Of a stretch of DNA of 64,000 nt, positions 1-64,000 are shown piece by piece. The position numbers and the translations under genes were made by a program. The stretch covers positions 1 to 64,000 of IMG/VR virus record IMGVR_UViG_3300025121_000282; one strand, written 5' to 3'. The notes beneath the pieces were generated by a model. The model did no database searches and was not told the origin of the DNA. It saw nothing but the letters and a program-made list of their open reading frames with translations. Each line of letters starts with the position of its first letter. Position 1 is the first letter of the stretch. The stretch is from a virus.

Positions 1-31
1 CAGTGTATTTAACGATGGCAGCGGCCTAACA

Positions 32-952
32 ATGGAAACTTATTTTGTAACCGGTACTGATTCTTACAGAAAAACTGCTTGTGTACACACTATCAAAAAT
101 AAAAACAAGCAGCTTGACATGAAAGTACTGCGGTCAGACGATGATTTTATAGAGTATATAGAGGAAGAGAGTATATTCAACCCAACCAACAAGCTTCTTG
201 TGGTTTTAGACGCAGAGAAAATAAAACCAGACGAGCACATGAAGGCTGCTTTGGAGTGTGATAGGCCTCATGTAGTTATTTTTCATGCTTCTTCTGACCA
301 AAGAAACAAGAAGTTAGAATCTGTTTCTGGTATGAAAGTAATGGAATTTAACGGGCTAAAAACTTATGAAAACAACAATGAATTTAAACCGTGGGTAAAT
401 AGACTTATTCGTGCAAATGGACTGCTATTTTCTCCAGAGGCCAACGACCTTTTTTGTAGGTATGTAACCCCAGACTTGCACTCAGTCCAATCAGAATTAG
501 AAAAAATCAAATACTATAAGCCCGACGACACTATTACAACAGATGACATAAAGTTATTGATAGAATGTAGGTCTACACTAGGCATGTGGGACCCTGTGAT
601 GTCTTTGTTCGGTTCAGACAAAGACACAGCTGTACGTCAGCTTTTACAGTTATTGGAAGAAGACTCAGCCCCTGCTGTTTTAGCGGGTATGTACAATCTC
701 GTTTTCAAACTTTCCATGCTGAGCGACATGCTTTCTAAGAAAGAAAGCTTGGATAATATTTCCAAGACTTTAGGTATACCAAAGTTTCTTTTGTCGCTAA
801 ATTGGGTTGGAATTTCTGAAAAGACCTCTACTGAAAAGATTGTAAAGGTGCTGCACTACATGTGTACGGCAGATAACATGCTGACAACAAGTGCCGTGCC
901 ACCCAATGATGTTATGGTCCAGTTATTTAAGTCTATTAGCGATACAACCTGA
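32..952 (+). CDS. holA: DNA polymerase III delta-like clamp-loader subunit
   Basis: The 306-residue protein resembles the delta subunit (HolA) that opens the sliding clamp. It begins with YFVTGTDSYRK, the place where delta proteins carry a degenerate nucleotide-binding loop. A short alpha/beta domain (about residues 1-110) is followed by a helical region with spaced Leu and acidic residues (about 120-300), the usual delta layout and roughly its usual length of about 340. There is no intact Walker A, as expected for delta. The ATG follows a purine-poor leader, so the ribosome site is weak. A DnaX-like loader at 17071 and a beta-clamp-like gene at 13666 support the call. No delta-prime gene is seen. 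The assignment rests on pattern resemblance and context. Confidence 0.6.
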   Translation: METYFVTGTDSYRKTACVHTIKNKNKQLDMKVLRSDDDFIEYIEEESIFNPTNKLLVVLDAEKIKPDEHMKAALECDRPHVVIFHASSDQRNKKLESVSGMKVMEFNGLKTYENNNEFKPWVNRLIRANGLLFSPEANDLFCRYVTPDLHSVQSELEKIKYYKPDDTITTDDIKLLIECRSTLGMWDPVMSLFGSDKDTAVRQLLQLLEEDSAPAVLAGMYNLVFKLSMLSDMLSKKESLDNISKTLGIPKFLLSLNWVGISEKTSTEKIVKVLHYMCTADNMLTTSAVPPNDVMVQLFKSISDTT

Positions 953-1002
953 TTGACTGTAATACCGTAGTCATCAATACTAGTAACAACCACGTACAGG
1001 TG

Positions 1003-2961
1003 ATGTCTATGTCTACAAATTACATTGAAGAACTGGTAACCAAGCTTCAGGCCTGGGATGCCGCCTACACCATGGGCACCCCCGCCGTTAGTGACGATGT
1101 GTATGACGCTGTCAAAAGAGAAGTATACCTAGCTGCCCCTGGTCACCCGTATCTCAATGCAGTTGGCGCTCCTGTACCAGCCACCTCCCGATGGCCGGAA
1201 GTTAGGTATACCACTGTTATGGGTTCTCTGCACAAAGTGCACACAGAACCTGAGTTCAGAGACTGGGCAACCAAGACAGGCTCTAACACGTTTAGGGCCT
1301 CGTACAAGGGTGATGGTTTTGCTCTGTCTTTAATGTATGAAAAAGGTGTTTTGGTGTGTGCTGGCACTCGTGGGGAGGGAGACCGCGGGGAAAACATTTA
1401 CCATAATGCCATTTTGTTTGCTGGAGTGCCCCAGCGTTTACCTCACCCTTTAACCACTGAGATTCGTGGGGAGGTGATCCTTACCAATTCTCAGCGGCTA
1501 AAGATGGTGGAAGACGGTCTTCGTAGTGAGGCATACGCGAACAATAGGAATGGAGCAGTGGGGGCTGGGAAAGCTGGTGACCCGACAGATAGGTCTAAAT
1601 CCAAGCTTTGTTCCTACCTTACTTTTATCGCGTATGCTGTTGTTGGTGGTGTGAACGGACTAGTAGACAGAGAGATGGAATACAAGGTCCTTAGGTCCTT
1701 AGGTTTCAACACGTTCACATACATCACTGGTGGTATTGACGCCATAATTGGGTTTATGAATGACGAAACCCTGCGTCGTCCCCTTTTGGACTTTGATATT
1801 GATGGTGTGGTAGTAGAGGTATATAATTTCCAAGACTGCAACAAACTCGGCATGGGCCCTGACAATAGGCCGAGGTATGCAAGAGCCTGGAAGTTTGAAG
1901 CAGAAACCGCCATCGGAACTAACAATATGGTTACATGGGAAGTCGGTCAGGGTGGCACAATCACCCCCTGTGCCAACTTTAACCCTCCCATCAGCTTAGG
2001 TGGTACCAGTATTTCCAGGGCTTCTCTTCACAATGCAAAGTGGGTTAAAGACCACGCCATAGGCGATGGCGCAATCGTCGTAATTAAACGAGCAGGAGAC
2101 GTAATTCCGCAGGTAGTGTCTGTGGTTACCCCTGGCCCAAGCGGTGTTTCTTCACCCCCAGCTTTTTGCCCCGAGTGCGGCGCGGTAGTTGATTACAAAA
2201 CTACCAAAGACGGCGTGGGCGCTCATCTTTGGTGCACCAACATCAAGTGTTTCGCCAGAGTTTATGGCAAGATTGAACGTTGGATAGACACACTTGGTGT
2301 CAAGCAGTTTGGTGGGGCGTTGATTACTGCTCTGGTTAGAGAGAACTTGGTTTCTTCCCCGGATGACCTTTACAAACTGAAAGCGGATGCCGTCGCTGAG
2401 TTGCTTAAGCCTGATAGTAAATCCAGGTTTGGTGATTCGGCCAGGACTGCAATTCAAAACCTCAAGGCTGTGAAAGAAGTGGATTTAGCCACATTCGTTG
2501 CAGGCCTAGGTATTACGGGGGTAGACCGTTCAACGGTCCAGTTAGCTATAGACTCTGGGTTCAAAACATACGATAGCCTATTGGTCGCCACCGTGCCCAA
2601 GTTGGCTTCTATCCCTAAGATGGGCGCTCACACCGCTCAAAAATTGGTGGATGGGCTAATCTCCACTGCCCCCATCGGTAGACGACTACTGGTGGCAGGG
2701 ATCAAGGTAGCACCGCCAAAAACTGGTAAATTTACTGGACTCAAAATATGCTTTACTGGAAGTAGAGACTTAGTAGAGATAGCCTCTGCTGAGGGGGCCC
2801 GTATAGCCAGTTCTTGCTCCAAAGACACTAGTTTCTTGGTGGCGGAAGATCTGGCCTCTGTTTCTGGTAAAGCCGAACAGGCTAGAAAGTACGGCGTTAA
2901 AATCATAACCAGAGACGAGTTCTTGGCCATGTTGACAACTGCCGGGCCTCCTTGTTGCTAA
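1003..2961 (+). CDS. ligA: NAD-dependent DNA ligase (LigA)
   Basis: This enzyme seals nicks using NAD+. The adenylation motif is YKGDG, with the nucleophilic Lys near residue 102, followed by GTRGEGDRGEN as in bacterial LigA. A four-cysteine zinc finger (CPEC near 390-393 and C-x4-C near 412-417), helix-hairpin-helix stretches (about 480-560) and a C-terminal BRCT domain (about 577-645, starting GLKICFTGSRD) follow in the standard LigA order. The length of about 652 is close to the usual 670. A GTG at 1000 lies directly before this ATG, and either could be used. Known phage ligases are more often ATP-dependent, so a full-length NAD ligase with BRCT is notable. The call is secure. Confidence 0.95.
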   Translation: MSMSTNYIEELVTKLQAWDAAYTMGTPAVSDDVYDAVKREVYLAAPGHPYLNAVGAPVPATSRWPEVRYTTVMGSLHKVHTEPEFRDWATKTGSNTFRASYKGDGFALSLMYEKGVLVCAGTRGEGDRGENIYHNAILFAGVPQRLPHPLTTEIRGEVILTNSQRLKMVEDGLRSEAYANNRNGAVGAGKAGDPTDRSKSKLCSYLTFIAYAVVGGVNGLVDREMEYKVLRSLGFNTFTYITGGIDAIIGFMNDETLRRPLLDFDIDGVVVEVYNFQDCNKLGMGPDNRPRYARAWKFEAETAIGTNNMVTWEVGQGGTITPCANFNPPISLGGTSISRASLHNAKWVKDHAIGDGAIVVIKRAGDVIPQVVSVVTPGPSGVSSPPAFCPECGAVVDYKTTKDGVGAHLWCTNIKCFARVYGKIERWIDTLGVKQFGGALITALVRENLVSSPDDLYKLKADAVAELLKPDSKSRFGDSARTAIQNLKAVKEVDLATFVAGLGITGVDRSTVQLAIDSGFKTYDSLLVATVPKLASIPKMGAHTAQKLVDGLISTAPIGRRLLVAGIKVAPPKTGKFTGLKICFTGSRDLVEIASAEGARIASSCSKDTSFLVAEDLASVSGKAEQARKYGVKIITRDEFLAMLTTAGPPCC

Positions 2962-2992
2962 GTAATCCTGTCGCTGCTGTATTGTTTGTACC

Positions 2993-5900
2993 ATGGAAAT
3001 AACTGTAAAAGCGCGGATCGACCGCGTCACATTTTCTACTCCGAATGAGCGCTTCTTCATATTTTATGCCACTCTTTTAGACACCCACAAAAAAGGCACA
3101 CGCCTATCATTTAAGGGCTATGCCCACTCGGTTGAGCCACACCCAGACCTAGTATTTACTGCAACAGGTAATTTTACTAGCCACCCTAAATATGGTGAGC
3201 AATTTGATTTTATAAAAATGTCTGAAGTACTCGAATCTGAGTACGGCATCGTTATGTTTCTTCAACATAACTTTAAGAGTATTGGGCCTGCGGCAGCCAA
3301 AAATATAGCCTCAAAATTCGGGGCAGACACCGTAAAGATTCTAAACGATAACATAGATGTACTTGATGACTGTGAGTTCTTAACCACAGAACAAAGACGT
3401 CAAATTAAAGAAAACTGGTTCAACTTAGCTAGGTATAGAGATGTTGCCCTATTTCTGCACGACTTGGGAGTCACTCCTGGGCTTGTGAGTAAAGTCTGGG
3501 CCAAGCTTGGCTCTGATACTCAAATAATACTCACTGAAAACCCATATAGACTTATGGATGTTCCTGGCATAGGGTTTACCAAAGCAGACATGATTGCAAC
3601 CAAAACAGGGTTTCCCCCTGATTCCAATTGCAGAATTCAGGCCTGTTTGAACCATTGTATTGATGAGGTTTGTTTTGCTGGGGGCAACACATACACCTAC
3701 GTAGACCCTCTTCTGTCCAGGATGCTGGACTATTTAGGCGACCACGTCACCCGAGTTAAAATTTTAGAGAATATAAAGCTGTTGCGTGACGCCAAAAAGC
3801 TTATCACCGATAAAGACAGCGATGGGGCAGTGACAGTAGCATCTCCCAAACTCCACTGGGCTGAACAAAGAAGTGCTGAATTCTTAGTAAAGCATATATC
3901 CACTAACGAAAATGTAGACTTAGATTACCTACCCAATTTCATTGCACGTCAAGAAGGTAAAATTGGTTATGGTCTGTCTGAGGACCAAAAGAAGTCAATA
4001 GAATTAGTATACACATTTGGGTGTGCAGTTATCACAGGTCTTCCGGGCACTGGCAAAACCACTGTTACACGGGTTGTGTACGAATTATTAAAGGACATGG
4101 GCAAACGTATATGTCTGATGGCCCCCACGGGGGTAGCAGCCAAAAGAATGGAATCTGCCATCCCCGGAGCAGCGGCTTTCACTATTCACCGCACTCTTGG
4201 ATACATGGGGGACGACGAGTTTAGCTTCAATGAAGACAACAAACTGGACTGCAGTGCTGCAATCATAGACGAATCGTCTATGGTTGACGTGGTGTTGCTT
4301 GAGAAACTTTTAGCAGCACTACCAGATTCCGCTGTGATAGTGTTTGTAGGCGATCACGCACAATTGCCATCTGTTGGCCCCGGCAATGTGTTGTTTGACC
4401 TTATAAATAGCAACATCATACCTGTGGTCAGGTTTACAAAGATTTATAGACAGGGCGAGTTGTCTGGTATCATTACCGCTGCTCACGACATATACTATGG
4501 TAAAGTGCCAGACTTTGGTAAAAAGGGTTCCGATTTTAGAGTTGTCGAGATTGTAGATTCTTCGAATTGCCCAGACCACGATAAGATTCGAGAATCGACC
4601 AAAGAAGTCGCTATCAGGTTGTTTAACGGAGATTTTGGTTCTTTTCAGGTTTTGGCCCCAATGTACAAAGGCCAAACAGGCATTCATGAGTTAAATACCC
4701 TGCTTAGAGACGCCCTCAACCCTCTGTCTCCTGGGGATTTGCAAACTAAAAAATTTAGAGTCAATGACAGAATCATGGTTACTGCCAATGACTACGACCT
4801 GGGTGTTTTTAATGGGGACATGGGCAAAGTAGACACCATAAACAAGGCATCCAACACTGTAACTATAAAAGTATTTGGAGACCCAGATAAATACGTCACT
4901 ATGGAGACTAACGAAGCTCACGATATGCTTACTCTGGCTTATTGTGTGTCCATCCATAAATGTGTCCACCCATCAACATACACAGAAGTTAATGGTGGGT
5001 TGTACCCTATCGGTATACTAAACAGTTCTGGGTCCATATCGTCCCACTCTGGCACTAAGCCTTATACCCAGGTACACAAGTATGGCGAAGCCCCTGCACT
5101 GCAATTGGAAACTGAGGATGGATATACACTTACGGCTACGCCAAATCATGGTTTAGACGTGTGGGACGGAACCTCGTTTACTAAGCAATTGTTTCAAGAT
5201 ATACGGCCGGGGGCACTAACACGACTCAAATTGGGGTGTGTAACTGACCGCACCTCTTATGTTACACTCCCACCCTCAGTTTCGGTACATTCTTCCGCCA
5301 TGTTACATAACATCCCCGTTCAAGTTACGCACGATGTGGCAGAATTTTTAGGACTGATGGTGGCAGATGGGACAGTTTATGATGCTGGTTTTAGACTGGC
5401 AAAAGAACATGTAGAAGTAGCTGATCGATTTGACGCATTGTGCCGCAGTATATTTGGAGTTGAACCAAAAAGATTCTTTACTTTGGGTGCTCACCATGTA
5501 GAAGTCAATTCGACATACCTCGTTGCTTGGTTAAGACAAATTGGGGGTATTCACCCAAACAACAAGTATGTACCCGATTGTGTAATGGAATCCGGCACTG
5601 CGGTGCAACGTAAGTTCTGTAAGGCTTTTTTTGAGGATGGGTCCGTACACCTTAGACGTGGTAGGAACATTTTAGACCATATACAAATTGCCATTCACAA
5701 CCCACACTTACGGTATCAAGTGTATACCTTACTACTGAGACTGGGTATAGCAGTTAGTTGTATAAAATCAAAAACTACCCCTATTTTGGCAATTTATGGC
5801 CAACAAGCACTTGTGTTTGGTAAGGAAATTGGATTTATAACATACGAAAAAGACCGCAGGTCTAAATTGCCTGCAGGGGCAGAATGGCACACCCCGATAC

Positions 5901-6454
5901 CAGTTTCGGCAGCCGAAATCCAAGAGTGTAGAAAGCACGCTATTGTCAGACTACCCAAAAATCTGCGAAACAAAGAATGGCTTAAACGTGGTACATGGAG
6001 TAAATACTTTTTAAATGGTGTGCTTTCTAAATTAGACCCCCAGTCTGACATACACAGCATACTTGTAGATAAGTTGGGATACAATTATCAGTTTGTTAAA
6101 TCTATGATTCCCACAGAGTGTGAGTCGGTTTGTGTAGAAGTTCCCGATGGGCATCAATTTCTTCAGAATGGGTTTTGTGGATGGAATTCTCAGGGTAACG
6201 CTTGGGACACAGTCATTATTATACTGACTCGTGACAATGGCCGCATGCTGTATCGTAACTTGATATACACAGCAATAACCAGGGCCAGATCTCGTGTTCT
6301 AATACTTGGTGACAGGCAAGCAGTTACCAGAGCCATAGAGAACAACGACGCCAACAAGAGAAACACTAAGTTGGCTAAAGTACTAAGGTCTGTGTACGAC
6401 AGCACAAAAAATACTGACACAAAAGAGACTGTTGATGTCGGAAGTGAAACCTGA
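2993..6454 (+). CDS. recD: RecD-like DNA helicase (SF1) interrupted by an intein
   Basis: The extein is a superfamily 1B helicase of RecD2/TraA type. It has an N-terminal OB/HhH-like region (residues 1-230, including a helix-hairpin-helix-like VPGIGFTKAD), Walker A GLPGTGKT (349-356), IIDESSM as Walker B, and a late TAITRARSRVLI motif. A 409-residue intein separates SIHK from SQGNAWDTV, which together form the conserved helicase motif IHKSQG. Without the intein the protein is about 744 residues, the RecD2 size. It would unwind DNA in recombination or replication. The start overlaps nothing and lies 31 bases after the ligase stop. The downstream gene starts inside its last codons. Confidence 0.93.
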   Translation: MEITVKARIDRVTFSTPNERFFIFYATLLDTHKKGTRLSFKGYAHSVEPHPDLVFTATGNFTSHPKYGEQFDFIKMSEVLESEYGIVMFLQHNFKSIGPAAAKNIASKFGADTVKILNDNIDVLDDCEFLTTEQRRQIKENWFNLARYRDVALFLHDLGVTPGLVSKVWAKLGSDTQIILTENPYRLMDVPGIGFTKADMIATKTGFPPDSNCRIQACLNHCIDEVCFAGGNTYTYVDPLLSRMLDYLGDHVTRVKILENIKLLRDAKKLITDKDSDGAVTVASPKLHWAEQRSAEFLVKHISTNENVDLDYLPNFIARQEGKIGYGLSEDQKKSIELVYTFGCAVITGLPGTGKTTVTRVVYELLKDMGKRICLMAPTGVAAKRMESAIPGAAAFTIHRTLGYMGDDEFSFNEDNKLDCSAAIIDESSMVDVVLLEKLLAALPDSAVIVFVGDHAQLPSVGPGNVLFDLINSNIIPVVRFTKIYRQGELSGIITAAHDIYYGKVPDFGKKGSDFRVVEIVDSSNCPDHDKIRESTKEVAIRLFNGDFGSFQVLAPMYKGQTGIHELNTLLRDALNPLSPGDLQTKKFRVNDRIMVTANDYDLGVFNGDMGKVDTINKASNTVTIKVFGDPDKYVTMETNEAHDMLTLAYCVSIHKCVHPSTYTEVNGGLYPIGILNSSGSISSHSGTKPYTQVHKYGEAPALQLETEDGYTLTATPNHGLDVWDGTSFTKQLFQDIRPGALTRLKLGCVTDRTSYVTLPPSVSVHSSAMLHNIPVQVTHDVAEFLGLMVADGTVYDAGFRLAKEHVEVADRFDALCRSIFGVEPKRFFTLGAHHVEVNSTYLVAWLRQIGGIHPNNKYVPDCVMESGTAVQRKFCKAFFEDGSVHLRRGRNILDHIQIAIHNPHLRYQVYTLLLRLGIAVSCIKSKTTPILAIYGQQALVFGKEIGFITYEKDRRSKLPAGAEWHTPIPVSAAEIQECRKHAIVRLPKNLRNKEWLKRGTWSKYFLNGVLSKLDPQSDIHSILVDKLGYNYQFVKSMIPTECESVCVEVPDGHQFLQNGFCGWNSQGNAWDTVIIILTRDNGRMLYRNLIYTAITRARSRVLILGDRQAVTRAIENNDANKRNTKLAKVLRSVYDSTKNTDTKETVDVGSET
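4961..6187 (+). mobile_element. Intein with LAGLIDADG endonuclease in the RecD-like helicase
   Basis: The intein covers residues 657-1065 of the host ORF. It starts with Cys (CVHPSTYTEV) and ends GFCGWN, followed by extein Ser. A block-B-like TPNH lies near its start. Two LAGLIDADG motifs (LGLMVADG and CKAFFEDG) keep their acidic residues, so the homing endonuclease looks intact. The boundaries are set by perfect restoration of the IHK/SQG helicase motif. The penultimate residue is Trp instead of the usual His, which could slow Asn cyclisation. The block ends VEVPDGHQFLQNGF, as in many inteins. Confidence 0.92.
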
Positions 6455-6761
6455 GGATTTGTTGGTTACTAGTTTTACCGTGTCAGGTAAATTTGTTTCG
6501 CGTACATACAGAGGGGGTGACACATTTATCTCCATGACTGTGTCACCCAGGAGTCCTATCCCGCTTATGGATATGGCAGCCGCCCACGCTATAGCCTCTA
6601 AAAACCTATACAAAAGATTGATGACAGACGCCATATCCAAAGGCCATATCTCTAAACCTGATGGCCTAAATGAACTTAGACTGGTGCTTAGCAACATAGA
6701 CGCACTGTCTAATCCTAACAAAAAACCAGAACAAACAAAGACTGATTCAAATGAAACCTGA
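6435..6761 (+). CDS. Hypothetical protein, 108 aa
   Basis: I do not recognise this family. The gene starts at ATG 6435, one codon after a TTG, inside the end of the RecD-like gene, and its end overlaps the next gene by 11 bases, so the three are translationally coupled. The N-terminal half (about 10-45) has alternating hydrophobic and polar residues with FVSRTYRGGD and could form a small beta domain. The C-terminal third is polar and Lys-rich. There are no cysteine motifs, signal peptide or membrane segments. Its position between a helicase and a putative ssDNA-binding protein suggests a replication accessory role, which is inference only. Confidence 0.6.
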   Translation: MSEVKPEDLLVTSFTVSGKFVSRTYRGGDTFISMTVSPRSPIPLMDMAAAHAIASKNLYKRLMTDAISKGHISKPDGLNELRLVLSNIDALSNPNKKPEQTKTDSNET

Positions 6762-7629
6762 AAGATTTGAGTACATATGTGGTAGACTAGACACTATGAA
6801 CTTGACCTTGCCACCTGACCCTGTTGAAGTTGGGTATGATGGCTTGGCTCAGTTGATATCCCAAGCCAGGGCATTTATGTCAGAGTCAGAAAGGTATATG
6901 AGGGAGACACTGAAAAACATACACATAGTCAGTATACTGCTCAATAACAAGAAGTCCCAGTATGAAATTCAGTCAGATTCATTATTAACAGACCACGACA
7001 TTAAACACCTGCCGAACATTCTAGACAGACGTGCTGCAGTTAATCAATTACTAAAACCCCTTATTGCCGAGATAGCAGCACACGAGGCAGAGTTGTTCAG
7101 TAATAACTCTGCCAGGACCATAATCAGGTCAAAAATGAACGACCTAAAGGGTATCATTATGGACCTGAAAACGATGCACCGGTTATTGGTGGATGATAAG
7201 CACTCTGGTGCGTACTATGGGTCAGAACACAAAGATCCCACTCTACCAGGAAAAGTCGTAGTTACTGTCCCAGAAAATGTCTCGGTTGATGACCTGATTT
7301 CGGGCGACGAAACCCCTACAGACTTTGGTCACGCAGTAATCGACTCGCCCGCCTCTGCCGTCACTACAGAAGACATAGACTGCATTGACGTCTCTGTACT
7401 GCTGACATCGGACATCCCTGCCCCGGTCTCTAACAAAAATTCAGATGCATTTGATATCGATGAGATACTTGCAAATGTGTCCAGTCCTTCAGTAGCGAAG
7501 CCAGTGTCCAGTCCCAGCCCCACGGATGACGATAACGTTTTAGCCTTGTTGAATCAGGTGCAAATACCCCCCAAAAAAGACATAGTTGCAGTTGACAGCT
7601 ATGACTTGGCCGGTCTTATAGGCGATTGA
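6751..7629 (+). CDS. Hypothetical protein with helical core and acidic C-terminal tail
   Basis: This 292-residue protein of unknown function starts 11 bases inside the preceding gene. Residues 30-150 are strongly helical and probably form coiled coils. From about 165 onward the chain is acidic and low in complexity, rich in Asp, Ser, Pro and Val, and it ends DSYDLAGLIGD. A similar acidic ending (DIADLIGDDD) occurs on the RecA-like protein at 9174, and the protein at 7735 also has an acidic tail. A shared tail of this type is typical of proteins that dock on a common partner at the replication fork, but that is inference. Confidence 0.6.
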   Translation: MKPERFEYICGRLDTMNLTLPPDPVEVGYDGLAQLISQARAFMSESERYMRETLKNIHIVSILLNNKKSQYEIQSDSLLTDHDIKHLPNILDRRAAVNQLLKPLIAEIAAHEAELFSNNSARTIIRSKMNDLKGIIMDLKTMHRLLVDDKHSGAYYGSEHKDPTLPGKVVVTVPENVSVDDLISGDETPTDFGHAVIDSPASAVTTEDIDCIDVSVLLTSDIPAPVSNKNSDAFDIDEILANVSSPSVAKPVSSPSPTDDDNVLALLNQVQIPPKKDIVAVDSYDLAGLIGD

Positions 7630-7654
7630 GTGTGGTGATTTTTTGTTGTATAGT
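7626..7654 (+). promoter_or_regulatory. Candidate sigma70-type promoter upstream of the gene at 7735
   Basis: TTGAGT at 7626-7631 is separated by exactly 17 bases from TATAGT at 7649-7654. The -35 element overlaps the stop codon of the preceding gene and the -10 lies about 80 bases before the next ATG, in one of the few intergenic gaps of the first 19 kb. Both hexamers differ from consensus by two bases or fewer. No experimental evidence is available. Confidence 0.5.
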
Positions 7655-7734
7655 GGTAGTGCACAAGTGTGGCGTACTGACTTCTGGTGGTACCAGATCT
7701 TTCAGATGGCCTCCCATAAGCCGGAGAAATCAAA

Positions 7735-8526
7735 ATGGGTGCTGGATTCGTAGACTTAGACCTTGAAGATGGCGACAGCAAAGCCAACAAGTCCCTGACA
7801 GGGGGTAGAACTGAGACCTACAAGGGTATCAAGAACTACACCAACAGACTTTCTTTTATTTGGTATAACCAGATACCGGGTACTTCTGAAAAAGACCCTA
7901 TAGAAAGTCGGTATGCCACGGATACACGCCCCAAGTTCAAGGGTGCAAATGTTGCATATAAGAAAGACTCGGGCCTCGGATTCGTAATATACGAGGGGGA
8001 CAACGAGTTTATTAAGAGCGCCATAGGCGATTCCAAGGGTAGAGTAATCACCCTGGTAGTGAAATACTTGACCGACAAGGATGGCAATCTCATCAAGGGT
8101 GCCATTTCGCCTGAGCGCGGGTGGGAAGTTATACCGTGGGTTATGGCAAAGCAGCGCTTTGACGAACTCATGAAGTACCACAAGCAGAGCCCGTTCCAGA
8201 CTCATGACATTCTGGCGTCGTGCGAGAATTCCGAATTCCAGAATTTCAAGTTTATTTCGTGCAATGAGGCTTTGTGGCGCAATCCCAAACTCAGCAAGAA
8301 TATTCTTTCAGCCGCTGCTACTTTTAAAGAGGAAGAACTCTTAAAGCAGTTGGGCACAATTCGGTCGGACCAGTGGATTCTGGAGAAGTTGGGTAAGGGA
8401 CCCGGGTCGTCTGGCAATGTTGCCGACCTCGTAGCAGATGCTATTGACCTGGACGACCTTACCGCGGGCAGCAAGGCAGCTGGTGGCGACGTCCCCACGG
8501 ACTACGACGACCTACTGGCTCCTTGA
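7735..8526 (+). CDS. Putative single-stranded DNA-binding protein
   Basis: This 263-residue protein sits between a helicase block and RuvC/RecA genes. A Gly/Lys/aromatic-rich region (about 25-130, with KNYTNRLSFIWYNQIPG and VITLVVKYLTD) is compatible with an OB-like ssDNA-binding core. The chain ends in a flexible Asp-rich tail (DLDDLTAG then DYDDLLAP), as in SSB and T4 gp32-type proteins. A good ribosome site (GGAG at 7723) and its own candidate promoter fit an abundant protein. I see no unambiguous family signature. It could instead be another replication-associated protein with an acidic tail. Confidence 0.45.
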   Translation: MGAGFVDLDLEDGDSKANKSLTGGRTETYKGIKNYTNRLSFIWYNQIPGTSEKDPIESRYATDTRPKFKGANVAYKKDSGLGFVIYEGDNEFIKSAIGDSKGRVITLVVKYLTDKDGNLIKGAISPERGWEVIPWVMAKQRFDELMKYHKQSPFQTHDILASCENSEFQNFKFISCNEALWRNPKLSKNILSAAATFKEEELLKQLGTIRSDQWILEKLGKGPGSSGNVADLVADAIDLDDLTAGSKAAGGDVPTDYDDLLAP

Positions 8527-9170
8527 TCTACGGGCTTGACCCATCCCTAAATGGATTTGGTTGGGCGAAGCTGAATGGTTCTGGGCTGTTTGCAAATAGC
8601 GGCAGAATCCACACTTCGCCTAAAAACCAATTTGTCCATAGGCACTGGCACATAAAAACAGAGTTGGGTTCCATCATAGAGCCTAACTCTGTTGTAGGCA
8701 TTGAGAGCGTAGCCTTTGAAGGCACTCAATCCGAGGGGTTGTATGCCCTGTACACACACACAATGGAAGTGTTGTGGCAAAAGGGGTGTGACGTTGTACT
8801 CTTTGACCCCACTACCCTAAAGTGTCTCTCAAAAGAGAAATGGGCCGTAGACCCAGAAATAAAACCTTTTATAACTATGGACAAACCTGAGATGATACAG
8901 GTTGCCACCCAACTTTCTAATAACAATTTTAAGTCTTCAGATGAGGCAGACGCCTACTTGGCTGGGTACTTTGCAGATAGGTTTTGGCAACTGTACGATG
9001 GCCGAATAAGTGTTGGGGACCTTGGCCCATCTGAACAAAAATCTTTTGCGGGGATTAAGCAACCCACAAAAGGTAAAAATGCTGGACAGATTTTAAAAAC
9101 TGGTGCGATTTTTAGAGAAAACGTAAGATTTTTTCGATTTTCGCGCCATGACTTAAGTTTTGAGGAGTGA
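8523..9170 (+). CDS. ruvC: RuvC-like Holliday junction endonuclease
   Basis: The protein has the RNase H-like RuvC pattern: an N-terminal strand with Asp (YGLDPSLNGFGWA, D6), a second acidic residue in VVGIESVAFEG (E61), and a C-terminal acidic cluster SSDEADAYLAGYFA (about 138-151). The length of about 215 is slightly above bacterial RuvC (about 170). It would cleave branched DNA during recombination or before packaging. Translation starts at TTG 8523, which overlaps the stop of the preceding gene (TTGA), so expression is coupled. The C-terminal 45 residues are basic and unlike RuvC. Confidence 0.85.
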   Translation: MIYGLDPSLNGFGWAKLNGSGLFANSGRIHTSPKNQFVHRHWHIKTELGSIIEPNSVVGIESVAFEGTQSEGLYALYTHTMEVLWQKGCDVVLFDPTTLKCLSKEKWAVDPEIKPFITMDKPEMIQVATQLSNNNFKSSDEADAYLAGYFADRFWQLYDGRISVGDLGPSEQKSFAGIKQPTKGKNAGQILKTGAIFRENVRFFRFSRHDLSFEE

Positions 9171-9173
9171 CCC

Positions 9174-10433
9174 ATGGCTATGACATCCGCTCAGGTTGGC
9201 CTTTCTTTTTTAAAAAAGAAGTATAAAGATGTATATGACACCTCATACACAGAGATTTCCGAACAAAAACAAGTACCACACATACCTACTGGAAGTATAA
9301 TTCTTGACAACCTTATAGGCGGCACCCGGATAGACGGCAACAAGAGAGTGTGTCCCGGGTGGCCCAAGGGCAAAATCGTAGAGTGTTACGGGCATGAGAG
9401 TTCTGGTAAGTCTACAGTAGCCATGCACTACTGTGCCCAGATTTTGGCTGCAGGTGGGTCTGTTTGTTATGTAGACCTGGAGAATGCATTTTCGCATGGG
9501 TACGCGAAAAACATGGGCATCGACATACACAGCGATAGATTTATTTTGTTGCAACCGTATACATTTGAGGACGCATTTAATATTATAGAAGTTATGGTTG
9601 AAGCAAAGGTTGATGCAGTCATCATAGACTCGGTGTCCGGATTGATCCCTAAAGCTGTGTTTGAGGCCGAATTAGGCACCGGTCAACAGGTAGACTCGTT
9701 ACCTAAGTTGATGTCCCAGAATTTGAAAAGGGTGGTCCAACTACAAAGAAAGTGCGGGCTGATTACCACCATTTTCTTTGTGAATCAGGTTCGTGACAAA
9801 ATCAAGACCAGTAAGTACGACACCGGTCCCAATGAGGACACCAGCGGTGGCCGCGCTCTTAAGTTTTATGCAACACTAAGAATAAAGCTTAGGAGAAAAT
9901 CCATCGAATCGGCTATGGTCAGGGACCCCCTTACTGGAGATTCTAGCAAGCAGGCCATATCAAACGTCATCCAGGTGACTGGGGTTAAGAACAAGATAGA
10001 TTCTAGACAAAACCATACCGCACTTATGAACATAAGATACGGACATGGCATCGACAATTATAGGAGCATAATGGACATAGCCATTATGCGCAAGATTATA
10101 ACAAAGTACAACAAAACATACCTTGAGTATGTAGGCAGTTCTCCAGAGGTGTCATTCGGTAGGCCCGCTGACGATGGTACTTGGTCCCCCATGGCTGGCT
10201 CCAAAAATGGCATTGAACAATGTAGAGCGTTCATCATAAATAACCCATCTGTGTTCAAGGATATCCTGTCTAGGGTGATGGAATACTTGTCTACTGGTGT
10301 GCAGGAAATAAGTTCCGAAATGGTGGAAGGTGAAGAGCTTGAGTCCCAAACCGTGGGTGGTCAAGAAGATTTAGAGGCAGATGAAAACGTCCCAGATATT
10401 GCTGATTTGATCGGGGATGATGACATAGAGTAG
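9174..10433 (+). CDS. recA: RecA-like recombinase
   Basis: This is a strand-exchange ATPase of the RecA family. PTGSIILDNLIGGT begins the core, Walker A is GHESSGKST, Walker B-like VDAVIIDSVSGLIP follows, and QVRDKIKTSKYD then GGRALKFYATLRIKL correspond to the L2 region and the stretch after it. The length of 419 exceeds bacterial RecA (about 350) because of an acidic C-terminal extension from about residue 360, ending DIADLIGDDDIE. The ATG follows GAGG 4-7 bases upstream. It sits between RuvC and the SbcC/SbcD genes in what looks like a recombination operon. An upstream GGTRIDGNKRVCPGWP insertion before Walker A is longer than in E. coli RecA. Confidence 0.92.
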   Translation: MAMTSAQVGLSFLKKKYKDVYDTSYTEISEQKQVPHIPTGSIILDNLIGGTRIDGNKRVCPGWPKGKIVECYGHESSGKSTVAMHYCAQILAAGGSVCYVDLENAFSHGYAKNMGIDIHSDRFILLQPYTFEDAFNIIEVMVEAKVDAVIIDSVSGLIPKAVFEAELGTGQQVDSLPKLMSQNLKRVVQLQRKCGLITTIFFVNQVRDKIKTSKYDTGPNEDTSGGRALKFYATLRIKLRRKSIESAMVRDPLTGDSSKQAISNVIQVTGVKNKIDSRQNHTALMNIRYGHGIDNYRSIMDIAIMRKIITKYNKTYLEYVGSSPEVSFGRPADDGTWSPMAGSKNGIEQCRAFIINNPSVFKDILSRVMEYLSTGVQEISSEMVEGEELESQTVGGQEDLEADENVPDIADLIGDDDIE

Positions 10434-10444
10434 GCACACTGGTC

Positions 10445-11608
10445 ATGATTACAATTAGGATCAAGAATTTTCAAGCCATAACTGAGGCCGTACTAGAAGT
10501 ATCTGGTTTTACGACATTAGTAGGAAGGTCTAATGTTGGGAAATCGTCTGTTATACGTGCCATACAGTCTTGCATCACCAACAAGCCTCCCGCTGGATAT
10601 GTGAGAAGAGGAACTACCTCGGCGCAGGTTCAAATCTCAGATGGCAATTTTACTTTTGGGTGGGAAAAAGGCAAATCTGTATCTAAGTATACCGTAAACC
10701 AAACTACGTATGAAAAAACAGGCAGAGACGTACCCGACGAAATAACCAATAACGGGTACAGACAACTAGAAGTAAACGGTCAAAACCTGGATGTGCAAAT
10801 AGGGGCACAATGGTCTCCGCTGTTTATATTGTCCAAATCAGGATTCCTGCTGGCTGATTTGGTGTCTGGCTTTACCGGCTTGGCAGTTCTGATAGACGCC
10901 ATTCAATTGGCAAATGCCGATTTATCTTCTTTTAATAAGGGTCTTAATCTTCTCAAGTCTAATTTAGAGTCTACAACTGGGAGACTCGTAGGCTTTGATG
11001 GCATAGACCCTTTCAGAGATATAGTTGTCGGGATCGAAGGCTTAGTGGAGACAGCCAACGCCAAAAGGTCTGCACTTTCACAACTTAAAGAATACAAAGA
11101 CAAGATTGATGTAGAAGCACTAGTTTGTATACACAACAAAAGTATAAAACTGGTGAACATACCCGATGTAAACATAAGCACAGACCACATAAACATCCTT
11201 GTGGACTTGCACAACAAGTACCACTTGTACCACCGTCTGAGTAACTTTTGTGTTTTAGACTTACCCGAGGTGGACCTTGATGAGTTGTTACAGAAGCAAA
11301 ACGACAGAGACACACTAATTAAGGTAAACAAAGAGTTTGTCAGTCTTTGTTATGTTTCGGATCTGTCCGCTCCCGAGGTACCACATGTGCCAGACGACTT
11401 GTTTGACAAGTCCACCAAACTAGACGGTCTGCGTGTGGTGAATGGCCAATTAAGCTCTTTGGTAACTACAATAAACAGTCTTACTGCTGAACTAAAAGTC
11501 ATAGACAACCAAATAGCCGACACGGATGTCGAATTAGACACACTGTTGGCCTCCATGTCTATGTGCGACGTGTGTGGAACAATAATACATGATCACGCTA
11601 GTAACTAG
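10445..11608 (+). CDS. N-terminal half of a split SbcC/Rad50-type ATPase, ending at the zinc hook
   Basis: The chain starts like SbcC/Rad50 (ITIRIKNFQAI) with Walker A GRSNVGKSS (27-35). A beta-rich part of the ATPase head is followed by a long helical region (about 150-370). It ends a few residues after CDVCGTIIHDH (Cys 374 and 377), the zinc-hook CxxC found at the apex of Rad50 coiled coils. No signature motif or Walker B is present. These occur in a separate gene at 14838. The stop overlaps the start of the SbcD/Mre11 gene by about 20 bases. Together they would form a nuclease complex for DNA ends. The split is not a local frameshift, because three genes lie between the halves. Confidence 0.85.
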   Translation: MITIRIKNFQAITEAVLEVSGFTTLVGRSNVGKSSVIRAIQSCITNKPPAGYVRRGTTSAQVQISDGNFTFGWEKGKSVSKYTVNQTTYEKTGRDVPDEITNNGYRQLEVNGQNLDVQIGAQWSPLFILSKSGFLLADLVSGFTGLAVLIDAIQLANADLSSFNKGLNLLKSNLESTTGRLVGFDGIDPFRDIVVGIEGLVETANAKRSALSQLKEYKDKIDVEALVCIHNKSIKLVNIPDVNISTDHINILVDLHNKYHLYHRLSNFCVLDLPEVDLDELLQKQNDRDTLIKVNKEFVSLCYVSDLSAPEVPHVPDDLFDKSTKLDGLRVVNGQLSSLVTTINSLTAELKVIDNQIADTDVELDTLLASMSMCDVCGTIIHDHASN

Positions 11609-12569
11609 AAGCGACGTCCATTTGTCAGATGTTAGTCCTAAATCCAGGACTGACGACTACAAAGAGGCTATGTTTAATAAGCTCACCACAATATTCAAAA
11701 TGGCCGCCTCATTGGAAGCAGATGCCATCTTAGACGCTGGTGATTTGTTTCACGTCCCAGCTGCGTCTAGAAACACTCATGCTCTGGTGAAAAGAGCCAT
11801 AGAAGTGCACAGAGAGTGGGACATACCCACCTATGTACTGCCTGGAAATCACGACCTGCAGATGGGGTCTTACGATTCCCTAAATAAGCAACCGTTAGGT
11901 GTGATGTTTGCGTCTAAGACTGTATTGCCTCTGTGGGGGGATAACGAATTTGTTTTAATAAAAGATGGTATAAAAGTGCGGGTGGTGGGTGTACCATATA
12001 GTCCAAAACCATCTTTGGCTGACTTCAATATAAAGAAAAAGGACGAAGACATACTCATTTGTGTTACGCACGCCATGGTTGCAAAAGATGGAACTTTTGC
12101 ATGGAAGGGTGAGTACGAAACCGAGCCAATTATGTCGTGGGACCAATTATCCGAATTTGAACCTGACGTATTTTTTGGTGGTCACTGGCACAGAGACCAG
12201 GGGGCCGCGTTGCACAATAACAAGTGGTTTGTCTATCTTGGGTCTATAGCCAGAGGGTCATTATCTCATGACAACATTGGCAGAACGCCCCGCATCGGTG
12301 TTATAACTATCGACAGAATTGGTGGCTGTGTTAATGCCAATGTTAAAACACACACACTGCCTGTGCCACCCTCAGACTCTGTTTTCAACATGGAACAACA
12401 TGCTGAGACTGTAAATATTAGGTCTAGGATAGCAGACTTTGTCACCAAACTTACTTCTGAGTCATTCATCCAGAGTACTTCTCCTGTTGATGCCATAAAA
12501 AATAGAAAAGACTTGTCTCCTGAGATTATAGACTTAGTAGTAAAATACCTAACTAACGCTGCAAAGTAA
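11589..12569 (+). CDS. sbcD: SbcD/Mre11-like nuclease
   Basis: This is a calcineurin-like metallophosphoesterase with the full motif series: SDVHLSD (Asp9, His11), DAGDLF (Asp52), PGNHDL (Asn87, His88), THAM and GGHWHRD. The size of 326 residues is that of the nuclease and cap regions of SbcD. It would cut DNA ends together with the split SbcC/Rad50 proteins encoded on either side (10445 and 14838). The start overlaps the preceding gene, so the two are translationally coupled. Confidence 0.93.
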   Translation: MITLVTRSDVHLSDVSPKSRTDDYKEAMFNKLTTIFKMAASLEADAILDAGDLFHVPAASRNTHALVKRAIEVHREWDIPTYVLPGNHDLQMGSYDSLNKQPLGVMFASKTVLPLWGDNEFVLIKDGIKVRVVGVPYSPKPSLADFNIKKKDEDILICVTHAMVAKDGTFAWKGEYETEPIMSWDQLSEFEPDVFFGGHWHRDQGAALHNNKWFVYLGSIARGSLSHDNIGRTPRIGVITIDRIGGCVNANVKTHTLPVPPSDSVFNMEQHAETVNIRSRIADFVTKLTSESFIQSTSPVDAIKNRKDLSPEIIDLVVKYLTNAAK

Positions 12570-12570
12570 A

Positions 12571-13398
12571 ATGTCCAGATACCTAAGCTACACAGGCATG
12601 TCTGTTTATAATGACTGCCCACTTAGATACAAGTGGCAGTACATTGACCAAAAAAAACCTGAGGACCCTGAAAATAAAGCTGGTACGGTGTATGGGTCGG
12701 TAATGGGTAGGATGCTCGAAAGATTTTATAATCAGGAAATGTGGAGAAACACCAGCACTGTTGTTCAAACATTATTGAATTTTGTAGACAAAGACGTAGC
12801 TCAGGTTGAATTTAAAAATAAAGACATAGACTACCCGAAAGCTAAACTAGACAGAAACCAAGTAATAGCTGATATAAACTCTCACATACCAGAAATGGTA
12901 AGGACAATCCAACGCAACTCTCTTTTAGGTATGTATGCTAAGTCAGAAGTTAAGATGAGCATTACTTCTGAAATAGATGGATGTGGGGAGTGGGAGATAA
13001 CCGGTAAAGCGGACCTGATATACACGCAGAAGGGAAAAACCTTCATCTTAGATGGTAAAGGATCTCCTAAAAGAGAAAAATATACGGACCCGGACCAACT
13101 ATTGTCGTATGCCTTGTTATACTGTAACCTACACGGGGTACCGCCAGATGGACTGGGTTGGGTATTTTTTAGATTTACTGGTGACGATTCTTTGTTGTGG
13201 CTGGACTTTACCATGGACAGTATCTTGCTGTTTAAGTCCAGGCTGTACAATACCATTAGGTCCATACATTCTGGTAAATTCGACCCCACCCCCTCAGTAA
13301 ATACGTGTAGAATGTGCCAGTACACAGACTGCAGTGCACGACTCTGTGCTAAAAAAGTTGTTAATACCTTCTCGTCAAGTGGAGCGATAGACTTATAA
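12571..13398 (+). CDS. Cas4/RecB-family PD-(D/E)XK nuclease with Fe-S cysteines
   Basis: The protein starts YLSYTGMSVYNDCPLRYKW, as RecB/Cas4-family nucleases do (Cys16). The core has GKADLIY, then FILDGKGS (the D-x-K part of the active site) and QLLSYALLY. Near the C terminus CRMCQYTDCSARLC provides Cys 246, 249, 254 and 259. With Cys16 this matches the one-plus-three arrangement that binds a 4Fe-4S cluster in Cas4 and AddB. It is probably an exonuclease acting with the SbcCD-like genes. No CRISPR array or cas1/cas2 gene is present, so an adaptation role is not suggested. The stop overlaps the next ATG by one base. Confidence 0.88.
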   Translation: MSRYLSYTGMSVYNDCPLRYKWQYIDQKKPEDPENKAGTVYGSVMGRMLERFYNQEMWRNTSTVVQTLLNFVDKDVAQVEFKNKDIDYPKAKLDRNQVIADINSHIPEMVRTIQRNSLLGMYAKSEVKMSITSEIDGCGEWEITGKADLIYTQKGKTFILDGKGSPKREKYTDPDQLLSYALLYCNLHGVPPDGLGWVFFRFTGDDSLLWLDFTMDSILLFKSRLYNTIRSIHSGKFDPTPSVNTCRMCQYTDCSARLCAKKVVNTFSSSGAIDL

Positions 13399-13682
13399 TG
13401 TCAGAATTAACCGACAGGATACTCAAGCTGCGTGGCCAGAGTAAAACCCTTACCACTAGAAGAGCCACTCTAGTTGGACAGATTGATGCTAGCAAAGACC
13501 GGTTAAGACAGATTATAGACGAGATTAAGGCCAAGGGCTACGAGCCGACAACGCTGGGGGATACTATTAAATTAGAAGAGAGCCAGTTGTCTGTGCAGCT
13601 AGCCACCATTGAGAGTGAGTTGCAAAATGCAAACAGAGAACTCACTCGGATTGAAGAGGCCATAAGTGCAAATCGTCGTTAA
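13398..13682 (+). CDS. Small coiled-coil protein, unknown function
   Basis: The 94-residue chain is almost entirely helical and heptad-like, with Leu, Ile and many charged residues from end to end, and has no cysteines or membrane segment. It starts at the stop of the Cas4-like nuclease and overlaps the clamp gene by 17 bases. It is shaped like a fragment of a coiled-coil arm, and the Rad50 halves flank it, so it could bridge or extend that complex. That idea is inference. Confidence 0.6.
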   Translation: MSELTDRILKLRGQSKTLTTRRATLVGQIDASKDRLRQIIDEIKAKGYEPTTLGDTIKLEESQLSVQLATIESELQNANRELTRIEEAISANRR

Positions 13683-14841
13683 AGCTGCAGATTTATCCAA
13701 CACTCTAGACTTGGCTTCCTTGGTTCAGGAGGACAAGGATGACGCCCCGCTGTACAACTCAGTGGTATTTAAGTACCACAATCCCACTGAGGTACTTGCG
13801 CATGCTGCTATGAAAACCATGGACCGCTTTGGCATATTTGTATTACCCCTTCAAGTAGTCTCCCCCTCCTTTGACCCTGTAGCTATATCCATAGAATCTC
13901 TGAAGAAGGCCATAGACACAACAGACGACGACGAATTTATAACCATTAGCACTGGTACCTCTGTTTCTCTTCAGTTTTTATCTAGTGATGTAAAGTTACC
14001 TATTGTAAATCCTAAGGGATTCCCCAAACTTATTGATGCCGTTCCTAACTCCAGAGTGGGTGACCTGCCTGTTTTAGTTCTAAGACAGGCTTTAGAGTTA
14101 TGTAAGTCATACATAGGCAAAGACCCGTCTAAGCCCAACGCAATGGTGGCCGAGACTAGGAGCAGAAAGGCAGACCCCCAGGTCCCTAACAGTGTTGATG
14201 ACCACGCCATGTTGGCTCTAGACATGGCATGCCAGTCTGTCTTTTCAGACCCTAGTCTGTCTTTTCCATTTAGAATAGAAGCTGCACACATTAGTAAGTG
14301 TATTTCTCTTTTGAAAAAATTGCCCCCCGACTACATGTTGGAAATACACAACAACTCCACATGTATAGGTATAAAATCCAAATTTGGCGTATTTGTGTTT
14401 AGACAGAGTCCAATAGGGTTTTATCCGAGTCTTGTAAGTTACCTAGCGTCCATGCCCAGCACTACAGACCCGGATGCTGACATTCTTCAGATAAACTCAC
14501 AAGATTTAATAAAGGCAATAAAAATTATCACAGTCCCGCTATCTGATACAGAAAACAGAATGTCTGTGTTTGTGGGCTCTGGAGATTCTAAAATTAAGCT
14601 TTCCACCACCACTTCAGGCGAAACCTCGTCTACTGTGGTGTCGTGTACAAGGCCCTCTAACTTGTCTAATGAATTGGTATTTGACATAAACTACTTATAC
14701 CTGAAACAGGCCATCTCTCAGTTGGGCACTCCGGATGTGTTTTTGGTTACTTACAGAGATAAAGTCAAGTCCAACTGGGTACAAGTTGTTGCTACCCTGG
14801 GGACTTCTTGCGGGTCTATAGTTTTTGCCAAGAAACGATGA
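13666..14841 (+). CDS. dnaN: Beta-type sliding clamp (DnaN-like)
   Basis: The protein has 391 residues, close to bacterial beta clamps (about 366). It contains weakly repeated alternating strand and helix segments. The region FITISTGTSVSLQFLSSDVKLPIVNPKGFPKLID resembles the clamp stretch where a strand pair is followed by the processed-loop motif before the second domain. The last part (about 270-390) looks like a third domain ending in short strands. Start is GTG 13666, preceded by GAAGAGG. It overlaps the upstream gene and is itself overlapped by the next (ATGA). Delta-like (32) and DnaX-like (17071) genes in the window support a clamp. The identification is by fold pattern, not strong motif identity. 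Confidence 0.62.
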   Translation: MQIVVKAADLSNTLDLASLVQEDKDDAPLYNSVVFKYHNPTEVLAHAAMKTMDRFGIFVLPLQVVSPSFDPVAISIESLKKAIDTTDDDEFITISTGTSVSLQFLSSDVKLPIVNPKGFPKLIDAVPNSRVGDLPVLVLRQALELCKSYIGKDPSKPNAMVAETRSRKADPQVPNSVDDHAMLALDMACQSVFSDPSLSFPFRIEAAHISKCISLLKKLPPDYMLEIHNNSTCIGIKSKFGVFVFRQSPIGFYPSLVSYLASMPSTTDPDADILQINSQDLIKAIKIITVPLSDTENRMSVFVGSGDSKIKLSTTTSGETSSTVVSCTRPSNLSNELVFDINYLYLKQAISQLGTPDVFLVTYRDKVKSNWVQVVATLGTSCGSIVFAKKR

Positions 14842-15479
14842 ACATGGACTTTCTAGACATAAAAAACCGTGCGAACAGGGCTCTTTCTATCTACGATGAT
14901 CTCATTGCAGAAAAAGCAAGTATAGAAGCAAGTATACGCAAAGACACACACGAAGTAGAAAAAACTCGTCAGGCCATACTTATACTTCAAGAGTTGTATG
15001 ACCAACTTATTACTACTTGTGTTAAATCCATAGCTGACACAGTCACCGTGGGGCTGCAAGCAATATTTCATGACCAAAATTTGGTGTGTGTCCCAATTGT
15101 AGAAAAGCAACAAAGTAGAGTACAAGTAGAATTTAGAGTAAAAGAAGTATGTGTCGATGGGGAAACAGAAGGAGACATACTCACTTCTTTTGGTGGTGGT
15201 GTTGCTGCCATAGTTGACATGGTGTTACGTCTATATGCTTTAATTAAGTCCCCCTCACTAAAAAAGTTTTTGGCTCTAGACGAATCTTTGGGGGCTGTTT
15301 CGGATGAGTACATCCCCGCTACTGTTCAATTTATAAAAGAGTTTTGTAAAACGTCATCTGTGGATGTGTTATTAGTTACACACAAGCCAGCATTTTCTGA
15401 AAATGCCGATTTGAATTTCCAAGTTCAAAAAGACTCTTCTGGGTATAAGATAATAAAAACAGCAGAGTTTAGAACATGA
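14838..15479 (+). CDS. C-terminal half of a split SbcC/Rad50-type ATPase
   Basis: This 213-residue protein supplies the motifs missing from the gene at 10445. It has a short coiled coil (about 20-60), the ABC/SMC signature-like TSFGGGVAAIVDMVLRL (about 116-132), Walker B FLALDESLG (144-152) and a D-loop/H-loop region ending LLVTHKP. There is no Walker A and no zinc hook. The start codon overlaps the clamp stop (ATGA). The coiled coil is far shorter than that of the N-terminal half, so pairing of the two arms would be asymmetric. Assembly of both proteins with SbcD at 11589 is inferred. Confidence 0.82.
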   Translation: MNMDFLDIKNRANRALSIYDDLIAEKASIEASIRKDTHEVEKTRQAILILQELYDQLITTCVKSIADTVTVGLQAIFHDQNLVCVPIVEKQQSRVQVEFRVKEVCVDGETEGDILTSFGGGVAAIVDMVLRLYALIKSPSLKKFLALDESLGAVSDEYIPATVQFIKEFCKTSSVDVLLVTHKPAFSENADLNFQVQKDSSGYKIIKTAEFRT

Positions 15480-15886
15480 CTGAAGACATACGCAACCAAC
15501 TTGATAAAGTAATAAAACTGCACAGAGAAATATACATTAACTCTAGAACAGAACGTGCCCCACAAAATTGTGCATATAACGCAGAGGCCACAGTGGGTAT
15601 GAATGGTTTCTGCGTAAAGACTCATGTTTGCTCGCTGCAAAACGCTCCAATCCAGGTATTGTGCGATGACCTGAATACAGCAATAAAATGCCCCTCTTTT
15701 ACTAAATACAAAACAACTGGGGATCTTAATGCAGAATACGAAGCCATACTGTCGGACCCAGACCAATTGTCTATACACTACCCAGAAATTAGAGCACTGA
15801 AATGGGTACTGTCAAAAATGGACCAAGAACCACAAGAACAGCACCACCGATTTTCTTGGAAACGGCTCTTAGGTCTTATACCGTAA
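15476..15886 (+). CDS. Hypothetical protein, 136 aa
   Basis: Unknown family. It starts four bases before the end of the Rad50 C-half gene (ATGA). The N terminus is helical. The middle holds spaced cysteines (near residues 33, 46, 52, 64 and 72) that do not form a clear CxxC finger. The C terminus is Gln/His-rich and basic. Its 3' end overlaps the next reading frame by about 85 bases, unusually long for this window, so one of the two boundaries may be wrong. Confidence 0.55.
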   Translation: MTEDIRNQLDKVIKLHREIYINSRTERAPQNCAYNAEATVGMNGFCVKTHVCSLQNAPIQVLCDDLNTAIKCPSFTKYKTTGDLNAEYEAILSDPDQLSIHYPEIRALKWVLSKMDQEPQEQHHRFSWKRLLGLIP

Positions 15887-16353
15887 AAGGACCATCTGAG
15901 TCTACCCTAGCCTTTGAACTGCCAACTAATGCTTTCTTTAATGTAGAAGATAAGTATATTATTAGTGGAGTCAACAAAACAGCGATTGCAAGACATAATA
16001 CCCATGAAAGTGTGATACGTCTCGGCTTGCATAAGGCAAAAACCATAACAGAATACTACGATGCCATTGCTCCACTACTTGGCACAAATGTGATAAAACT
16101 TGATACTGACACAGAACTCACAATCAGGGATCAGTATCTTGACCGTGAAATCCACGACGCAGTTGTTTTTACGGGGAATGAGTCATTTGCTGGTCTTGAG
16201 AGTACTAAAGACATACTAAACTTATCTGTTGTATATTATCCTGACTTAGGACCATTTGGTTTGTTGATACCAAAGGCAGGCCTTCTTATTCGGTCTGGTG
16301 ACTTAGTTGGATTTGTTTTGCCTGAGCCGAGTTTGGTGTATGCATTCATTTGA
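15802..16353 (+). CDS. Hypothetical protein, up to 183 aa
   Basis: Unknown function. The ATG at 15802 gives an 85-base overlap with the previous gene. A TTG near 15855, just before ETALRSYTVKG, would shorten this and may be the true start. The protein is a mixed alpha/beta chain without cysteines or signal sequence, and it ends with a hydrophobic stretch (GPFGLLIPKAGLLIRSGDLVGFVLP). The next gene, a primase domain, starts 14 bases before its stop. Placement between Rad50 and primase genes suggests a replication-associated role, with nothing more specific. Confidence 0.55.
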   Translation: MGTVKNGPRTTRTAPPIFLETALRSYTVKGPSESTLAFELPTNAFFNVEDKYIISGVNKTAIARHNTHESVIRLGLHKAKTITEYYDAIAPLLGTNVIKLDTDTELTIRDQYLDREIHDAVVFTGNESFAGLESTKDILNLSVVYYPDLGPFGLLIPKAGLLIRSGDLVGFVLPEPSLVYAFI

Positions 16354-17044
16354 TACAGACTTTTTGAGTGACATAGTAAAGTTTGCACACTCAAATGTTG
16401 ATTTAGCCTACGACTACTTGTCTAAACGTGGGGTTTCTGAAGATCAAATTGATGAGTTTGACTTAGGCTTTGTCCCTAATATAAATTTTGACCTTGTTGG
16501 AGCCGGTCCGGACTTTGACCGGTTTTTAAAATTTACCCTGGGGCTAAAAAGACTATGTGGCACCGTTGTTATTCCAATCACCGATTTTGCTGGGTCCATT
16601 GTTGGAATACACACCCGGTCTATAACCGCTAAAGAATACTCCATATTTGTAACCAGTAGGGGCAAGTGGAGTCCATTCTTCATAGGTGCTAAACAGGCTG
16701 TTGAGCATATATGGGCCAAAAATAAAGCTAACATTGTAGAAGGCCCATTTGACTTTTTTCCCATACAAAGACATGCCAAAAATACCCTATGTTCTTTGGG
16801 GGCACAGGTAGCTGATACCCAGGTTGAGGGACTTGCTAGAGTATGTTCAGAAGTTCATTGTGTATTTGACGCTGACGAGGGGGGCACTAGTGGGTATTCA
16901 GAACTTGAGCCTCGTGCCACAAAGAGGGGCCTTTATTGCTACAATGATAGCATTGTAGGGGTTCCTGGGTGTAAAGACCCCGGAGCGGTTTGGGAATACG
17001 GTGGCGACTATCTGATCAAAAAGAAGATAGCACACCTGCTGTAA
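16340..17044 (+). CDS. dnaG: DnaG-type primase catalytic (TOPRIM) domain without zinc domain
   Basis: The 234-residue protein matches the RNA polymerase core of bacterial DnaG. YLSKRGVSEDQIDEFDLGFVP opens it, followed by a VVIPITDFAGSIVGIHTRS strand region. TOPRIM motifs follow: IVEGPFDFF (Glu134, Asp138), VFDADEGG (Asp177, Asp179) and GCKDPGAVW. It makes RNA primers. The N-terminal CHC2 zinc-binding domain and the C-terminal helicase-interaction domain of DnaG are both absent. A stand-alone CHC2 protein is encoded at 48385 next to DnaB. ATG 16340 was chosen over an upstream TTG because it gives a short coupled overlap and starts where the family similarity begins. Confidence 0.9.
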   Translation: MHSFDTDFLSDIVKFAHSNVDLAYDYLSKRGVSEDQIDEFDLGFVPNINFDLVGAGPDFDRFLKFTLGLKRLCGTVVIPITDFAGSIVGIHTRSITAKEYSIFVTSRGKWSPFFIGAKQAVEHIWAKNKANIVEGPFDFFPIQRHAKNTLCSLGAQVADTQVEGLARVCSEVHCVFDADEGGTSGYSELEPRATKRGLYCYNDSIVGVPGCKDPGAVWEYGGDYLIKKKIAHLL

Positions 17045-17070
17045 CGTGTTTGGTAACATGAGGTACTACT

Positions 17071-18324
17071 TTGAGAGATTGGGCAACTAGATATAGGCCA
17101 AAACTTTTTAATGAGGTTTTGGGTCAGCAGCACATTATTAAAATACTAAAGGGTATCAAGTCTAATAATAGTCAATACTCCTCATCATACATATTCTCTG
17201 GGCCATTTGGTACTGGTAAAACCACCCTAGCTAGAGTGTGGGCTAAGGTAATGTCATGTGAAAGTGTCTCTTCCGACATGGAGCCATGCAATTTGTGTGA
17301 CTCGTGTGTTGGTATAGACACTGACACTTCCATCCATTACACTGAAATTGACGGTGCTAACGAGTCTTCCAAGGAAGACATGCAGAGAATTATCGAGTCC
17401 ACCCAGTACCTGCACTCTGGCCCTAAAAAGATTTACACTGTTGACGAGGCCCACCGCTTATCCTTAGCTGCCAAGTCAGCCTTGCTGAAATCAGTAGAAG
17501 AGGATGACATAACTGGGGAAAAGCGGCTTTTGTGCATGTACTGCACTACGCATGTGAAATCCATGCCCGATGCGCTTAGGTCCAGGTGTTTAGAGTTTAA
17601 AGTACTGAAACCAAACGAAGAAGACATAATAAACAGACTACAAAGTATTTGTAATGAAAATGAGGTGCAGTTTACCCCCGCTGCCTTAAGTGTGATATGT
17701 AAAACCAAAAATAACCATCCCAGGTCTTGCTTTAACACTGCTTATGCCTTATCTTTAGCCGGGCCAATCACTGAGGACAACGTTAGACAATACCTCAGAG
17801 TTTACAGTATAAACATTGTGGACTCTATTTTGAACATGGATTTAAATGGTGTGTTGGAGTTTGTAGATTCCAATTTGGAATCAGTAAGCGCAGAATCCAT
17901 TTATCAGTCTTGGATGAACGAGATTAGTGGTGCCATAAGAAGTGGTGCCATTACCAAGGGTGTTGTTGAGACCTATGACTTAATCACTAAAAGAACATCA
18001 TTTACAGAGCACTCTCTCATTTGTGATGTGGTTAGGTCACATTTTTTAGTACACAGTGCAGAACAAGTTGTTGTAAACACAACACAACAGACCCTTCCAA
18101 GTGTGCCTGTTCCACTTGTCAGTATAGGTGCTGTTGGACAGCGCCGTAAGTTGCAAGAGGGTCCGCTGGCCCACTTGTTGCCTAATAAGACTACCAGGAC
18201 AGTGCAAGAAGACAAGCCCAGCTTGACTTTGCCTGTACTCTCTGGTTTAAATTTACCAGACAAAGATCGACCTATGCCAATATCTGAATTTAAAACATTT
18301 TATACCAGAATTGTCGGAGAATAA
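17071..18324 (+). CDS. dnaX: DnaX-like clamp-loader ATPase (gamma/tau)
   Basis: This is an AAA+ clamp loader. DWATRYRPKLFNEVLGQQH is the classic DnaX opening. Walker A is GPFGTGKT (44-51), a zinc module uses Cys 63, 73, 76 and 79, Walker B is TVDEAH (124-128), and the arginine-finger motif is LRSRC. A collar-like helical part follows, then a Pro-rich variable tail (about 330-417), so it is longer than gamma but lacks a full tau domain. The start is TTG 17071 with AGG 8 bases upstream. With the delta-like (32) and clamp (13666) genes it would load the clamp for the polymerase at 49575. Confidence 0.93.
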   Translation: MRDWATRYRPKLFNEVLGQQHIIKILKGIKSNNSQYSSSYIFSGPFGTGKTTLARVWAKVMSCESVSSDMEPCNLCDSCVGIDTDTSIHYTEIDGANESSKEDMQRIIESTQYLHSGPKKIYTVDEAHRLSLAAKSALLKSVEEDDITGEKRLLCMYCTTHVKSMPDALRSRCLEFKVLKPNEEDIINRLQSICNENEVQFTPAALSVICKTKNNHPRSCFNTAYALSLAGPITEDNVRQYLRVYSINIVDSILNMDLNGVLEFVDSNLESVSAESIYQSWMNEISGAIRSGAITKGVVETYDLITKRTSFTEHSLICDVVRSHFLVHSAEQVVVNTTQQTLPSVPVPLVSIGAVGQRRKLQEGPLAHLLPNKTTRTVQEDKPSLTLPVLSGLNLPDKDRPMPISEFKTFYTRIVGE

Positions 18325-18327
18325 CAC

Positions 18328-18831
18328 ATGGGGTGGCTGTCTGTAGAATTGTCCTCGTCTTCTGCAGGCATGCGTTTGTCGGACATAAAGTATGCACTAT
18401 CAAAATCTTGTCCAAACAGCGAAATATTCGTCCCTATAACTGAAGAAGTAGACGTAAATGGTCAAGTAATAACAACAGTATTGTGTGAGGGGTATGCCTT
18501 TATAAAACACGTTCCGGATTTTGCTTTGTACAAGTTACAGAGGTGTAGTATAGTAATATCTGTTTTGTCTGAACTTAAAAGAGGCCAATTAGTACCGGCT
18601 ATCATATCTGACGACAAAATTGACAGGATGCGTCGCCAACTGGCTGACATCATCGGAAATAAAATATCAGACAACAGTAAAGTGCAAATACTATCAGGTC
18701 TTTACTCTGGCCTGAGCGGAGATGTGGTAGTTATAATTGATAACGAAGCCATAATCAAAATACGGGAAGTTAAATCTAAAACAATCCTTGCTACGGTCCC
18801 ACTGGGTGGCATTAAACTTGTAGAAGGGTAG
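18328..18831 (+). CDS. nusG: NusG-like transcription elongation factor
   Basis: This 167-residue protein has the NusG plan. An N-terminal alpha/beta domain (about 1-90) contains CEGYAFIKHVPDFALYKLQRC, matching the NGN strand with GYvFv. A linker leads to a KOW-like domain with VQILSGLYSGLSGDVVVIIDNE (about 120-145). Such factors bind RNA polymerase and alter pausing or termination. It lies three bases after DnaX and just before a sigma-like gene, so a transcription-control pair is plausible. Other KOW proteins, such as ribosomal-type ones, are a less likely alternative. Confidence 0.7.
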   Translation: MGWLSVELSSSSAGMRLSDIKYALSKSCPNSEIFVPITEEVDVNGQVITTVLCEGYAFIKHVPDFALYKLQRCSIVISVLSELKRGQLVPAIISDDKIDRMRRQLADIIGNKISDNSKVQILSGLYSGLSGDVVVIIDNEAIIKIREVKSKTILATVPLGGIKLVEG

Positions 18832-18878
18832 CTATTTGTTGTAAATTTATGTGTGCATTTAAATTTGTAGGACTAAAA

Positions 18879-19526
18879 ATGTCGTATCTGCAGTCATTCG
18901 ACCCCCATAACATAGAAACCCGAATCTCTTCAGAAAAGTCTTTGTGGTACCATATAGACTTTAGAGGTCCGGTGGACGAGGGTCAAAAAGACCGTATTTT
19001 ATCTTTATTAAGTAGGATACCACCAATAGAAGCCGATTATATACATCTCTACTTTATGTGTGGTAAGCGGCAGGACGACATCGCAGCCATTTTTCAACGT
19101 ACGCAAGCGGATGTGTCATACAGACTTTCTAAAGGTGTAAAAAGACTAAAATTTCTGCTTACTTTACCTGATGCTGTGGACGAAGACCTGATTCGTTTAA
19201 AGTTGAGCCCAATATTATGCAATGGTAGAGATAAAGACAGGATTTGCCATAATGGTGTTATGGTGGACCTGGACTTAGAAATTTTAGTTGGTATGTACAA
19301 AACTACATGTCAATCTTTTGTTGCTAGAACTCATGAAATAACTCAGGGCAAAGTTAGACACAGATTTTTTAGGTCTATGGAAAGGATTAGGTGTAGTGCC
19401 CAACATGAAGTAGACCCGGATGTGAGGCGGATTTTAGAGACCTTCGAAAAAATGTCTAGGCACGTAAATATACTTAGAGACATAAGTTATCCACAGTTTT
19501 TTGTACCTGATTGCATCTTATTTTAA
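18879..19526 (+). CDS. Putative sigma-factor-like DNA-binding protein
   Basis: The N-terminal half carries a sigma region 4-like helix-turn-helix: RIPPIEADYIHLYFMCGKRQ, then DDIAAIFQRTQADVSYRLSKGVKRLKFLL (about residues 45-95), the pattern of sigma-70 family region 4 or of related HTH proteins. The C-terminal half (about 130-215) is helical and Arg/Lys-rich and I cannot assign it. I see no clear region 2. It may be a divergent phage sigma factor for middle or late promoters. ATG 18879 (MSYLQSFD) is preferred to ATG 18849. A gap of about 50 bases follows. Confidence 0.5.
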   Translation: MSYLQSFDPHNIETRISSEKSLWYHIDFRGPVDEGQKDRILSLLSRIPPIEADYIHLYFMCGKRQDDIAAIFQRTQADVSYRLSKGVKRLKFLLTLPDAVDEDLIRLKLSPILCNGRDKDRICHNGVMVDLDLEILVGMYKTTCQSFVARTHEITQGKVRHRFFRSMERIRCSAQHEVDPDVRRILETFEKMSRHVNILRDISYPQFFVPDCILF

Positions 19527-19577
19527 TCGTTAGATTCTCGATAAGCACAAGTTGATAACAATTGATCAGGATATACT

Positions 19578-19832
19578 ATGTCACGTAGAGTCCTTATGGC
19601 AAAGTCTGTTGCAGACTCTTTTGTGCAGAGTTTGCAGGCCGAGCACGAAACTACATTTCCGCACCCTACAAATACGGTTATCAGTGTATTAGACAGTAAC
19701 ACCAGCACATTCATTGCTAGGTGTGGTGGGGGGATTACCGTGTCCTCCTATGGAGAAAACTCCACGTCTGTGACCACACGATCGGCTGATTTGCATAAAT
19801 TGGTGAACGCCGTACTTAAGGCACTAAAATGA
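19578..19832 (+). CDS. Small hypothetical protein, 84 aa
   Basis: Unknown. ATG 19578 has AGGA about 10 bases upstream (ATCAGGATATACT). The chain is Ser/Thr-rich, with a CGGGITVSSYG segment and a helical C terminus. Its stop overlaps the next start (ATGA). It begins the run of unassigned genes that leads into packaging functions. Confidence 0.6.
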   Translation: MSRRVLMAKSVADSFVQSLQAEHETTFPHPTNTVISVLDSNTSTFIARCGGGITVSSYGENSTSVTTRSADLHKLVNAVLKALK

Positions 19833-20950
19833 TACAGCGTATAACAAATTTGGCCAGTGTTGTTGCCAATCAGTTTGTGATAGCACGAGAGGGGACTGTA
19901 GACGACTTTGCTGAGTATGTGTTTGCTACTCGCACCAGCCCCATCTCACCTAATGAAATAGAAGAATACCTCAAAGCCGAATTTGGCGTAGAGGTCTTGG
20001 ATGCCCTGCCGAGCAAGGCGGGAGTAGCCAGATTTAGTATAGAAGACCCCGTAACTGTAAACATAGAAAAGCACAAGGCAAAAGACTATCCCATAGCAGA
20101 CTGCCCAGAGTACCAAACACACAACGGTAAAGAGGGAATAGTTATCGACGTTCAGGGCCAGGATGTAGTGGTAGAACTTAGTGATGGGAACAAGGTTTTG
20201 TTCCATGGTGGTATGAAGGCCAACAGTGGCTTAACTAAGCCCACTAAATCATACGACGCACCCCCACATGGGCCTATCGAAATAATATACACCAGGAATC
20301 CTGAAAATAAGCCTAGCCGTATGGAGGCTGTGCAGGAATACCTAGATAAAAAGCCAGGACAAAGGTCCCCTAACTATTACAGCGGCAATTTTTCCAATCC
20401 ACGTAGAACCCAGAGTGGAGATAAGTGGACGTTGAATGTCAGGACCCAACAGCGGGCGGACCAGCCGGGCGGTGAATTTGGATTTGCGGCTATGGACCCG
20501 TTTAATGGTGCAATTTGGTACATTGGGAGACCAAATAAGAGACCTGTAGGTTGGTTTGCTAAGCTGAAACAAATCGTAGAAAACACACAAAAAACTGCCA
20601 GTGTCAAGACTGCTGGTAACCTTCCAAATGGTTTTGCAAACAGTATTTCTACTGGTTTGAAGTCATTAGGTATATTTGCTAATGGCATGGATACCAAGAT
20701 TGTGCACGCTCGTGGATTTGAACTTGAAACTCCTAGTGTATTAGCATCCGTAATAAATAAACTTAGTGTGTCTTTTAGCGGGAATCAGTTTGAGGGTGGA
20801 ATGTCCGAACAAGTTGTTGTAAGTATTTTACACGACACTGAAACGGGACCTGTCACTTACAAAATCCCGGTGGGTAAGTTTGTGTTTGATGCAAACACAA
20901 ACCAAACCACGTTTGTACCTGTAAGTGGGAAAACGAAAGAGATACCGTAA
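19829..20950 (+). CDS. Hypothetical protein, 373 aa (possible virion protein)
   Basis: Unknown function. The middle contains a compact segment GKEGIVIDVQGQDVVVELSDGNKVLF that resembles a KOW/SH3-like barrel (about 110-135), followed by a Pro/Asn/Arg-rich linker. Around residue 250 it has two copies of a short basic-T-A motif (TQKTASVKTAG). The C-terminal 100 residues look beta-rich. Starts and stops overlap with both neighbours (ATGA and TAATGG), so it belongs to one translation unit from 19578 to 22046. Its place before terminase genes makes a structural role plausible. Confidence 0.6.
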   Translation: MIQRITNLASVVANQFVIAREGTVDDFAEYVFATRTSPISPNEIEEYLKAEFGVEVLDALPSKAGVARFSIEDPVTVNIEKHKAKDYPIADCPEYQTHNGKEGIVIDVQGQDVVVELSDGNKVLFHGGMKANSGLTKPTKSYDAPPHGPIEIIYTRNPENKPSRMEAVQEYLDKKPGQRSPNYYSGNFSNPRRTQSGDKWTLNVRTQQRADQPGGEFGFAAMDPFNGAIWYIGRPNKRPVGWFAKLKQIVENTQKTASVKTAGNLPNGFANSISTGLKSLGIFANGMDTKIVHARGFELETPSVLASVINKLSVSFSGNQFEGGMSEQVVVSILHDTETGPVTYKIPVGKFVFDANTNQTTFVPVSGKTKEIP

Positions 20951-21549
20951 TGGACATTTTTACCCCGCAGTACTCGGGCATAGATCAGGCTCTGAGCAGA
21001 GAACAGAATTTTTTCTTTATTAAGCCCGAAATGGCTAGACAGTCTAACATAGGGCCGTTTGCTCGGCTGTCTGCTACTGACACGCTAGTTAGAATGTCTG
21101 AAAGAGACTTATGGGCTGTGGAACCCACAATTGATGGAAAGTATGTTATTAAAAGATTGTTTGATGACTCTGAGGGACCAATACAAATAGGTACTACTAA
21201 AACAGCCGGTCTCAACTCTGAAAAATACTATGTGATAGCTACAGGTTTGCATGGTGGAGTTGTGGCTAAACGGGGCCCGTTTGATTTTGCAATAGCCAGT
21301 GACAAGTTGGACATACTTAAAAAGGTGTGGGGTGCATCGAGTATTATCCAGGTACCCGGCAGTCAGATCGATTTGAATAAGTATGGCTTGGGTGCCACAG
21401 GCGACCCAGTGTCTACGCCGGGGGCATCTAAGTTACACAGACTTACTTCAATGGTCGCTATGACTTCATCCAGGCTATTGGTTCAGCGCAGTGCTAGTGT
21501 GACCAGCCAAATTTATGATTACCATGGTAATCCATACAGGGTTGTGTGA
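20950..21549 (+). CDS. Hypothetical protein, 199 aa
   Basis: Unknown. The ATG shares its A with the preceding stop. The region around residues 75-85 again has a KTAG motif (GTTKTAGLNSEK). A short beta-rich section (KYYVIATGLHGGVVAKRGPFDFAIA) follows. There are no membrane segments and no cysteines of note. It sits in the coupled run leading to the terminase genes. Confidence 0.6.
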   Translation: MDIFTPQYSGIDQALSREQNFFFIKPEMARQSNIGPFARLSATDTLVRMSERDLWAVEPTIDGKYVIKRLFDDSEGPIQIGTTKTAGLNSEKYYVIATGLHGGVVAKRGPFDFAIASDKLDILKKVWGASSIIQVPGSQIDLNKYGLGATGDPVSTPGASKLHRLTSMVAMTSSRLLVQRSASVTSQIYDYHGNPYRVV

Positions 21550-22046
21550 TGTCAGACCTATACAAGACAGTCGCCACAAACCACGTATTCAGAGTCGCTT
21601 CGTCTGCTACTGGTGGCACTGGCAGGGCCATACCCGATTCTTTTAACGGTGACCAACTGTCACTAAAGCACTTGGCTAAAGCCCAGTGGCAACTCTTGGT
21701 TGCACTGGGTCATGTACTTAGCGGGTATAGTACTATCAGTAAAATAAAATCCACCTCTATGTCTCCAGATGGTAAGTTGGGTGGGTATGGATATGTTATG
21801 GGCATCAGTAACATTCGTAAAGACTTGGCTGAGATTGTTGAAAAATTATCAACTATAACAGATACCATCCACGACGAGACAAATGGGCCTCATTGGAAGA
21901 ATCAGCCCAAAGATACTCAGAAAATTCTTGAAGAAAGTGACCAGCTGCTGTCCAACGGATTAGAAGCAGTTGCCGAGTCTGAGTATGCAGAAGAAGTTCT
22001 AAATTCCGTTGGGCCTAAGGATAGTGGGCATGAACAAAGACCTTAA
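21549..22046 (+). CDS. Hypothetical protein, 165 aa
   Basis: Unknown. ATG 21549 overlaps the preceding stop, and a GTG one codon earlier is an alternative. The N terminus has VFRVASSATGG. The rest is predominantly helical (about 35-160), with YGYVMGISNIRKDLAEIVEKLSTI at its centre. The next gene begins inside its last six codons. Confidence 0.6.
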   Translation: MSDLYKTVATNHVFRVASSATGGTGRAIPDSFNGDQLSLKHLAKAQWQLLVALGHVLSGYSTISKIKSTSMSPDGKLGGYGYVMGISNIRKDLAEIVEKLSTITDTIHDETNGPHWKNQPKDTQKILEESDQLLSNGLEAVAESEYAEEVLNSVGPKDSGHEQRP

Positions 22047-24483
22047 AATAAACCTTGGCGGTGTCATTAATTTAGATGGTTTTGTAGACGTTTCTATGTC
22101 TAATTTGGATTGGCTTGATGTGGACCCGGAAAGTTATAGGGAACACACACAACTACCTCGACAGAATGATGTTGTCGACCAGCTGAGTGGGCTGTGGAAT
22201 GGCCCAGACGCCAGTCATGCGCCGCCTGTCAACACCTCTATATTGTATGCCCCCCCGGCCGGCAGGACAGCTGGTTTTAATCCGGAAGCTGTATTTAAAT
22301 ACACCAGACTTAGTATAGCCGCTGGGCACAAGGGTGCTGACTTATACAACAGAATCGCTAGTATCATAAACCAATTTGCCCCTGACTTTGTGTCTAGCCA
22401 CTCGCGCATAGCCTCTACGCCACATGACGAAAAATACACCGCATTTAAAGACACACTATCCAACATAATTGCTTCTGAGCTTGGACTGTTAGGGAAATTA
22501 TACCTATACGCAAGTGATTTTAGTAAGTGCGAGTCTGGGGAAATTTTTAAGTTTTCTAAATCTGTAGGGATTAAGGCTACGCGTCTTTTGGCTAAAGACA
22601 AGTGTACTGACTGTATTTTCAAGCAAAATAACAAGTGCAATCCGTCTGGAATGAGTCTACATTCCTCGTTATCACTTGATAATCAACTTTTATCAGAGTT
22701 GGGTGTGTCCAACCCTGTTTCGGATATCCGTGCCGCCATTGTTTCTCACCTGGACCCAGCACCTGTAGTAAAAACCTCACACACTCCTTTTCTCATTAAC
22801 AAACCAGTAAGCGTATCAGCCGCACAGGCTGACGAATTCCTAGACTCAATAGAAGCTCCCCAAGCTGTCAAAAACAGTGACAACGATCGGCTAACCACTG
22901 TTTTGTATCAAAAGGCATGTCTGGGCAGCATCCCTATAAAGGGTGAATACAACAAAGTAGCATACGAGTTAGACTCGCTACACATTCATCATATGATTGG
23001 GTCTCAGTCTTTCAAGGATTGTACGTCTGCTGCACATTCTTTGAGGAACTCCAAAAATTTCGCTCCATTCATTGCTAAGTCTATATGCAAGTGTGGTGAT
23101 GTTGCTGTCTGTAACAAAACAAACCTGTATATTCATGATGACAAAACCCAACCATACCCTGACTCCTTTGAGGCTGTAAGAACAACTATTGACGCTGCTA
23201 TAAACCACGGATACAAAAGCGAACAGTTAGGGAAAAAAGCAGCTAGTCTCCTTGGTATTACCAAATTTACGTCCTTGCAGATTCTGTCAAAATTTTTAAG
23301 TGTCGCAGAGTCAATAAAGGCACAGAAGTTCGCTTCGCCTGAGATAATAAATACGCCGGTTACACTTACAGAGGCTGATAGAGTGATAGAGTCTTCTCTA
23401 GAATCTATCGACAACAACAACACGCGCGCCCATCAAGTGTTTGTTTCCAAAATAAATGAACCCGTGATAAGCTATGCCACTATGCTGTCAGCCCGCGGTA
23501 TTTCAGTCTCGGATGGATTGAATAAGACTGCCAGTAAATTCCCTGACAGAGATACAGACAGTATTCTGAAGGAATCTAGAATACTGGAGGACTGGGGCAT
23601 CATAGGCAAGCACTACGTACACTCAAGGAACTCTGCCTCTGAGTGTAAGAGAACTAATGATTTTTTGACCAAAACAGGGTCAGCAGCAATAGTGACCGTG
23701 GTGGCTTCAGAAGCCTGTGGTGGCTGTGTGCTTAACAGGGTTGGGACATGTTCTGCCTTTAGAGCCAAACTGTCATCTACCCCGTACACACCTGAAGTAC
23801 TGGGTGTGATTTCTAGCGACGTAAAGTCAGTCAAAGCAAGCCGGGTAGCTTCAGTAGAGGCGGGGCCATCTATAGAAGGTGCCATTAAGACATTTGTCAC
23901 CAGGAATGACCCCGCCCCACGCCAGACTCCTATTTCTTTGAACTCTGGCGTGGCTTTTAGTGGTGTAACCAACACTAAAAAAGTTATTTCCGCTGCTGAC
24001 GTGTCTAGTACTGTTACTAAAGTTAGGGTAGCCATAAACAACGGGCTCCACGGTCACGCCCTGATGGAGTTTATTTCTAAACTAGACAAAGATGTGGTAG
24101 TTGCAGCCAAGAGCGACATTTTGCCCTTGGTAAAACTAAGTGGCAATCTAGGTGTTAATTACATCGACCCTGCTGCATACCCCGATTATGGTGTTTGTAA
24201 GGTTGGCCCCGCCCAGCACCAAAATCGTAAAGCCCTGTTGGTACTGGAGCAAGAGAAATGCACCGGTTGCACCATGAAAAATGCACTGGGCGATTGCACT
24301 AGATACAACAGAAGACTGGTGTCTGAGCCATCTGCTCGTACCAACGAATCGATTACGGTTCAGTCTGCCCCTATACTGAACCCTGTACACGCATTTGACT
24401 TGCAATCTACTCTAAGTATAGAATTGAATCAAGAGGTAAACACGCTGCCTCTTGAAATTAAAATGCGTGGCAACACAATGTGA
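22030..24483 (+). CDS. Large protein with three repeated cysteine modules, unknown function
   Basis: ATG 22030 was chosen because AAGGA lies 8 bases upstream. The 817-residue protein contains three similar modules, each with a distant Cys followed by a compact C-x2-C-x(7-8)-C: KCTDCIFKQNNKC near 200, ACGGCVLNRVGTC near 570, and KCTGCTMKNALGDC near 750. A diverged fourth Cys cluster (CKCGDVAVC) lies near 360. The links are helical and Ser/Asn-rich. The Cys spacing suggests metal binding or Fe-S sites repeated along an elongated protein. It ends just before the putative small terminase gene. I do not recognise a family, and a virion or packaging role is inferred from position only. Confidence 0.65.
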   Translation: MNKDLKINLGGVINLDGFVDVSMSNLDWLDVDPESYREHTQLPRQNDVVDQLSGLWNGPDASHAPPVNTSILYAPPAGRTAGFNPEAVFKYTRLSIAAGHKGADLYNRIASIINQFAPDFVSSHSRIASTPHDEKYTAFKDTLSNIIASELGLLGKLYLYASDFSKCESGEIFKFSKSVGIKATRLLAKDKCTDCIFKQNNKCNPSGMSLHSSLSLDNQLLSELGVSNPVSDIRAAIVSHLDPAPVVKTSHTPFLINKPVSVSAAQADEFLDSIEAPQAVKNSDNDRLTTVLYQKACLGSIPIKGEYNKVAYELDSLHIHHMIGSQSFKDCTSAAHSLRNSKNFAPFIAKSICKCGDVAVCNKTNLYIHDDKTQPYPDSFEAVRTTIDAAINHGYKSEQLGKKAASLLGITKFTSLQILSKFLSVAESIKAQKFASPEIINTPVTLTEADRVIESSLESIDNNNTRAHQVFVSKINEPVISYATMLSARGISVSDGLNKTASKFPDRDTDSILKESRILEDWGIIGKHYVHSRNSASECKRTNDFLTKTGSAAIVTVVASEACGGCVLNRVGTCSAFRAKLSSTPYTPEVLGVISSDVKSVKASRVASVEAGPSIEGAIKTFVTRNDPAPRQTPISLNSGVAFSGVTNTKKVISAADVSSTVTKVRVAINNGLHGHALMEFISKLDKDVVVAAKSDILPLVKLSGNLGVNYIDPAAYPDYGVCKVGPAQHQNRKALLVLEQEKCTGCTMKNALGDCTRYNRRLVSEPSARTNESITVQSAPILNPVHAFDLQSTLSIELNQEVNTLPLEIKMRGNTM

Positions 24484-24491
24484 GAACCTAA

Positions 24492-24992
24492 ATGGCTGAT
24501 ACAATTCTGACTGTCCCGTACGTGGTTATGCAGCCAGACAAGACGAGTAAAGCAGAAATACTGGACTTCCCTGCTTTATACAAAGATTTTTCGGCCGATG
24601 AACTGGTATCCATGATTGAGGCAGATGCCTCTGGTCCAGAACTACAGAAAACCATACTCATTCAGATGGCAGAAGAGTGTGCTGTTCTTAAAGATAGAAG
24701 ACAACACATAACCACAAATCTTAAAGACCCATCTGAGGTTGTCTCTATCAGGGTAAAATCCCTTAAGCTGTTGTATGATACTATAGCAAAGTTTGACACT
24801 AGAGGCACTGCATTTGATTTTAACTCCCCTACAGTACAAGCTATATTTAGGGTTTGGATGGAAAGAATGCTGTCCACCCTACATGAGTGCGGTGTTCACT
24901 CAAACATGGTAGACAAAATATCTGGTTCTTTCGCCACTAATCTTGCCGATTGGCAAGAAGATGTTGTTGAGAGAATAAAGAAGACAGAGTGA
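24492..24992 (+). CDS. Possible small terminase subunit
   Basis: This 166-residue, largely helical protein lies immediately before the large terminase gene (6 bases), which is where small terminase subunits usually lie. It has an N-terminal helical region (about 30-75) and a longer helical core (about 80-160). There is no recognisable helix-turn-helix, so the call rests on synteny and size. An alternative is an unrelated packaging accessory factor. Confidence 0.4.
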   Translation: MADTILTVPYVVMQPDKTSKAEILDFPALYKDFSADELVSMIEADASGPELQKTILIQMAEECAVLKDRRQHITTNLKDPSEVVSIRVKSLKLLYDTIAKFDTRGTAFDFNSPTVQAIFRVWMERMLSTLHECGVHSNMVDKISGSFATNLADWQEDVVERIKKTE

Positions 24993-24998
24993 CATTAC

Positions 24999-27900
24999 AT
25001 GGATGTCTTTTCGGATTTAATTAGAGACATAGTTTCAAAGTCTAAATCGTCTGTAGTAATAGAACAAAAACAAGAATCTGTGGTGGAATTTGTTGAGTCC
25101 TCTTGGGGGCTAAATTATAGACTGTTTCCAGGGCAGCGTTTTATTCTTAAGTTGTTTTATGATGAACCGTTAGACAACACAGAAAAAACTATACCAATAC
25201 CTGATCCTTTTACGGGACAAGTAAAAGAATGGTACTCAGAACAAGGGTATCTGGATCACTTATTTAGTAGTAAAAGAACTAATATAAAAAACACTGGTGG
25301 GGGCAAAAGAAACATACTAGTGCTCCCGATTGGCCGCCGAGGCACCAAATGTCTACGACCTGAAACACTAATTTATACTGATCATGGTATTTTACCTATC
25401 GGTTCTTTTGGTGATTTGTCAGGACCAGAAGTTCAGCCACTAAACATTACTGTAGTTAAACAAAACAGAAATACTGCTAAAACATCTAATTTCTACAATC
25501 CCGGTATTCTTAAAACCATAGACGTCAAAACACACTGTGGGTATGTTTTGGGTGGTTCTGAATCTCATCGTGTTAAGGTGTTATACCCAGATGGCAAAAT
25601 TGATTGGAAGTGTTTCCAAGACTTACAAGTTGGAGACAGGGTCGGCGTTCATCGAGGACCAGATCTATGGGGCCCTGGAGTAGATTTAACGCCACACCAC
25701 CCGATTTGGCGTTCAGATAACATCCGGTCTAGTGTCCCTCAATACCTAGATGAAGACTGGGGTCTGTTGCTGGGGTATTTGGTTGGAGACGGCACTTGGA
25801 CCCGCAAGTCATGGTTACAAATAACTACTTCGGGACAGATGATTGGGTCTGCTGCTGCATTGTGTTATAAGCTTTTCGGACGATGCACTGTCAAGGCATA
25901 CACCGACAGAAACTGTTCAGATATCAGAGTACACTCTAAGCCTATTCGTGAATTTTTAAACAGGTTGGGTTATACCTGGAATTCTAAGCCTAATACTAAA
26001 CACGTGCCCTGGGTCATTATGCAATCGCCTAAGGCAATAGTGGCTGCTTTTCTTAGAGGATTGTTTGAAGCAGATGGCTATTGTTCGGGTAGAAAAGTAG
26101 GGTTCACTTCTGCGTCATGGCAGTTAGCTCACGAAGTTCAAATGTTGTTGTTGAACTTTGGGGTTATAAGCAGACTTTATGTTGGAAACAGGTATAAAGG
26201 CAAAGACTACTACACTGTTAAGTTGATGGGTCGTCGTAGTCGCAGAATTTTTGCTGATGAGATTGGTTTTGCTACTCCATGCAAGGATGATGGTTTAAGC
26301 ATAAATGTAAATTATCATCAAGACTCGAATGGGAGTATTGAAGCCGTTCCTTTCCAAAAAATTTGGTTGCAACGGTGGCGTGATTCCATACCGTCATCAC
26401 ACGAACTGGCTGGAATACCCAGTGGCACTACCACCAATAAACTAGGATGGGAAAAGTCTAAGCTGCGTAAGATTTTAGGGAATAGCTTAAAAGCATCTAG
26501 TACAGAAAATGTGTCGTACACTAAGTTGCACAAAGCAGTGTCAGAGGGATGGTTAGATAAATGTAGGGATTTGGAAGTTAGGGCCCACTTTGAACATCTG
26601 CTTGAATCGGATTTATATTGGGACACAATTACTGAGACTTCTCATAGTGAAGCTCATTTATGTGACATTGAAGTTCCTGATGGGCATGACTACTCAGCGG
26701 GCGGATTTATAAATCATAACAGTGAAATAGCAGCACTTTGTGCTGTCTACGAAACTTGGAAGCTACTCCAAAAGAATGACCCCCAGAAGTATTATGGTCT
26801 GCCCCCGGGTGAATTTATAGAAATTATTGTTGTGGCCACCGAAAAGGAACAGGCGGCAACTATCTTTGCCCGCGCCGCCGCTCGTTTTGAAGGGAACCCA
26901 TATTTTAAGCCGTACATAGTTTCTCAGACTTTAACATTTATGAAATTTAGGACGCAGGCCGACATCGATAAACGGGGACCCAGAGCGAGAGCGTCTATAA
27001 AGGTCTCTTTTAGAGCTTGCAACGCCAAATCCTTGCGTGGTAAGGGGTACATAGTAGTAATACTGGACGAATTAGCCTTTTGGGAAGCAGAAGGCGGTTC
27101 GAGCCCCGATAAGGTCTGGACAGCAGTAACACCAGCTACTAAAACTTTTGCTCCTAAAGATCCTGAGGACGCCAGAATACCTATAGGCCCATCGGATGGC
27201 CGTATTATATGCATCTCATCCCCTATGAACAAAGCTGGCAAACTTTATGAATTATATGAAGATGGAATGAAGGGTGACCCTGATACCCTTGTGGTCCAAA
27301 CCCCTACGTGGGAGGTCAACCCAACCATACCACCTAAAGAGTACATAAGTGAACGTCACAAAATGGGCCCCGCCTTTTGGTGCGAGTGGGGTGGTGAGTT
27401 CTCTACACGAGTAAAGGGGTGGATAGAAAGAGAAGCAGACTTAGTAGACTGCATTAAAGACCCAAGTAGAAAACCTACCCACCGCGGTGCGGTCCGAGTG
27501 CCACACTACCTGGGCCTAGACTTAGGCTTGAGTGCGTTTCAAGATGGTACTGGTATTGCGGTGTCCCATGTGGACGGGGACATTATAGTTTTGGACGAAG
27601 TGATCGAAATTACTGCAGGCCTGGGCAGATACGAGCATAGAGAAAGACTGGACGTAGAGGAAGACATATACCCCATTATTGCTGATTTATGTGACCGGTT
27701 TATGGTAGTATCTGGTCTTTTTGACCAGTTTAATGGGTACCTTCTAGAACAGTTCTTACACCAAAAGAAACTAAAACAACTTAAAGTTGAACACATTACC
27801 CAAGAATTGCGCTCTAAAATGTACCAGAGATTTAAGCTCTTTATGTATGACAAAAAAATTGATCTACTCAATTTTCCACTACAAGATAGCCTGGATGGCC

Positions 27901-28199
27901 AACCACAGAAATTTTGTAAGTACATTAACGAACTGTTGGAACTTGAAGCTGAGAGAAAAAGTTACTCCATTGTGCAGGTTGGTCATCCAAAGCTTGCTGG
28001 GAAGCACGACGACATGTCAGATGCCATTATGAGATCAGTGTGGCTGGCTTCTGATCACGTTGGTACTTCATCAATCTCTGCACCCAGAATCATAGCTAAC
28101 TCTGGGAATCACCACAGTACTCTTGCCGCTCACAAAAGAAAATTAGCCTTTGGTCCTAGGAATCCCAGGATGGTACCACTTTCAAGGTTTGGCAGATGA
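24999..28199 (+). CDS. terL: Terminase large subunit interrupted by an intein
   Basis: This ATPase-nuclease packages DNA into the prohead. The extein has RNILVLPIGRRGTK then SEIAALCAVYE, which re-form a terminase Walker A (GRRGTKS). Walker B is YIVVILDELAFWE, with ICISSPM as a coupling motif. The C-terminal RNase H-like nuclease follows: YLGLDLGLSAFQDGTGIAV, GLFDQFNG and KHDDMSDAI supply acidic residues. Without the 457-residue intein the protein is about 609 aa, normal for large terminases. The next gene overlaps its stop by four bases. The call is secure. Confidence 0.95.
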   Translation: MDVFSDLIRDIVSKSKSSVVIEQKQESVVEFVESSWGLNYRLFPGQRFILKLFYDEPLDNTEKTIPIPDPFTGQVKEWYSEQGYLDHLFSSKRTNIKNTGGGKRNILVLPIGRRGTKCLRPETLIYTDHGILPIGSFGDLSGPEVQPLNITVVKQNRNTAKTSNFYNPGILKTIDVKTHCGYVLGGSESHRVKVLYPDGKIDWKCFQDLQVGDRVGVHRGPDLWGPGVDLTPHHPIWRSDNIRSSVPQYLDEDWGLLLGYLVGDGTWTRKSWLQITTSGQMIGSAAALCYKLFGRCTVKAYTDRNCSDIRVHSKPIREFLNRLGYTWNSKPNTKHVPWVIMQSPKAIVAAFLRGLFEADGYCSGRKVGFTSASWQLAHEVQMLLLNFGVISRLYVGNRYKGKDYYTVKLMGRRSRRIFADEIGFATPCKDDGLSINVNYHQDSNGSIEAVPFQKIWLQRWRDSIPSSHELAGIPSGTTTNKLGWEKSKLRKILGNSLKASSTENVSYTKLHKAVSEGWLDKCRDLEVRAHFEHLLESDLYWDTITETSHSEAHLCDIEVPDGHDYSAGGFINHNSEIAALCAVYETWKLLQKNDPQKYYGLPPGEFIEIIVVATEKEQAATIFARAAARFEGNPYFKPYIVSQTLTFMKFRTQADIDKRGPRARASIKVSFRACNAKSLRGKGYIVVILDELAFWEAEGGSSPDKVWTAVTPATKTFAPKDPEDARIPIGPSDGRIICISSPMNKAGKLYELYEDGMKGDPDTLVVQTPTWEVNPTIPPKEYISERHKMGPAFWCEWGGEFSTRVKGWIEREADLVDCIKDPSRKPTHRGAVRVPHYLGLDLGLSAFQDGTGIAVSHVDGDIIVLDEVIEITAGLGRYEHRERLDVEEDIYPIIADLCDRFMVVSGLFDQFNGYLLEQFLHQKKLKQLKVEHITQELRSKMYQRFKLFMYDKKIDLLNFPLQDSLDGQPQKFCKYINELLELEAERKSYSIVQVGHPKLAGKHDDMSDAIMRSVWLASDHVGTSSISAPRIIANSGNHHSTLAAHKRKLAFGPRNPRMVPLSRFGR
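25350..26720 (+). mobile_element. Intein with LAGLIDADG endonuclease inside the terminase Walker A
   Basis: The intein spans residues 118-574, begins with Cys (CLRPETLIYTDHG) and ends GGFINHN, followed by extein Ser. Both LAGLIDADG motifs (LLGYLVGDG and LRGLFEADG) keep their Asp, so the endonuclease looks intact. The insertion point is between the catalytic Lys and the Ser of Walker A, so the terminase should be inactive until splicing. The penultimate His and terminal Asn are canonical. Confidence 0.95.
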
Positions 28200-28378
28200 G
28201 TATTAAAACAGACATAATTATGCAAATCGCTCGCAGAACCATGTCTGACTCTCAGGTCAATCAGGTTGACCAGTTGTTTAAAGACGATGGTGGAAAGTGG
28301 GCCGAGGTGTTGAAGGCTAATGAAGAATCTGTAAAAAAACTTAAGAATATTGTTAAGGATGTTTTGTCACATGAGTAA
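28196..28378 (+). CDS. Small hypothetical protein, 60 aa
   Basis: A short helical protein rich in Lys, Asp and Val. Its ATG overlaps the terminase stop, and its own end overlaps the next start. Its position between terminase and portal suggests a head-assembly accessory protein. No motif supports a specific role. Confidence 0.55.
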   Translation: MSIKTDIIMQIARRTMSDSQVNQVDQLFKDDGGKWAEVLKANEESVKKLKNIVKDVLSHE

Positions 28379-28709
28379 CATCCAAGAATTAAACAACATC
28401 TTGGCAAGTATAAATGACATGTCTGCCAAGGCCCTAACTTTGTCTAGGGTACTTTTGGCCGAGGCCAAAGCATCTGATGATGCCACTACTGTAATACAAA
28501 CAAATATGTACGTAAGAATGCTGTCTGCAATGTTAAGTGGCTTGTCTAAACTTAGTCGCCACAAAATCTCTCCCATAAATGTACCCAATTATGTAAAAAA
28601 TGCCAGAGACAAAATGTTTTGGGTAGAAGCCAGAAGAATAGCATACAGCAAAAACAAAACTTCTGAAGTAGAAATTGAAAAGATATGGAAGGGGCTGACT
28701 CGTGCCTAA
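28371..28709 (+). CDS. Hypothetical helical protein, 112 aa
   Basis: ATG 28371 (MSNIQELNNILASIND) is chosen because an upstream in-frame codon would add only an unlikely Met/Cys-rich leader. The protein is almost entirely helical, with a basic C-terminal half. It overlaps both neighbours by eight bases and lies between terminase and portal genes. The function is unknown. Confidence 0.6.
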   Translation: MSNIQELNNILASINDMSAKALTLSRVLLAEAKASDDATTVIQTNMYVRMLSAMLSGLSKLSRHKISPINVPNYVKNARDKMFWVEARRIAYSKNKTSEVEIEKIWKGLTRA

Positions 28710-30363
28710 AAGTACAGATCAAGAAGGGCGCGTCGTCCGCACCATACTAACAAGTAATGTGAAAGTTGGCAAACCGTCTCGTAAAAACAGGCTAGCTGCC
28801 AACATCTCTATGGCGCAGAATTCTCAGTTCTATGATACTATCATGTCTGCGGACATGCTCGAATTGCCTCAACCGGGGCAAAACGAAGCCGCTGTAATCA
28901 GACACTTTTATGAGTATGACGAGTATGTTGGTGCTGCCATCGATATGCACACTCAGCTGCCTCTTTCAAAAATTAGGCTAGAGCAAGCTGAGTGCCCTGA
29001 TGTCGAGTTGTCTGAGAAGTCTTACAGATTTTTTTTTAAAATGTGTAAACGTATAAAATTGTTTAAACGTCTGGTTTCTATACTATTTGATTATAATCTC
29101 CATGGTGAGGCAGTTGTATGGGCGGAGGACAGTGCTGACTCTATGCCGTTAGACGTGCGGCACACAACCGAAAGATACATAAATGACTACGGAAAACCTG
29201 TAGAAGAACACATTGTTAGAGACGATGCGGACACTAGAGAAGTAGAGTGGTACAAAAAACATTACAAGGGTTGGGACAAAATTACCACTCTCCCACCTGA
29301 GTGTGTAGAAATAAAAACGTTTCCGTTTTCTAATTTTTCTTCAATAACCATACTACACGATGACCAGACGCGGGCTTTGGTTAACAGGGCTGACATAGAC
29401 CCGGTTTCCGCTCAGGCATACGATGCAATACCCCAAGAACTTAGACCCTATTTGACAGAATCAGATAGGATTCCACTTGGTACCGACCCGAATAAGGGGT
29501 CGTTTGTTTATCACCTAGCCAGGGCAAAATCTGATTATCAAGAACGTGGAGTACCTGTACTTAGGCGATGCCTGAAAACGTTAATTTATAGGGATAAGTT
29601 ACGTCAGGCCCAAACTCAGATCGCTTCCAGAGCTATGACCCCTAAGAGACTGATTTGGGCGGAAGACCTAAGCCCAGAACAGTTGGAAGACCTTCGGGAT
29701 CAGGTGGACATGTCCCTGATGGACCCTGATTTTAGTATTATCACCAACTATCAAGTCAACTGGGAGGAGTTAGGGGCTAGAGACCGTCTTTTAGACTTAG
29801 CATCGGAAGACGAATCCGCAAATAAAAGACTGGTGGCTGGACTCGGTATTACTGAGGGACTGATCACCGGAGAGGCCACCTACTCCGGTGACCGTATGCC
29901 CATAGAGGCAATCAACACCAAGTACATGCTTTTGCGTGAACACATTCAAGAGTATGTTCACGACTATTTATTTGAGCCCATAGCCAGAAAAAAGGGATTT
30001 GTATACATTGACGAGGACGGTGATGAGATAGCGGTGTACCCCACTATTGGGTTCACACGTATGGCACTCACTGATTCTCAGGATGCATATGACAAGCTTT
30101 ATAACCTGTACCAAAAGGGCTCCATTCCAATTAGTGTGATTTTAGACTTGCTTAACATTGAGCCTAGATACGCCAGAAAACAGTTGGAACAAGACCTGTT
30201 TACAGTAAATGACCCCAACTTCAACGAGGTACTCCGCTCCCTGTATGGAGAAATTGGTAGAGCTTTGGTGGAACAGTCTAATGCTGTAGCCAAAACGTCA
30301 GAATACCTTTCTTTGAAGCCTATAGCAAAAGAAGGGTCAGAAGAAGATAACAGGTTCAAGTAA
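28702..30363 (+). CDS. Portal protein
   Basis: The dodecameric portal forms the DNA channel at the prohead vertex. The 553-residue length and its location after the terminase fit. The sequence has features seen in portals: an N-terminal segment with HFYEYDEYVGAAIDMHTQLPLSKI, a long wing/stem region with PVLRRCLKTLIYRDKLRQAQTQIASRAMTPKR, and ITEGLITGEATYSGDRMPIEAIN in the clip/crown region. Translation starts at GTG 28702, overlapping the preceding gene. It ends AVAKTSEYL near the C terminus. I assign it by recognisable pattern and synteny. Confidence 0.85.
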   Translation: MPKSTDQEGRVVRTILTSNVKVGKPSRKNRLAANISMAQNSQFYDTIMSADMLELPQPGQNEAAVIRHFYEYDEYVGAAIDMHTQLPLSKIRLEQAECPDVELSEKSYRFFFKMCKRIKLFKRLVSILFDYNLHGEAVVWAEDSADSMPLDVRHTTERYINDYGKPVEEHIVRDDADTREVEWYKKHYKGWDKITTLPPECVEIKTFPFSNFSSITILHDDQTRALVNRADIDPVSAQAYDAIPQELRPYLTESDRIPLGTDPNKGSFVYHLARAKSDYQERGVPVLRRCLKTLIYRDKLRQAQTQIASRAMTPKRLIWAEDLSPEQLEDLRDQVDMSLMDPDFSIITNYQVNWEELGARDRLLDLASEDESANKRLVAGLGITEGLITGEATYSGDRMPIEAINTKYMLLREHIQEYVHDYLFEPIARKKGFVYIDEDGDEIAVYPTIGFTRMALTDSQDAYDKLYNLYQKGSIPISVILDLLNIEPRYARKQLEQDLFTVNDPNFNEVLRSLYGEIGRALVEQSNAVAKTSEYLSLKPIAKEGSEEDNRFK

Positions 30364-30371
30364 GGGCACCC

Positions 30372-30995
30372 ATGAAGTATCAATTTGCTACCGACAAAGA
30401 CCCTAATTCTTTAGGGACTGGTGTAAACCTCACTCCAGCCCAAAAAGAAGATAAAGAGGCCCGTCGTCTGGTACGCCCTGCACCTAAATTTAGAAATGTC
30501 AGAAGGGATGTCAGAAGAGAAATTGTAATTGACCCCACAGAGCCAGAAACAGGGTCAAAAGAGATAATCGCTTCGGAGTCTAAGTTAGTTTTAGTTTTTG
30601 ATGATGACGATTTTGACGATGACCCGTATAGGTTAGCTCAGGCGTGTGACATCAGACCATCTAATGTACACGACTTTTTGTGCGGCCATGTGAACGGCAA
30701 AAGAAAAGTAGTTTCTGCTCTCTTTTGTGGAGTGTCTGGTGACACAATGAGTTTTGATATTGTGGTAGACCCAGAATACAGAAGGCTTGGTTTAGCAAGT
30801 GACTTGGTAAAAGTGGTTATAGATGAGTACGAATCAAACCGAGAAGCAGTCCCAGACTTAGTATTGCAAGCAGACGCAGTTAACCCAAACATGCAAAAAA
30901 TATTATTGGATAATGGTTTTAAAATTACTAGGCCCTCTCACAGTGGTTATAACATGGAAAAAGTCTCTTCACTCCTAAGACACTCCCTGCGTTAA
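30372..30995 (+). CDS. GNAT-family acetyltransferase
   Basis: The C-terminal two thirds (about 75-205) form a GNAT fold. MSFDIVVDPEYRRLGLASDLVKVVIDEY contains the acetyl-CoA-binding loop (R-x-x-G-x-A type), and AVNPNMQKILLDNGFKI is the later conserved helix. The N-terminal 70 residues are polar and Lys/Arg-rich. It would acetylate an amine, possibly on a protein. A GNAT inside a head-gene cluster, 8 bases after the portal stop, may modify a virion or host protein. The substrate is unknown. Confidence 0.75.
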   Translation: MKYQFATDKDPNSLGTGVNLTPAQKEDKEARRLVRPAPKFRNVRRDVRREIVIDPTEPETGSKEIIASESKLVLVFDDDDFDDDPYRLAQACDIRPSNVHDFLCGHVNGKRKVVSALFCGVSGDTMSFDIVVDPEYRRLGLASDLVKVVIDEYESNREAVPDLVLQADAVNPNMQKILLDNGFKITRPSHSGYNMEKVSSLLRHSLR

Positions 30996-31017
30996 ATCTT
31001 CTATATTTGGTTGAGTT

Positions 31018-31034
31018 CAACCACTCAGTGGTTG
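31018..31034 (+). promoter_or_regulatory. Short perfect inverted repeat upstream of the gene at 31082
   Basis: CAACCAC-TCA-GTGGTTG is a perfect 7-base inverted repeat with a 3-base loop. A third half-site, AGTGGTTG, follows about 15 bases later. There is no U-run after it, so an operator-like or RNA structural element is as likely as a terminator. It occupies the 86-base gap after the GNAT gene. Confidence 0.4.
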
Positions 31035-31081
31035 TCAACACTGCTTAAGTGGTTGTAGACCGCACTTCAAAAGGTAAACTA

Positions 31082-31453
31082 ATGCCATCAAATATTGAAC
31101 AGGCCAGAAATTGGATCAGCAGACTGGATCGCTGCGCCTCTATGTGCGAAAAAAAGTTTGCTGATCTTGGTCTCACAGCAGACCAAGGTGTTAAGATGGC
31201 ATCAAAAATCGATTTAATATCTGATGCTATTGAAATTAAGTACCTTGGGAAAGAGTCATTTAAGGCCAGAGTTTCTGGGGTGTTAAACCGCGACCCAGAC
31301 GAGTCTTACATGGACTCTTTTTCTGAAGATGGTGTTATAGATGGACTCATGAATTGGGACGAGTTCATGGCAGACTTTAAGAATCAAGACGAGGCTGCCA
31401 TACCGCCCGCCGCTGTTAGTGGTAATGGTGGGAATTTTGCGTCCAAAGGTTGA
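31082..31453 (+). CDS. Hypothetical protein, 123 aa
   Basis: ATG 31082 (MPSNIEQARNW) is preferred to an upstream GTG because it sits at the usual distance from the upstream gene and avoids an unlikely basic leader. The N-terminal half is helical, with two cysteines near 20. The C-terminal half is acidic and ends in a Gly/Ala/Asn-rich stretch. The function is unknown. It is in the head-gene region. Confidence 0.6.
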   Translation: MPSNIEQARNWISRLDRCASMCEKKFADLGLTADQGVKMASKIDLISDAIEIKYLGKESFKARVSGVLNRDPDESYMDSFSEDGVIDGLMNWDEFMADFKNQDEAAIPPAAVSGNGGNFASKG

Positions 31454-31465
31454 GTAGGTACTAAA

Positions 31466-32032
31466 GTGGAAACACCCGCACCCAATGATGAGTACCATCC
31501 CGATTCCAGAGAATTGGGGAACCATTATAATGTGGGTGATTTTGTAGCTAGACAATTACCTGATGGCGGTATCACTGACGTAGTTGGCGTAATCACCGCC
31601 GTTCTCCGTAAAATTGGATTTGTAGACGTAGAGTTTCCTACAGGAAATGAGCGGATTTCCATTGTAGAAGTGTGGAAAGTACCTAAGGACTCCATATTTT
31701 ATGCCCCCGCTACGCTGAACACTTCCATGGAAACATGGGACACCTCTATGTCTAGATATCTAGATGGGGTTAATTCTGGGTATAGCTACGCTCACCCAAG
31801 AGTTAGCAGTGTTGTTTCGAAGCACATGTTTCGTACATACAGCCCTGTAGTCTCCTTTATTAAAAGGGCTTTCTCAGCGGGGCTTTCTTCAAAACAGATA
31901 ACTGATGTGCTTGGGCGTGTTTTACCTTCCAATTCATTTGTTGAAATGCAAGAATTGGTCGCACACGTCCATGGCGAAGTCTTTAGAAGCAAATTGCCTT
32001 TACTCCAAATGGATAATATAACGGTGAGTTAA
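31466..32032 (+). CDS. Hypothetical protein, 188 aa
   Basis: Starts at GTG 31466, with AGG about 8 bases upstream. An SH3-like segment (NVGDFVARQLPDGGITDVVGVITAVL) occupies residues 20-50. The rest is mixed. A helical C terminus follows, and the stop overlaps the next ATG (TAATGG). No family is recognised. A virion or assembly role is inferred from its place. Confidence 0.6.
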   Translation: METPAPNDEYHPDSRELGNHYNVGDFVARQLPDGGITDVVGVITAVLRKIGFVDVEFPTGNERISIVEVWKVPKDSIFYAPATLNTSMETWDTSMSRYLDGVNSGYSYAHPRVSSVVSKHMFRTYSPVVSFIKRAFSAGLSSKQITDVLGRVLPSNSFVEMQELVAHVHGEVFRSKLPLLQMDNITVS

Positions 32033-33498
32033 TGGGGTTTATACGAACGGCTGAAGCTGCTGTCATACACACGGGCTGGACTCGTGAGCAGTGGGGTCGT
32101 ATTCGTGACGAGGCAAAAGACCAGGGCGGCAATGACCGTTTGGCCTCCGTTAATGAAGAATTTAGGCACTTTGACCCTAGCAAGTATTTGTTATCTCATC
32201 TAACAATAATGTGTTCTGTTGATGTGGAAGAGTCTCCACTACCGTTAGGTAAATTCAACTCTTCAAAAATAAAGTCTTCTTCGCTAACTAAGTTTCTACC
32301 CGGCTACGGCATAACTAATCGCAATTTCTCAGATTTTTTAGTTAAGCCTGAACACTCTAAGTACGTGAATGGCAACGGTGACTGTTGGGAACGGAAGCTT
32401 TTACTCTCTGCGTACAAGACCTTTATAGGCGGGGCAAACTATTATGAACACTTACAGGTCCCGGAATTAAATAAGGGCATAATAGTAGATGCTGTCGCTC
32501 GCGATGTCGGGGACACAATTTACATCGACCTGTTGAAAGCAACTGATCGTAAGCACACATATATAACAGAAGACCTTGAGTCGGATGTGCTTAATACAGC
32601 AAGTATGGGGTGTAACGCTTCCTTTGCTATTTGTACTAGATGTGGAAACGTTGCTATAGAAGACACGGACGTCTGTGATTGCGTGTCTCAGGGCTATAAG
32701 CTCAGTTATTACACTGACAACGACATTCGCAGGATCGTGGCTGAGCTAATAGGCCACTGGTCCGACCCCAATTCTTGTGTATTTTTTGAGTCGTCATGGG
32801 TTCGCAATCCAGCCTTTAAAGGCGCTGTAAAACGCAAAATTTTGACCCCACTTGAGGTAAACTCCTCCTCTGGTGTCCCTATCACATTTCCCGAACTAAG
32901 GGTAGCCTCTTTAACGGCCACTCGGTCGGCCCGAGTTGCTAACTTAATGTGGCCCCTACTTGTTGGAAATGTTATGGCCGATGGTACTCCTCAAAAAGGA
33001 CAAGACACTCGGCCCGATGCTCTTAAAAAGTTATACCCACAAAAAACTGCCCCTCCTGCTGAACCCGTTGTGGAGGAGCCTGAGGAATCAGACCCATCCA
33101 CTAAAGAGGAACCAGCACCTCCTCCTGAAGATATTGCCCCGCAGCAGGAGGAGTCTGTAGACCCTCCTGTGGCTGAGCCAGAGCCAGAGCCTGTTGAAGA
33201 CAGGTCCCCCGTTGAGTTGGACATACAGGATGCCAAAGACGCTCTTCGTCAGACGCTCCTGGAGCAGGTTGTAGACGAACTCACAGACAAAAATAAAAAA
33301 GAGTACGTCCCTGATCCTAACCAAGATAACAATCTGTTTGCTACTGTAGCATTGAAGCACATAAATCGTGGTAGAGTAGCCTCAGTTTTGTTTAAATCTG
33401 AAAATGATGTGCATACCACTAAGTACATACAAGCCTTAGCATCAAAGATTGGTGCAGTGCACACCTCCAGACAACCGTCTGGAATTAGACGCCCGTGA
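32032..33498 (+). CDS. Probable virion protein with zinc-ribbon and Pro/Glu-rich linker
   Basis: This 488-residue protein has an ordered N-terminal part (about 1-235) including WERKLLLSAYKTFIGGANYYEH and a cysteine cluster FAICTRCGNV then DVCDC (about 203-222) that could bind zinc. A Pro/Glu-rich linker (about 340-395) precedes a short basic C-terminal domain. The N terminus has FIRTAEAAV and later GRVASVL, motifs similar to those in neighbouring proteins. I recall similar Cys-bearing proteins in large phages near portal/prohead genes but cannot name the family. The role is inferred. Confidence 0.6.
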   Translation: MGFIRTAEAAVIHTGWTREQWGRIRDEAKDQGGNDRLASVNEEFRHFDPSKYLLSHLTIMCSVDVEESPLPLGKFNSSKIKSSSLTKFLPGYGITNRNFSDFLVKPEHSKYVNGNGDCWERKLLLSAYKTFIGGANYYEHLQVPELNKGIIVDAVARDVGDTIYIDLLKATDRKHTYITEDLESDVLNTASMGCNASFAICTRCGNVAIEDTDVCDCVSQGYKLSYYTDNDIRRIVAELIGHWSDPNSCVFFESSWVRNPAFKGAVKRKILTPLEVNSSSGVPITFPELRVASLTATRSARVANLMWPLLVGNVMADGTPQKGQDTRPDALKKLYPQKTAPPAEPVVEEPEESDPSTKEEPAPPPEDIAPQQEESVDPPVAEPEPEPVEDRSPVELDIQDAKDALRQTLLEQVVDELTDKNKKEYVPDPNQDNNLFATVALKHINRGRVASVLFKSENDVHTTKYIQALASKIGAVHTSRQPSGIRRP

Positions 33499-33515
33499 AG
33501 GGTGTGGAGTAGACC

Positions 33516-34454
33516 ATGTCTGATCGTAATCGTTCCACCTGGAGCCGGGCGGCTGCAACCAATCGTCAGGCCGACCCGTTCACAATGAACCAGACTCGCG
33601 TTCAGCCCAGTGAGGATGCCTATGCAAATGGGGACCCGTCAACTTGGGGTGAAGATGTGGACCACAGCAACATGTGGAAGAATGAGACACGTAATGAGAT
33701 CGGCCAGCCTGTGCCGCACTCTAACGTGATAGATTCCGCGCTGCAGGTAGAGGAAGCTGCCCGTGTTGCTGCCCAGAAAGCGGCAACAGCGGCAACTACT
33801 CCTCCCCCCGTAGACCCCACCATTTTTCAGTATCACCTGAAGAGAGCAAAGCTCGCAACTATGATTGCAGAGTCTATGCTTCCTGGTGGCACCTCCGACG
33901 AGGTTGTTGTGGCCTCAGCCGGACATCTGATGTACCTCCCGGACACGGCTCTTGCAGGGCTGAGAGAAGTTCAGCGTAATGCTGGTCTGGTTAAGTATGC
34001 CAAGGAAGAGGCACCCGCTCCCGAGGCTCCCGCTCCCGAGGTTGTGGCACCCGCTCCCGAGGCTCCCGCTCCTGTGAATGCCTCAATGGACTTTGACGCA
34101 GAATTAGAAGCAGCACTTTTTGCTGGTACAGAAGAAGGTCAGGGCGGAGATAATGGTATAGAACTGCCCTCTTGTGATCTTGGCCTTGAAGACCCGGCCG
34201 AGGGTGTAGACCCAATTATAGCAGCACTGTTTGAGCAGGCACTACCCGCCCCCGTAGTGCGTGCGGCCTCGGTTACTCGGACAGCTTCCCAACAGCCCCA
34301 GGCCCCTGCTACGCCGCAGCGGCTGGGTGCGGCGCCCAGAGCGAGAATGGCCTCTGGGGACGCAAACAGAGCGTCAGCTGACCTTTCGGCCCTTTGGAGT
34401 TCAGAGCCCGACGTGTCAGCCCACTTTGGGACCCCCATCAGCATCAAAGACTAA
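33516..34454 (+). CDS. Putative prohead scaffold/core protein with PAPE repeats
   Basis: A 312-residue, low-complexity protein just upstream of the capsid genes. It has a polar N terminus, a helical centre (about 85-165), an Ala/Pro/Glu repeat (APAPEAPAPE, about 166-190), an acidic stretch and a Ser/Ala-rich C terminus with VRAASVTRTAS. Scaffolding or core proteins before the capsid gene often look like this, but no family signature is seen. The strong hairpin at 34478 ends the unit. GGAG lies 7 bases before the ATG. Confidence 0.45.
   Translation: MSDRNRSTWSRAAATNRQADPFTMNQTRVQPSEDAYANGDPSTWGEDVDHSNMWKNETRNEIGQPVPHSNVIDSALQVEEAARVAAQKAATAATTPPPVDPTIFQYHLKRAKLATMIAESMLPGGTSDEVVVASAGHLMYLPDTALAGLREVQRNAGLVKYAKEEAPAPEAPAPEVVAPAPEAPAPVNASMDFDAELEAALFAGTEEGQGGDNGIELPSCDLGLEDPAEGVDPIIAALFEQALPAPVVRAASVTRTASQQPQAPATPQRLGAAPRARMASGDANRASADLSALWSSEPDVSAHFGTPISIKD
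34009..34077 (+). repeat. Short tandem repeats encoding PAPE-type linker
   Basis: A block of repeated GCTCCCGAGGCTCCC-like units inside the putative scaffold gene encodes alternating Ala/Pro/Glu. Copy number may vary between isolates, as for other Pro-rich linkers. Confidence 0.7.
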
Positions 34455-34477
34455 ATAGAACTCAATCATAGCTAGCA

Positions 34478-34526
34478 GCTGAGGCCAACTTTCCGTAACA
34501 AGGAAGTTGGCCTCAGCCGTATTTGG
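34478..34526 (+). terminator. Strong hairpin followed by GTATTTGG; putative terminator
   Basis: A perfect 14-base stem (34478-34491 with 34504-34517) closes a 12-base loop. Directly after it comes GTATTTGG (34519-34526) and no long U-run. The hairpin separates the scaffold-like gene from the two paralogous genes, so it probably ends or processes the upstream transcript. The same tail motif follows three other hairpins in this window. Confidence 0.7.
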
Positions 34527-34618
34527 ATATCAAAGTTGGCCCAAACCTCGTTAAACCTTAAATCAAATGTTAGGTGTTAGGTGTTCATACCGTACTTGTA
34601 GTTTAAGGAGAATCAAAA

Positions 34619-35239
34619 ATGGCAGGTCAGTCTAATGCTGATTTCAAGGGAAGCAGCGATCGACTTCGAATTTTGTATCGAGGCCACTCGAATTCTAGTT
34701 CGAAGCTAACGGAAGATGCTTACACTAACACCAACCCTCCGATTGCGGCGCTTGCTGGAGTTGCCAGCAGCACCCTGACCGGAATCACCAAGACTGGTGT
34801 TCTTGGCTCCTCGGTGGCTGTCACCCGTCCGGATGCTGGTGGTGGCTACATTGGTGGCCCTCCGTCAAATGAGGCTCTCGAAGGCAACTTCCGCCCCCTC
34901 GGTCTCTTCCGTCGTGACGCCAATGGCCTCCCGAATGAGAACGACCCGGGCGTTGCATCGGAAAAGACTGCTTACCTCCACGGCGGTGGCCAGTATGGAT
35001 GCCAGTTGTACGAATCCAAGATTCTAAACACTGGCGCCGCACTTTCGCCGTCTTGGACCAGTGGTGTTCTGGTTTATTGCTCCCGCAATGGTCTCATCAC
35101 CACGCTGGACAACGCCAACAACACCCTGGAGCGGGTTGCTGCTCACAGCATGTCTCCTGCCACTGGCACCGTGATGGGCGTGGTTCTTATGGGCCCGACT
35201 TCGGCAATTGCTGAGGTTACGCTCGACCTTCACGTTTAA
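34619..35239 (+). CDS. Probable virion protein, paralogue of the next gene
   Basis: This 206-residue protein starts after a strong Shine-Dalgarno (AAGGAG, 34605-34610), consistent with high expression. Shared blocks with the next gene are DFKG-x-(3-5)-RLRILYRGH, STLTG-x-TK-x-GVL and GVAS-x-K-x-AYL, plus the C-terminal GPT-x-A-x-x-EV. The chain is Gly/Ser/Thr-rich and beta-like, similar to decoration or head-surface proteins. The codons are richer in G and C than in the replication genes. The function is inferred from location just before the capsid gene. Confidence 0.65.
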   Translation: MAGQSNADFKGSSDRLRILYRGHSNSSSKLTEDAYTNTNPPIAALAGVASSTLTGITKTGVLGSSVAVTRPDAGGGYIGGPPSNEALEGNFRPLGLFRRDANGLPNENDPGVASEKTAYLHGGGQYGCQLYESKILNTGAALSPSWTSGVLVYCSRNGLITTLDNANNTLERVAAHSMSPATGTVMGVVLMGPTSAIAEVTLDLHV

Positions 35240-35250
35240 TTGGAGGTCAC

Positions 35251-36036
35251 ATGAGCTACTTTGGAATCTCAAATCAGGATTTTAAGGGGCTAGCCGGTCG
35301 GCTTCGCATCCTTTATCGGGGCCATGGCAACTGCATGGCAGTCCTGGTGGATGACGCCTACACCCAGGCTAACCCGGGTCAGGCCATCGTATCAGATGAA
35401 GCCACCCCCACTTCCAGCACCTTGACGGGTGTTACGAAGCGTGGTGTGCTTTCTGGTTCGGTAGCTTTCACTCGTCCTTCCACATCAGGCAACGTGGCTG
35501 TGGATAACATGGTAGGTGGCCCTCGTCGTCGTGGTGGTTCCAGCATCGGGGCCGCTAACGCTGAACAGGCCGTAGATGGCACCAACGCCCACGCAGAAGA
35601 TGCACGGACGCACGTAATTGGCCTGTTTATCAACGATGCAATGGGCAACCAGAGCTTCGACAATCAGGCAGGCGTTGCATCGGGTAAGATTGCGTATCTT
35701 TCTGGTCCCGTTGGGTCGGTGGGCGTCCAGGTCTACGAGACCCGGCAGCAAATTGACTGGGCCCGTGGCGGGGCTGGGGCGGCTGTCTCTTGGGGCAGTG
35801 GTCAGTATGTGTACGGGTCTATAAACGGACTTGTCACCAACCTTGTTCGTGATGCTCTGGAGTCCTATTCCACTGGCGTACTGAATGATGCCGGTAATGG
35901 ACTTACTGATGCAGCCGGTGGAGCAGTGGCCGCTCCGTCAGTGTCCATCATGGGAACCACTAAGTTCGGGCCTACTGCGGCTTTGCCAGAGGTCTGTTTT
36001 GACATGCGCTTGTTCAAGTACCGTACGGTCGCTTAA
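35251..36036 (+). CDS. Probable virion protein, tandem paralogue
   Basis: The 261-residue protein is a diverged tandem copy of the gene at 34619. It has the same RLRILYRGHGN opening, STLTGVTKRGVL, AGVASGKIAYLSG and GPTAALPEV. An insertion of about 30 residues (GGPRRRGGSSIG region) is absent from the shorter paralogue. The ATG follows GGAGG at about 6 bases. Two paralogues before the capsid could be alternative decoration proteins. The role is inferred. Confidence 0.65.
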   Translation: MSYFGISNQDFKGLAGRLRILYRGHGNCMAVLVDDAYTQANPGQAIVSDEATPTSSTLTGVTKRGVLSGSVAFTRPSTSGNVAVDNMVGGPRRRGGSSIGAANAEQAVDGTNAHAEDARTHVIGLFINDAMGNQSFDNQAGVASGKIAYLSGPVGSVGVQVYETRQQIDWARGGAGAAVSWGSGQYVYGSINGLVTNLVRDALESYSTGVLNDAGNGLTDAAGGAVAAPSVSIMGTTKFGPTAALPEVCFDMRLFKYRTVA

Positions 36037-36061
36037 TCTTAATCAGTAGAGGTAAAAGAAA

Positions 36062-36937
36062 ATGTCAGTAAGTAACGCAGTGAAGCAGCAGAAGATTGCT
36101 GAACTCATTGGATCTCAGGGCGGCCGTGACATTATCGCCCGTTCAATGATTCAGCCCCTTCGGTCCCGTCGTGACTATTTCGCTGTAGGGCGTAAGTCAC
36201 TCCACGTCGAGCAGCTTCCCGATGGTGCGCTCCCGATTTATGACAAGGATGTGGACGTCGTCGCCTACATCGTGTCGGAAGAGGGTGATAACATCGTTGC
36301 TGTGCAGAAGCCTCGCCGGGTTCATTTCCCGACCTTCGAGATTGCTGCCAACCCTGAGATTCCCCTGTCTCAGATCCGCCAGCGCCGGTTCGACGTGATC
36401 GACCGGTCGCAGGACGCGGCCAGAAGCCAGATTCAGGCTGCTGAAGACCAGCGGTACTTTGCTACCCTGGATTCGGTTGCTGTTGACGGCTACGACAATG
36501 TGTCGGGCTCGGCTGCACGTGACGTTCAGGTCATTGCTCCCATCTCCCCCAGCGTTCTTGCTGAGGCCTTCTCGGAGATTGAGCAGAACGACCTCCAGGT
36601 CAGCCGGATGTTCTTCAATGCGAAGGACTACAGCGACGTCCGCAAGTTCGGCAGAGACATCCTGGACATCGAGTCCCAGGCCGTCCTGCTGAAGACCGGT
36701 CTGATGGCGCAGCTTTGGGGCGCGCAGATCATGATCAGCCGACTGGTCCCCCAGGGCTTCGTTTATATCGTCTGCGAGCCGCTGTACTTGGGGAGAATGC
36801 CAGTACGCACAGAACTCACCGTAATATCCGCTGATGACCCTAGACGCCGTATGATAGGCTTCTCGGTCTTCGAAGAGATTGGCATTGGCGTGTATAACCC
36901 CGCTGGCGTCACCCGTCTCGTGGTACAGCGCGGTTAA
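36062..36937 (+). CDS. Major capsid protein, HK97-like
   Basis: The 291-residue protein has the layout of an HK97-fold capsid subunit: a helical N-terminal arm (about 1-30), an E-loop-like strand region (PDGALPIYDKDVDVVAYIV), a spine helix (SQIQAAEDQRYFATLDSV), a P-domain and A-domain region with FFNAKDYSDVRKFGRDILD, and a C-terminal strand ending GVYNPAGVTRLVVQRG. The position after terminase, portal and scaffold-like genes fits. The gene is GC-rich and has the ribosome site AGAGGTAA 8-12 bases before the ATG. No sequence search could be run. Confidence 0.78.
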   Translation: MSVSNAVKQQKIAELIGSQGGRDIIARSMIQPLRSRRDYFAVGRKSLHVEQLPDGALPIYDKDVDVVAYIVSEEGDNIVAVQKPRRVHFPTFEIAANPEIPLSQIRQRRFDVIDRSQDAARSQIQAAEDQRYFATLDSVAVDGYDNVSGSAARDVQVIAPISPSVLAEAFSEIEQNDLQVSRMFFNAKDYSDVRKFGRDILDIESQAVLLKTGLMAQLWGAQIMISRLVPQGFVYIVCEPLYLGRMPVRTELTVISADDPRRRMIGFSVFEEIGIGVYNPAGVTRLVVQRG

Positions 36938-36943
36938 TCTCAG

Positions 36944-36963
36944 CGGTCTTCCAGACCGTTTTT
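36944..36963 (+). terminator. Intrinsic terminator after the capsid gene
   Basis: CGGTCT-TCC-AGACCG followed by TTTTT (36959-36963) is a classic short hairpin plus U-run. It begins six bases after the capsid stop. Confidence 0.8.
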
Positions 36964-36971
36964 CGTTCATA

Positions 36972-37019
36972 ATCAACCCGAGGAGCCCGTTAAAGTTCCT
37001 CGGGTTGATGTGTATTTGG
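36972..37019 (+). terminator. Second hairpin with GTATTTGG tail after the capsid gene
   Basis: A perfect 13-base stem (36972-36984 with 36997-37009) with a 12-base loop is followed by GTATTTGG at 37012-37019. It lies immediately behind the intrinsic terminator, making a double stop before the next transcription unit. Its loop length and tail motif match the hairpin at 34478. Confidence 0.7.
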
Positions 37020-37255
37020 GATTCTTGTTAGTACTTTATACCAATCTTGGCTATATGTCTATTATGTTGTTTAAAGACACTTTCTTGTTACTAGGTTATA
37101 TGTCCCCAACTCGGTGTTAGTTCTTTGTTATTGTTCTGAGTGTTACTAGGCCGTATGCCTATTTAAACTTAGTACAAATTATTTTATCTCTCCAAAGACA
37201 ACAAGACCAATAATTATTTTGTGGGTACTGTCTGTACTATTGTTTATTTTTTATA
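37020..37255. other. Non-coding stretch with degenerate repeats
   Basis: I see no gene here. The AT-rich stretch contains a repeated block: TGTTACTAGG at 37086-37095 and again at 37141-37150, each followed by a TATG(T/C)C sequence. TTCTTGTTA occurs at 37022 and 37083. It could be an RNA processing region, a protein-binding array or debris from insertion of the downstream endonuclease gene. Confidence 0.5.
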
Positions 37256-37285
37256 TTGCGCTGAGCAGCCCCGATCTTGTATAAT
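37256..37285 (+). promoter_or_regulatory. Candidate sigma70-type promoter for the methyltransferase fusion gene
   Basis: TTGCGC at 37256-37261 is followed after 18 bases by TATAAT at 37280-37285, which is about 30 bases before the ATG. The preceding double terminator would isolate the gene, so its own promoter makes sense. No direct evidence of use. Confidence 0.5.
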
Positions 37286-37315
37286 GTTGTAACACAGCAT
37301 AGGAAATAAACAAAA

Positions 37316-40189
37316 ATGACTGATTACCAACAATTGTTAATTGCTGCAGGCATTACTCCGGGTACTATCCATGAACTGTACCTAAAGCACACAGATGTGG
37401 AATTGGCAGCCCAGGCTTCTGTGTTTGACCAGATAGTCCCGGAACATGTGGTGGCTTATTGGCGTAAAAAATGGGGCGTGAAGACTCTAACCTTTCGTCA
37501 GCGTAGAGACCTGGGCAAAGGTATACCAGACATTTCTGGACTCACTAAAGAGAAGTTTCTGGAGTTACATACCAATTTTGGAGACACTCAAATTGCCAAA
37601 ATTTATAACATCAGTAAACAGGGTATAGCCAAGCTTAGACAGCGATATGGCATTGCAGCCGTCAGTTATGAGAAGAGAATTAACCCAACAGACGAACTTA
37701 CTGATTTTCAGAAAGCCGTAATTATTGGAACATCTTTGGGAGATGGCCACATTACTGCGTCAGGATGTTTAAAGTTAGATCACTCTGCGGCTCAAATGAA
37801 TTACATCAAATTCAAACACGGTGTAGTTGCAAATATTTCTAAACGATTGCAATACTTTGAAGGAGATAGATTTAGAGAATACTTGACTTATGGGTTCACT
37901 TTCGTGACCTCTCCACACTCATGGGTAAAGGAGCTTCGTTCTATTTTGTACCCAGATGGAATCAAAGTTTTTCCATTGGATGTAATTGCTAGTTTGAAGC
38001 CTGTCTCTTTAGCTATGTGGTATTTTGACGATGGTCACTATGAAGACTATCCTAGTATTGCGATGGGACTGGCTACTTTGACTGATGTAGACAACGCTAT
38101 TGTTGGATTAGACACAGCCTTTGGTCTTAAAACGTATCTTTCTCCACGATCTTTACCCAATTGCCATGTTCTTCAGTTCAGAGCAGAGTCTAGTGATAGA
38201 CTATTTGAGTTAGTAGCTGAGTTTGCTACTCCAGATGTTGCCCACAAGATCCCTAAAAAATTTTGGCCTATTAAAATCGACTTACCTAAATACAAGGTTA
38301 CCAGAGAGGAGCTTCAGGTATCTAATGACCTGCAGAAGAAGTCTAAGTCTTGGCTCACAATGACTGAGGCAGAACAAGCAGAGCACACAAATAACGTTTT
38401 TCTTGGGTGGAGAGAAGTTGGTTTTCCTTTTCAGACTCCTAAATCAGAAGAGCTTCAAACCATCGTTGGTTTAGAAGACTATCAGATTTTAGACGAAGAT
38501 ACGATCAAAGCTTGCCAAGTTGGGCAAAGTATATGTCAAGCTTTCATGCCCCACATTTGGGGTCAAAAACCCATTGATTCTACTTACTCTATTAAAGAGA
38601 TTTTTGATGATGATCACATGTTTAAAACCGTTATTGTCAAATCTTTAAATGAAAAGAAGTCTGTTACAGCTGGTGCAATTAGAAGTTCTTTGCGTTCATA
38701 TCGCCGTTCAGGCTTATACAATTTTCGCCCAGCAGCTGCCCGTGTGTTGGTAGATAAGTATTGCGTTTCTGGCGGTACTGTATTTGACCCCTGTGCAGGG
38801 TGGGGTGGCAGACTTTTAGGTGTATTGCTATCTGAACAGAGGGTCAATTATGTGGCCTGTGAGCCTAGCTCTGCTACTTTTAATGGTTTAAATGAACTGA
38901 CCAATTGGTTGCAAGAGCACGGGGTAAATGCCAACAATCGCGTTCATTTGCACAACACCCCAATAGAGGACTTCATAGTTCCGGATGGCATAGACCTTAT
39001 TCTGACCTCCCCTCCATACTGGAAAAAAGAAATTTATTCAGACGAACCAACCCAATCTAGTATTAGGTATACTACTTATTCTGACTGGTTGGATCGATTT
39101 TTGAAACCGTTGATTGAGAATTCTTGGAAGAAACTCAATGCTGGTGGCCACATGATTTTGAATGTAGACGATTTTAATTTAAATAAGGAAACTTACAACT
39201 TAGTAGAGGATACTCAACGAATTGCGACTCAAGTTGGGTGCGGCTCTCCAATATCAATTTTTAAATATGACATGGCTTCTTATGGTGTAGAAAATTTTGA
39301 GTCGGTTTTAATATGGCAGAAAGAATCTGGGGTTGTACTTCCATTCCATACTAGACCTAAAGTCAAGTGTCAGCACTGTGGTGGTGATTTTGAAGCTAGA
39401 GCCGGCAAACAATTTTGCTCTACTTTGTGTCGAGTAAAAGGACATCGTCATAATTCTAAATTGCAATCTGACACAGCCAAATTTTGGGCATTGGACGAGT
39501 ATACCCGTTCTATTACAGATAAGTGTAGGTCTTGTGGATTTTATAAACTAAAATCTAATCTTTTGGGTCATGTATGTTCTGACTGTTCTGTTTTACCTCA
39601 TAACCCCAAGAAAATTTGCAAATTTTGTTCAAACCCGTTTCAAGCCGAAAATCTTACTCATCAATACTGTACTGAAGCCTGTTATAAAAAATACCGCAGA
39701 CGTGAATATCGAAAAACAGTTCCTGCTAAAACAACTCGCACAGCCAAATGTCAAATTTGTGAGAACGAATGGGAAGTCCCAGCAACAGGTGGGTGGCCTA
39801 CTAAATGTGATCAGTGTAAGAATCAATCTGATTTAGACGATCGGAAACGAGTTTGTCAGTATAGACATTGCAACACTGAATTTGTAGACACCTCTAAGTT
39901 TCAGGGTATGCATTTTTGTTCACCTGAACATCGAGGTGCCGAAAAACGCATACGTTCAGGTGCAACTGCTGATGTGCCCCCTAAGGATCTCGTTATTGGT
40001 CGTCAACGCAGTAAATGTATGCTGTGTAAACAGCCATTTCTGCTTAATGGAACTAAAAATACTCGTTGTGATGATTGTAAGGTAAAGACCAGAACTAAAC
40101 AGTGTTTGCGGTGTAGCAATCCTTTTATTGATGACAGTGCAAATAACACGTGCAAATTTTGTATTGTTTGCACTAAAATTTCACGTTAA
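37316..40189 (+). CDS. Fusion: HTH, LAGLIDADG endonuclease, DNA methyltransferase, zinc-finger array
   Basis: This 957-residue protein combines three functional parts. Residues 1-125 are helical with an HTH-like SKQGIAKLRQRYG. Residues 130-320 hold a LAGLIDADG endonuclease (IIGTSLGDG, 136-144; MWYFDDG, 234-240), both catalytic Asp present. Residues 460-670 are an amino-methyltransferase of the TSPPYW type: SAM motif VFDPCAGWGGRL (489-500) and TSPPYW (564-569). Residues 685-952 contain seven cysteine modules, mostly CxxC pairs about 20 apart. No intein splice signals are present. The gene is flanked by a double terminator and its own promoter, so it may be a self-contained inserted unit. Target and effect are unknown. 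Confidence 0.85.
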   Translation: MTDYQQLLIAAGITPGTIHELYLKHTDVELAAQASVFDQIVPEHVVAYWRKKWGVKTLTFRQRRDLGKGIPDISGLTKEKFLELHTNFGDTQIAKIYNISKQGIAKLRQRYGIAAVSYEKRINPTDELTDFQKAVIIGTSLGDGHITASGCLKLDHSAAQMNYIKFKHGVVANISKRLQYFEGDRFREYLTYGFTFVTSPHSWVKELRSILYPDGIKVFPLDVIASLKPVSLAMWYFDDGHYEDYPSIAMGLATLTDVDNAIVGLDTAFGLKTYLSPRSLPNCHVLQFRAESSDRLFELVAEFATPDVAHKIPKKFWPIKIDLPKYKVTREELQVSNDLQKKSKSWLTMTEAEQAEHTNNVFLGWREVGFPFQTPKSEELQTIVGLEDYQILDEDTIKACQVGQSICQAFMPHIWGQKPIDSTYSIKEIFDDDHMFKTVIVKSLNEKKSVTAGAIRSSLRSYRRSGLYNFRPAAARVLVDKYCVSGGTVFDPCAGWGGRLLGVLLSEQRVNYVACEPSSATFNGLNELTNWLQEHGVNANNRVHLHNTPIEDFIVPDGIDLILTSPPYWKKEIYSDEPTQSSIRYTTYSDWLDRFLKPLIENSWKKLNAGGHMILNVDDFNLNKETYNLVEDTQRIATQVGCGSPISIFKYDMASYGVENFESVLIWQKESGVVLPFHTRPKVKCQHCGGDFEARAGKQFCSTLCRVKGHRHNSKLQSDTAKFWALDEYTRSITDKCRSCGFYKLKSNLLGHVCSDCSVLPHNPKKICKFCSNPFQAENLTHQYCTEACYKKYRRREYRKTVPAKTTRTAKCQICENEWEVPATGGWPTKCDQCKNQSDLDDRKRVCQYRHCNTEFVDTSKFQGMHFCSPEHRGAEKRIRSGATADVPPKDLVIGRQRSKCMLCKQPFLLNGTKNTRCDDCKVKTRTKQCLRCSNPFIDDSANNTCKFCIVCTKISR

Positions 40190-40242
40190 CTATTCTTTTA
40201 CCCTTTTTATGCCCGTGTTAGTTTAACTACATAGGTTTTACC

Positions 40243-40677
40243 ATGACTACCATTGCAGATGCCATTTTAAGAGTAGCTTCGGTTTTACAAATCTCTGCTG
40301 ATAAACCTGTTGACAGGCTGCAAGTTATAATAGACAAAATTACTGAAGAGATGAAGATCAGTGACAACCCTGGTCTTGAACGTTTTCCAGCCGTTGTACG
40401 GTATCTAAGAGACCACAGAACGTCTGAATCCCTAGCCACAGACGTTCTGCATAAGATGTTCCCTAAAGACATGTCCCGTGATGTCAAGAACACTGTGTAC
40501 ACCAATAGGTACAACCCTAAAGTTGGTGACCATGTTAAGATTGTTGGTGGCAACTACAATGGGCATGTTGGTACCGTTCAAAGCCTGCACGAAGACAAAG
40601 TTATAATTGTTCTCAATAAACCAGTTACTGTTACGTATCATTCAGTATCAGTCCCTGACGTTTACATACATCGATAA
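40243..40677 (+). CDS. Hypothetical protein with KOW-like domain, 144 aa
   Basis: The C-terminal half contains VGDHVKIVGGNYNGHVGTVQSL (about 93-114), a good match to a KOW/SH3 motif that binds RNA or ribosomal partners. The N-terminal half is helical, with ILRVASVLQ at residues 9-17. It is a clean single-copy gene after the methyltransferase fusion. Role unknown. KOW domains also occur in NusG-like factors, and a transcription or translation link is possible. Confidence 0.6.
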   Translation: MTTIADAILRVASVLQISADKPVDRLQVIIDKITEEMKISDNPGLERFPAVVRYLRDHRTSESLATDVLHKMFPKDMSRDVKNTVYTNRYNPKVGDHVKIVGGNYNGHVGTVQSLHEDKVIIVLNKPVTVTYHSVSVPDVYIHR

Positions 40678-40685
40678 GCCACAAC

Positions 40686-41078
40686 ATGTCTCTTTTGAAT
40701 AAACTGAGATCCATCAGAACAGAGATGGCTCACGCTGCTCAAGAGGTGTATGACTCTTGGGACCAGGATGAAGATGGGGACGACCCAAAATTTGGCTCTG
40801 GTGGTATTTGTGACCGCATTTCTGACGCACTGGCTAGCGTAGTTGTCAACGCCATAGAAGACGTGGAAGTGCACGAGGGTGGGCAAGATGGGGACGACCA
40901 CTCGTGGTTAATCGTTATGAATAATGCCGAGGCCTACTCAGTGGACATACCACCCAGGGTGTACGAGACTGGTGGTGGGTACTCCTGGAAGAAAATTCCG
41001 GATGTTGTGTTCAAGTCTGACGACATTGTAATAGATAACATTCCTATTGGAGATGTTATAAATTTACTTGAGGATTGA
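40686..41078 (+). CDS. Hypothetical acidic protein, 130 aa
   Basis: Rich in Asp and Glu, especially in residues 18-75 and near the C terminus, with no cysteine motif and no membrane segment. It begins 9 bases after the KOW protein. Function unknown. Confidence 0.6.
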   Translation: MSLLNKLRSIRTEMAHAAQEVYDSWDQDEDGDDPKFGSGGICDRISDALASVVVNAIEDVEVHEGGQDGDDHSWLIVMNNAEAYSVDIPPRVYETGGGYSWKKIPDVVFKSDDIVIDNIPIGDVINLLED

Positions 41079-41080
41079 AA

Positions 41081-41683
41081 ATGACACCAGACAACATACT
41101 TGAAAAATACACAAATAAAATTACAACCTACCTTAAGGACCCAAAACGGTCCAGAAACATTTTGGACCAAGTACTTATAAACCTGCATACCCAAATATTT
41201 GAAGAGTTACCAGTCTCAGTCTCTATTACAAAAAAAGAACATATAGACCTCGGCCACGGTAGGGTTGATGGATACGAAGACATAAAAGTACCCGGTGTAC
41301 CCTCTAGGTGTCTCTTGAAGTTAAGTTATACTATCGACATCCCAGAGGTACCGGGTTCGGTTGAACACGAAGCAGTAAGTGACATAATTAAGTTTCTGTA
41401 TGCTATTTTGCATGAAGAGGACCAGCTAGAGAAAATAGTTGAGCACACTATAGAGAACGACGATGAAAACTTTCCTGGGACCATAGACTGTGGCAGGGGC
41501 ATTTCTGCTGCTGTTGTGTACCAATTGCACACGTTGGAAGCAGATACTTTCATTGGCCACCAGGACCAATCTAAAATTTCTGTGAAGCTTGACATACACT
41601 TAAACCTTGATCCAGAAACTAAGTTTCATAAAGATGAATACCCCCACTTGAAGCCCGAAAGTCATAGAAGAGTGGAACCATAA
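41081..41683 (+). CDS. Hypothetical protein, 200 aa
   Basis: ATG 41081 is preferred to TTG 41075 because GAGGA (41070-41074) lies 6 bases upstream. The protein is mixed alpha/beta with a strongly acidic mid-section and a His/Pro-rich C terminus. Unknown function. Confidence 0.6.
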   Translation: MTPDNILEKYTNKITTYLKDPKRSRNILDQVLINLHTQIFEELPVSVSITKKEHIDLGHGRVDGYEDIKVPGVPSRCLLKLSYTIDIPEVPGSVEHEAVSDIIKFLYAILHEEDQLEKIVEHTIENDDENFPGTIDCGRGISAAVVYQLHTLEADTFIGHQDQSKISVKLDIHLNLDPETKFHKDEYPHLKPESHRRVEP

Positions 41684-41707
41684 CGAAACCCGTGTTCGTT
41701 GTATAAT
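41682..41707 (+). promoter_or_regulatory. Hairpin and TATAAT element before the gene at 41743
   Basis: AACGAA (41682-41687) and TTCGTT (41695-41700) form a 6-base stem with a 7-base loop, overlapping the upstream stop. TATAAT follows at 41702-41707. It may be a weak terminator overlapping a promoter -10. No convincing -35 lies 17 bases upstream. Confidence 0.35.
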
Positions 41708-41742
41708 TATAGCTGACGTGTAATAACAACACAGGAAAACCA

Positions 41743-42624
41743 ATGTCAGAGATTGAATACGAACGCGGCGTGTTTTTTACTTATGTGGTGCGCAGTGTGT
41801 TTACTGATGGCCAACAGGACATGCGGTTCAGTGTAGGTGACGAATTCGAGTACGACGGGACAATACTTCGTATTGGTAATGAAGAGACTACGTCACAAAG
41901 AATTAGAGGCGCCATCAAACACGGGTGGGCCACCAGACTGGGAAGCCCTAAGGTTGCGTTACAAGCACCCAGGGCCAACATAAAGATCTCTGCTGCACTT
42001 CCTGAAAACCGGGCTAAAGGTATGATGGAAATGACTGTGGAGAGATTTGAAGACGAGCGGGTGGTGGGTACTGTTGATGGCATCCGCGCTGCCGCTAAAA
42101 ACCCGAGTGGTAACATAGGGAAAGACCGTCAGCCCGCTCCTGCAGTTCGTACGGCATCAGAACTCAACTTTGTTGGTGATTCGGTGAGTGCTCCTGTCTC
42201 TCGTGGGGACAGAGTTGTAGCTACAATAAGCACCCCTCTTAAGACCTCATTTAACACAGAAACTGGTAAGACTGTGGACTTGAATACCGGCAAGCCCATT
42301 TTATCTGTGGATGAGGGTAAAAGAATAAATAGTGGCTACAGCGAAGCAGAAATTGCTAACATAAACAGAGACACTGCTCCTTCTCGGGTGGTTGAGCGTG
42401 CATCTAGACCCTCTGTTGCCCGTCCAACAGTTAAGGCACCAGTCCAGGCCGCTCCTACAGAATTGGAGTGGGACCTTAGTGCCAATCCTATGAAGAGAAT
42501 TGGAGACATGAGAAAGCAGTTTGCTGACCGTCCCGATGTTCTTTTACAGCTTTACAGCATAGAAACGCCTAAAATTAAGGCCATGATGGTGGAAAGATTT
42601 CCAGGGGTGTCATTTCCTAAGTGA
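41743..42624 (+). CDS. Hypothetical protein, 293 aa (possible virion protein)
   Basis: Unknown. The first 60 residues look like a small folded domain, followed by a polar basic linker with AVRTASELN, a Ser/Thr/Pro-rich middle and a helical C terminus (about 240-293). GG-rich ACAGGAAAACC precedes the ATG. The next gene starts at GTG 42621, overlapping its stop. It has the basic-T-A-S motif seen in several putative virion proteins. Confidence 0.6.
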   Translation: MSEIEYERGVFFTYVVRSVFTDGQQDMRFSVGDEFEYDGTILRIGNEETTSQRIRGAIKHGWATRLGSPKVALQAPRANIKISAALPENRAKGMMEMTVERFEDERVVGTVDGIRAAAKNPSGNIGKDRQPAPAVRTASELNFVGDSVSAPVSRGDRVVATISTPLKTSFNTETGKTVDLNTGKPILSVDEGKRINSGYSEAEIANINRDTAPSRVVERASRPSVARPTVKAPVQAAPTELEWDLSANPMKRIGDMRKQFADRPDVLLQLYSIETPKIKAMMVERFPGVSFPK

Positions 42625-43190
42625 TACTTGTATTAGCACAGCTGGTGAGTCCTATCACCCCTCCAACAGAGGATGTTTGTATAAACCACACAATGTGGTC
42701 CGCGCAAATACGCCCTCTGTTGGAGAAGTTAGATAGACTTGAAAAAAGTACCCCCAGTATAGAGCTAGACCCAGTATACATTGTAGAGGACCAGTTCGGT
42801 AGAACGTACGTAAAGAATACCAAGGCAAAAGGCACTCTTAGATGGGCGGATTTTACCGTAGACCTTGAGTGGGAACCTAAGGTAGACATACATAAAATCC
42901 AAACTTCGAAGTCAGAGTCCAAATTTGACTTGGAATTTCAGTTTTTGTTGTACCCATTCGGAGTTTACAAATCTGGGCCTGTAATAGAAAATTTTGACAT
43001 TTCTTTAGCGTACCCACTTTTTGAGTGGAATTCATTCTCACCAATAGTGTACACAGGCATTCAGTCATACGGATTTGGAACTCAGTATCGTCTGGTACCT
43101 CATATGGCTTTGAGTGTAGTATTGGGTAATGGATGGTACACTCAAATTGACCTGTATGGCGGTCTAGGTGTGGCGTTTAGTATTTTTTAA
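42621..43190 (+). CDS. Hypothetical protein with outer-membrane-like C terminus
   Basis: Starts at GTG 42621 inside the preceding stop. The N-terminal 15 residues are hydrophobic (ILVLAQLVS) but not a clear signal peptide. The last 60 residues alternate hydrophobic and polar residues with Gly and aromatics and end AFSIF. A C-terminal Phe is typical of outer-membrane beta-barrel proteins. It could be a phage protein destined for, or mimicking, the outer membrane. Cys19 is the only cysteine. The call is inference. Confidence 0.45.
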   Translation: MILVLAQLVSPITPPTEDVCINHTMWSAQIRPLLEKLDRLEKSTPSIELDPVYIVEDQFGRTYVKNTKAKGTLRWADFTVDLEWEPKVDIHKIQTSKSESKFDLEFQFLLYPFGVYKSGPVIENFDISLAYPLFEWNSFSPIVYTGIQSYGFGTQYRLVPHMALSVVLGNGWYTQIDLYGGLGVAFSIF

Positions 43191-43207
43191 CTCTTGTATT
43201 GTTACAC

Positions 43208-44839
43208 ATGGATAACACAGTATACGACAAACTAAAATCAATCCGCTCAAAGACTGATTTAGAGATTAAGCCTTCACAGTTTATAAACAAGACTCTGCCT
43301 GGAACTGACACACCACTAGAAGCTAGAAACTACCAGAAGATAGGTATACTTCATATACTACTAACCCCTAGGATGGTACTTGGAGATGACACTGGACTCG
43401 GAAAGACCCTGAGTAGCATTTTTGCTTTATGTTACATATGGGAACGTGAGTCTCTAAAGACCATAGTTGTTACCACCAAATCGGCTAAGAGACAGTGGTG
43501 GGACGAGTTTTACAAATTCACCAACCAGGGTGACAAGGTTAAAGTTGTAGAGGGTAAGCCACAAGCACGTAGAGAAGTGTATGAGGCGTTTGCCAAAGAT
43601 GACAGTCGAGTCCTTATACTACACTACCACCTGTTGATTCAAGATTATGCCTACCTACTATCAGCCATAAAGGGGATAAGATACGCCCTGGTACTGGACG
43701 AAGTGGCTAATTTAAAAAATCCAAAGTCCAAAACACATAAAATATGCTTTGCTTTAGCAAATAACAAAAATGTAGCCAGGGTAGTCGGACTTACAGCCAC
43801 ATTACTTAAGAACAGATTGGAAGAGGGTTTTGGTGTTTACAGGATAGTTAAGCCTGACGTATTTTCTACTTATTATAAGTTTTTAGACGAGTATTGCATC
43901 GTTAAAATGCAGAAAGTCCCTGGAAACAGACAAGTACCCATAGTGGTTGGCCATTCTAAGATTCAGATTCATAACTTTAGACAGGCCATCGACCCATATT
44001 TTATAGGCAGGCTAAAGTATGATGTTGCCAAAGAGTTGCCTAAGATAATAACAAGAATAATAGACTGTTCTATGTCTAAACAGCAAATAGACCTATATAA
44101 AGAGATATATATAAACAACACACTTACTAAACCCAACGGAGAAGTCCTAGAGCTTACAGACTTGACTCAGAATGGGTATGCCCAAGCTGTGGTAAATAGC
44201 CCCCATTTGCTAGGTTTCACTGTAACTGAAGACCCCAAGTTAGAGACAATACTAGACTTACTAGAGAATGAGCTAAGCGGCGACAAAGTTATTATTTTTA
44301 GTCAGTTACGCACCATGATAGACACCATGGTGCCCCGGTTAACCAAAATAGGAAGGAAGCCATGCAGGATAACCGGGTCTGACAAAGAAAAAGAACGGGA
44401 AGCAGCCAAGAAGGGATTTCAGGGGGATAGGTATGACACTATATGTATTACCACCGCTGGGTCTGAGGCTATTAACTTACAACAAGCATCGGTCATCATA
44501 CTATACGACACCCCCTGGTCCTGGGGTGACTATCTACAGATTCTAGGTAGAGCAGTGAGAATTGGGTCTCCTTATGAGGGCGTTACGGTGTATCATATAG
44601 CAGCCAGTATACCCTCAATTCATAAGATGGGAAAGATTGCGTCTCCATCTAAACGACTCTGTCCTTCGGATTCTGTCCCTACTATTGATTACATCAAGAT
44701 AGCAAGGATCATGTCCAAAAAGAGCTTGATCGAAGCGGCTATGGCTCAGTCTTCTACAGTTTTAGACATAGACAAAGATGATGTTGTGTCGAATAAAGAT
44801 TTGATTCGTCTTGCCAGAGAAGAACTGGCAGCACAATGA
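43208..44839 (+). CDS. SNF2-family DNA helicase
   Basis: Superfamily 2, SNF2-type translocase. YQKIGILHILLTPRMVLGDDTGLGKT contains motif Q-like and Walker A (Lys66), LVLDEVANLKNP is motif II, GLTATLLKN motif III, VIIFSQLRTM starts the second domain, and ILGRAVRIGS is motif VI. Such enzymes act in replication fork remodelling or DNA repair in phages. ATG 43208 (MDNTVYDK) is preferred to the upstream TTG. The protein is short of accessory domains, and its stop overlaps the next gene. Confidence 0.9.
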   Translation: MDNTVYDKLKSIRSKTDLEIKPSQFINKTLPGTDTPLEARNYQKIGILHILLTPRMVLGDDTGLGKTLSSIFALCYIWERESLKTIVVTTKSAKRQWWDEFYKFTNQGDKVKVVEGKPQARREVYEAFAKDDSRVLILHYHLLIQDYAYLLSAIKGIRYALVLDEVANLKNPKSKTHKICFALANNKNVARVVGLTATLLKNRLEEGFGVYRIVKPDVFSTYYKFLDEYCIVKMQKVPGNRQVPIVVGHSKIQIHNFRQAIDPYFIGRLKYDVAKELPKIITRIIDCSMSKQQIDLYKEIYINNTLTKPNGEVLELTDLTQNGYAQAVVNSPHLLGFTVTEDPKLETILDLLENELSGDKVIIFSQLRTMIDTMVPRLTKIGRKPCRITGSDKEKEREAAKKGFQGDRYDTICITTAGSEAINLQQASVIILYDTPWSWGDYLQILGRAVRIGSPYEGVTVYHIAASIPSIHKMGKIASPSKRLCPSDSVPTIDYIKIARIMSKKSLIEAAMAQSSTVLDIDKDDVVSNKDLIRLAREELAAQ

Positions 44840-45570
44840 CCAATTTAAACCCTAACTGTACTAAGTGTGGGGGGCGTGGCCACTACAAGACTCATAAAGA
44901 CGAATTGGGCCGCCGTGTCTTTAAAAGATGTGAACTGTGCCACCCTACTACAGCCAGTTTGGCTAATTTGGGCAGGCTGGAAAATGCACCGACTCTGTTG
45001 CAAGACACCACAGAGTCTAACCCTATACTTAAATTTTTAAGTTCTAATTTGGTTATACGTGACACCAACTACTCAGACCAGTACAGCATGTTTGACGTTT
45101 TGCTTAAAAATGCGGTGCTAAAAACCCCTGACTGGGTATACGGGGAAGTTACAGACAGAGAGTTGGTTGATGCTTGGTTGGGTAAAAGTGATTTGCTAGA
45201 GGGCATGGGCATCACCAGGGAACGGCAGTCTAGTACAGATTTGGTAAGAAAACCACCGCTGTTGATTCTAAGATTAGGGTTTATTACATACAAACACAAT
45301 GGGTTATCTGAACAAGTGTCTGATGCTCTGTTATTTAGAAAAATGTACAACAAACCCACTTGGGTTGTACTAGGTATATCAGACGACTTTGACCAGACAC
45401 ACCCCTGCTGGTCTCCTAAAAACGCTGAGATACTCTCCAGCTTTCCTCAAACCACCCTTGCTAAAGGGGCCAAAAAAATACCCAAGCCAAAGCCCGGTGT
45501 TGCTCCAGACACTTCAGGTACATCTGGTATACCTAATGACGGATATTTCTCGGATATTTCGAAGGTTTAA
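44836..45570 (+). CDS. Putative helicase loader-like protein without P-loop
   Basis: The N terminus is a zinc-ribbon-like module: CTKCGGRGHYKTH then CELC (about 7-36). Residues 105-215 have a segment (KPPLLILRLGFITYKHNGLSEQV, then LLFRKMYNKPTWVVLGIS) that resembles the Walker-B and sensor-1 part of DnaC-type helicase loaders, but no Walker A GKT is present and the DE is replaced. A Pro/Lys-rich tail follows. It lies just before DnaB, so a loader function is plausible but unproved. Confidence 0.4.
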   Translation: MTNLNPNCTKCGGRGHYKTHKDELGRRVFKRCELCHPTTASLANLGRLENAPTLLQDTTESNPILKFLSSNLVIRDTNYSDQYSMFDVLLKNAVLKTPDWVYGEVTDRELVDAWLGKSDLLEGMGITRERQSSTDLVRKPPLLILRLGFITYKHNGLSEQVSDALLFRKMYNKPTWVVLGISDDFDQTHPCWSPKNAEILSSFPQTTLAKGAKKIPKPKPGVAPDTSGTSGIPNDGYFSDISKV

Positions 45571-45575
45571 CAACA

Positions 45576-48407
45576 ATGTCCGAAGGAATCAATAAAATAC
45601 TACGCAGTTTGCTTGTACTTAATGACAAGCCCGACCAAGAGAATGCAGCTAGGAATTTTGAACAGGTTTTAGTATATAGAATAGACTTTACTGAAGATGA
45701 AGAGAAAGAGATCTTTAATAAAATAAAGAACCACTTTTCTACCTATAGAGAAACCCCTACTATTCAAGACTTGCGTGATGCATTTGAGTTAGAAAAGAAT
45801 CCTGGGGCCATTTTAGTTTTAGATGAAATTTCGAAAGAACCTTGTTACGTCCGCAGTTCTTTTGAAGCTTTGGTTATGGGAGAACTGGAGAAGCAAAGAA
45901 TAGCCAAAATCCATATTTTGGCCAAAGAGTCAGCGCACATAGCATCACATGGCTTAAAAATAGGCAAAGTAGAGCTAAAGGGAGTCAATGATGCCATTCG
46001 TCATTTCACCGGTGGAGCCGACTCTCTACTTGTGATGAATAACGGCGTCAGATTGTCTGGCGATGTGACCCAGGACCATGACGACTTTATAGAAGAAGTT
46101 GAGTACACCCACTCGCACCCAGAAGAAGCTTATGGGTGCCTTACTGGTATAATCCAGGTTGATGAAGGGTGTATGGGGGTAAAACCCTCTGAATTCTGGG
46201 CACACGCTGCATACAGCGGGGGGTTGAAATGTATTAGTGGGGGGTCACGTATTTTTGATAGCAGAGTAGGCATTTTACGTGAAGCCCGAGATGTATACCA
46301 GAATGGTGCCGTAGGTCTGTACACCCACTCATTAAACCACGCCACTGGACAAATCGAATTGGCTGGCGTTAGCCACATACAAGAAAACGGAGTTCGACCT
46401 GTATTTGTACTTGAAAGCTCTCAAGGCCGACAGACAGGGGTCTCAGACAACCACCCATTTCTTACACCTAATGGGTACGTAGAACTTAAGGACCTTAAGA
46501 TTGGAGATTGGATTGCAGTTCCATCTCGTCTTCCAATCCCACTCAGTGCAACCAATCAATTTACTGATGCTCATGCAAAATTGATTGGCTATATGCTGGG
46601 GGGCGGATACATGAACAAAGGTCTGACTTTTGTTACTGTGTCTGACGCCATTAGAACAGATTTTATTGAGCAACTGGTTACTATGGGGTATGTAGAAGGA
46701 AAAGCTACCCCATTACACCCACATTTTCGGTCCACATTTCCCAAAACTAGAGTGCCCACATTACGTATGGGCCATTCTGCTCGTAGTACTAAACGTTATT
46801 GTGCTTCCCCATTGTTACTGTTATTACAATCTTTGGGGCTAATGGGTAAAATTGCGTCCACCAAATTTATTCCAAATCAGCTGTGGTCTATGTCGGATCA
46901 TCAGTTAAAATTACTGGTTGGGGCCATGTGGTCCACTGATGGCCACCTCTCTGTGTGGCGCAATGGTAAGGGTAAAAGGGTACCATCAGTCAAAATTAAG
47001 TACACCACCAAAAGTAGACAACTGGGGGCAGATTTACAATTAGTCTTGCAACGTTTGGGGATTCGTACCTCGTTGGACCGGCACTGGGTTAAATACAAAG
47101 GAGAACGAAGACTGTATTGGACAATAGCAGTTATAGGCCATTCGGCTAAATTCAAATTCTTAACAGACATTGTGGTGATTGGCAAGACTGAAGCTTGTCG
47201 TCTTGCTATTGAAGCGCTTGAGACCCAGCGTGATACATGTGATGACCACATACCTCTGTCTGTATTTAAGAATGTCAAGATTCCACTTCGGGCTGTAAAC
47301 AAAACAGGCAAGACCCCTGTTTACATTGGTTCTATAACCAAGAAGCAAAAAAAAGTGTCTAGAACTGTGGCACTACAATTTGCTTCTGTGCTGAATGACC
47401 CTAGTATCAATACACTGTTGAGTGACCATTTAAACTGGGAACAGGTCCGCTCGATAGTGTGTACTGGTGAGGAGATGACATATGACCTGTCTGTGCCGTC
47501 TAACGAGAACTTTGTTGTAGACGGCTTTGTTACCCACAACACTACTTTTGCTTTAAACTGGGCATACTTTACTGCTGTGTTTCTTAGGAAGAATGCTGAG
47601 TATTTTAGCCTGGAAATGCCATACAAACAGGTTAGACGCATACTAAAGGTGATGCATTCTACTCATTGGAAGTTTACTGATGCACCTTCTGAGGGTGGTC
47701 TCGGGTGGGAACCACTAGAATATAAGAAAGTGCGAGATGGCAAACTAACCCCAATTGAGTTAGAGCGCCTTAAGTACATATCCAAGGACCTTTCAAATCA
47801 AGAGTTACATGGGGCAATACACGTAGTCAAACCCGACCGTGAAGTAACTATAGCAGACCTTAGATTTGTAGCCGAGGCCCAGCATAAGAAGACACCTCTC
47901 TCTGTTATATTTATAGACTACTTGCAATTAGTACAGTCTTCGGATAAGTCTTTAAGGTCAACTACAGAACGGCAAAATGAAGTAGCCCGCGCAGGTAAGC
48001 ACCTCGCCATGAATTTCAATGGTGGTGCAGGGATAGCGGTGATAGGCCTGTGGCAGATCAATAACGAAGGCTACAAACACGCCCAGAAGAAAATGGAAGC
48101 TAAGGAAGAAAAGAAAGGTGGTGTATACGATTTGTCTCACCTTTCTTGGGCAAACGAACTAAAGAATGCCGCCGATTATGTTACATACACCTATGTTGAT
48201 GATGACCTTCGTGCTACAAACGAGGCCATTATAGGCAATATGAAAAACAGAGATAATAGCATCTTTTCTGAAGCTAGAATGAGAGTTGAATGGGGGCAAC
48301 GTAAGTTGGAGTCCCTAATGATCAACTCACCCCTATCTGCCAACAAATCATTTGAAACAGCAGGCGTGAAGGACTTAGACATCGATGTCCTCCTCGGCGG
48401 TCCTTAA
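45576..48407 (+). CDS. dnaB: DnaB-type replicative helicase interrupted by an intein
   Basis: The hexameric replication helicase. The extein has an N-terminal helical domain (about 1-145) and a RecA-like core: AAYSGGLK joined to TTFALNWAYF re-forms Walker A, then AEYFSLEMPYKQVRRI, VIFIDYLQLVQ (Walker B), and LWQINNEGYK then ANELKNAADYVTYTYV. After intein removal the protein is about 506 aa, close to the DnaB size. It follows a putative loader and precedes the CHC2 zinc protein, in the order expected for a primosome. The next gene begins 23 bases before its stop. Confidence 0.94.
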   Translation: MSEGINKILRSLLVLNDKPDQENAARNFEQVLVYRIDFTEDEEKEIFNKIKNHFSTYRETPTIQDLRDAFELEKNPGAILVLDEISKEPCYVRSSFEALVMGELEKQRIAKIHILAKESAHIASHGLKIGKVELKGVNDAIRHFTGGADSLLVMNNGVRLSGDVTQDHDDFIEEVEYTHSHPEEAYGCLTGIIQVDEGCMGVKPSEFWAHAAYSGGLKCISGGSRIFDSRVGILREARDVYQNGAVGLYTHSLNHATGQIELAGVSHIQENGVRPVFVLESSQGRQTGVSDNHPFLTPNGYVELKDLKIGDWIAVPSRLPIPLSATNQFTDAHAKLIGYMLGGGYMNKGLTFVTVSDAIRTDFIEQLVTMGYVEGKATPLHPHFRSTFPKTRVPTLRMGHSARSTKRYCASPLLLLLQSLGLMGKIASTKFIPNQLWSMSDHQLKLLVGAMWSTDGHLSVWRNGKGKRVPSVKIKYTTKSRQLGADLQLVLQRLGIRTSLDRHWVKYKGERRLYWTIAVIGHSAKFKFLTDIVVIGKTEACRLAIEALETQRDTCDDHIPLSVFKNVKIPLRAVNKTGKTPVYIGSITKKQKKVSRTVALQFASVLNDPSINTLLSDHLNWEQVRSIVCTGEEMTYDLSVPSNENFVVDGFVTHNTTFALNWAYFTAVFLRKNAEYFSLEMPYKQVRRILKVMHSTHWKFTDAPSEGGLGWEPLEYKKVRDGKLTPIELERLKYISKDLSNQELHGAIHVVKPDREVTIADLRFVAEAQHKKTPLSVIFIDYLQLVQSSDKSLRSTTERQNEVARAGKHLAMNFNGGAGIAVIGLWQINNEGYKHAQKKMEAKEEKKGGVYDLSHLSWANELKNAADYVTYTYVDDDLRATNEAIIGNMKNRDNSIFSEARMRVEWGQRKLESLMINSPLSANKSFETAGVKDLDIDVLLGGP
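46230..47540 (+). mobile_element. Intein inside DnaB Walker A; endonuclease probably decaying
   Basis: The intein spans residues 219-655 (437 aa), starts with Cys (CISGGSRIFDSRVG) and ends GFVTHN before extein Thr. The first LAGLIDADG motif reads IGYMLGGG, where the catalytic Asp should be but Gly343 occurs, while the second (GAMWSTDG) keeps its Asp. Splicing residues look intact. Homing activity may therefore be lost. The insertion point lies after the Walker A Lys and before the following Thr. Confidence 0.92.
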
Positions 48408-48984
48408 AGAAGCACAAGACGAATTACGACGTAAAGAAAACCTTGCTAAAAGAATAGCACGTATTAAAGAGTGTGCCAAAATACATGATGTGATCAAGCA
48501 CCATGGGCTTGAAGTGAGAAATGGTCCTGAGTATGGTGACGACTCCCCATGCAAGTGCCCCTTTCATGGGTATGACAACAGACCTTCTGCTATGGTGTAC
48601 TACCACAGTAACACGTTTTATTGCTTTAAGTGTAAAAAATCGCACGACTTGGTTGGCTTGGAATCCCAACTGTCCAACACCACGTATTTCTCTGCACTCA
48701 GGATTTTAGAGTTTAGGTACAGTCTTCCTTTTATAGGGGAAGAAAAAGAAGAAGTAGAAGAAGTAGAAGAAGTTAAGATCGAAGATATAATATACGCTCT
48801 TAAGAAAAATTTGATAAGGAATAAGGGTGTAGCATCGCTAAACACCTATTTAAAAATATTTAAAGCTTTGGACATGGTGTCATATGACAACCATTTACCA
48901 GACGCAGACACAGATAAGCTTAAAGCAATACTGGTCAAAATTACAGATAGGATGAAAGAACTGTATGAACGAAGAGTTTGTTGA
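48385..48984 (+). CDS. Stand-alone CHC2-type primase zinc-binding protein
   Basis: The region DSPCKCPFHGYDNRPSAMVY then FYCFKCKKSHD (about 53-88) is a CHC2 zinc finger as at the N terminus of bacterial DnaG (Cys58, His61, Cys80, Cys83). The rest is a Glu-rich helical section (EEKEEVEEVEEV, with repeated GAAGTAGAA codons) and a helical C terminus. No TOPRIM domain is present. It would supply the DNA-recognition domain missing from the primase at 16340. Its ATG is inside the 3' end of dnaB, coupling it to the helicase. Confidence 0.85.
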   Translation: MSSSAVLKEAQDELRRKENLAKRIARIKECAKIHDVIKHHGLEVRNGPEYGDDSPCKCPFHGYDNRPSAMVYYHSNTFYCFKCKKSHDLVGLESQLSNTTYFSALRILEFRYSLPFIGEEKEEVEEVEEVKIEDIIYALKKNLIRNKGVASLNTYLKIFKALDMVSYDNHLPDADTDKLKAILVKITDRMKELYERRVC

Positions 48985-49147
48985 TTGTCGATGTTGCAGG
49001 TGTGGCAGGGGAATTCGAGTCCTTATAACCGTCTCTCAGTCTAAAAGTGCCATGTGTAAGTCATGTAAAGAGAAATACGCTTTCGTGACTAAACTCAATA
49101 CAGACACAGAGTCCCGGTTTACAAATAAACACGGTGTTATTTATTGA
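48965..49147 (+). CDS. Small zinc-ribbon protein, 60 aa
   Basis: Two CxxC pairs (CRCCRCGRG near 8-15 and CKSCKEK near 31-37) suggest a zinc ribbon. It starts about 20 bases before the stop of the CHC2 gene and overlaps the next start by 14 bases. Function unknown. Proteins of this type are often RNA polymerase or DNA-binding accessory factors. Confidence 0.55.
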   Translation: MNEEFVDCRCCRCGRGIRVLITVSQSKSAMCKSCKEKYAFVTKLNTDTESRFTNKHGVIY

Positions 49148-49562
49148 AGTGTCTAACTATACAAAGATAAACTTTAACGGAGTTTATGAAAAATTTTTAG
49201 TCATTCGGATGGAAAACGGGGTTATAGAGCCTCAGTGGGCTCAATTATACAGTCAAATACTGAACACTGACTGGCTTAGAGACCTTATACCGATGGTCCC
49301 GGAAGACGTGTGGTTGGAGGCTACACGGTACAGGAACACTAACAAACTACAAACCTATATAAGAATGGAAAAAGGTCAGTACTACAGAAAAGTACCAGCA
49401 GAATATAGGTGCTGTAGAATAACACAACAGTGTGACGTGGCACAACAAAAGTGCACACTTTTTGTGACTGCACCTGTCTGTTTCGAGTCTGACACTTTTC
49501 AGCTTAGAGAAGTGTTAATGGCTTGGAAAGAAAAACACCACGTAATCGTAACGTTTGCATGA
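49134..49562 (+). CDS. Hypothetical protein, 142 aa
   Basis: Starts at GTG 49134 within the preceding gene. The centre has several cysteines (EYRCCRITQQCDVAQQKC, about 91-108) without a clear pair pattern. Lies immediately before the DNA polymerase. Unknown function. Confidence 0.55.
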   Translation: MLFIEVSNYTKINFNGVYEKFLVIRMENGVIEPQWAQLYSQILNTDWLRDLIPMVPEDVWLEATRYRNTNKLQTYIRMEKGQYYRKVPAEYRCCRITQQCDVAQQKCTLFVTAPVCFESDTFQLREVLMAWKEKHHVIVTFA

Positions 49563-49574
49563 GGAGCCACTAAT

Positions 49575-52352
49575 ATGGACATGTTTTCTTTGTCTCGCGC
49601 TATAGCGCGTCCCGACTGGTTGGACGAATGCAAAACCAGGGTGGTCGGGTCATTACAGGAACTGTCGGATTTGGTGGACGAGGTCTTATCTCAACCTAAG
49701 CCTTGTGTTGCCTCAGACATAGAGACCACGGGTCTGGACGCCAGGGTATACAGAGCAGACCAGCTTGACATAATAGAAAAAATACGTAGAGAGAAGCCCA
49801 TCCAATATAGAGAGTGGTCTCCTAGTGAAATAGAATGGGTACACAAAGTAGGGCACACCACTATAGATAAAGTTTGTGGCATTGGTTTATCACCGAATGG
49901 CATACGGGGGTACTATATACCCCTGCGTCACAGACCTTGGGATGCAAATTGCTCCAACTTGCCAATTCCACAGACTGTGGAAATACTAAAAAAGTTGTAC
50001 GCCAACGCTACCATTGTAGAACACCACTCTAAATATGATAATGAGGTTATGGAGTATGACCTAGGTATACCCATGTCTGGTATCAGTTTGCACGATACCA
50101 TGATAAAACATTATGTTCTAAATTCCAACGCTAAACGCCATGGTCTTAAGGGACTGGCTAAAGATTTGTTGGACATGTCGATGATTGAGTTGGAAGACTT
50201 ATTTCCTCATGCTGTAGGAAAAGGGAAGAAAGAACGGGTAGAAGTTCAAAATCTTTTCCCTGAAGAGATTGAAGAGTACGGGTGCAGTGACGTCATTGTT
50301 ACATACCGCTTGGATAAATTTTTAGACTACCACTGCTGGATTAAGAGGGGCACACGGATAGATCAGCACTCTCATTTTTCGCACCCAAACGGCTCCATGC
50401 GGGTTAAAGAGGTAGACAGCTTTAAAAATTTGGTTCAGTCTTTAGAAAATCCTATTAATAATGAAAAGCAGCACGGGGAGTGGGTCAATCTCTTTGTTTT
50501 CCAGAGAGACCTGCTGTCAATAGAACACAGACTGGTAGACGCCATTAGAGATACTGAGAGGCGCAGAGTCAAACTTAACATACCTATGTTGGAGCAAAAC
50601 AAGGCCAACATAATTGTAAAACTTGCTAAGATTGAACGAGAAATTCTTTCTGAATTAGGGGAAAAGGCTCTGGTCCGTATAGAGTCAGAACCTAACCCGT
50701 GGTATTGCAGTTTGAGGTCTGCTAGGGACCTGTCTGTTTTAATATACCATAACTTGGGTTTTAAACCCCTGGAAAACTTTGCAGGAACAACGGGCCCAGG
50801 AGCGGGGAATAAGGCAGCAGTGGACGCCACTGCTTCTACGGATGCTGCAATTCTGGCCGACTTGATTAAAGAAAATCCTAAAAATAAAAACATAACAATA
50901 CTGCAAAAAATACTTGACTACAGAGCCTTAGACAAGGCTCTGATGTCTTATTACGAGCCTGTTCTTCAGTCAGTTGATCCCAATGGGGAGGCCAGAATAT
51001 CGTATAGCCCCTGGTCTGTAGATACCGGTCGTCTCGCTGCAAGGTCAGGTAATTACCTAGTTGATGGATACTCTGAAGTACAGTGGCACGCCATCCCGTC
51101 TCCGGATGAACTCTCTCCTCAAGAAGTGAATGACCTTAAGAGTATGGTCGTCCCTAGAGAGGGGTACATACTCTGTTCTGCCGATTTTAGTGGTGAAGAA
51201 CTGAGGATTGCCGCAAACCTATCTAGAGAAGAGAAATGGATCAAAGAGTTTCTGGAGGGTACTGGGGATCTACACTCTATTACGGCTAGAATTCTATACG
51301 ACCTGGGTGACAATGGCACACCTACCAAGTCTCAGAGACAGGCAGGTAAGAGAACCAATTTTGCCAAATTATATGGTGGAGGTGGCCCCGCCATAGCCCG
51401 CGCAGTGGGGGCTGCGGACGCAAGTGAGGGCTGGCGCCTAGCAGGCAAGCTCGAATCCGGTCTCCCAGGAATTGCCGCGTGGCAAAAGCGTCAGGAGAGC
51501 GTGGCGAAGCAGCTTGGATTTGTAGTTACAGCTGCAAAGCGCGTCAGATTAGTTCCGCAGATGTTCCCGGATGTAGCAGACGAGCGTGAGTTCCGCAAGA
51601 TTTACGCGTATGGGGTAAGAACGTCAATCAATACTGTTGTCCAGGGCACCGCAGCAGACATTATCAAGTTGGCTATGTCTCTATTAAGGAATAGATTTAA
51701 AAAAGAAGGTTGGAGTATGGACATTGTGGCTATGTTGCACAACGTTCACGACGAGATACTATTTGAAATCAACCTGAAGTGGCTGCACAAAGTTATCCCT
51801 GTTATCGTTGAGTGTATGGAGATGAAGAATATCCTAATGAAACTGTGGGGGTGGGTTGTCCCACTTGTTATTGAGCCCGCTATCGGCATGGACTGGACTG
51901 CCAAATACAAGTGGGAGTCCATACACAAACCCCCGTGTGAGAACTGCAAGGATGGGATTCCCGCAGAGTCCAAGAAAGATTACGAGTGTGGAAAGTGTGG
52001 CAGGCAGGTAGTTCCAAAAGAGTGGGGGGTCAGCCAAGAGGACATAGATGCAGAAACATCCAAAATAAGTAGCCACGCCACCCTTAAAGTACTACAGCCC
52101 AAAGAGGAACCTCGACCAGTACCTGTTATGCTACAGTCCGGTGTTATTAGATACAAACTGGCAAGCCCGCTGAGTAAACGCACGGCACAGCTATTGTTTA
52201 CTGCTGTGAATGCATCCCAGGGTTCAGAGCCCCTGGTTGTTTATGATTCTGTAGGGAATGTGATTTTTGACGAATCTGAGGGGATTAAGATTGACTACAA
52301 CCTGTTCAAAGAGAACGTAGACAAGCATCATTTGGTTGGTGTGTTGAATTGA
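49575..52352 (+). CDS. polA: Family A DNA polymerase with 3'-5' exonuclease and C-terminal zinc-ribbon extension
   Basis: The replicative polymerase. The exonuclease domain starts with ASDIETTGLD (Asp48, Glu50). Polymerase motif A is DFSGEELRIA (537-546), motif B is RQAGKRTNFAKLYG (Arg588, Lys592, Phe596, Tyr600) and motif C is HDE (725-727). Phe596 corresponds to the residue that gives E. coli Pol I its discrimination against dideoxynucleotides. After about residue 780 an extension contains a zinc ribbon (Cys788, 791, 805, 808) and QLLF near 872, resembling a clamp-binding motif. No 5' nuclease domain is present. AGGAG precedes the ATG. The call is secure, the extension role is inference. 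Confidence 0.96.
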   Translation: MDMFSLSRAIARPDWLDECKTRVVGSLQELSDLVDEVLSQPKPCVASDIETTGLDARVYRADQLDIIEKIRREKPIQYREWSPSEIEWVHKVGHTTIDKVCGIGLSPNGIRGYYIPLRHRPWDANCSNLPIPQTVEILKKLYANATIVEHHSKYDNEVMEYDLGIPMSGISLHDTMIKHYVLNSNAKRHGLKGLAKDLLDMSMIELEDLFPHAVGKGKKERVEVQNLFPEEIEEYGCSDVIVTYRLDKFLDYHCWIKRGTRIDQHSHFSHPNGSMRVKEVDSFKNLVQSLENPINNEKQHGEWVNLFVFQRDLLSIEHRLVDAIRDTERRRVKLNIPMLEQNKANIIVKLAKIEREILSELGEKALVRIESEPNPWYCSLRSARDLSVLIYHNLGFKPLENFAGTTGPGAGNKAAVDATASTDAAILADLIKENPKNKNITILQKILDYRALDKALMSYYEPVLQSVDPNGEARISYSPWSVDTGRLAARSGNYLVDGYSEVQWHAIPSPDELSPQEVNDLKSMVVPREGYILCSADFSGEELRIAANLSREEKWIKEFLEGTGDLHSITARILYDLGDNGTPTKSQRQAGKRTNFAKLYGGGGPAIARAVGAADASEGWRLAGKLESGLPGIAAWQKRQESVAKQLGFVVTAAKRVRLVPQMFPDVADEREFRKIYAYGVRTSINTVVQGTAADIIKLAMSLLRNRFKKEGWSMDIVAMLHNVHDEILFEINLKWLHKVIPVIVECMEMKNILMKLWGWVVPLVIEPAIGMDWTAKYKWESIHKPPCENCKDGIPAESKKDYECGKCGRQVVPKEWGVSQEDIDAETSKISSHATLKVLQPKEEPRPVPVMLQSGVIRYKLASPLSKRTAQLLFTAVNASQGSEPLVVYDSVGNVIFDESEGIKIDYNLFKENVDKHHLVGVLN

Positions 52353-52699
52353 AAGACCTAACTAGACAGTGCCTAGAAGACGTTAAGTCCGTAGATGCTG
52401 CAGCAACCATACAGGTATTGAGGCAGGGTTTCTGTAAGGGTTCCCCACCCTGTAGAAACCCTGGTTGTTTGTGGTCTGTGGCTAAAGGAACCTTGTTTGA
52501 GTCTAGAATAGCCACAAACTTCGACAGACTGCTAAACTCTGAAAAAGCTGACCCAAACGATAAAGAATTTGAGCACATAAGGAACCAGGACTTTAAGGAT
52601 GTAAATGCACCGACCAAGGTGTTTGTGTCTGGTTATACTTCCAAGCCTATTGTGGTTACCTCTGGGTCGGTTATAACTTTCTCTAAGAAGCCTACTTAA
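52349..52699 (+). CDS. Hypothetical protein, 116 aa
   Basis: TTG 52349 overlaps the polymerase stop (TTGA), so it is translationally coupled. A short Cys-rich segment (FCKGSPPCRNPGC, about 31-43) may bind metal. The rest is helical and charged. Unknown function. Confidence 0.55.
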   Translation: MKDLTRQCLEDVKSVDAAATIQVLRQGFCKGSPPCRNPGCLWSVAKGTLFESRIATNFDRLLNSEKADPNDKEFEHIRNQDFKDVNAPTKVFVSGYTSKPIVVTSGSVITFSKKPT

Positions 52700-52707
52700 C
52701 TGTATGT

Positions 52708-52732
52708 ACTCCGGATTGAAATACCCCGGAGT
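52708..52732 (+). promoter_or_regulatory. Hairpin sequestering the ribosome site of the gene at 52742
   Basis: ACTCCGG (52708-52714) pairs with CCGGAGT (52726-52732), 7 bases, 11-base loop. The 3' arm contains GGAG (52728-52731), the likely Shine-Dalgarno for ATG 52742, 10 bases downstream. GAAATAC is repeated in the loop (52718) and after the stem (52735). Two later leaders have the same logic (54804 and 56335). Confidence 0.55.
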
Positions 52733-52741
52733 GTGAAATAC

Positions 52742-53428
52742 ATGTCAGCAGATACTGAATACCCCACCACTAGGGTTATAATTAAGTCTCTTGGCGGAGT
52801 AGTTGTTGAACAACTAAACGAACAAGAGTACTTGGCAAAGATCCCGATCAATGCCCATGATAGTCCAGTCGGCAAACTCGCTGCACTCGCCTCTTTGGTG
52901 GGTAGTAATGGGCTTGCCGGTTCTGAGGTAGTAAACGAGTACCTAACTGGATTGGGATTTACGACTTGCTTAACTAGCCATTTGAGGTTTGTACTAAAAG
53001 AAATAGAAGCAAAAAGACTGACTTGGGGCGACGCCCTAAAAATGTTGCAAACGCCAGTAAGTCAGGACCTGATCTATAGAATAATTGTCAAGCCTATGGC
53101 ACTTGAACATCTGAGTATGTTCGTGTCAGACGGGATTAGTCACGGGTACGGCTTTGCCTGGGCAGATCGAGACACTATAATCATCGACCGGTTTCTTCCG
53201 GGTGATTTTATGTCTGAAATAAACGACCTACCTCAAGTGCAGTGGACTACCAACGAAAGTGGGTTTATTTCCGGATTCCAAAAGCCACTTTCAGGTGGCT
53301 GGCAATTGCTTCTGTGCCCCGGTAACAGTAAGCTGATACTGGGTGAGAGTACTGTACCCATGGCAGGCTTGTCTGTGAACGTACATAAGGAATTTAGGGT
53401 GTCATTCTCTACACCAGGAATATTTTAA
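52742..53428 (+). CDS. Hypothetical protein, 228 aa
   Basis: ATG 52742 (MSADTEYPTTRV) is preferred to a GTG three codons earlier. Mixed alpha/beta protein of unknown family with a Val/Ile-rich core, ending with the stretch FRVSFSTPGIF. The start lies downstream of a hairpin that hides its Shine-Dalgarno. The next gene overlaps its stop. Confidence 0.6.
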   Translation: MSADTEYPTTRVIIKSLGGVVVEQLNEQEYLAKIPINAHDSPVGKLAALASLVGSNGLAGSEVVNEYLTGLGFTTCLTSHLRFVLKEIEAKRLTWGDALKMLQTPVSQDLIYRIIVKPMALEHLSMFVSDGISHGYGFAWADRDTIIIDRFLPGDFMSEINDLPQVQWTTNESGFISGFQKPLSGGWQLLLCPGNSKLILGESTVPMAGLSVNVHKEFRVSFSTPGIF

Positions 53429-53970
53429 TGTCTACTAAAAAGGTTGGTGAGTACGAACCTTCTAAGGCTAAATTAATAGAGCATCGTAAGGTGCTGTGGT
53501 CCGCCAAGACTGTACCTGTATACTACGAGAAGTCCACGTGGAAGTTCTTTGCTTTTCCTGACCCGGCGGACCTAGAAAACATACTCACTGCTGAAACCAT
53601 GCATAAGCTATGCGACCAACTTGACGGGTGGGACAAGACCCAAGCCCATAAGTTTGTGTGGCACAAAGAGATTTGGATTGTGTTTGTAAATGACCTTAAG
53701 ACTTTTAGATTTGACCTCCATGTTGTAGACGTGGGCACCCACCCACTAATCTCGATAAGGTATAAAAACCAGCCGAACGGCTATTACAGCAAGACCACTA
53801 AAATCCCATACAGCCCCGTTGCTGAATCCACTCTAAGAACTTACCTGAAGACACTGAACAGCGATGTTGACAGAATTGTAAGTGAAGATTCTATCCGCAT
53901 GGCTTTCCCACTAGTTTTTGGGGAGAAACCGCCCGTATCTAAACGGTTCAAGCACTTGGAAATGGACTAA
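53428..53970 (+). CDS. Hypothetical protein, 180 aa
   Basis: Starts on the last base of the preceding stop. Rich in aromatics (about ten Trp/Tyr) and Lys, with an alpha/beta pattern (KFVWHKEIWIVFVNDLKTF, about 74-92). No membrane or cysteine motif. Unknown function. Confidence 0.6.
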   Translation: MSTKKVGEYEPSKAKLIEHRKVLWSAKTVPVYYEKSTWKFFAFPDPADLENILTAETMHKLCDQLDGWDKTQAHKFVWHKEIWIVFVNDLKTFRFDLHVVDVGTHPLISIRYKNQPNGYYSKTTKIPYSPVAESTLRTYLKTLNSDVDRIVSEDSIRMAFPLVFGEKPPVSKRFKHLEMD

Positions 53971-53975
53971 TTACA

Positions 53976-54290
53976 ATGTCTGTCACAAAATTTAATGTAG
54001 AATATACAGTTCGTGCTTGTCAGCCCAGTGTAAATGCCGCAGCCCCTGTTACAGAATACTTAGAAGTGCCATACCTAACAGTTGAGGCCTGGGTCGGTGC
54101 AATGAAGAAAGTGGGAAGTTTGGTATTTGACGATCCCATGTTTGGTAAGCTTGGTTTTGTTGATAGTAACGATGTTTGGCACACCCTCCATACACACGTT
54201 GTTACTACAGTTACAAGTCTGTCTCAAACTGATCGGAACTTTTTACAGACTCCAGAGAGCCGGGCACTACTACTTGGAAACAGGCCATAA
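53976..54290 (+). CDS. Hypothetical protein, 104 aa
   Basis: A small protein with a compact, mostly beta-like central part (TEYLEVPYLTVEAWVGAM, about 25-42), lying 6 bases after the previous gene. Function unknown. Confidence 0.55.
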   Translation: MSVTKFNVEYTVRACQPSVNAAAPVTEYLEVPYLTVEAWVGAMKKVGSLVFDDPMFGKLGFVDSNDVWHTLHTHVVTTVTSLSQTDRNFLQTPESRALLLGNRP

Positions 54291-54293
54291 ACA

Positions 54294-54749
54294 GTGTCTG
54301 GGTTCAAACGAGACGAGGTTGTAGCCCTTCCTGGGTTCGAATCAACAGACCGCAAAACTTGGCTCAGGCTGAACACAATCATGGCTGACGAAAATCTGAT
54401 GCGACGGTTACACATGGGCCTCCCAGTTGGAAATCTCAAAGACCGCACTCAAGACCTTTATTTTGTAGAAGCCGCTAAGCACTTTGGAATCCCAATCGAA
54501 GAAGTCACCCCAGAACAGCGTCGCCAGATGAAGGATATTCTATTCGGTCAGCTGTATGGTCAATCTGAAGAAGTAAAAGCACTTCGTGCTGAGGCCAAGT
54601 TCATGAATTTTGCCGAAGGCCTCCCTTATGGCATGCCAGACAAACTTGTGGAACAACCATCAGACAAATACAGACTTGCTAGACAGCAGGCAATGGCTAA
54701 CGTGTGGAGAATAGTGTACGGGTTGCCAGACGAGCCCACTGAAGACTAA
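54294..54749 (+). CDS. Hypothetical protein, 151 aa
   Basis: GTG start at 54294. A helical, Arg/Glu-rich chain with a conserved-looking FAEGLPYGMPDKLVEQ stretch near residue 105. No metal or membrane motifs. It ends before the structured leader at 54782. Unknown function. Confidence 0.55.
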   Translation: MSGFKRDEVVALPGFESTDRKTWLRLNTIMADENLMRRLHMGLPVGNLKDRTQDLYFVEAAKHFGIPIEEVTPEQRRQMKDILFGQLYGQSEEVKALRAEAKFMNFAEGLPYGMPDKLVEQPSDKYRLARQQAMANVWRIVYGLPDEPTED

Positions 54750-54781
54750 CCCTTTTATAAATACTGAAAATACCAGTGCTT

Positions 54782-54846
54782 CCGCGACCTGGGCCAACAG
54801 CGCGGTAATCTCGTCCAAGTTGTAACATAACTGACTGGAGATTACC
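54782..54846 (+). promoter_or_regulatory. Structured leader hiding the ribosome site of the gene at 54848
   Basis: GGTAATCTC (54804-54812) pairs perfectly with GAGATTACC (54838-54846), a 9-base stem with a 25-base loop. The 3' arm contains GAG of the Shine-Dalgarno GGAG (54837-54840). A second hairpin, CCGCG (54782-54786) with CGCGG (54801-54805), overlaps the first by two bases, so the two could be mutually exclusive. This is the arrangement of a translational switch. No ligand is suggested. Confidence 0.55.
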
Positions 54847-54847
54847 C

Positions 54848-55303
54848 ATGGCAATGGTTCGCGCAAAATACCGGTGCATGGCCTTGACCCAGCATTATGA
54901 TGGTCATACAACAGCAACGTTTCGCCCTGTTTACCGCAATAGTAAACAAGGACCGGATGAGGAAAACAAACTATTCAGCCTGGAGACACCATCCGGCGAG
55001 GCTGAACTGAACTACACCGAGTGCCCAGCCGATTTAAAAGCTGGTGATTTTTATTATATTGACATGGAAAAATGTACTGGTGAAGAATGCCCACAGGCTT
55101 GGACCATAACAGGGACTGAGCGGCAAGCTGGATGGAACAACACTAAAATTACTTTAGCTCTTCCATGGCAATACTCCTCTGCAAATCCCCGATGCGGTTC
55201 TGTCCAGCTTGGGATTACTCGCCAGGAGACCGCTGACTTATTTACTCCTTTTGGTAGTAAGTGGAAAGTGACATTTAGTTTCGCTGAAAAGTCAGCTGAC
55301 TAA
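54848..55303 (+). CDS. Hypothetical protein, 151 aa
   Basis: Unknown. A mostly beta-like protein with one cysteine near the N terminus (Cys10) and a spaced group later (ECPADLK, KCTGEECPQAW), ending in a polar tail. The start codon follows GGAG by 7 bases, but this site is inside a hairpin. Expression is probably controlled at translation. Confidence 0.55.
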   Translation: MAMVRAKYRCMALTQHYDGHTTATFRPVYRNSKQGPDEENKLFSLETPSGEAELNYTECPADLKAGDFYYIDMEKCTGEECPQAWTITGTERQAGWNNTKITLALPWQYSSANPRCGSVQLGITRQETADLFTPFGSKWKVTFSFAEKSAD

Positions 55304-55327
55304 AGATTTTGGTTACTTTTTATGACT

Positions 55328-55398
55328 TGGTACCTGTACCAACCTGAGGGCAACCAAAGATGTCATTCAAGAAACTTTCTGCTCAACTCCGATCCGCT
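55328..55398 (+). repeat. Palindrome and leader shared with the cassette at 61542
   Basis: TTGGTAC-CT-GTACCAA at 55328-55343 is a perfect palindrome upstream. From 55339 to 55398 the DNA matches 61542-61601 at all but a few positions, including the untranslated CAACCTGAGG-CAACCAAAG leader and the first 13 codons (MSFKKLSAQLRSA). The palindrome itself is not repeated at 61.5 kb. Confidence 0.8.
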
Positions 55399-55599
55399 CT
55401 AAAGTTTTATGATATAGCCGAAACAATAGACATGGGGGACATAAGGGTAGACCTGCGAGACCGAGATACATGGTATGGTATAGCTGGGGACTTTAGGGGT
55501 ATAGAAAAATCATGGAAAGATGGCCCTCCTATTTACACCATAGAAGTAGCAGACCGTCTTGATTTGTTATCTGACTACGACAATGAAGATGTGGTATAG
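55360..55599 (+). CDS. KLS-family protein, 79 aa, ending at an amber codon
   Basis: N terminus MSFKKLSAQLRSAL is nearly identical to the protein at 61563. The body is different: a short acidic and aromatic protein with no recognised fold. It ends with TAG at 55597-55599. The same frame continues open for another 47 codons (see next entry). Its leader carries the repeated cassette sequence. Function unknown. Confidence 0.6.
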   Translation: MSFKKLSAQLRSALKFYDIAETIDMGDIRVDLRDRDTWYGIAGDFRGIEKSWKDGPPIYTIEVADRLDLLSDYDNEDVV

Positions 55600-55743
55600 C
55601 TGATAAACGAAACGACCGAGACTCTGCGTTTGATGCTTGAGAGCACATACAAAACTATATCTCAAGAAGAGGGGTATCATTTGATCCCATCTCCAGAGAA
55701 AATATTTGAAAGCCAAGACGCCTACATAAAAAGTGGTGTGTGA
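55600..55743 (+). other. In-frame 47-codon continuation after an amber codon
   Basis: After TAG the frame of the preceding gene continues without a stop for 47 codons to TGA at 55741. The peptide LINETTETLRLMLESTYKTI... looks like a real helical protein segment. It could be a readthrough extension, a separate short gene from ATG near 55633, or evidence of a nonsense mutation in a 126-residue gene. Other genes in the window use TAG as an ordinary stop, so the genome is not recoded. Confidence 0.5.
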
Positions 55744-55763
55744 CAAGTAACGCAACCCTGTAA

Positions 55764-55814
55764 CTGAGCCCCAGTTTTGAGTTTTCCTCACTGGGGCTCA
55801 GCTGTATTTGAAAT
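55764..55814 (+). terminator. Repeated hairpin with GTATTTG tail (cassette 3' end)
   Basis: An 11-base stem (CTGAGCCCCAG, 55764-55774, with CTGGGGCTCAG, 55791-55801) and a 16-base loop, followed by GTATTTGAAAT. From TGAGCC (55765) onward 50 bases match 61935-61984 with only one mismatch. Probably a transcription terminator or processing signal, similar to the hairpins at 34478 and 36972. Confidence 0.8.
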
Positions 55815-55864
55815 AGCTCTTTATTGGTGTTCGTACACACAAGAAGCAATGGAGATGTACGAGC

Positions 55865-56311
55865 ATGGAAAAGTTGTCTGTACTTTTACTGAAGTCAGTG
55901 CTTGGTGGTGAGTCTAGTGTTCCTAAAAAATACATGCACATTGACTTCAAGCCTCCTATGTCGGTAGCAGATGCCGCCGCCAAAGGGCTTGAATACAGGA
56001 GAAGAGCCTCTCCCTCAAATAAAGGAGGCTTAACTCCTGCAGAAGCTGCTAAGCATGGTCTGGGGTCCGGAGTACAAAGGGCCATAAACTTAAAGAACAG
56101 AGACCGCGTATCACCAGAAGTTATACGCCAGATGGTATCTTTCTTTTCACGTCATGAGAAGAACGCAACCATAGAGCCTGAAAACAAAGAAACCCCTTGG
56201 AACGACAGGGGTTATGTCGCGTGGCTTCTTTGGGGTGGAGACCCGGGCAGGTCCTGGGCTAATAAGGTTATGAACCAAATGCGTGCAGCAGATAATAAAT
56301 ATAACGATTGA
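55865..56311 (+). CDS. DUF5824-like phage protein with KLS N terminus
   Basis: After MEKLSVLLLKSVLGG it has the recognisable stretches KPPMSVADAAAKGLEYRRRA, GLTPAEAAKHGLGSGVQRAINLKNR and ETPWNDRGYVAWLLWGGDPGRSWANKV, as in a family often annotated as DUF5824 in phages and prophages. The biochemical function is unknown. The N-terminal tag resembles that of several other small proteins in this region. ATG 55865 follows a gap containing the hairpin terminator. Call by memory of the pattern. Confidence 0.65.
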   Translation: MEKLSVLLLKSVLGGESSVPKKYMHIDFKPPMSVADAAAKGLEYRRRASPSNKGGLTPAEAAKHGLGSGVQRAINLKNRDRVSPEVIRQMVSFFSRHEKNATIEPENKETPWNDRGYVAWLLWGGDPGRSWANKVMNQMRAADNKYND

Positions 56312-56321
56312 CAGTCCGACT

Positions 56322-56358
56322 TATAATGGGAAGTACTCCATAACTAGTAGTGTGGAGT
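56322..56358 (+). promoter_or_regulatory. TATAAT and Shine-Dalgarno-hiding hairpin before the PARP gene
   Basis: TATAAT at 56322-56327 could be a -10 element, although no -35 with normal spacing is seen (a TTGACA at 56308 is too close). ACTCCA (56335-56340) pairs with TGGAGT (56353-56358), 12-base loop, covering GGAG at 56354-56357. The likely start GTG 56366 lies 8 bases after it. Translation would require opening the stem. Confidence 0.45.
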
Positions 56359-56365
56359 GTCTCAA

Positions 56366-57910
56366 GTGGGAACTATTGCGCACAATGTCGTCCTCAACTT
56401 CACTGATCTGACTGGCGACAAGACCGGCTGTGTAACACTTGGCTCCAATAAGTTCTGGAAGGGCCACGTGGTTGATCACGGAAATGGTACTGCAGACTTC
56501 GAGTGTAAGTGGGGCCCTACAGGAGAGCCTGGGTCAGACAAAGGTAGCAAGAGGGGGATTTCACTTGCTGAGGCCATCAAGATTCTCAATTCGAAAGTGG
56601 CCGAGAAGGAAAAGAAGGGTTACACCCGCCTTCAGGTACGGGATGATGCTGAAGAGGCCGCCAAGCAGGCAGCGAAGGGCATCGTAGCGGCTGTGGCTCC
56701 TGGCATTGCAGCTGCTCCAGCCCCCAAGCGTATTTTCCACCCTGAGGTGGGTAAGCTTCTCTCCACGATTTATGGAGCTACATCTACAGTAGTTCGAGCC
56801 GGTTTGTCATCTCAGGCGGGTGCTACAGCTAGCAATCCCATCGGAAACCTCTCCGATAGCCAACTGGACATTGGTGGGTCGATCTTGGATGAAATCGGAC
56901 TCGCTCTTGAAGCTGAATTCGGTCGAGAGTCCACCAACAACAAAGCCACCACTTTCCCTCTCGCCAAAGACGGCACTCCCAGTCCGAAAGTGATCGACCT
57001 GACCAATCGATTTATGTCCAATGTTCCAAGGGAAATTGGGCGAGAAATGCGTGGTCGTGAGAATCTTCATCGACTGGTCATCTCAAGTTATGAGCGCCTC
57101 CAGGCTCAGCGTGAATTCCTACAACTGTTGAGAGACGCGCATCTGACGCAAGCAGTCTTTCAGGCAGCAGGAGCACAGACTGCCTCCTCTGACAAAGAGG
57201 CAGTCTGGTACGACGGGTTGAATTGTGCCATCGAGCACTTGGACCCAGCAAGTCCCGAATTCCGCAGGGTGGTCGAGATCTTTAGCACTGGCCAGAGTCA
57301 GAAGAACTCAAACTGGTTTCGTAATGGTCGATCCACTCTGCGAGTGGCTAACGTTTTCAAATACTGCAGAAACGGAACGGAGTCCACTTTTAGTGCCTAC
57401 GCCGACAAGGTAGCCCGAAAGCCTGGAGCAGTTGGCAAAATCATGGCATGGCATGGTACGAAAGCCGAAAACACTATCGGGATATCCAAGCAGGGTCTTT
57501 TGATGCCTGAGAATTTGCCGCGGGGTGTGAGTCAAACTGGCAAAGCCTTTGGAAAAGGGATCTACCACGCCCCTAACTTCCTCGTTGCTGGAGTTAAAAC
57601 GGTTGGTCCTTACCCCACTGATGGTACTAATGGTGCGCTCAAGAGCATGAACTATACCGGCATGTCTGGAGCCGCTTATGGTGGCGGGAATGCCGCGGCA
57701 TACATGTTTCTTCAAGAAGTGGCTTTGGGTAAGGCTGATGTCCATTTCTCAGCTTGTTGGGATAAACACCGCCCCAACGACTTCCCGAACAACGACTTTA
57801 TCTTTGCTTGTGGTGCCAAGAACCAAGGCGGTTTTGTCCACGACGAAATTGTGACATTCGACCAGAACGCACAGAAGTTCGCTTATTTACTTCTCATCAA
57901 GAGTGTCTAG
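56366..57910 (+). CDS. WGR-PARP: poly(ADP-ribose) polymerase-like protein
   Basis: This is a PARP1-type ADP-ribosyltransferase. Numbered from an upstream GTG at 56357, residues 20-95 form a WGR domain (DFECKWGPTGEPG, WGP for WGR, then EKEKKGYTRL). A Pro/Ala linker and a helical regulatory domain (about 130-310) follow. The catalytic domain keeps H-Y-E: WHGT (His366), GKGIYHAPN (Tyr403) and HDEIVTFD (Glu497). GTG 56366 fits the ribosome site better, at 514 aa. It would transfer ADP-ribose from NAD+, possibly triggered by DNA breaks. The gene is richer in G+C than the replication genes, suggesting acquisition from a bacterium. Targets are unknown. Confidence 0.92.
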   Translation: MGTIAHNVVLNFTDLTGDKTGCVTLGSNKFWKGHVVDHGNGTADFECKWGPTGEPGSDKGSKRGISLAEAIKILNSKVAEKEKKGYTRLQVRDDAEEAAKQAAKGIVAAVAPGIAAAPAPKRIFHPEVGKLLSTIYGATSTVVRAGLSSQAGATASNPIGNLSDSQLDIGGSILDEIGLALEAEFGRESTNNKATTFPLAKDGTPSPKVIDLTNRFMSNVPREIGREMRGRENLHRLVISSYERLQAQREFLQLLRDAHLTQAVFQAAGAQTASSDKEAVWYDGLNCAIEHLDPASPEFRRVVEIFSTGQSQKNSNWFRNGRSTLRVANVFKYCRNGTESTFSAYADKVARKPGAVGKIMAWHGTKAENTIGISKQGLLMPENLPRGVSQTGKAFGKGIYHAPNFLVAGVKTVGPYPTDGTNGALKSMNYTGMSGAAYGGGNAAAYMFLQEVALGKADVHFSACWDKHRPNDFPNNDFIFACGAKNQGGFVHDEIVTFDQNAQKFAYLLLIKSV

Positions 57911-58001
57911 AAAAGCAAACTTCAGTCTTGACAAGTCTCGATTGACCCTACCCCTCTTGTGACGAATAAGTTGTAAGCCCTAACCAACTGGAGTATATAC
58001 T
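57911..58001. other. Short intergenic gap, no gene recognised
   Basis: A 91-base stretch with TTGACA (57928) and TTGACC (57942). No good -10 at normal spacing was seen. GGAG at 57990 serves the next gene. Confidence 0.4.
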
Positions 58002-58145
58002 ATGGTCATCATCGTTATCCTGCTCGTCTGCTCTGCCCTCGGCTATGCCATGGCGGGAACCCGCAAGAAGGCCCTTGGAGCAATCCTCGGTTTCTTCCTG
58101 GGACCATTCGGTATCCTGATCGCCGCCATTGCGTGCAAGGACTGA
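58002..58145 (+). CDS. Small two-helix membrane protein, 47 aa
   Basis: Starts ATG 58002 after GGAG. The sequence begins MVIIVILLVCSALGYAMAG, with a short charged loop (TRKK), then ALGAILGFFLGPFGILIAAIA. This is a two-segment membrane peptide with a Gly-rich second helix, resembling small bacterial membrane proteins with GxxLGPxG. The role (holin-like, host modification) is not known. Confidence 0.6.
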   Translation: MVIIVILLVCSALGYAMAGTRKKALGAILGFFLGPFGILIAAIACKD

Positions 58146-58149
58146 TGCC

Positions 58150-58470
58150 ATGAGCACTTATTCAAAATGGCTTCTGACCATCTTGTCCGTGGTTGCCGTG
58201 CTTTCGGGCGCTACCTACTTTCATCGCTATAGGAAAGATCACTGCAAGGAACGACTCAAGGCGCAGGCTAGTGAATTCGCCATAATGAATGAGGGGGAGG
58301 TCCGAGCGTGTTATGGTGATCTCACCACGAGTGCGGCCCTGGATACCCATATCAAATCACTCGGGTTGGCTTCTGGGGCTGAGCTGACCTGGAGTGAGAG
58401 GCATGACGCCTTTGTCGCCATTGCCAAGGGTAGGTTCGCAGACGGCAATACGGGAGGACTGGTCAAATGA
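58150..58470 (+). CDS. Membrane-anchored or secreted hypothetical protein, 106 aa
   Basis: ATG 58150 lies five bases after the previous stop. An N-terminal hydrophobic segment (WLLTILSVVAVLSGATYF) is preceded by a Lys, so it is a signal anchor or membrane helix. The remaining polar part has two cysteines. The stop overlaps the next ATG (ATGA). Part of the secreted/membrane gene array to 59702. Confidence 0.6.
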   Translation: MSTYSKWLLTILSVVAVLSGATYFHRYRKDHCKERLKAQASEFAIMNEGEVRACYGDLTTSAALDTHIKSLGLASGAELTWSERHDAFVAIAKGRFADGNTGGLVK

Positions 58471-58646
58471 ACACCCTCCTGAAACTCGCCATGACCTTTC
58501 TTTTTGCTACGGGCTGTGGTCGAGGCACCACGTGTACGAGTGGTGCAGGCTGCTTCGTCGGGCTGTATTGCACATCTTCGGGGTTCTGCCAGGACAATTC
58601 CGAGAATGCACCAAAGGTCATCTACATTTACAAAGACTGCCGCTGA
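58467..58646 (+). CDS. Small Cys-rich lipoprotein with GLYC motif
   Basis: MNTLLKLAMTFLFATGC is a lipoprotein signal peptide with Cys at the lipobox (59 aa in total). The mature part has CTSGAGCFVGLYCTSSGFCQ, the motif C-x(4-5)-C-x2-GLYC-x3-G-x-C shared with the two following proteins. Disulfide bonding in the periplasm is likely. Starts inside the previous stop (ATGA). No function is known. Confidence 0.65.
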   Translation: MNTLLKLAMTFLFATGCGRGTTCTSGAGCFVGLYCTSSGFCQDNSENAPKVIYIYKDCR

Positions 58647-58648
58647 AC

Positions 58649-58870
58649 ATGAATACCCTCCTAATCCTCACCTTCATCCTGGCCTGTGGGTGCTCCCGTC
58701 TGGGAGAGGATTGCTTCAACCATTGGGATTGTGACGACAACCAGAGGTGTTCTTTTTCTGGCACCTGTCGTTTGTCTTGGTATCTGGACAGATGTGTGGA
58801 GAAGAATTCCTGCGCCCATGGGCTGTATTGCTCAGACCCAGGCGTCTGCCTGCGGGAACCGAAGGACTGA
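58649..58870 (+). CDS. Small Cys-rich lipoprotein with GLYC motif, second copy
   Basis: MNTLLILTFILACGC has a lipobox. Mature residues include CFNHWDCDDNQRCSFSGTC and CVEKNSCAHGLYCSDPGVC, so two cysteine repeats of knottin type. 73 residues. Starts two bases after the previous stop. The GLYC repeat is shared with the neighbours. A secreted disulfide protein is inferred. Confidence 0.68.
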   Translation: MNTLLILTFILACGCSRLGEDCFNHWDCDDNQRCSFSGTCRLSWYLDRCVEKNSCAHGLYCSDPGVCLREPKD

Positions 58871-58874
58871 TCCC

Positions 58875-59141
58875 ATGAACACCTTCCTCAAATTCCTTCT
58901 GATCGCGTCCCTCATTGCCCCCAGCGCCGTTCAGGCCAAGCCCTGCGGTCGCGGGTACATCGCGGACAACAAGGTCTGTCACAAGGGTGGTGGATACTAC
59001 CTCCCGGCCCCCGCCCGCAAAGTGCCCAAGACCAAGGGACGTCTTGGTTCTGTGTGTGCCAGCAACTCGGAGTGCAAGAAAGGGCTGTACTGTACCACAT
59101 CGGGTTATTGTCAGGAGAACAACCACAAGGTGGCCAAATGA
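58875..59141 (+). CDS. Secreted Cys-rich protein with CHKGGG and GLYC motifs
   Basis: A Sec signal peptide (MNTFLKFLLIASLIAPSAVQA) with likely cleavage at AQA. The mature part opens KPCGRGYIADNKVCHKGGG, resembling short secreted proteins of Gram-negative bacteria, and ends CASNSECKKGLYCTTSGYCQ. 88 residues. Overlaps the next gene start (ATGA). Function unknown. Confidence 0.7.
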   Translation: MNTFLKFLLIASLIAPSAVQAKPCGRGYIADNKVCHKGGGYYLPAPARKVPKTKGRLGSVCASNSECKKGLYCTTSGYCQENNHKVAK

Positions 59142-59473
59142 ACACCCTGAATACCATCCTGACAATAACCCTGGTCACTGCCCTCATCTTGCCCAATGCG
59201 GCCGGCGCCAAGCCATGTGGGGATAGTTACATCTCAGACAACGAGACCTGTCACAAAGGCGGGGGCGGGGATGACAGCACCCCGCCTTCTTGGGGAAGTG
59301 TTATCCTTTGGAGTTCAGTGGTTGTTGGGGGCTTGTTTTTCCTGGCCTGGGCCACGAGTAAAAGCGGCAACCCGTCTCACGGTACAGGTCCTGGCCCAAA
59401 TGTGCAGCGGGGCGACTCGTTCGAGTCCTTTGTACAAGACCTCGGCGGGACTGTCACTATCACTCACAAGTGA
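59138..59473 (+). CDS. Secreted/membrane protein with CHKGGG motif
   Basis: A signal peptide (MNTLNTILTITLVTALILPNAAGA) is followed by KPCGDSYISDNETCHKGGG, closely matching the preceding gene (KPCGRGYIADNKVCHKGGG). After it comes a transmembrane helix (VILWSSVVVGGLFFLAWA) and a Gly/Ser-rich tail. So it is a paralogue of the preceding protein that gained a membrane anchor and lost the GLYC part. 111 residues. Function unknown. Confidence 0.65.
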   Translation: MNTLNTILTITLVTALILPNAAGAKPCGDSYISDNETCHKGGGGDDSTPPSWGSVILWSSVVVGGLFFLAWATSKSGNPSHGTGPGPNVQRGDSFESFVQDLGGTVTITHK

Positions 59474-59480
59474 GGAGAAA

Positions 59481-59702
59481 ATGGCACATAGACCTAACAG
59501 AACCCTGCAAGACACAGATGACCACATTGTTTCAATTGTGGTCGTGATTGTAGCCGTACTATTCGCACTTGGGGTTGGGGTGTATACAGTCTCATCCAGC
59601 ATCGACTGTGACCGCAAGTGTGCACCCAAGCAGGGTGTATTCGCCCGCCAAATCATGTCTTACCAGTGTGTCTGTGTAGACCCAGAAGACATAAAAGAAT
59701 AG
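59481..59702 (+). CDS. Small single-pass membrane protein, 73 aa
   Basis: ATG 59481 follows GAGGAG (strong). The sequence has a central hydrophobic helix (IVSIVVVIVAVLFALGVGVYTV) and a C-terminal part with four cysteines (CDRKC and CVC). Ends at TAG. Function unknown, last member of the secreted/membrane run. Confidence 0.65.
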   Translation: MAHRPNRTLQDTDDHIVSIVVVIVAVLFALGVGVYTVSSSIDCDRKCAPKQGVFARQIMSYQCVCVDPEDIKE

Positions 59703-59725
59703 CCTTTTAATTTGGTTTTGATGTT

Positions 59726-60109
59726 ATGCAAAAACTCTCTACCAAACTCAAAAACATATTCAGAAATAAAATCACTCCTCGGATCAAGACGGAGTTTGCC
59801 AATCGGGCCGAGAAGGCCGGATTGGACGGCAAAGGTCGTTTCCCTACTATAGGCAGGGCCATTAACATCATCAATGGCATCCTTGAAAAGCCCTACACCC
59901 TGAGTGATGGCACCCAAGTCTCCATAGAATTGGACGACATCACCTCTGCGGACCTTTTCGTGAAGAGTCCGGCACCCGCTCTTTCCATCTCGCCTTTAAA
60001 ACTACTGACCCTTTTCTCTCCGGACCCCATTGGCAACTCGATGCTTGCCATGTCCTGGCACTACATCAAAGAGCGGGACAACTACGAGGTCCTGGCCTAC
60101 CTGTCGTAA
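59726..60109 (+). CDS. KLS-family hypothetical protein, 127 aa
   Basis: Starts MQKLSTKLKNIFRN, a variant of the KLSxQLR N terminus. The rest is mixed. DGTQVSIELDDITSADLF is a notable middle segment. No domain recognised. The next gene is separated by 48 bases. Confidence 0.6.
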   Translation: MQKLSTKLKNIFRNKITPRIKTEFANRAEKAGLDGKGRFPTIGRAINIINGILEKPYTLSDGTQVSIELDDITSADLFVKSPAPALSISPLKLLTLFSPDPIGNSMLAMSWHYIKERDNYEVLAYLS

Positions 60110-60157
60110 TTGACCCGCTATAAACTTATGGTAAATAACTCCGAGGGACTATTATAA

Positions 60158-60592
60158 ATGACCGATAAACTCTCAGATCAACTCCGTTTTGCCATGGCTT
60201 TCTCCCGGAGAGATTTTATAGACAGAGCCCACGAGTACATTGCTGGTGCCATCATAGAGTTTTATAAGGTTAAGCTCGCTAAGAAAAATGGTTTTACTAA
60301 GTGGGTTGTACACTGGGATAACGAGTCTAAGCGGTTGATTGACAGACAACTTGTTCTGCTATTTCTGCACCCCATCCGTGGATTTAAAGACACGAAGTCT
60401 GCGGCTTTGCAGGCGCTTAGTGATATCATGGTTGGCAGCAATGGGTACCAAACTGTCGCCACTAATGATGTAAAGAAGGATTTTAAAGTTCAGGGTCTCC
60501 AGACAGGCCTAGACGAGCAAGACGCCCAAGACTTTAAAAACTGGGTCAGTTTGGCCATTGAGGCTAATCATGACCTGAGGGTCCGAAAATGA
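60158..60592 (+). CDS. KLS-family protein, tandem paralogue A
   Basis: MTDKLSDQLRFAMAFSRRDFIDRAHEYIAGAI starts a 144-residue helical protein, about 60 per cent identical to the next gene by eye in the first 100 residues, including RAHEYI, HWDNE and LFLHPIRGF. CCGAGGGAC lies upstream of the ATG. Function unknown. Tandem duplication is clear. Confidence 0.68.
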   Translation: MTDKLSDQLRFAMAFSRRDFIDRAHEYIAGAIIEFYKVKLAKKNGFTKWVVHWDNESKRLIDRQLVLLFLHPIRGFKDTKSAALQALSDIMVGSNGYQTVATNDVKKDFKVQGLQTGLDEQDAQDFKNWVSLAIEANHDLRVRK

Positions 60593-61008
60593 CCGATAAA
60601 CTCTCAGACCAACTTCGCTATGCAATGGCTTTCTCCCGTCGCGACTTCATCGACAGAGCCCACGAGTACATCTCAGGTGCTATCAGAGAATTCTATAAAG
60701 CTAAACTGGCCCGTAAAAATGGCCTTACTGAGTGGGTCACCCACTGGGATAACGAGGCAAAGCGTTTGGTAAATGACCAGCTTGCTGCGTTATTCTTGCA
60801 TCCGATTCGAGGTTTTAAAAACAAGAAACAAGCTGCCACTCAGGCATTCGAGGACATCTTTGAAAAAAGTGCGGGGTACCAGAGGATCGCTACTACTACC
60901 GTCAAACGAGACTTTAACGTCACCGGTCTAGTCCACAGCCTCGATGTCAGTGATGCTGATGAGTTTCGAGAGTGGGTATTGTCAGTCATCAGCGAGTCGG
61001 AGGACTAA
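60589..61008 (+). CDS. KLS-family protein, tandem paralogue B
   Basis: 139 residues, starts MTDKLSDQLRYAMAFSRRDFIDRAHEYISGAI, and shares most conserved blocks with paralogue A. The ATG overlaps the stop of A (ATGA). It is followed by a very short third copy of the 5' end (61014). Function unknown. Confidence 0.68.
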   Translation: MTDKLSDQLRYAMAFSRRDFIDRAHEYISGAIREFYKAKLARKNGLTEWVTHWDNEAKRLVNDQLAALFLHPIRGFKNKKQAATQAFEDIFEKSAGYQRIATTTVKRDFNVTGLVHSLDVSDADEFREWVLSVISESED

Positions 61009-61013
61009 TTGCA

Positions 61014-61043
61014 ATGACTGATAAACTATCAAAGAGTCACTAG
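61014..61043 (+). pseudogene. Remnant of a third KLS copy (10 codons)
   Basis: ATGACTGATAAACTATCAAA matches the start codons of the paralogues at 60158 and 60589, then reaches TAG after nine residues (MTDKLSKSH). It looks like the end of a deleted third copy. Alternatively it is a leader peptide for the next gene. Confidence 0.6.
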
Positions 61044-61091
61044 ACAATACCCCCTTAATATGTTTTATTGGCAAAAATAGGAGTTAGTAAA

Positions 61092-61484
61092 ATGAATAAA
61101 CTCTCTGTCCAACTCCGTGAAGCCGCCGCAGACTACAGGTCTTGGTTCATTGTCCTTGACAAGGATGGGGACGAGCCGAAGACTGAGTACAAGGTGAGCG
61201 GGTGGACTACCCTGCTCAGTACCCTGGATGATGCAGCTGACGTGGCTGGTTATGACGCAGACGAGGAAAAGTATACCATTTTTGAGGTACTTCCCACTTC
61301 TGACATTTACCCCCACTCCAAAGCCATTGACCTGGGGGCCACAGGAGAACCGCACGAAGATGGGGCAGAACCTGGAGAATCAGAGTACCCTTCTGGTCAG
61401 CCCATGGCTATGGTAAAAGGCAAGAGCTATAATGTGGTTAAGACATACAAATATGACACAGACAAGAAAAAGTTTGTGAACTAA
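61092..61484 (+). CDS. KLS-family hypothetical protein, 130 aa
   Basis: ATG 61092 (MNKLSVQLREAAADY) was chosen since AGGAG lies about 10 bases upstream. An earlier ATG would give a different leader. The middle is acidic and the C-terminal end Lys/Tyr-rich. The KLS N terminus is the only shared feature. Function unknown. Confidence 0.62.
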   Translation: MNKLSVQLREAAADYRSWFIVLDKDGDEPKTEYKVSGWTTLLSTLDDAADVAGYDADEEKYTIFEVLPTSDIYPHSKAIDLGATGEPHEDGAEPGESEYPSGQPMAMVKGKSYNVVKTYKYDTDKKKFVN

Positions 61485-61541
61485 ATAGCACTGATCACTG
61501 GTCCCACTTGGTCATTGTTTTATAGGCCTTTGTGATTACAG

Positions 61542-61601
61542 CCAACCTGAGGACAACCAAAGATGTCTTTCAAGAAACTTTCTGCTCAACTTCGTTCTGC
61601 C
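61542..61601 (+). repeat. Cassette leader repeat, second copy
   Basis: Nearly identical to 55339-55398. It includes the untranslated CAACCTGAGGACAACCAAAG leader and the first codons of the following gene. Marks the 5' border of the second cassette. Confidence 0.8.
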
Positions 61602-61910
61602 GCTGGTAGTAAAATTGACGGCTCTATGTGTTTAACCAACGACCACGACATGGGAACCCCAACCAAGTTTGTGGCTTGGTCTTTTGACGCAGCTTTAAAG
61701 TACCTTTTAAAGTCTCCGCGTCACGCTGTTGTGCTAAAAAGCCCCGAGGGTAAGGTTGCAGTATTTTGTGGAGCAAGCGACGGTCCCAGTAATTATTATG
61801 TCTCAACTTTCCCTATGGACGACCCCAACGACGCAGACGGTGGGGACTGGACTGCTCGCAGTGCTCTTCAAGAAGCTTGCGGCATGACTGTTATGTCTTC
61901 TAACACATAA
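61563..61910 (+). CDS. KLS-family protein with cassette leader, 115 aa
   Basis: First 13 residues (MSFKKLSAQLRSA) are identical to the protein at 55360. The rest (GDGSMCLTN..., a beta-like segment around KSPEGKVAVFCGASDG, an acidic DPNDADGGDW) is unrelated to it. The unit ends at the repeated hairpin 61935. Function unknown. Confidence 0.65.
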   Translation: MSFKKLSAQLRSAAGSKIDGSMCLTNDHDMGTPTKFVAWSFDAALKYLLKSPRHAVVLKSPEGKVAVFCGASDGPSNYYVSTFPMDDPNDADGGDWTARSALQEACGMTVMSSNT

Positions 61911-61934
61911 AATCAGTTATTGTTAAGTTGGTGT

Positions 61935-61984
61935 TGAGCCCCAGTTTTGAGTTTTCCTCGCTGGGGCTCAGCTGTATTTGAAAT
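61935..61984 (+). terminator. Repeated hairpin with GTATTTG tail, second copy
   Basis: A 10-base stem (TGAGCCCCAG, 61935-61944, with CTGGGGCTCA, 61961-61970) with a 16-base loop, followed by GCTGTATTTGAAAT. One mismatch to the copy at 55765-55814 over 50 bases. Marks the 3' border of the second cassette. Confidence 0.82.
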
Positions 61985-62055
61985 CAGTTATTAACTAACC
62001 AGTTATACGTGTGTAAGTAACACTGTACCATAATGTCTTACTGATAGAGTACAAA

Positions 62056-62487
62056 ATGCCTCCCGTCTTTGTGTATTTGACCCTTTTTGGGTTGGCAATC
62101 TTTTTGCTTATGCTGATTGCCATATTTTGGCCCAAGTATGTGTCTGCTAACCCAACTAAAATACTGCCTACAGTGGTGTGTGTTACCAAGGGTCATACGT
62201 GGCACGAGGGGGATGATACCCCGCACACCTTAGCAGGGGCCAAAAATAGTGGCTTTCATTGGTGTACATTTACATGGAGATGCAAGCGGTGTGGTGTCTG
62301 CACAGAGCCTGGAGACTCACCTCCGCCCAACTTTACTTGGGACCACACCTGGGTAAATCCTATGGACGAGCCATCATGGTTTGACGGTCGTCCAGGTGAT
62401 TGTGCAAACATTTATCGTAAACGTCAAGACAAAATAAAAGAAATTAAAATGGCCTGGGCGCGGCAGGAGCAAGACAATGTGGTATAA
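62056..62487 (+). CDS. Membrane protein with Cys-rich soluble domain, 143 aa
   Basis: An N-terminal transmembrane segment (VFVYLTLFGLAIFLLMLIAIFW, about 4-25) precedes a soluble domain with a metal-binding-like cluster (FHWCTFTWRCKRCGVCTEPG, about 67-86) and several His. There is no SPI-type cleavage site, so it is probably anchored. Overlaps the next gene by 11 bases. Function unknown. Confidence 0.6.
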   Translation: MPPVFVYLTLFGLAIFLLMLIAIFWPKYVSANPTKILPTVVCVTKGHTWHEGDDTPHTLAGAKNSGFHWCTFTWRCKRCGVCTEPGDSPPPNFTWDHTWVNPMDEPSWFDGRPGDCANIYRKRQDKIKEIKMAWARQEQDNVV

Positions 62488-62719
62488 CAATGACCCTAGG
62501 CACGTGGTTGGTAAGCGAGCCACTGTCATTGTGTGGTGTCCTCCTGACGTAGTGTTTACGGCCTATGTTGAAACTAAGAATACTTATTGGGTTGACGTGA
62601 GGAATCATCCGTCAAATACCATGGCTTCTAATGGTATCGGGGACAACTGGCCCGAGGGTTGGTTGTGGACTTGGCTCCCAACCCCTTCAAAAGCTGTTAT
62701 GAACGAGGAGAAGTGCTGA
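62477..62719 (+). CDS. Small hypothetical protein, 80 aa
   Basis: Trp- and Pro-rich chain (WPEGWLWTWLPTPSK near the C terminus). The start lies inside the previous gene. No motif recognised. The GAGGAG near its 3' end serves the next gene. Confidence 0.55.
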   Translation: MWYNNDPRHVVGKRATVIVWCPPDVVFTAYVETKNTYWVDVRNHPSNTMASNGIGDNWPEGWLWTWLPTPSKAVMNEEKC

Positions 62720-62720
62720 A

Positions 62721-63698
62721 ATGGGTGGTAATTTCTGGAAGCTGGACAGAATGGCACGTGTTGCCTACTTAGACATAGAGGACGACCTGAGGCGATACCT
62801 GGACGAAGCAGCCCCGGGTCAATACAGAATTCCGGAGTATTGTGGGGACAAAGCTACCTTTGGAGACTTGGACGTACTACTGTCCTCGAATGTTTTAGTC
62901 AAAAACCCACAATTTTATGATACCCTGCATCGCGATCTGGGCATCACCCAGTTTGATAGTCTGCACACCGGGCATACCACAGTCTATCGTGGGTTGCAGG
63001 TAGACTTCTTTATTGTGTCTCCCGATAACCTCAAGTCCTCGTATAATTTCATGTCATACGGAGAGTTGGGTAACATTATCGGTAGAATGGTCAAGAGATT
63101 TGACTGTAAGTGGGGTGGAGACGGCCTTACTTTCATCTTCAGATGGGGAGACCATTTCAAGAGAGAAGTTAATCTTACTAAAAACTTCGAAATAGTATGT
63201 GAATGCTTTTGTTTGAACTATGACATTTGGTCTAAGGGGTTCGCAACCCAGAGAGACTCGTTTATTTGGGCCACCAATTCTATGTGGTTCCGGTCTGAAC
63301 CATACTTTAGAGAAGACGGCCCCGTAGCCAACAGAATTAAGACCCGTACAGGCATGATAGACTTTGTAGCCTTCGTCAAGTCAAACTTTGGCCCCAACTC
63401 GGGAGCTAAAACAGACGACCCCATTGGACACTTGGAAAAGTACTTCCCTGGGTCAAACCTAAGAGAGAAAATAAGTAAATTCGAGGCTCAGGTAAAGACC
63501 ATAGAAGCAGTTTCTGCCAAGTTCAATGGCAGATACATCATGGGACTCAGACCGGGACTTGCCGGGAAAGAATTGGGAGACTTTATCAGTAAGTTTAAGG
63601 CATCTAAAGAGAACTTTGAGGAGTGGGTCATAGGGAATGACCAACCCACAATTGATAGTGCCGTACTCGGATTTGTCCCCAATCGGAGCGAATTGTAA
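62721..63698 (+). CDS. Nucleotidyltransferase-superfamily protein
   Basis: The pol-beta-type nucleotidyltransferase motif is present: YCGDKATFGDLDVLLSS (Asp49, Asp51), then LQVDFFIV (Asp95) as the third acidic residue, the arrangement of G-x-x-x-D-x-D plus a later Asp. 325 residues, larger than minimal toxin-antitoxin NTases and closer to tRNA or poly(A) nucleotidyltransferases. The remainder is helical and unassigned. It could modify a tRNA, RNA, antibiotic or protein. GAGGAG precedes the ATG by about 10 bases. Confidence 0.68.
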   Translation: MGGNFWKLDRMARVAYLDIEDDLRRYLDEAAPGQYRIPEYCGDKATFGDLDVLLSSNVLVKNPQFYDTLHRDLGITQFDSLHTGHTTVYRGLQVDFFIVSPDNLKSSYNFMSYGELGNIIGRMVKRFDCKWGGDGLTFIFRWGDHFKREVNLTKNFEIVCECFCLNYDIWSKGFATQRDSFIWATNSMWFRSEPYFREDGPVANRIKTRTGMIDFVAFVKSNFGPNSGAKTDDPIGHLEKYFPGSNLREKISKFEAQVKTIEAVSAKFNGRYIMGLRPGLAGKELGDFISKFKASKENFEEWVIGNDQPTIDSAVLGFVPNRSEL

Positions 63699-64000
63699 AT
63701 GAGTGATGACAAGATCCACATTCGGAAAAGTAGCTTTGCGGATACCCGTACATGCGATTACACACAGGTGTCGGAGGCCCAACTTTTAGAGGCTTCCAGA
63801 CAGCACATAAACGACATTGGCCTTGCTATGCGCTTTTTTAGAAGCCTGATTCTAAGAGCCATGCAAGTTCATGACTTTGATAAATTCACGGATATCAAGT
63901 CTTTCCATGAGGATTTTCTCACCGGGTTCAAGCAAACTGGGTGGTGGGACCGGCACAGACGTGTAAATCGTCACCATCTTTTGGTGGCAGACGGTGTGCC
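63699..64000 (+). CDS. DUF5662-like protein, cut by the window end
   Basis: Reads open to the window end (about 100 codons). It contains HDFDKF and NRHHLL with spaced His/Asp residues, as in a phage-encoded HxxDKF...NRHH family (DUF5662-like). The ATG follows the stop of the previous gene directly. Incomplete, so the assignment is provisional. Confidence 0.5.
   Translation, partial: MSDDKIHIRKSSFADTRTCDYTQVSEAQLLEASRQHINDIGLAMRFFRSLILRAMQVHDFDKFTDIKSFHEDFLTGFKQTGWWDRHRRVNRHHLLVADGV

Follow-up and report, generated by a model that had tools for sequence, protein, structure and literature searches.

A predicted LAGLIDADG nuclease fused to an amino-methyltransferase and a zinc array beside a phage capsid gene: a candidate homing element that may protect its own target

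Homing elements normally gain immunity by disrupting or altering their target. Free-standing phage nucleases that lie beside essential genes, capsid genes included, are well known (PMC2988022, PMC10448857). The seg and mob genes of T4 (such as segD, between genes 23 and 24) are nuclease ORFs next to an essential gene, with no intron or intein, and display presence/absence polymorphism and flanking conversion (PMC2988022, PMC10448857). The gene described here is like them in these respects, but the T4 genes encode GIY-YIG or HNH nucleases without a methyltransferase (MTase), whereas this gene joins a predicted LAGLIDADG nuclease to an MTase and a zinc array. A long review of Type II enzymes (PMC4081073) makes no mention of LAGLIDADG, and according to a 2023 paper no enzyme of the LAGLIDADG type has been described as part of restriction-modification (RM) systems (PMC9957025). 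For that reason its authors, having raised an RM reading of the LAGLIDADG inserted in actinophage methylases, dismissed it (PMC9957025). A preliminary description of our locus, made from the sequence alone, knew of no described example with this order of parts. That much stands for the open-access literature, where we found no published LAGLIDADG-MTase element of the present kind; the gene is not singular, however, but one of a family at an apparent capsid-side hotspot.

The window analysed is a stretch of 64,000 nucleotides that opens a virus record of 314,886 bases (IMGVR_UViG_3300025121_000282). The fusion gene lies at 37316-40189 on the + strand, like all window features given below, and encodes 957 aa from an ATG in one uninterrupted frame, in the order HTH-HTH-LAGLIDADG_2-MTase-Zn array. 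The two HTH-like repeats (about aa 10-120; 37343-37675) are helical in the AlphaFold model (mean pLDDT 79.8), and homologues have HTH_23 matches. The LAGLIDADG_2 endonuclease domain (37715-38203) was matched by Pfam at aa 134-296 with E 2e-19, above the cut-off. Next comes an N4C/N6A-type amino-MTase with an N-terminal extension (about aa 346-668; 38351-39319), matched by N6_N4_Mtase at aa 559-672 with E 8e-6 and 26.5 bits, just below the 26.7 cut-off of Pfam. The array (aa 685-953; 39368-40174) was placed by its Cys positions and a weak Pfam match to zf-CGNR. PHROGs matches of the protein were to LAGLIDADG homing endonuclease and to several DNA MTase families. When the model was compared by Foldseek, the nuclease part matched I-SceI in the PDB (E 9e-9), while the MTase part matched viral site-specific DNA MTases, BFVD proteins annotated as N4-cytosine DNA MTases. 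The window genome has a single LAGLIDADG_2 domain and a single MTase of the fusion's family, both within this gene.

The signature residues agree with the preliminary description. The nuclease has the LAGLIDADG fold with two motifs, ..LGD143G and WYFDD239G, and both catalytic Asp, D143 and D239, are kept. The MTase has a complete SAM motif I, FDPCAGWGGRL from aa 490, and a complete motif IV of the amino-MTase (N4C/N6A) form (S/N/D)PP(Y/F), TSPPYW at aa 564-569. The proposed seven zinc modules were located, each with four ligands, all Cys except one His: C685/688/701/705, 737/740/754/757, 768/771/785/789 and 812/815/831/834 for modules 1-4, and 847/852/868/H872, 901/904/918/921 and 930/933/949/952 for modules 5-7. 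The earlier view that no intein is involved also held; an intein reading was rejected, as LAGLIDADG is N-terminal to an uninterrupted MTase that is contiguous with standalone MTases, and no splicing blocks surround the nuclease.

Upstream lies the gene for the major capsid protein (MCP; 36062-36937; phrog_2522 major head protein, E 4e-51), whose 3′ end is the putative homing address. Two terminator-like hairpins, 36942-36960 and 36972-37009, fill 36942-37009 (folding z-score −6.6), and an untranslated, AT-rich leader of 306 nt (37010-37315) leads up to the ATG, with degenerate direct repeats of 12-19 nt (TTACTAGG..TATATG(T)CC) and a TATAAT box at 37281-37286 as a putative promoter. The preliminary description had the gene isolated by a double terminator and its own promoter. 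The double terminator is borne out by the two hairpins, but the promoter is weak, since the −35 paired with the TATAAT box agrees at only 3 of 6 positions and the promoter pattern TTGTATAATG is no more frequent within the window than expected by chance. A shared promoter motif for the fusion gene was dropped because of this chance-level occurrence. On the right, the conserved gene D4 (41743-42624), with homologues 3′ of MCP at 59 loci, served as the landmark for occupied versus empty sites.

A survey of phage genomes for the same fusion, as the preliminary description had suggested, found it to recur. With all searches combined, the LAGLIDADG-MTase-zinc fusion (LAG-MT-Zn) turned up in no fewer than 14 separate phage lineages, each time directly downstream of MCP. 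The uncultured phage LR745208.1 (485 kb) encodes a full-length homologue, with 37% identity over 98%, directly behind an MCP gene whose product is 65% identical to the window MCP. An alignment-based scan, with a two-sequence alignment as query, gave 20 IMG/VR loci; an initial scan of viruses in which the window protein was the sole query found nothing, and a DNA megablast against phages gave no match. Gene pairs in which nuclease and MTase are unfused do exist (loci L031, L125 and L186), which would fit a frameshift or assembly error that joined separate genes here. This artefact was nevertheless rejected, its probability being negligible given intact fusions in so many lineages from separate assemblies, and the fusion can be taken as one real polypeptide, as first proposed. 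The zinc array is optional in the family: module number differs between relatives, clade II has no array, and module 1 of the window protein, which falls in a low-confidence stretch of the model, is missing in relatives. Some relatives depart from the common plan in other ways. In a 1229-aa version of the fusion, an extra N-terminal LAGLIDADG copy (L001:5140-6000, also L010 and L011) has both catalytic Asp changed, to N and R, and L008 has an extra copy with the catalytic Asp kept. At L007:3567-5510 (LR756508.1, a 484-kb phage), zinc fingers and a Vsr-like nuclease are fused to a distant MTase of the same family, with motif IV altered to TSIPY.

We collected 80 MCP loci and mapped everything between MCP and D4. 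The occupants included LAG-MT-Zn, LAGLIDADG-MTase (LAG-MT), LAGLIDADG alone, LAGLIDADG-zinc, and zinc modules with two PD-(D/E)XK-like domains, some of them joined to an MTase and others not. The MTase is fused to Zn-PD-(D/E)XK in L085, L086 and L155, the PD-(D/E)XK assignment being supported by Foldseek matches of the L086 nuclease to NhoI, Eco15I and I-Ssp6803I. As separate genes at the MCP site, an HNH/EDxHD-type nuclease is followed by an MTase in L031, a NUMOD3-PD-(D/E)XK gene overlaps an MTase gene in L125, and a distant LAGLIDADG gene is followed by an MTase gene in L186. Elsewhere the MCP-D4 gap is merely about 160-250 bp (L048, L090, L103). In 33 IMG/VR records of the phage group, 5.86 Mb in total, the MCP site accounted for every full-length MTase (13 of 13) and every LAGLIDADG_2 domain (21 of 21). 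The site directly 3′ of MCP is very probably a homing hotspot in a large phage group. In Bacillus phage G, gp28 (NC_023719.1; L219:5961-6893) directly follows MCP and by sequence reading consists of NUMOD3 and a PD-(D/E)XK-like domain. It resembles a homing nuclease, and the hotspot may therefore extend to cultured phages; the cultured relative Tunturi_5 has no nuclease after MCP. Other genes also occur in the MCP-D4 interval. A TnpB/Cas12f-like gene sits beside a LAGLIDADG-only element at L105:12856-14196, and a gene that by eye resembles uracil-DNA glycosylase (cluster c2, e.g. L085:13281-13943) recurs there, sometimes in the place where relatives have a LAGLIDADG element (L091 versus L096).

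Close relatives differ in whether the site is occupied. Identical MCP proteins were found with unlike occupancy in L030 (LAG-MT) versus L032 (no element) and in L091/L100 versus L096, and near-clean insertions were seen in L039/L042 (976 bp versus 13 bp) and L027/L090 (1772 bp versus 111 bp). A pairwise comparison showed that in L067 the MCP tail and terminator occur again behind the nuclease gene, and that this repeated stretch corresponds to the MCP end itself in element-free L072; a search for MCP-tail duplicates behind other elements gave no clear case. When occupants differed, divergence of the MCP gene was confined to its last ~150 nt. The L030/L032 pair had 0 nt changes over about 720 nt and then 20 in the final 145, and L104/L021 were 99-100% identical over 1.8 kb and then 73%. 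In both pairs the tail changes were synonymous, with no amino-acid difference. The same-occupant control pair L091/L100 had no such dip, although controls of this kind are scarce, with 3-4 pairs at a 5′ identity ≥0.90. The trend persisted in lower identity bands (P 0.003-0.04), where pairs are not independent. An abrupt change of this kind is the trace that would be expected of homing with co-conversion, or of synonymous target escape.

The gene is therefore of the homing type that the preliminary description proposed: it has a fixed site beside MCP and is present or absent at that site among close relatives, it lies between genes, outside any intron or intein and with MCP and the downstream genes intact, and it is flanked by altered tracts, for which same-occupant controls are few. 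On this pattern it is very probably a free-standing homing element immediately 3′ of MCP. The same features bear on a different role, in which the protein acts as a phage-phage weapon of the single-chain RM type (like Type IIG), destroying the DNA of co-infecting rivals and marking self, with homing secondary or absent. The two predicted activities do sit on one chain, and homing nucleases of jumbo phages can serve interference (PMC11620839), but homing is what strict residence at a single site, near-clean occupied/empty pairs and flanking conversion tracts point to, and LAGLIDADG enzymes recognise rare long sites, which makes a weapon of this sort improbable.

The nuclease tree divides mainly into LAG-MT-Zn (with the window), LAG-MT and LAGLIDADG alone. 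The catalytic Asp are kept in 54 of 57 LAGLIDADG domains, and the three exceptions represent a single degraded extra copy whose protein also has an intact main copy. MTase motif positions are mostly conserved in 35-36 of 36 sequences, with DPC-G-GGR and TSPPYW near-invariant. The active sites of both parts have thus been retained across a family that is about 60% diverged. Distances between LAGLIDADG domains agree with those between MTases (Mantel 0.85 overall; 0.72 and 0.79 within clades), and this agreement exceeds that of either part with MCP. By these distances, nuclease and MTase have been inherited together. It might be argued that the MTase is only a module for DNA recognition or regulation (e.g. 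dosage control or autorepression), its catalysis irrelevant to protection, since HTH and zinc modules are swapped among partners and domain shuffling is hence common; near-invariant SAM-binding and catalytic motifs across ~60% divergence make this quite improbable.

The MTase has also changed partners. In the MTase tree, the PD-(D/E)XK-MTase of L086 is nested within the LAG-MT clade and L031 joins L076, which points to an exchange of partners. The MTase has been paired repeatedly with unrelated predicted nucleases at the MCP site. This bears on the reverse history, in which a LAGLIDADG element invaded a methylase gene as a parasite, the MTase being the victim. Lone LAGLIDADG insertions within phage methylases have been published, as in actinophages (PMC9957025, PMC11855218). 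Here LAGLIDADG is N-terminal to an MTase that runs on uninterrupted, the address is MCP, that address is shared by LAGLIDADG genes lacking an MTase and by MTases paired with other nucleases, and no LAGLIDADG was detected with the 75 standalone MTases among the best 80 IMG/VR matches; this reading was rejected as very improbable.

Standalone MTases of the same family, in genes of ~330-390 aa, are found in Vibrio, Bacteroides and staphylococcal phages, including Vibrio phage 2.058, Bacteroides DAC phages and Twortvirinae, and 75 of the 80 best IMG/VR matches to the MTase are single genes of ~350 aa. Such abundance fits an MTase carried as anti-restriction cargo, which would modify many short genome sites against host restriction enzymes, unrelated to the nuclease target, and so pay for the stay of the homing element. 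Orphan phage MTases are usually so interpreted (PMC9957025). General anti-restriction MTases would be expected elsewhere in the genomes too, yet in this phage group the MTase is confined to the MCP site, where it accompanies a nuclease (13 of 13), and its partners there include several unrelated nucleases. We regard cargo of this kind as unlikely, while giving it real weight. Protection of the element's own target by the MTase is preferred because it best explains a site-restricted, repeated pairing with unrelated nucleases at an essential coding sequence.

Not every nuclease at the site has an MTase. An IS605-type TnpB gene splits the LAG-MT-Zn fusion at L022:6692-8551, L024 and L025 (and L023, L026); apart from the insertion, these contigs match L018 at 100% identity as far as the insertion point, and LAGLIDADG is left without MTase. 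At L027:7929-9566 the MTase core has been lost in frame, giving a LAGLIDADG-zinc protein. All of these keep a predicted nuclease domain without the MTase, and protection by methylation is therefore not strictly obligatory; likewise, the LAGLIDADG-only clade III thrives at the MCP site, and an MTase is therefore not required by every such nuclease.

The proposed cut-and-protect model is as follows. In a co-infected cell, the LAGLIDADG nuclease would be guided by its HTH repeats and zinc modules to an element-free relative, where its target would be a conserved sequence in or just past the MCP 3′ end. The nuclease would cut, and repair from the element-bearing genome would copy the element together with about 150 nt of flanking MCP. 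The fused MTase would methylate the site of the element itself, or copies that had just been converted, and a single gene would thereby carry both cutting and protection. MTase protection is proposed because a target in capsid coding sequence cannot simply be destroyed by insertion, although altered MCP tails alone could shield occupied genomes from cutting. LAGLIDADG enzymes recognise long sites of about 20 bp, while MTases of the N4C/N6A class usually recognise 4-8 bp. With this mismatch, nuclease and MTase could share a specificity only through shared HTH and zinc modules, a putative role for both. Cleavage, the exact target, methylation and the blocking of cleavage by methylation are steps that we infer, and the model as a whole, homing plus a fused MTase protecting its own target, has in our judgement an even chance of being right. 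More tentatively, at slightly short of even odds, we suggest a self-contained ‘homing restriction-modification’ class, in which a meganuclease against an essential coding sequence that it is unable to disrupt is made self-tolerant by a fused or adjacent MTase. The proposed class would combine the MTase with LAGLIDADG, PD-(D/E)XK and other nucleases at the capsid-side hotspot.

If true, an MTase of its own would be a different solution to self-targeting, and the element would bridge homing endonucleases and RM systems, families regarded as separate. One capsid-side hotspot with many natural occupant types, and with cultured relatives in Tunturi_5 and phage G, offers a testable system. In having nuclease and amino-MTase on one polypeptide, the fusion is like Type IIG/IIC enzymes (RM.BpuSI, TstI), whose nucleases are PD-(D/E)XK, HNH or GIY-YIG rather than LAGLIDADG. 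Because LAGLIDADG is not a known restriction endonuclease fold, the fusion is not filed as an RM enzyme, and it may work like one. The closest solved folds of its nuclease part are the single-chain meganucleases I-SceI and I-WcaI, which are without MTase or zinc parts, I-SceI being intron-encoded according to its PDB names. The homing endonuclease I-Ssp6803I, of the PD-(D/E)XK type, and NhoI and Eco15I are fold matches of the alternative L086 nuclease at the same site, which differs from them in having two nuclease copies, zinc modules and an MTase; the window protein contains no such fold. Like the present candidate, gp210 of PhiPA3 is a homing nuclease of a jumbo phage, usable for interference competition (PMC11620839), but it is an intron-encoded HNH enzyme without MTase. 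In actinophages, too, LAGLIDADG can share an ORF with a phage methylase, through LAGLIDADG, intein and ShiLan insertions into DNA methylases (PMC9957025, PMC11855218); there the methylase is the invaded gene, whereas the present element has the capsid gene as its address and an MTase that reappears beside unrelated nucleases.
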